DNA of 15,276 nucleotides from Lachnospiraceae bacterium UBA3802 (lineage in GTDB: Bacteria; Bacillota; Clostridia; Lachnospirales; Lachnospiraceae), in contig DFEM01000013.1 of the NCBI GenBank assembly GCA_002369155.1, forward strand, positions 1 through 15,276, written 5' to 3'. Below, one piece after another: positions 1 to 15,276 of the stretch (within the stretch, counting starts at the first letter, position 1; each line of letters begins with the position of its first letter). The notes under the pieces are model-generated. The model ran no database searches and had not been told where the DNA came from. It saw only the letters and a list, made by a program, of their open reading frames with translations. The position numbers were made by a program, and so were the translations under genes.

Positions 1-41
1 CCTGCTGGCCTTGCTGACCTTGCTGACCTTGCTGTTGCTGG
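1..41 (-). repeat. 9-bp tandem repeat encoding Gln-Gly-Gln units
   Basis: The plus-strand unit CCTTGCTGA occurs at 9-17 and 18-26 and with one mismatch at 27-35; a related partial unit precedes it. In the minus-strand gene it encodes repeating Gln-Gln-Gly. The array continues beyond the window edge, so its length is unknown. Such arrays change length by slippage. Confidence 0.75.
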
Positions 42-1036
42 TTTGGTTGTCCGAATTGATTGGGAACACCCGGCTGGTTTACATAAGGTTGCAGCTGCTG
101 TTGAGCCTGATCTGCTGTTTCATTGGATATCTGACCGTTTTGTTCAAGTTCCTGCTGCATCTGTTCTGCAGTCTTTTGAAGTTCTTCATCCTGATTCTTC
201 TTGGCAAGTTCTTCAAGTTCCTTGGCAATCTCTTCCTGATCCTTGGCAGTTAATTCACCGTCTTTTACAGAATCAAGTGCATTCTGGATTGCTTCTGCTT
301 CACGTTTATATTCATTGGGATTTTCTTCGCCGATATAATCGTAAATCTTGTTTTCAAAACGCTCTTTAACCTTGTCAACTTCAGTGGAATTTTCGCTTTC
401 CTTTAATTCCTCTTTGGCTTCATCAAGCATTTCATCAAGCTTTTCGATATCTTCAACACTCAAATCATGAGTTTCTTTTATCTCGGCTACGAGCTCTTCG
501 AGTTCTTCCTCTGCAGTCTTTTTCTCTTCTTCGAGAATATGGTTTTCAATTGCAATTTCTTTTGTTTTGGCCGGTATCATTGCCGTGGTCAAAACAAACA
601 TCGAACTTAAGAAGAGGAATAAGAACAATAACTTGTTTATTTTCATCGGGAATATCTTTCGCATGGAAATTCCTGCCGTCTTTTCAAGCGTATCGTTCTT
701 TTGCATCGTGGAAAAAATATCTTTTTTGCCTCTAAGCTCCATCGATGTTGTCACTCTTTCCTTGAAACCTTTCGAATCAAGTTTAAGAGCGGCTTCTTTC
801 ATGGAAGGATATCTTACAACCGTTATGATTATTCCCACTATTAAGGTAACAATGCAAAGGATAATTCCTATGATTGTTGCACTGTAAAAAGGAACTATCA
901 GTGAAATCAGCTGCATGAGTCCCCATAAAGAAAGACCGATTATAAGAAACAGTAAAAGGCCCTTGTAAAATTTGATTCTGCAAAGTCTTTTTCTTGCATT
1001 CTTTACTACTTTTTCGATTAATTTGTCAGCTTCCAT
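1..1036 (-). CDS. Three-helix membrane protein with coiled-coil and Gln-rich tail (C-terminus outside window)
   Basis: Reading frame open from ATG at 1036 to the left edge, 345 codons seen, no stop. The start follows AGGTGA and lies four bases after the stop of the ABC permease gene, so it is the next gene of that operon. Hydrophobic helices lie at about residues 26-46, 52-74 and 134-156. Between helices 2 and 3 a segment around residues 85-120 (LDSKGFKERVTTSMEL) resembles the soluble linker of large membrane proteins often found beside ABC-2 exporters and MoxR/DUF58 genes. After helix 3 comes about 150 residues of highly charged Glu/Lys-rich sequence, very likely coiled coil, then a Gln/Pro/Asn-rich tail. 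No catalytic motif is visible. Function is unknown; a structural or accessory role with the exporter is inferred only from context. Confidence 0.85.
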   Translation of the reverse strand, partial: MEADKLIEKVVKNARKRLCRIKFYKGLLLFLIIGLSLWGLMQLISLIVPFYSATIIGIILCIVTLIVGIIITVVRYPSMKEAALKLDSKGFKERVTTSMELRGKKDIFSTMQKNDTLEKTAGISMRKIFPMKINKLLFLFLFLSSMFVLTTAMIPAKTKEIAIENHILEEEKKTAEEELEELVAEIKETHDLSVEDIEKLDEMLDEAKEELKESENSTEVDKVKERFENKIYDYIGEENPNEYKREAEAIQNALDSVKDGELTAKDQEEIAKELEELAKKNQDEELQKTAEQMQQELEQNGQISNETADQAQQQLQPYVNQPGVPNQFGQPNQQQQGQQGQQGQQ

Positions 1037-1040
1037 ATGC

Positions 1041-2036
1041 TCACCTATTTGTTTTCTTTACTCTTTTTTTGACCGTTCTGACCTTACCCTTTACAGGATT
1101 TAAGAAGACAGCTGAAAGTCTTAACATTCCAAGTGAAATCAGAACCATTTCTATCATGCTTATCGGAGTCCATAACTTTAAGATGATATTTTTCTCCGTC
1201 ATATGCGGCAACAACTCTGCAACCGAGGTCATTCCTTTGACCGAAACATCTTCGATGTCATAACCGATTGTTGAACCGATTGCATCGAATATCATGTAAA
1301 TGGGATTAAATGTTCCAAGGTAAATCAGAAAATCTCCGTTTATGAAATCCTGGGTGGTAACCCAGTAAAAGAGATCATTATCGTAATACAAAGCACTATT
1401 GATTCCGGCAATAATCCATAAAAGAATTATCGGAAGCATAAATGTGAAAGCGAAATAAATCATCAGTGTCAGATAAGTAAGAATAACCGAAAGAATGGTG
1501 TTTTTAGTCAGTGCTGAGAAAAATATTCCAAAACATGAAATGAATCCGATAAATACAATCAGTACCAACCCGAGATACAGAAGCTGTATGAACGAAATAC
1601 CTCCGTATATAAATACAATTGCCAAAAGCGGAAATGTGGAAACAACCATAAATGAAAGAAGGATGAAATCCGATCCGTATTTTCCTTTGATTATTTCCCA
1701 GGGTGTCATTCTTGTCGTAAGCAAAACATCCAGCGTCTGTCTTTCTTTTTCAAGAGAAACACTTCCGGCCGTAATCGCCGGTGTGATGAATAAAAGCATT
1801 GTCGCTTCAACATATACCATTGAGATTAAATACCAGGCCAAAACACGATAAGAACATAAACCGTTCATCGCCGCAATGACAATACCGATGAAAAAGCAAA
1901 TACCGATGGGCGCAAGAAAAAGATTAATCAAAAGAGCGATAATCAATATTTTCGGTCTTTTCATGTCCATCGTCATTTCTTTGTATAAAACGGCGTTTCT
2001 TTTATTCTTTTTTAACTTCTTAGTCTGTTCGCTCAT
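1041..2036 (-). CDS. ABC-2 type transporter permease
   Basis: 331 residues with about six hydrophobic helices (near 28-52, 66-90, 124-145, 148-173, 180-210 and 288-312) and a basic N-terminus and C-terminus. The segment after helix 2, SLEKERQTLDVLLTTRMTPW at about 94-113, is the typical coupling-helix region of ABC-2 permeases. A long extracytoplasmic loop lies at about 212-285. The start ATG at 2036 follows AAGGAGA located within the last codons of the ATPase gene, and only one base separates the two genes, so they are translated together. With the ATPase it should form a membrane exporter or a mechanochemical transporter. Nothing in the sequence reveals the substrate. Confidence 0.93.
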   Translation of the reverse strand: MSEQTKKLKKNKRNAVLYKEMTMDMKRPKILIIALLINLFLAPIGICFFIGIVIAAMNGLCSYRVLAWYLISMVYVEATMLLFITPAITAGSVSLEKERQTLDVLLTTRMTPWEIIKGKYGSDFILLSFMVVSTFPLLAIVFIYGGISFIQLLYLGLVLIVFIGFISCFGIFFSALTKNTILSVILTYLTLMIYFAFTFMLPIILLWIIAGINSALYYDNDLFYWVTTQDFINGDFLIYLGTFNPIYMIFDAIGSTIGYDIEDVSVKGMTSVAELLPHMTEKNIILKLWTPISMIEMVLISLGMLRLSAVFLNPVKGKVRTVKKRVKKTNR

Positions 2037-2037
2037 C

Positions 2038-2985
2038 TTATCTCCTTTTTGCGGCTTCTTTAGTGTTGTTGCCGACTATTTGCATGAACAGGCTCTCCAG
2101 GGAGCCCTCTTCTCTGTAGAAGCTGCTTACAAGAATGTTTGCCCGGATAAGTGATGCAAGCATTCTTCCTTCATCATCCTTGGAACCTGTAAATACTATC
2201 TGCAATATATTTCCTCTTGCAGTAACTTTTTGTACAAAAGGATTCGACTGAAGTATGGCAAAGACATCATCTATCTGTTCTTCGTTAACCACGAGATTCA
2301 AAGGCGAAGACATTGCTGCCGCACGGTGTATCTCCTCAATGCTTCCCTGCAATACCAGATGACCTTTGTCGATGATACCGACCGAAGTACACATTTCGGC
2401 GAGTTCGGGAAGGATATGTGAACTTATAATAATGGTCTTTCCCATTGCCGAAAGGTTCTTTAAGATTTCCTTTAATTCAAATCTTGCCTTAGGATCGAGT
2501 CCGCTCGCAGGCTCATCAAGGAATAAAATATCGGGGTTATGTACCATTCCTCTTGCAAGACAAAGTCTTTGTTTCATTCCTCGGCTTAACCCGTTGACAT
2601 CCGTATCCTTTTTATGGGACAGATTTACGAGATCCAAAAGTTCATCCGTAAGTCTGTCGGCATCACTTCCGTATATTCCGTATGCACTTGCAAAAAAGTG
2701 AAGGTATTCCGAAGCGGTAAGGCTTTTGTAAACACCGAAATAATCAGGAACATATCCGACTTTTTCGGCAAGTTTTCTGTGATTTCTCAACATCTTTTCG
2801 CCGTCAATCAAAACTTCTCCCCCATCGGCTTTTAACAATCCGACACATATTCTCATTGTGGTGGTTTTGCCGGCTCCGTTGGAACCTACAAATCCGAAGA
2901 GTTCGCCTTCGTTAACCTTCAAATTGAAATCATTAAGTGCAAGGAATCTTCCGTATCTTTTATATAAGTGTTTGATTTCTATCAT
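2038..2985 (-). CDS. ABC transporter ATP-binding protein
   Basis: 315 residues, complete nucleotide-binding domain: Walker A GSNGAGKTT (34-42), signature LSRGMKQ (133-139), Walker B ILFLDEP (153-159) and switch histidine H190 in IISSH. At the Q-loop the usual glutamine is replaced by Asp81 (VGYVPDYFGVY), a variant I associate with one group of Firmicutes exporter ATPases. The roughly 100-residue C-terminal extension ending in EEGSLESLFMQIVG is usual for ATPases paired with ABC-2 permeases. It sits 30 bases after the large surface-protein gene and one base before the permease. The ribosome binding site is weak (GAGAG). It powers the permease encoded next; the cargo is unknown. Confidence 0.95.
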   Translation of the reverse strand: MIEIKHLYKRYGRFLALNDFNLKVNEGELFGFVGSNGAGKTTTMRICVGLLKADGGEVLIDGEKMLRNHRKLAEKVGYVPDYFGVYKSLTASEYLHFFASAYGIYGSDADRLTDELLDLVNLSHKKDTDVNGLSRGMKQRLCLARGMVHNPDILFLDEPASGLDPKARFELKEILKNLSAMGKTIIISSHILPELAEMCTSVGIIDKGHLVLQGSIEEIHRAAAMSSPLNLVVNEEQIDDVFAILQSNPFVQKVTARGNILQIVFTGSKDDEGRMLASLIRANILVSSFYREEGSLESLFMQIVGNNTKEAAKRR

Positions 2986-3015
2986 ATTGGACTCTCAACT
3001 CTTTCTGACTGATTA

Positions 3016-5775
3016 TTACTGATGCTTAACAGGTATTTCCGTATACGCTTTATATAAAACAATCGCTTCGGTACGCGACAGTCTGCAATTCTTGTTTTGA
3101 ATAACATTTGCGGCAATGTCGGACTTGGGGAATGCTACTACCAAAACATGATCGTTGTCAGGAGCATATTCATCCTCAAGATAATCGAGAACGCTTGCTC
3201 TTTTAACGGTTTTGTTAAATCCTCTGTACAGATTTCCGAGGGCCAATCCCATTATAATATCGCCTGATTTATGTGTTCTGTAATGAGAAGTAATATTATT
3301 ATTATAGCGATTCGAATATGAAGTTCCGTACCAAGAACTGTTTTTCTTTGAATCGTCTATATAATCTCCGGAATTTGCAACTACCGTTTCACCTGCTTTT
3401 ATCTCTTTGAAATAATAGTCTTTATATCCATCCGTATCCGTATAAACCTGTACGATAACATCTTCTAAAGATGTTGAATAATTATTCGTTACTCTGATAT
3501 TTTTCGCATCAGCTCCTCCTATTGAGAAGTCCGTAAGCAATGATACTTCCAGTCCACCCTGAGTTGCGTAAGCCGCCTCGGCTTTAAACGGCTGGCTTTC
3601 AAGCGCAACCTTGTTGGAAATGACACTCTGGAAATGATCGTATTCATTTCTGTAACGTACCGTATATGAAGAATAATCTATCTCTGAAGCAAAAAAGCTG
3701 CCTGAATCAAGACTGTAATTGGGGTCAACCTCCACTTCGTCGGTGAAGTCAACTGTATATTCCCTGGCCCTTGGAAGAGTAACATTTACAAAATCCACTT
3801 CCTTGGTAATTATTTCATCCGGGAACATAAGAGTAATAACATTAACATTAAGTCTTAAAACTCTTGTTGAAAAACCGAAACAGAAAATAATTACTGCCGT
3901 ACCTACCGCAAGGCATGGATAAATAACCCAAAGATTCCATGTTTTCTTCTTTTTGAGAAGAACAATGTATAATACAAGCATTGCTATCAGGTAAACAGCG
4001 ATAGCCGAAGCATATATTAAAACAGCAGGAGCAGGTGCGGAACCGGATGCTCTTACCAAATTTTCCTCGCTGTAATCTGGACCGCCCCAATAATAATATG
4101 TATTGGAAACTTTCTTCTCGTATTCGTCAGCTTCTCTTAATAATTCCTGTCCGATATATTTTTCGATAAGGTTTCTTACAAACTCTCCGGAATATTCATT
4201 CTTGGGAACAGGATTCTTTGTAAAGTCAAAAGCACAAAGAGCAATTTTGCCTTCACCGCTTTCCATGATTTTGGCAATAGGGAAATCTCCTGCCAAATCA
4301 TCATCAGCCATAAGAAGTTCATCATACTGATTATTCAGTGTCTCATCAATTCCCGTACAATCGACATCAATTTTTTTGTAAGTATCAACTGCCACAGGCT
4401 CTGAAGAGGTCGATAAATCAGGTCTCATATCGTATCCTGTATACGTATACGTCAAATACAAATATGCATAATGTCTTAAAAACTCATGATAATCATCTCC
4501 GAAAATCTGATCAAAGTACTCATCAAGAGCATATTCATCGCTTACCGAAGGATTCTGTTCAGCTAAAAACCACTTGGGATCGAATCCAAGCAAATTGCAA
4601 TACTCGTAATAGCCGTATAAATCTATTTCATACTCATCGTAACCGTATTCATTGAGAATATCTTCAAGCGTATCGGTCACATATCCGTATCTTTCATCAT
4701 AATATTTATAATGATATGAACCGTCCACATCGACATAAAATGCATCATCCTCAAAAAGATAAATATATGAAGGATCTATAAGATTGTTATATGCATCATA
4801 ATAATCGCCGTTTGCATCATAGTATCCGCCGTAATTGAAAATATAATCATTGTTGCCATCGCCATCGGAATCCGAATAATATGCCGAATTAAAGTAGTCA
4901 CTGTAATCATAGTAATAATAATTGTCATAAAATGAATCAGTGCTACCGTTATAATTCGAAGCACCTGAATTCAAGACATTTAAGTAAACATAATCTTCAA
5001 TTGCCAATCCAAGAGTGGTTCTTCTGGTAGTGGTGGATGTAACTGTTTCGTTTAAAATATTTCCTCTTAATCCGGATAAAGTCTTATTGGCGGTTGAACC
5101 CGTTCCTATAATAAGGAATCCGCCTTTTTGAAGCCAAAGCGTAAGTGCGCGAATCTGTTCCTTTGTAAGAATATCCGTTGAAAAATCAGTAATAAGAATA
5201 ACATCAAGCATCTGAAGCGAATAATAATCCGTGGGAAATGTTGATGCATTCATTTCAATAAGTGTTGTGGCCTTGTTGAAATCCGATAACAAATGAACTC
5301 TGTCCATATATGCAAGCGCAGTAAAATCATCGGTGAGGACACCGACTCTTATATCAAGCTTATTCTTGGATATTGTTATCTTTTCGAGTTCTTCCCACAA
5401 AACTTTTCCCTTTTTGTCTGTCATTCTGACATTAACAAATTCCGTGGGAACAGGTACTCCGATAACAAACTGTACGTTTTTGATTTCTCCTGCCGCCAAA
5501 GCTATTTCCTGCTCATAGAGAATATTATTGTTGCCGGAATTTGGAACAATTATCTGAATATATCCCTCAAAATTGGAAGTATTCTTATTCTCTACCGCGA
5601 TTGAAACAGGCGCGCCATACCCAACCAATACTTTTTGATTGTAACCGGCAGTCAGTTTCACTCCGAATTCATAGTTTTTCTTCTTTGCATAAACATAATT
5701 GGCAGGAAGTATCGCAAGCAATACTCCCACCAATAAAAAGCAAATCAGTCTTCTTGCAATTGTCTTTTTGTTCAT
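3016..5775 (-). CDS. Large exported membrane protein with GATase-like fold and Tyr/Asp/Asn-rich insert
   Basis: 919 residues; ATG at 5775 follows GGAGG with good spacing. Residues 1-30 look like a signal peptide (basic start, hydrophobic core, ANYVYA before KKK). A beta-rich domain (about 35-135) is followed by a segment (142-230) with the alpha/beta pattern of class I glutamine-amidotransferase-like folds (DVILITDFSTD, GGFLIIGTG), continued at about 497-545 (GEGKIALCAFDF). No catalytic Cys-His-Glu set is evident, so an enzymatic role is unlikely. The two halves are split by a Tyr/Asp/Asn-rich insert (about 275-400). Two helices lie at about 584-606 and 612-636, followed by a beta-rich tail of about 280 residues. 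It heads the ABC transporter genes and is probably the extracytoplasmic partner of that exporter. I do not recognise a named gene. Confidence 0.88.
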   Translation of the reverse strand: MNKKTIARRLICFLLVGVLLAILPANYVYAKKKNYEFGVKLTAGYNQKVLVGYGAPVSIAVENKNTSNFEGYIQIIVPNSGNNNILYEQEIALAAGEIKNVQFVIGVPVPTEFVNVRMTDKKGKVLWEELEKITISKNKLDIRVGVLTDDFTALAYMDRVHLLSDFNKATTLIEMNASTFPTDYYSLQMLDVILITDFSTDILTKEQIRALTLWLQKGGFLIIGTGSTANKTLSGLRGNILNETVTSTTTRRTTLGLAIEDYVYLNVLNSGASNYNGSTDSFYDNYYYYDYSDYFNSAYYSDSDGDGNNDYIFNYGGYYDANGDYYDAYNNLIDPSYIYLFEDDAFYVDVDGSYHYKYYDERYGYVTDTLEDILNEYGYDEYEIDLYGYYEYCNLLGFDPKWFLAEQNPSVSDEYALDEYFDQIFGDDYHEFLRHYAYLYLTYTYTGYDMRPDLSTSSEPVAVDTYKKIDVDCTGIDETLNNQYDELLMADDDLAGDFPIAKIMESGEGKIALCAFDFTKNPVPKNEYSGEFVRNLIEKYIGQELLREADEYEKKVSNTYYYWGGPDYSEENLVRASGSAPAPAVLIYASAIAVYLIAMLVLYIVLLKKKKTWNLWVIYPCLAVGTAVIIFCFGFSTRVLRLNVNVITLMFPDEIITKEVDFVNVTLPRAREYTVDFTDEVEVDPNYSLDSGSFFASEIDYSSYTVRYRNEYDHFQSVISNKVALESQPFKAEAAYATQGGLEVSLLTDFSIGGADAKNIRVTNNYSTSLEDVIVQVYTDTDGYKDYYFKEIKAGETVVANSGDYIDDSKKNSSWYGTSYSNRYNNNITSHYRTHKSGDIIMGLALGNLYRGFNKTVKRASVLDYLEDEYAPDNDHVLVVAFPKSDIAANVIQNKNCRLSRTEAIVLYKAYTEIPVKHQ
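4576..4938 (-). other. Tyr/Asp/Asn-rich insert with EF-hand-like calcium loops
   Basis: Codons for residues about 280-400 of the surface protein. Within it lie DSDGDGNND (302-310), which fits the DxDxDG..D calcium loop of dockerins, EF-hands and thrombospondin type 3 repeats, and weaker relatives DANGDYYD (320-327) and DVDGSYHY (349-356). Tyrosine is extremely frequent, often in pairs or runs (DNYYYYDYSDYF). It interrupts an otherwise plausible alpha/beta domain, so it reads as a surface loop. Calcium binding is inferred from one good loop only. Confidence 0.55.
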
Positions 5776-5795
5776 TGTAGCCTCCGAAAGCCTTT

Positions 5796-5822
5796 AAACA
5801 AGATGCTTAAACACACTTGTTT
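5796..5822 (-). promoter_or_regulatory. Inverted repeat at the expected transcription start
   Basis: AAACAAG at 5796-5802 pairs with CTTGTTT at 5816-5822, with 13 bases between. The start point predicted from the neighbouring promoter is near 5817, so the repeat spans +1. It could be a repressor operator or a 5'-terminal stem-loop of the mRNA. It lacks a following U-run and is not a terminator. Confidence 0.45.
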
Positions 5823-5823
5823 G

Positions 5824-5852
5824 ATTATATAATAATATCAGTCGAAAAACAA
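5824..5852 (-). promoter_or_regulatory. Sigma-A-type promoter for the surface-protein/ABC operon
   Basis: On the minus strand, TTGTTT (5852-5847), 17-bp spacer, then a perfect TATAAT (5829-5824). The -35 begins just past the stop codon of the anti-sigma gene. The 79-base gap it occupies is the longest between genes in this half of the window, which supports a separate transcript for the surface protein and ABC genes. Confidence 0.7.
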
Positions 5853-5854
5853 AT

Positions 5855-6766
5855 TCAGTCGCTTTCGCTTATTTCCTCTATTTTTTCTATACGATAGATT
5901 CCATCTTTGCCGGGAATAAAGCTTATTACTACCTTATATTTTCCCAATTCTTCGAATCCGTCATCAGGATCGATAATGGCATCAAAGCAGTCACCCACCT
6001 CAAATCCGTTGAAATTGTCGTTACATAATCTTTCATCTCCGATGACCTCTTTAACAATTACAAAAGCAGCTGTTTCTTCGTAATCATCGTATATCAGCAA
6101 AATATCAACTATCGCTGTTTCCTGATTTCCTTTTACGATTCCTTCAGAAACGGTACCGGGAGTTTGTGCATCGCCAAAATCATAATCGCCTTCATCCTCT
6201 CCCTGAGCCACATGCGTCAGTTCATTTCTGTCGCCGTTTTCCAATCCTGCAGCGTAATCAATGCTTTTATTATCCGTTCCTGAGTAAGTATTTTTTGAAT
6301 TACCGTCGTTATTTGGGTATTCATCGGTTTCTTCAGCTTCGGCAACAGTTTCCCAATCAGCCGACTCAGCCGTTTCCGATACATAATAATCGTCCGATGC
6401 GGCAGCGTCTGTATATTCAACTGCGTTTGGTACTGCATCATACATCGTTCCCGTACTGTTTTTGTTTTTGGTTGCTGCCAAACCTCCGAAGAACAACAAA
6501 GGTACGACAGCTATTAGAAGAATTGCCGCAGAAGGAATTGCCGCGAATATCCAAACCGGGAATTTCTTCTTTTTCTTTGCAGGGACATAATCCCTTTCTG
6601 CACCGGCATTTACTTTTTCATTTACTGTTTCAACAGTGTCAGACTTAATCGATGATGTTTCTTTTTGTTCCTCGCCGGCATCAATTGCCGCTTCGATTTT
6701 TCCCCAGAGATCGGGCAAATCGTTCATTACGGCTTCTTTATATTCTTTTGATAAATCTTTACTCAT
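5855..6766 (-). CDS. Anti-sigma-factor-like single-pass membrane protein
   Basis: 303 residues. The cytoplasmic N-terminus carries LPDLWGKIEAAID (17-29), a short helix like those found at the start of Lachnospiraceae proteins encoded next to sigma factors. A KKKKK stretch precedes one helix (about 70-93). Outside follows a low-complexity acidic Ser/Thr/Asp/Glu-rich spacer (100-205) and a compact beta-rich domain (about 207-300) with two cysteines (248, 260). The start ATG at 6766 overlaps the sigma gene by eight bases and has AAGGAGG inside that gene, so the two are translationally coupled. The inferred job is to hold the sigma factor at the membrane until the outer domain senses a signal. 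No zinc-binding HxxxCxxC anti-sigma motif is present, so the assignment rests on context and topology. Confidence 0.82.
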   Translation of the reverse strand: MSKDLSKEYKEAVMNDLPDLWGKIEAAIDAGEEQKETSSIKSDTVETVNEKVNAGAERDYVPAKKKKKFPVWIFAAIPSAAILLIAVVPLLFFGGLAATKNKNSTGTMYDAVPNAVEYTDAAASDDYYVSETAESADWETVAEAEETDEYPNNDGNSKNTYSGTDNKSIDYAAGLENGDRNELTHVAQGEDEGDYDFGDAQTPGTVSEGIVKGNQETAIVDILLIYDDYEETAAFVIVKEVIGDERLCNDNFNGFEVGDCFDAIIDPDDGFEELGKYKVVISFIPGKDGIYRIEKIEEISESD

Positions 6767-7292
6767 AGCCCAACCTCCTTAATTTTTTGATAGCTTCCTG
6801 ATACCTCCAGGTAACAGTTCCCATGGGTATCTGCAAAGCCTCCGATATTTCATTGAAAGTCATATCCGACAAAATCTTCATGCTGACAACCGTACTCTCT
6901 TTTTCGGAAAGTGTCGCCAGAGCCTCAGTAACCGTCATATCTCCTATTACCGTCTCTTCAACCTTGTCGTTTGATACGGGTTCAATTCCTTCTTCCACAA
7001 AATCATCCACTGCTATGGAACGAGAATTCTTTCTGACAAAATCAATTGCCATATTTTTCGCAATCGTGGCAAGGAAAGTTTTGTGCGAGTCTTTCAGTTC
7101 CATGGTTTCCGCCATGGAATAAAGCTTCACAAAAAAATCCTGCGTCACATCTTCGGCATTTTCTTTTTGATTAACGATACCGTATATAATAGGATAAATG
7201 TATCCCAGGTACTCATCATATATGTCTTTGAGCCCGGACTTGTCTTTGTTTTTTATCCTGTTGATACAGTCCGCAAACTTTTCCTGAGTCAA
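6759..7292 (-). CDS. ECF-type RNA polymerase sigma factor
   Basis: About 177 residues. The sigma-2 region (roughly residues 10-90) includes the ENAEDVTQDFFVKLY segment, the usual core-binding and -10 recognition block, and TFLATIAKNMAIDFVRK. Sigma-4 (about 120-175) carries the helix-turn-helix TFNEISEALQIPMGTV followed by a basic helix. I place the start at TTG 7292 because AGGAGG ends four bases upstream of it and there is no early ATG; a GTG at 7310 would add six residues but would place the ribosome binding site inside the gene and has no such site of its own. The next gene is its probable anti-sigma partner. It lies 64 bases downstream of the GH9 cellulase stop, with no visible terminator between them. 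Target promoters cannot be read from the window. Confidence 0.9.
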   Translation of the reverse strand: MTQEKFADCINRIKNKDKSGLKDIYDEYLGYIYPIIYGIVNQKENAEDVTQDFFVKLYSMAETMELKDSHKTFLATIAKNMAIDFVRKNSRSIAVDDFVEEGIEPVSNDKVEETVIGDMTVTEALATLSEKESTVVSMKILSDMTFNEISEALQIPMGTVTWRYQEAIKKLRRLGYE

Positions 7293-7302
7293 GTTTCCTC
7301 CT
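7290..7302 (-). promoter_or_regulatory. Ribosome binding site deciding a TTG start
   Basis: On the minus strand, TTAGGAGGAAACTTG: a perfect AGGAGG (7302-7297), a four-base spacer, then TTG (7292-7290). The spacing is on the short side but usable, and no ATG lies nearby. Confidence 0.65.
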
Positions 7303-7356
7303 AACTCCACTTAAGATACGAATAAGTTCTATCTTTTTATGGGATTATTTTTAATT

Positions 7357-10164
7357 TTATTTGGGTTCTTTTCCAAATACGATGTTTCCGCCTGTTTTAA
7401 TCACTACTCCGTCAGCATTTTTATAAGAATAGTCATTTGAAATGTTGATATTGCTCCAATCCGAAGGATGAAGAGCAAAACTTAATGTAAACGTATCTCC
7501 CTTTTTAAGAGAATATGAATCTTTTATCGTGATTACACATTTCTTGTCGCAATCCGTACCGCTTGCATCCGATATTGCACCGGATACGCTGCTTAATGCG
7601 GTGTATGTTCCGTCCTTGGCATTTACCGCCGAATGGTAATTGTCAAAAGTAAACGAAGATTTATTATCTGCCGTAAAATAATAAGTTATATCCGTTTTGG
7701 ATAAGTCAATCGTCTCATCGGAATTGTTGGTTATCTCTATCGTTCCCGAAACACTGCTCTTACCGTCTCCGGTATAATCGATCTTAACTTTTACCTTGTC
7801 GTTGCCCGAATCCACACTCGAGGGTGAAACCGTGTTATTATTGTTATTGTTATTGTTATTATTATTGTTGTTATTATTGTTGTTGGAGTTCGAGGAATTA
7901 TTTCCGTTCTTATCATTTGAAGCGCCGCCGTTTGCATTTACCACAGACTCTCCCGCTTTGTCTCCGCTTGGAGGTGTCGTTCCGAACACAAGAACTCCGT
8001 TTTCGTAAACAGCCATATTGGTGGCAAGCGTTGCGTTTCCGCTTGCGAGGCCCTCAAATGAAGGGTCGTTTGAATCATCCCATACTCCTTTGGTATTTCT
8101 GATTCTCACCTGTATCTCTTTTTTATACTCAGACTGACCGCCGGGATACAAAGATTTGTCGTCAAATACTATCGATACATAATAAATGTTTTTGGCTTCA
8201 TCCCATACCTTAAGTCCCTCGCAGCTTCCTGATTGCATATAATTGGTCGTAACCTCGATATCCGAAGCGCTTCCTCCGGCTTTGACAACCTCCGAAAGAT
8301 CCACGAAATATCTTAATTCAATGCTTTCGGGAACTCTTGCCGGCCAGCCTGTAATATTATATACAAAAGCTTTGACTTCTATAAAATCGTCTCCGGTAAC
8401 ATTTATTGCTCCGTCTGCATATATCTCAAGTCCGGGTGTTTCAACCGCACCGAAATCTTTAATTGTCTGTCCTTTGTATTTTGAATAAAGATGTGCAAGA
8501 AGTCCCGTAAAGCCCGCATTATAATCGCATGCAACTTCATTTACGGTATAATCGCTGACCGTATCGTTATAACCGTCCGATGCATCCGGGCCTCCTACAA
8601 GAGCACCGTATAATATGTGTCTTGCAGCAGCAGGCTCATTCATATTGTCGCAATATGAACCCTGAGCGGTTCTGTGATGCGGGTTTTTGGGATAATCCTT
8701 ACCGAATCCTATCTCAAACGATCTTCCTGTATCTCCGAGAGCATATCCTGCCTGTGAAAGAGCAAAATCCTCATAAATCTTTTTCTTTTCGGGAGAACAT
8801 CCGTCCCACTCTGCATATATCGATGCAATATAACCGGTCGTGGTGGCATATCTTAAAGAGCCCCATGAATCAAGCCATGCCAGTCCTTTTGGTGTATAAG
8901 TAATCTTTTCACCGTTGTATCCTACACTCCACCAGTCAAGATGTTTTTCCAGGTCGGTTTGATACATTGTATCGTCGGTGTTTTTAGCCAAAAGCAAAGC
9001 CGCACCGATATGAACGTCATCCCAGCACATTGCCCATTTATGATTTCTGTCCGCTTTGGAATAGTCTTCTTTGGCATTGGTCAAATACGTCTCATCACCT
9101 GTCGCCATGTAAAGCCATACACCGGACCAGGCAAGTTCGTCGTTATAACCGCTCCAAGAATTATAAAAGCCGTTGGCCGCAGTATATCCGGCATCAGACT
9201 TTGTGTCTCTTGCGAACTTATAAAGGCTCTTTGCATGCTTTAAGCATAAATCGCTGTATTCTTTATCAGTATCCTTAAATACTATCGAGCATGCCGCAAG
9301 CGATGCTGCAGTTTCTCCGCAGACGGCAGAGCCGGGGTTTTGTCTGGTGACGCAATATGAAGGTCTCTCCATTTTTACATCAACGACTTCGGCACTTCCC
9401 CAGAAGGAATGGTCTTTGTTTCCGTCTCCGACCTGATAATAATAAACTTCATCCGAAGGATGACATTTAATAAAATAATCATTTGCCCATTTAATGTTTG
9501 ATAATGCATATTCAAGCTGACCTGATTCTTCGTATGCATCTTTGTCCTCATATACGGACCAGGCAAGCATTGATGCGGTATACGCCATCGGAAGATTGAA
9601 TTTTACATTATCTCCGGCGTCAAACCAGCCGCCCGATAAATCAAGTCCCGCATCGGAACCGTCATTTAAGCAGGAATCTCCTCTCCAGTTGCATCTTACT
9701 TCTTCGGGTAAATCTCCCGACCTTTGCAATTCGTAAAACAGAAGTGATTTCTGAAGAGCCTCTCCGTAATTGTACTTTCCCGTACCTTTGGTGCCCTCAT
9801 AACCGCTTCCTTCCTGCGATAATTTACCGGTATTTAAAATAGAATTAACCGGAGAGTTTGCGGATTTTCCGTTTTCCTCCCCGGATTTTTCATCATCTTC
9901 GGTCAACAAAGCAGATGTGTCCGTGTTATCGGACACATCATTTATATCTTTGTTATCACCGTTATCGGATCCTGTTTTATTTGTTTCCACTCCGGCAACT
10001 TCAACACCCAAAGCATTGTTTTTCTTTTTTTCGGTAACGGCAATTCCTATAATCAGTGCAGCCACCGCCACGATAATAAAAGCTCCGACCGGAATTGCAA
10101 TGAGGAAAAACTCTTTTATGCTCTTCCTGTTTTCCTCTAATTCGTTATCATTGTTCTTTTTCAT
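7357..10164 (-). CDS. Membrane-anchored GH9 endoglucanase with CBM3c and C-terminal CBM3
   Basis: 935 residues from ATG 10164. A cytoplasmic N-terminus and one helix (about 19-42) anchor it outside the cell, with an acidic Asn/Asp/Gly linker to about 130. The GH9 domain (about 131-565) shows GGWFDAGDNVKFNLPMAY with catalytic-base aspartates 182 and 185, the PHHR signature (about 495-498), and YTVNEVACDYNAGF with acid Glu543. A CBM3c follows (about 577-730, NITGWPARVPESIELRYFVD), the usual partner that makes GH9 enzymes processive. Then come a 17-Asn linker (761-777) and a second CBM3 (791-935) keeping the SDWSN tryptophan of cellulose-binding members. It hydrolyses beta-1,4-glucan. The start overlaps the sensor gene by 17 bases and has GAAGGA upstream; an in-frame ATG at 10209 lacks a binding site. 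No sortase motif, S-layer domain or dockerin. Confidence 0.95.
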   Translation of the reverse strand: MKKNNDNELEENRKSIKEFFLIAIPVGAFIIVAVAALIIGIAVTEKKKNNALGVEVAGVETNKTGSDNGDNKDINDVSDNTDTSALLTEDDEKSGEENGKSANSPVNSILNTGKLSQEGSGYEGTKGTGKYNYGEALQKSLLFYELQRSGDLPEEVRCNWRGDSCLNDGSDAGLDLSGGWFDAGDNVKFNLPMAYTASMLAWSVYEDKDAYEESGQLEYALSNIKWANDYFIKCHPSDEVYYYQVGDGNKDHSFWGSAEVVDVKMERPSYCVTRQNPGSAVCGETAASLAACSIVFKDTDKEYSDLCLKHAKSLYKFARDTKSDAGYTAANGFYNSWSGYNDELAWSGVWLYMATGDETYLTNAKEDYSKADRNHKWAMCWDDVHIGAALLLAKNTDDTMYQTDLEKHLDWWSVGYNGEKITYTPKGLAWLDSWGSLRYATTTGYIASIYAEWDGCSPEKKKIYEDFALSQAGYALGDTGRSFEIGFGKDYPKNPHHRTAQGSYCDNMNEPAAARHILYGALVGGPDASDGYNDTVSDYTVNEVACDYNAGFTGLLAHLYSKYKGQTIKDFGAVETPGLEIYADGAINVTGDDFIEVKAFVYNITGWPARVPESIELRYFVDLSEVVKAGGSASDIEVTTNYMQSGSCEGLKVWDEAKNIYYVSIVFDDKSLYPGGQSEYKKEIQVRIRNTKGVWDDSNDPSFEGLASGNATLATNMAVYENGVLVFGTTPPSGDKAGESVVNANGGASNDKNGNNSSNSNNNNNNNNNNNNNNNNNTVSPSSVDSGNDKVKVKIDYTGDGKSSVSGTIEITNNSDETIDLSKTDITYYFTADNKSSFTFDNYHSAVNAKDGTYTALSSVSGAISDASGTDCDKKCVITIKDSYSLKKGDTFTLSFALHPSDWSNINISNDYSYKNADGVVIKTGGNIVFGKEPK
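7834..7884 (-). repeat. Poly-asparagine codon tract (17 codons)
   Basis: Seventeen consecutive AAT/AAC codons in mixed order encode an uninterrupted Asn run between the two CBM3 modules of the cellulase. Because the two codons alternate irregularly, it is not a simple trinucleotide array, yet it stays prone to slippage. It acts as a flexible linker. Confidence 0.9.
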
Positions 10165-13100
10165 CACCGACGTCTTCCTTCTTTTCTTCTTTTTGAGGTT
10201 TCTCGTCATATTTAAGACGAATATTGTTTATATCATCCATGGAACCGCCTCCGTTATCATCGGCGTCCATCTTGATCTCTCCTTTTTCCACAAGTCTTAA
10301 GAATGCTTCAACCACATCTTCGGTTAACTGTGTTCCTGCCACTTCTTTGATGATTGAAACCACCTTTTCGAAATTCATACGTTTTCTGTAAGGTCGATTG
10401 GAATACATTGCATCGAATGTATCCGCAACAGCAATAATCTGTGCAACTCTGGGTATTCCATCACCGACAAGTCCTTTGGGATAACCTTTTCCGTCAGGTC
10501 TTTCATGATGGAATCTGGCACCGATGGCAAGTTCCGGCATGATACTGATATCTTTAAGCACGTTATATCCCTTGGTGGAATGGGATTTGATAAGCGTAAA
10601 TTCTTCTTCTGTAAGTTTGCCGGCCTTGTTTAATACTTCAGGCTTTATGCCGATTTTGCCTATATCATGCAAAAGTGCGATGTTGTAATAATTTTCCACA
10701 GTGTCTTCATCGTAGCCGAGTTCCTTGGTAAGCAATGCTGTATACTCAGCCACACGGATGGAATGACCTTTGGTATACTGGTCTTTCATATCGATGGTTC
10801 TCGCAAATGCTTCTGTCATCTCACGAATAAAGAGCTTTGTTTCCTGTTGTTTCTTTAAAAGACTCTTTGTCTTTTTGCTGACAACAAGGACTATAATTTC
10901 ATATAAAAGCAATCCGAACACTATTGCAAGGAACGCATAAAACAGAAACGTTTCGTAAAAAGCTTTTTGCTTAACTATGGTTACGGACATTTCGTTATGG
11001 CCGTTGCCCGTAGAATCATCCAGTTTCATGACGAAATTATAGGTTTTTCCGCGAAGGTTGGTATATTCTACCGGCTCCAGATCTGTTCTGTTGACCGTTT
11101 TGGCTTCTTTGTCGAAACCATCAAGATAGTAAGTTACTTTGGGATTCATCAAAGAGTAAGTATAAACAAATCCGTAAATGGTAACTCTCTTGGTGGCCGC
11201 AGAGACATTAAAAACTCCGCTTGAATCCGGATATATCATCTTTCCGTCTGCTTCTATGTAAGGCACTGCCATTTTTATAACCTGAACATCACCGAACGAT
11301 TCATTGATATTTACTTTTGCAACGCCTGTTGATCCGGCAATATACAAATCTCCCTCGTCAGTCAAATCACTGTAGGAGTTTGCAGTGGACACACACGGCA
11401 AACCGTTTGACACGCTGTAATAAACCGTATTGATTTCTTCATTGGCAATAAGTTCATCGGCATTGACGACATAGATACCGTTGCTGCTTAATACCCACAT
11501 TTCCCCTTTATCGTTTTCATAAAGATCGAAGTTATTCGAATACGGGAAATTCTTAATGGTAACAACCTCGTAATCCTCTGTCATATAACTGAGCGAATTA
11601 CTTGTAACTATCCAATATATTCTTCTGGCATCATCTCTTTTTATTCTCATAACCACCATTGAAGAAAGGCCTTCTTTTAATCCTATACCTTCAATGTTGT
11701 TGTTTCTTACAATGTATATACCGCCGCCGTCGGTACCGAGAAGCACTTCGCCTTTGAATCCCTGTGTAGATGTCAAAACCTCGGGATTACCGAGACCTGA
11801 AGCGGAGGTTATAACATCGGTAATGCCTTTTTTCTTGTCTATCATCGCAAGGCCTTCGGAGCAGGCTGCAAAAACATATCCTTGCTCGGGAGCTTCGTAA
11901 ACCGCTCTGACTTTGTTTGAAGGAAGGCCGTTGCTTTGGCTGTAACTTCTGATATTTCCGTCATCAAAACAAAGAAGTCCCATCTCACTGTATGTTGAGA
12001 TCCAAAGAATATCTTCGCTGTCTCTTATAATCGATCTTATTCTGATTCCTTCCAAAAGGTCGATAAGGTCGGTATAACCGTTATATTTTTCAGGCAAATC
12101 AACTTTCTGCTTGAGCGCAATCCTGCTTACTTTGTCTCCGCCTTCAAGTGCAATAAGACCTGTATCCGTACCCAAAAGCAAATAAGATTTATATCTGCAG
12201 GTTGTATTTACTACTTCTTCTTCCAAACCGTATTTTGCAAAAATGTCAGTGAAACGGTTTCTGACGACTTTCTGAACGCCCTGTCTGGATGACGCAAACC
12301 AAAGATTGCCTTCATAATCCGTAAGCATCTGGTCAATGGAATTGTTCATGGGAAGATTATAGATGGGTCTGAATCCTGCCTCATCACGCATTCCTATACC
12401 GTTATCTGCACAAATCCATAATTTACCGTCAACATACTCCATAGAATTGATTTTCTTTAAGGAACCCACGGATATTTCTTTGGCATTTTTCATGCCTTCA
12501 AATAAATCTCCGTAATAGATTTCCGAATTATCGGTACCTATGTATATATGTCCGGGATTCTTGGAATCGGGTAAGATGCAATTGGCATCCTGAATGCCGA
12601 ATCTCGTCATATCATAATATCCCGTAACCTTACAGTTTTCGATTGTAAATACATTTCCCTCCTGGGTAATTCCATAGATAATTCCGGTATTATTGTCGGT
12701 TCTCAACTCATGAATATACGCATCGTTAAGAGCAGGCGCATCGAGCTTGTAAAGATTCTGATATTCGTCTATTACATTGATTCCGTGTGTGGTTGCAATG
12801 ATAATATTGCCGGCTTCATCTTCGGTAATACTTCTGATGGATAAAGACTGAGAGCCGGATTCATCTTTAAAAATCTTAATCTCTCCTTTTTCCATCACTG
12901 CCGTTCCACTGTCGTTTGAACCAATCCAAAGACGGTTTTGGCTGTCAACATAAAGAGCCGTAACACTGGCTATTCCTGTTGATGAATCTATTCTCTCAAA
13001 TGTATTGCCGTCGTATCTTATAAGACCGCTGTAACTTCCTATCCAAATGAATCCTTCTTCTGTTTCCGCTATTGCATTGGCTTCCGAAGTGGGAAGTCCG

Positions 13101-13357
13101 TTGCTGTTATTGTAAAGAAATGCGGAATAGCCTTCATTCTGACCCGTAAAATCAATATTAACCTTGTCGTTATCCGCACCCGTAATAGTTTCCGCATGCA
13201 CATAATCGCCAAGGAAAATCACGCCCGCTCCCGCTAAAGAAACAGTTAAAACAAATAAAAGGACAAGGCTGAAAATTCTTCCGGCCCGTCCTTTTTTATT
13301 TTTGTTGAAAAATTCAAATAAATTCAAGTTGTTTAAAGCATTATCATATCTTCCCAT
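10148..13357 (-). CDS. Membrane sensor: propeller repeats, Y_Y_Y domain and HD-GYP output
   Basis: 1069 residues; ATG at 13357 follows GAGGGG. One helix near 28-50 is followed by a large extracellular part with two-component-regulator propeller repeats (GLPTSEANAIAETEEGFIWI at 87-106, then blades with LWIGS/LWIST/MWVLS cores to about 690) and a Y_Y_Y-type domain (about 720-795, VTYYLDGFD). A second helix (803-827) and a short coiled segment lead to a cytoplasmic HD-GYP domain: H865, HDIGK (897-901), HHERPDGKGYP (950-960), all metal-site and GYP residues kept, so an active c-di-GMP phosphodiesterase is expected. The tail is Lys/Glu-rich. Propeller/Y_Y_Y ectodomains occur in polysaccharide-sensing hybrid regulators of Bacteroidetes. 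The 3' end overlaps the GH9 gene, so a role in sensing cellulose breakdown is a reasonable inference; the ligand is unproven. Confidence 0.93.
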   Translation of the reverse strand: MGRYDNALNNLNLFEFFNKNKKGRAGRIFSLVLLFVLTVSLAGAGVIFLGDYVHAETITGADNDKVNIDFTGQNEGYSAFLYNNSNGLPTSEANAIAETEEGFIWIGSYSGLIRYDGNTFERIDSSTGIASVTALYVDSQNRLWIGSNDSGTAVMEKGEIKIFKDESGSQSLSIRSITEDEAGNIIIATTHGINVIDEYQNLYKLDAPALNDAYIHELRTDNNTGIIYGITQEGNVFTIENCKVTGYYDMTRFGIQDANCILPDSKNPGHIYIGTDNSEIYYGDLFEGMKNAKEISVGSLKKINSMEYVDGKLWICADNGIGMRDEAGFRPIYNLPMNNSIDQMLTDYEGNLWFASSRQGVQKVVRNRFTDIFAKYGLEEEVVNTTCRYKSYLLLGTDTGLIALEGGDKVSRIALKQKVDLPEKYNGYTDLIDLLEGIRIRSIIRDSEDILWISTYSEMGLLCFDDGNIRSYSQSNGLPSNKVRAVYEAPEQGYVFAACSEGLAMIDKKKGITDVITSASGLGNPEVLTSTQGFKGEVLLGTDGGGIYIVRNNNIEGIGLKEGLSSMVVMRIKRDDARRIYWIVTSNSLSYMTEDYEVVTIKNFPYSNNFDLYENDKGEMWVLSSNGIYVVNADELIANEEINTVYYSVSNGLPCVSTANSYSDLTDEGDLYIAGSTGVAKVNINESFGDVQVIKMAVPYIEADGKMIYPDSSGVFNVSAATKRVTIYGFVYTYSLMNPKVTYYLDGFDKEAKTVNRTDLEPVEYTNLRGKTYNFVMKLDDSTGNGHNEMSVTIVKQKAFYETFLFYAFLAIVFGLLLYEIIVLVVSKKTKSLLKKQQETKLFIREMTEAFARTIDMKDQYTKGHSIRVAEYTALLTKELGYDEDTVENYYNIALLHDIGKIGIKPEVLNKAGKLTEEEFTLIKSHSTKGYNVLKDISIMPELAIGARFHHERPDGKGYPKGLVGDGIPRVAQIIAVADTFDAMYSNRPYRKRMNFEKVVSIIKEVAGTQLTEDVVEAFLRLVEKGEIKMDADDNGGGSMDDINNIRLKYDEKPQKEEKKEDVGDEKEQ

Positions 13358-13401
13358 CGCATTCCCCTCACGATAGATGAAATCTACTCAATCAAATTAA
13401 T

Positions 13402-13430
13402 ATTTTATCATATTATGGGTATTATTTCAA
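13402..13430 (-). promoter_or_regulatory. Sigma-A-type promoter for the sensor/cellulase operon
   Basis: On the minus strand, TTGAAA (13430-13425), 17-bp spacer, TAAAAT (13407-13402), about 45 bases before the sensor start codon. It lies in the 111-base gap after the HAD gene, the only such gap upstream of this operon. Confidence 0.6.
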
Positions 13431-13468
13431 ACTTAAGGACACTTTTGGGATGTATAAAAATACTTATT

Positions 13469-14122
13469 TTAAACCAATCCTTCGAAGTAATCTTTCACTT
13501 TAAGCAAATCTTTAAAAATCCTGTGGCACAAAGCACTGATTTCCTCGTTCGGTTCCAGCATATCCGGCACCATCACGGGAAACGCATTTGCCGCATGTGC
13601 TGCCTTTATTCCGTTAAAAGAATCCTCGATGATATACGCTTCTTTTGCATCAATTTGCAGTTTTTCGGCTGCCTGAAGAAAAATTTCGGGGTTGGGTTTT
13701 GAATTATTAACCATATCGCCGCCGACAACAACGTCAAAATACTTAAGGATATCCGCATCCCTTAACTGATTTGTCACCGTCTCAACTCTTGTCGAAGAAG
13801 CCAAAGCCGTCTTGACATTATTCGCCTTTAAGAAGGATAAAAGTTCTTTAACTCCCGGCTTCATCGGAAGTCTTCCTCCGTCATACCTTGAATGATATTC
13901 CAAGGAAATTTTTTTCTTAAATTCCGCATACGGGAATCTGTCCCCGTACGTTTTCGTAAAAAGATCGTCTGTCGCCTTATCATTCAATCCGATACATTTA
14001 AGCATCAGCTCTTCAATGCCCGGAATGTCGTTTTCTTTGGCTATCTCAAGCCAAAGGTCACAAATAACTCTTTCGGAATCAAAAATGACTCCGTCCATGT
14101 CAAAAATAACTGCTTTTATCAT
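13469..14122 (-). CDS. HAD-family hydrolase, beta-phosphoglucomutase-like subgroup
   Basis: 217 residues. All four HAD motifs are visible: FDMDG with nucleophile D8 and D10, ALASST (106-111) with Ser109/Ser110, Lys142 in SKPNPEIF, and IEDSFNGIKAA (165-175) with acidic E166/D167. The alpha-helical cap lies between about 15 and 85. The DxD nucleophile motif and the SKPNPEIF and IEDS signatures fit phosphoglucomutase/phosphatase-like HADs that act on small phosphorylated sugars, but the substrate cannot be fixed from sequence. The start overlaps the stop of the phosphatase gene by one base (TAATG), with GGAGG upstream, so they form an operon. No clear terminator follows. Confidence 0.93.
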   Translation of the reverse strand: MIKAVIFDMDGVIFDSERVICDLWLEIAKENDIPGIEELMLKCIGLNDKATDDLFTKTYGDRFPYAEFKKKISLEYHSRYDGGRLPMKPGVKELLSFLKANNVKTALASSTRVETVTNQLRDADILKYFDVVVGGDMVNNSKPNPEIFLQAAEKLQIDAKEAYIIEDSFNGIKAAHAANAFPVMVPDMLEPNEEISALCHRIFKDLLKVKDYFEGLV

Positions 14123-14583
14123 TATATCCTCCGCTTAATATATTCAAGTAATCCTCTGCAGCCTTCTTCTATCTGTCTGTAAGCCGTGTCGAAATCGTCT
14201 GTATACCAGGGGTCCGCAATCTGCTTCCCGGGTGTGGACGAATAATCCATGCATAGAGATATCTTATCATCTTTTCCGCCGAAAAATCTGTCACGCATAA
14301 TACGATGATGAATATCCTCCATTGCGATTATATAATCAAACTCATCATAATCGCTTTTCCTAACCTGCCTGGCGCGATGACCGCTACAGTCAATACCGTG
14401 CCTTTTCAATTCGGCACGGGCAGGCGGATATACCGGATTGCCCAGTTCTTCCGTGGAGGTAGCCGCAGATTCAATATAAACTTTATCTGCAATCCCCTCT
14501 TTCTTAACCATATCCTTAAAAATATACTCTGCCATGGGCGAACGACAAATGTTGCCCCAGCAGACGAACAGTACTTTAATCAT
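14122..14583 (-). CDS. Low-molecular-weight protein-tyrosine phosphatase
   Basis: 153 residues from ATG 14583. The P-loop CWGNICRS (C8 to S15) supplies the Cys nucleophile and Arg14, and DPWYTDDFD (124-132) supplies the general acid Asp124, the two marks of this family. Length matches the usual 150-160 residues. An upstream in-frame ATG at 14613 would add ten residues unlike the family and has no binding site; the chosen start has only a purine-rich AGAAGAAA. It dephosphorylates phosphotyrosine proteins or small phosphoesters and overlaps the HAD gene by one base. Its first codons are repeated, in damaged form, 159 bases upstream, and the region upstream is an integration scar, so its native promoter may have been replaced. 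Confidence 0.93.
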   Translation of the reverse strand: MIKVLFVCWGNICRSPMAEYIFKDMVKKEGIADKVYIESAATSTEELGNPVYPPARAELKRHGIDCSGHRARQVRKSDYDEFDYIIAMEDIHHRIMRDRFFGGKDDKISLCMDYSSTPGKQIADPWYTDDFDTAYRQIEEGCRGLLEYIKRRI

Positions 14584-14630
14584 GCTTTGTTTTCTTCTTT
14601 CAAATAGTTTCATTTTTCGGGTTTTTATAA

Positions 14631-14649
14631 GGTATAAACGAGGTATAAA
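14631..14649 (+). repeat. GGTATAAA direct repeat pair
   Basis: GGTATAAA at 14631-14638 and 14642-14649, 11 bases apart, about one helical turn. The same octamer recurs at 14839 and 14851 on the other side of the degenerate phosphatase start. This is consistent with recombinase arm-binding sites. Confidence 0.5.
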
Positions 14650-14682
14650 AACGAATGTCCATCTGCGGAAATGCCGATGTTT

Positions 14683-14742
14683 TCAATGTTTCAAGGCTAC
14701 GCTCCAAATCCTGCCGTGGCATATGAACAGTACCTTAATCAT
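14683..14742 (-). pseudogene. Degenerate copy of the phosphatase 5' end
   Basis: ATG at 14742 opens a 19-codon frame beginning MIKVLFICHGRIW, against MIKVLFVCWGNIC in the intact gene. Thirty of the first 38 bases match the intact start at 14583-14546. Similarity ends after ATTTG, just where the P-loop arginine codon should be, and a stop follows six codons later. A plausible AGGA site lies upstream. CHG is itself a common family variant, so this is probably the start of a diverged homologue rather than a fresh duplicate. Confidence 0.65.
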
Positions 14743-14797
14743 TCTTACAAATCCTCATTTTTCCTTGATTTTACCCTGATTATTTTATATCAATTTT

Positions 14798-14828
14798 GGC
14801 ATATATTGGCATATTTTTGCATATATTT
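14798..14828 (+). repeat. Three GCATATWTT repeats at helical spacing
   Basis: GGCATATATT (14798-14807), GGCATATTTT (14808-14817) and GCATATATTT (14819-14828) follow one another at 10-11 base spacing. They lie between the recombinase remnant and the broken phosphatase start. They could be sites for an excisionase or another DNA-bending protein. Confidence 0.45.
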
Positions 14829-14838
14829 ACCGGCAAAA

Positions 14839-14874
14839 GGTATAAAATTCGGTATAAAATTAAAATTTTATACC
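14839..14874. repeat. GGTATAAAATT direct and inverted repeats (hairpin)
   Basis: GGTATAAAATT at 14839-14849 and again at 14851-14861, then after AA its exact inverse AATTTTATACC at 14864-14874. The second and third copies form an 11-bp perfect stem. It lies 18 bases past the recombinase-remnant stop. On the plus strand it is followed by TCGG and seven T, so it resembles a terminator in that direction, but no plus-strand gene precedes it. An attachment-site arm role fits better. Confidence 0.6.
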
Positions 14875-14892
14875 TCGGTTTTTTTACGTATT

Positions 14893-15018
14893 TTACACTA
14901 CATTCGTCACTCTGATGACCTCTTCTTTGGCATCTTCAAAGTTTAAATGGGTATAAATATTAAGAGTTACCCCGATATCCGAATGCCCCATCAAATACTG
15001 TAAAGCTTTAGGATTCAT
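14893..15018 (-). pseudogene. Tyrosine recombinase (phage-type integrase) C-terminal remnant
   Basis: 41 codons ending in TAA: MNPKALQYLMGHSDIGVT followed by LNIYTHLNFEDAKEEV. This is the end of the catalytic domain of integrases of conjugative elements and phages, with the conserved GH histidine and the nucleophilic tyrosine (IYTH). The whole N-terminal DNA-binding and most of the catalytic domain, including the first Arg, are missing; in-frame TAA lies three codons before the ATG. The ATG overlaps the TGA of the lipoprotein gene, so the break lies close to 15018. It cannot be active. It marks the inward end of a former integrative element. Confidence 0.85.
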
Positions 15019-15245
15019 CTTTGATTAATTTTTTCGTTTTCACTTAAATCATCATTTGAAAGTAAAACATCCGTCTCTTCTTCAGATTCAGTTACCGTTC
15101 CTTGATCAATTTGAACTTCTACTGGAGATTCATCTATAATCTCAATAGCATAGTTGTCAATTGGAACCATATCGGTATTCGCCTGCTGACATCCAATTGC
15201 ACTTGATAATATACAAACGAGTACAATACTCTTTAATCGTTTCAT
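15015..15245 (-). CDS. Small acidic lipoprotein, C-terminus probably truncated
   Basis: 76 residues; ATG at 15245 follows AAAGGA with good spacing. Residues 1-19 are a lipoprotein signal (MKRLK, hydrophobic core, SSAIGC with the lipidated Cys19). The mature part is short, acidic (runs of Glu/Asp) and without a recognisable fold, so it is probably disordered at the outer membrane face. Its TGA overlaps the first codon of the recombinase remnant, and the last codons (ENEKINQR) run into that junction, so the frame may have been cut by the same rearrangement that removed the recombinase N-terminus. I do not recognise the family. Only 31 bases lie upstream and show no clear promoter. Confidence 0.7.
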   Translation of the reverse strand: MKRLKSIVLVCILSSAIGCQQANTDMVPIDNYAIEIIDESPVEVQIDQGTVTESEEETDVLLSNDDLSENEKINQR

Positions 15246-15276
15246 GTAACATCCTTTATTTCGAAAAACTGAAATT

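Follow-up and report, generated by a model that had tools for sequence, protein, structure and literature searches.

The double beta-propeller followed by a Y_Y_Y-type domain is the ectodomain of the Bacteroidetes HTCS regulators, among them BT4663, BT3049 and BT4673, which signal through histidine kinase, receiver and AraC domains. GdpX2 and GdpX3 of Xanthomonas carry a Reg_prop/Y_Y_Y sensor on a c-di-GMP turnover protein with an output of the GGDEF class, according to an excerpt of the report (PMC6637768). A clostridial sensor, ReeS of Clostridium perfringens, is described in part of another study (PMC3762733) as a histidine kinase that controls sialidase genes and whose "RE and YYY" domains lie between two membrane helices. 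Among the papers seen in our searches of the open-licence literature, none studies a receptor joining propellers to HD-GYP. Such a receptor is encoded in Lachnospiraceae bacterium UBA3802, within the 15,276-nucleotide stretch of DNA analyzed here (the window).

Architecture of the receptor

The receptor gene (10148-13357, minus strand, as are all features given below) codes for a protein of 1069 amino acids. Pfam detected Reg_prop in four stretches (4e-24) and HD_5 (5e-28) as well as HD. The AlphaFold model has a mean pLDDT of 86.9 and a pTM of 0.68, and because of the latter the placement of the domains is less sure than the domains themselves. An N-terminal membrane anchor (residues ~25-48; 13214..13285) appears as a helix at 25-46 in the model and as a hydrophobic stretch by eye. 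Two 7-bladed propellers follow, their blades counted by hand from the strand list of the model. The first spans residues ~69-368 (12254..13153), with single propellers aligning over ~69-367, and the second, residues ~369-690 (11288..12253), is also covered by the whole-length alignment to HTCS ectodomains. The next ~110 residues (~691-800; 10958..11287) are modelled as a beta domain at the Y_Y_Y position, and the alignment with HTCS ectodomains extends through it to residue 798. Pfam did not mark Y_Y_Y in the receptor, whether the whole protein or residues 686-800 alone were scanned, but did so in 22 of the 120 homologues listed. The assignment as an HTCS-type ectodomain comes from model and fold. 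A continuous transmembrane and linker helix in the model (residues 804-858; 10784..10948), its membrane position read from the sequence, leads into the HD-GYP domain (residues ~850-1024; 10286..10810), which was recognized by Pfam, PDB matches, alignment and fold. The C-terminal tail carries a conserved motif at residues 1034-1046 (10220..10258), defined by invariant alignment positions; a loose version of it occurs in 107 of the 115 homologues with an HD-GYP domain.

The best whole-ectodomain fold matches were the HTCS ectodomains of Bacteroides, such as the heparin sensor BT4663; beyond these and PmGH, the other matches listed were propellers of unrelated proteins. Unlike the HTCS regulators, the receptor has HD-GYP as its output, and neither Pfam (E<=1) nor NCBIfam (E<=0.1) detected a kinase, receiver or AraC domain in the chain. 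Also unlike HTCS loci, no SusC/SusD-type gene is among the seven window genes scanned by Pfam. The output differs from the GGDEF class described for GdpX2 and GdpX3, being of the breakdown type with no GGDEF domain found by Pfam, and from the histidine kinase described for ReeS. A preliminary description of this DNA had proposed a propeller/Y_Y_Y ectodomain joined to a complete HD-GYP domain and working without a kinase, and on both points the domain searches and the model agree with it.

The HD-GYP domain

The domain contains HDIGK and HHERPDGKGYP, and with them the HD and HHExxDGxGYP motifs, the catalytic D and K and the metal ligands H..HD..H..HH..D, residue roles being those given in an excerpt of PMC4159591. 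It matched five solved HD-GYP chains with E-values from 5.6e-39 to 1.5e-21 and the inactive Bd1817 at only 0.0026. The catalytic residues of PmGH, including seven of its eight metal ligands, are kept except for E185, which is replaced by Y861. The catalytic residues and Y861 are invariant in a 109-row alignment. Y861 places the receptor with the Y/F phosphodiesterases, which are expected to be binuclear. Lacking a Glu or Asp at this position, it does not belong to the trinuclear (E/D-T-G) subfamily. Unlike other Y/F enzymes, it has a large extracellular propeller region and the conserved extra tail motif.

The GH9 gene, the junction and the promoter-like site

The next gene (7357..10164) codes for a GH9 cellulase of 935 amino acids (Glyco_hydro_9, 1.4e-145) with an N-terminal hydrophobic stretch, two CBM_3 stretches (1.2e-15) and an Asn-rich linker. 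Its ATG at 10164 gives a 17-bp overlap with the receptor gene (10148..10164), and AAGGAAG, a ribosome-binding-like site read from the sequence (10174..10180), stands nine bases ahead. The open frame of GH9 continues upstream of this ATG, and a start at another one, at 10209, would mean a 62-bp overlap. A homologous ATG is found at the position of 10164 in two related genomes (G015 and G026), and the 17-base overlap of the preliminary description is retained. The overlap suggests that the two genes may be translationally coupled.

Ahead of both genes lies a single conserved promoter-like site (13402..13430), identified by a scan and an upstream alignment. It reads TTGAAA-17-TAAAAT, and a TG precedes its second hexamer. 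Promoter-like sites are as numerous in the region as expected by chance, while the TTG and TnnTAnAAT columns of this one are identical in all 11 aligned upstream regions and TG is kept in 10. The window has no known regulatory RNA at Rfam gathering scores and no match to phage-type families in PHROGs at E<=1e-3.

Receptor-GH9 pairing in the genus and beyond

Searching other genomes for the gene pair, we found the receptor tightly joined to GH9 in 13 of 31 from the same genus. The genes overlap by 17 bases in the window, 14 in G026 and G015, 4 in G003, G013 and G008, and 1 in G023; they are separated by 6 to 23 bases in G009, G005, G010, G007, G020 and G029. An exactly conserved overlap is excluded by this range. 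The gene pair is also present in a named relative, Lachnospiraceae bacterium G41. Near-full-length identity to the receptor of the window drops as low as 63% among these genomes, and since the junction stays tight all the same, the clade seems to have retained co-expression. The tight junction and the conserved promoter-like site argue for the earlier proposal of an mRNA shared with the cellulase, and the genes are probably co-transcribed.

Outside these genomes the receptor has other neighbours. In the next closest orthologues it is preceded by a radical-SAM gene and followed by a protein-kinase gene (G004), or followed by a histidyl-tRNA-synthetase-like gene (G014) or an LRR/choline-binding-repeat gene (G028). 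Of 51 named same-strand downstream neighbours, GH9 accounts for five, and each of these lies on a contig from the genus of the window.

We also examined co-occurrence in an order-wide sample of 344 genomes. GH9 is encoded in 21 of the 36 genomes with ectodomain matches at E<=1e-100, whatever their output, and in 55 of the other 308 (odds ratio 6.4, p 6e-7, kinship ignored). For receptors of HD-GYP length, a class defined by open-frame length and identity rather than a domain scan, the counts are 6 of 14 against 70 of 330 (p 0.09). Without the genus itself there is no association (4 of 12 against 70 of 330, p 0.30). When only GH9 above the Pfam cut-off is counted, the p-values are 0.04 and, minus the genus, 0.27.

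Proposed mechanism and alternatives

The receptor is most likely a kinase-free receptor phosphodiesterase, as predicted from the sequence and the model. We put the probability at about 0.7 that one protein passes a ligand signal from its ectodomain through the helix to the HD-GYP domain, with a GH9 operon in the lineage of the window. The outer double propeller and Y_Y_Y-like domain would bind an external ligand, probably an oligosaccharide, and may do so as a dimer. Movement upon binding would travel along the 804-858 helix to the cytoplasmic HD-GYP domain and alter its activity. This domain is expected to break down a cyclic dinucleotide, and its most likely reaction is the cleavage of c-di-GMP to pGpG. 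The resulting change in cyclic dinucleotide would then affect motility or attachment with no kinase step. In the lineage of the window, the receptor gene would head an operon with a GH9 cellulase bearing a membrane-anchor-like N-terminus, so receptor and cellulase would be made together.

The preliminary description linked fibre sensing to adhesion or motility, and its model can be read as the receptor sensing cello-oligosaccharides freed by the neighbouring GH9 and lowering c-di-GMP on cellulose. The tight junctions and the single promoter-like site would fit this, as would the co-occurrence of ectodomain and GH9 in the order and the four tested HTCS ectodomains that bind fragments of the polysaccharide degraded by their own locus. 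We nevertheless consider it unlikely. GH9 is encoded in 30 of the 31 genus genomes, adjoining a receptor or not. Its link to the receptor has a single origin on the receptor tree and is confined to one clade, and relatives outside it lie beside other genes. The pairing therefore does not identify the ligand as a glucan. HD-GYP-length receptors outside the genus show no association with GH9, and a tested beta-glucan HTCS failed to bind cello-oligosaccharides 3-6 sugars long, its binding of cellobiose being too weak for a fit (PMC3243724). A cellulose fragment as the signal is thus unsupported, and the ligand is probably common to the receptor family rather than set by the neighbouring GH9. Somewhat easier to entertain, though still short of an even chance, is that the receptor was inserted between HAD and GH9 and shares a promoter while the products have no functional link; in that case the ECF sigma pair downstream may govern GH9. 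G016 has the order HAD-GH9-sigma with no receptor between HAD and GH9 and with TGTTAAAAT shortly before GH9, the genes flanking the pair are largely conserved along with it, and receptor orthologues elsewhere lie beside other genes. An incidental neighbour would however not readily explain a junction held so tightly while the receptor diverged.

The earlier statement that HD-GYP proteins hydrolyse c-di-GMP does not hold as a universal rule, as some act on 3'3'-cGAMP (PMC8177086, in excerpt). The domain might use another substrate, such as 3'3'-cGAMP or pGpG, or its main role might be regulated binding to GGDEF proteins. Its best PDB sequence match, 5z7c, is a 3'3'-cGAMP phosphodiesterase, and both substrate diversity and GGDEF interaction are described for HD-GYP proteins in the portions of the literature consulted. 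The invariance of the catalytic residues and the 35 GGDEF matches in the UBA3802 genome speak against this, the least probable of the alternatives, and we favor a receptor phosphodiesterase acting most likely on c-di-GMP.

A wider receptor family

Homologues of the receptor ectodomain number at least 3606. The distant ones are attached to HD-GYP, HD-GYP-REC or GGDEF outputs, or belong to hybrid kinases adjoining HD-GYP genes. One receptor paralogue adjoins flagellar genes. Named carriers of the family include Ruminococcus flavefaciens FD-1, R. albus KH2T6 and Eubacterium ruminantium FB3002, so work need not begin with an organism known only from metagenomes.

Tentatively, rumen and gut Clostridia may possess a major family of receptors through which extracellular plant-glycan cues act directly on the turnover of cyclic dinucleotides. 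In its members an HTCS-type double-propeller ectodomain would be fused to, or paired with, an HD-GYP, HD-GYP-REC, GGDEF or phosphorelay-plus-HD-GYP output. Such a family would be a Gram-positive counterpart of HTCS, with behaviour (motility, attachment) rather than transcription under its control, and in one lineage it would be locked into a cellulase operon. To our knowledge, little is understood of how fibre-degrading rumen Clostridia detect plant material and decide whether to swim or attach. An HTCS-like ectodomain attached directly to an HD-GYP enzyme offers a concrete and testable route by which they may sense fibre.

Pairing of the receptor and GH9 genes

The receptor gene (10148-13357, minus strand) encodes 1069 amino acids, a double-propeller and Y_Y_Y-like ectodomain followed by an HD-GYP output. 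As the preliminary description had observed, it overlaps by 17 bases the GH9 cellulase gene (7357..10164, minus strand), whose ATG at 10164 and an AAGGAAG nine bases upstream fit that reading. Of the 31 genomes of the genus surveyed, 13 have the two genes directly adjacent: the window's own genome, G003, G005, G009, G010, G013, G020, G023, G026 and G029, and, on partial evidence, G007 (receptor end only), G015 (receptor tail only) and G008 (where just the start of GH9 lies on the contig of the receptor). The junction ranges from the 17-base overlap to a 23-base gap. Translational coupling, as proposed, is plausible, although conservation does not extend to the overlap, which varies in length and reaches at least one base in 7 of the 13. 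In all 11 aligned regions preceding the receptor gene, the TTG box and TnnTAnAAT are identical, and TG is present in 10; a promoter scan alone gave a site number not above chance. Because the junctions are tight in 13 genomes and the promoter-like site is conserved, a shared mRNA, as had been claimed, is likely.

GH9 also occurs outside the pair. Among the genus genomes other than G017, G021 and G024, 13 further ones carry it at loci whose extracted stretch contained no recognized receptor; G012 alone of the 31 had no GH9 match. In G016 (locus L073, ~1080-1200 after reverse complement), GH9 directly follows the HAD gene, the receptor being absent from this position, and TGTTAAAAT lies shortly before GH9. 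The receptor was thus inserted into, or lost from, the HAD-GH9 site. The own genome has a second GH9 gene elsewhere (G000:C171:18274-19674).

Sigma, putative anti-sigma, ABC, HAD and phosphatase genes are largely retained around the pair as well, and the pair is therefore not singled out. Directly downstream of GH9 (5855-7310) lie an ECF sigma factor gene (Sigma70_r2, r4) and an overlapping gene for a putative anti-sigma of 303 amino acids, which contains a single hydrophobic stretch and matches no Pfam family at E≤1. These two could be the actual regulator of the cluster.

In a quick maximum-likelihood tree of 84 receptors, excluding ten duplicate and three short rows, one change explains GH9 adjacency (clade SH-aLRT 99), a count that leaves aside G008 and nine further rows that were incomplete or lay at contig edges. 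G008, which has the pair, is placed within this clade; the long branches at G032 and G032b lie away from it.

The HD-GYP output

We aligned the receptor with PmGH, a solved HD-GYP protein, setting the numbering offset by hand. D859 and H865 correspond to D183 and H189, and H897-D898 to the HD pair; the receptor further carries K901, H926, H950-H951, G958-Y959-P960 (GYP), I968, D979, D982 and R988, with R991 at the position of K317 in PmGH. In a 109-row alignment all are invariant except I968, which is nearly so. The sole metal ligand missing is E185, replaced by Y861, likewise invariant; the same change marks a Y/F subfamily that PMC4159591 expects to be binuclear. The alignment supports an intact catalytic site. 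A review (PMC8177086) reports one-step hydrolysis by dinuclear HD-GYPs and 3'3'-cGAMP as a substrate of some; the substrate of the receptor's domain is one that we infer. A tail motif C-terminal to the domain (10220-10258) is conserved, a loose pattern matching 107 of 115 HD-GYP-bearing homologues, and was not seen in the printed tails, some cut short, of six other own-genome HD-GYP frames.

A wider receptor family

The ectodomain has at least 3606 homologues at E≤1e-5 (7997 candidates scored), and HD_5 is found in 116 of the best 120 listed. The best 80 of at least 578 confirmed loci in named genomes comprise 47 from Lachnospiraceae, 20 Oscillospiraceae, 8 Eubacteriaceae, one Erysipelotrichaceae and four without a family. 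By a loose word list, 61 of these 80 have ruminant or gut isolate titles, in a collection presumably rich in such genomes. The GYP pattern is present in 72 of 74 whole receptor frames from the best named loci, L159 and L165 being the exceptions.

The downstream frame was examined at 67 loci and Pfam-scanned in the 51 on the same strand. Among the families listed (25 of 56) were YchF GTPase (6), GH9 (5), DUF6465 (5), GGDEF (4), ABC transporter (4), EAL (3) and GH3 (2). The five GH9 cases are apparently G003, G005, G009, G010 and G013, all of the window's genus.

Eight more distant receptors, picked by hand, were also Pfam-scanned. Five have an HD-GYP output (L049, L050, L052, L058 with a receiver, and L060, 7090-11163), L059 (7438-11424) has GGDEF, and L051 and L056 have HisKA-HATPase-receiver-Hpt, each with an HD-GYP gene directly adjoining. 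L060 and L059 add a multi-helix membrane part weakly resembling ECF_trnsprt or 5TM-5TMR_LYT, which may explain why some proteins of this kind are named 'energy-coupling factor transport system substrate-specific component' in databases. In three genus genomes (L052, L054, L055) fliW is followed, as the next frame listed, by a receptor paralogue; Pfam tests covered FlgK-type, flagellin-type and FliW genes at L052 and FliW alone at the others. The own genome, 81% complete, has matches to 35 GGDEF, 7 HD_5, 1 PilZ and 2 flagellin-type domains. Given these outputs, adjoining HD-GYP genes, fliW neighbors and own-genome matches, the ectodomain family is tied more firmly to cyclic-dinucleotide turnover than the receptor is to cellulose.

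Mechanism and ligand

The receptor is best explained as a kinase-free receptor phosphodiesterase, resembling the hybrid two-component systems (HTCS) of Bacteroidetes outside and carrying an HD-GYP enzyme inside; the ectodomain is the sole part it has in common with that class. According to PMC3243724, HTCS ectodomains are highly specific in their binding of plant oligosaccharides, and a scissor-like movement is reported for the heparin sensor BT4663 in a review (PMC8534201). By analogy, a similar movement may occur in the window receptor. The initial observation is correct. The outline first proposed, an external signal changing c-di-GMP turnover through the HD-GYP domain without a kinase, is plausible, but its cellulose part was overdrawn: the neighboring genes do not favor glucan over another, family-wide ligand, and we consider a glucan ligand possible but less likely than not. 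The wider receptor family is a more interesting result than the cellulase link.
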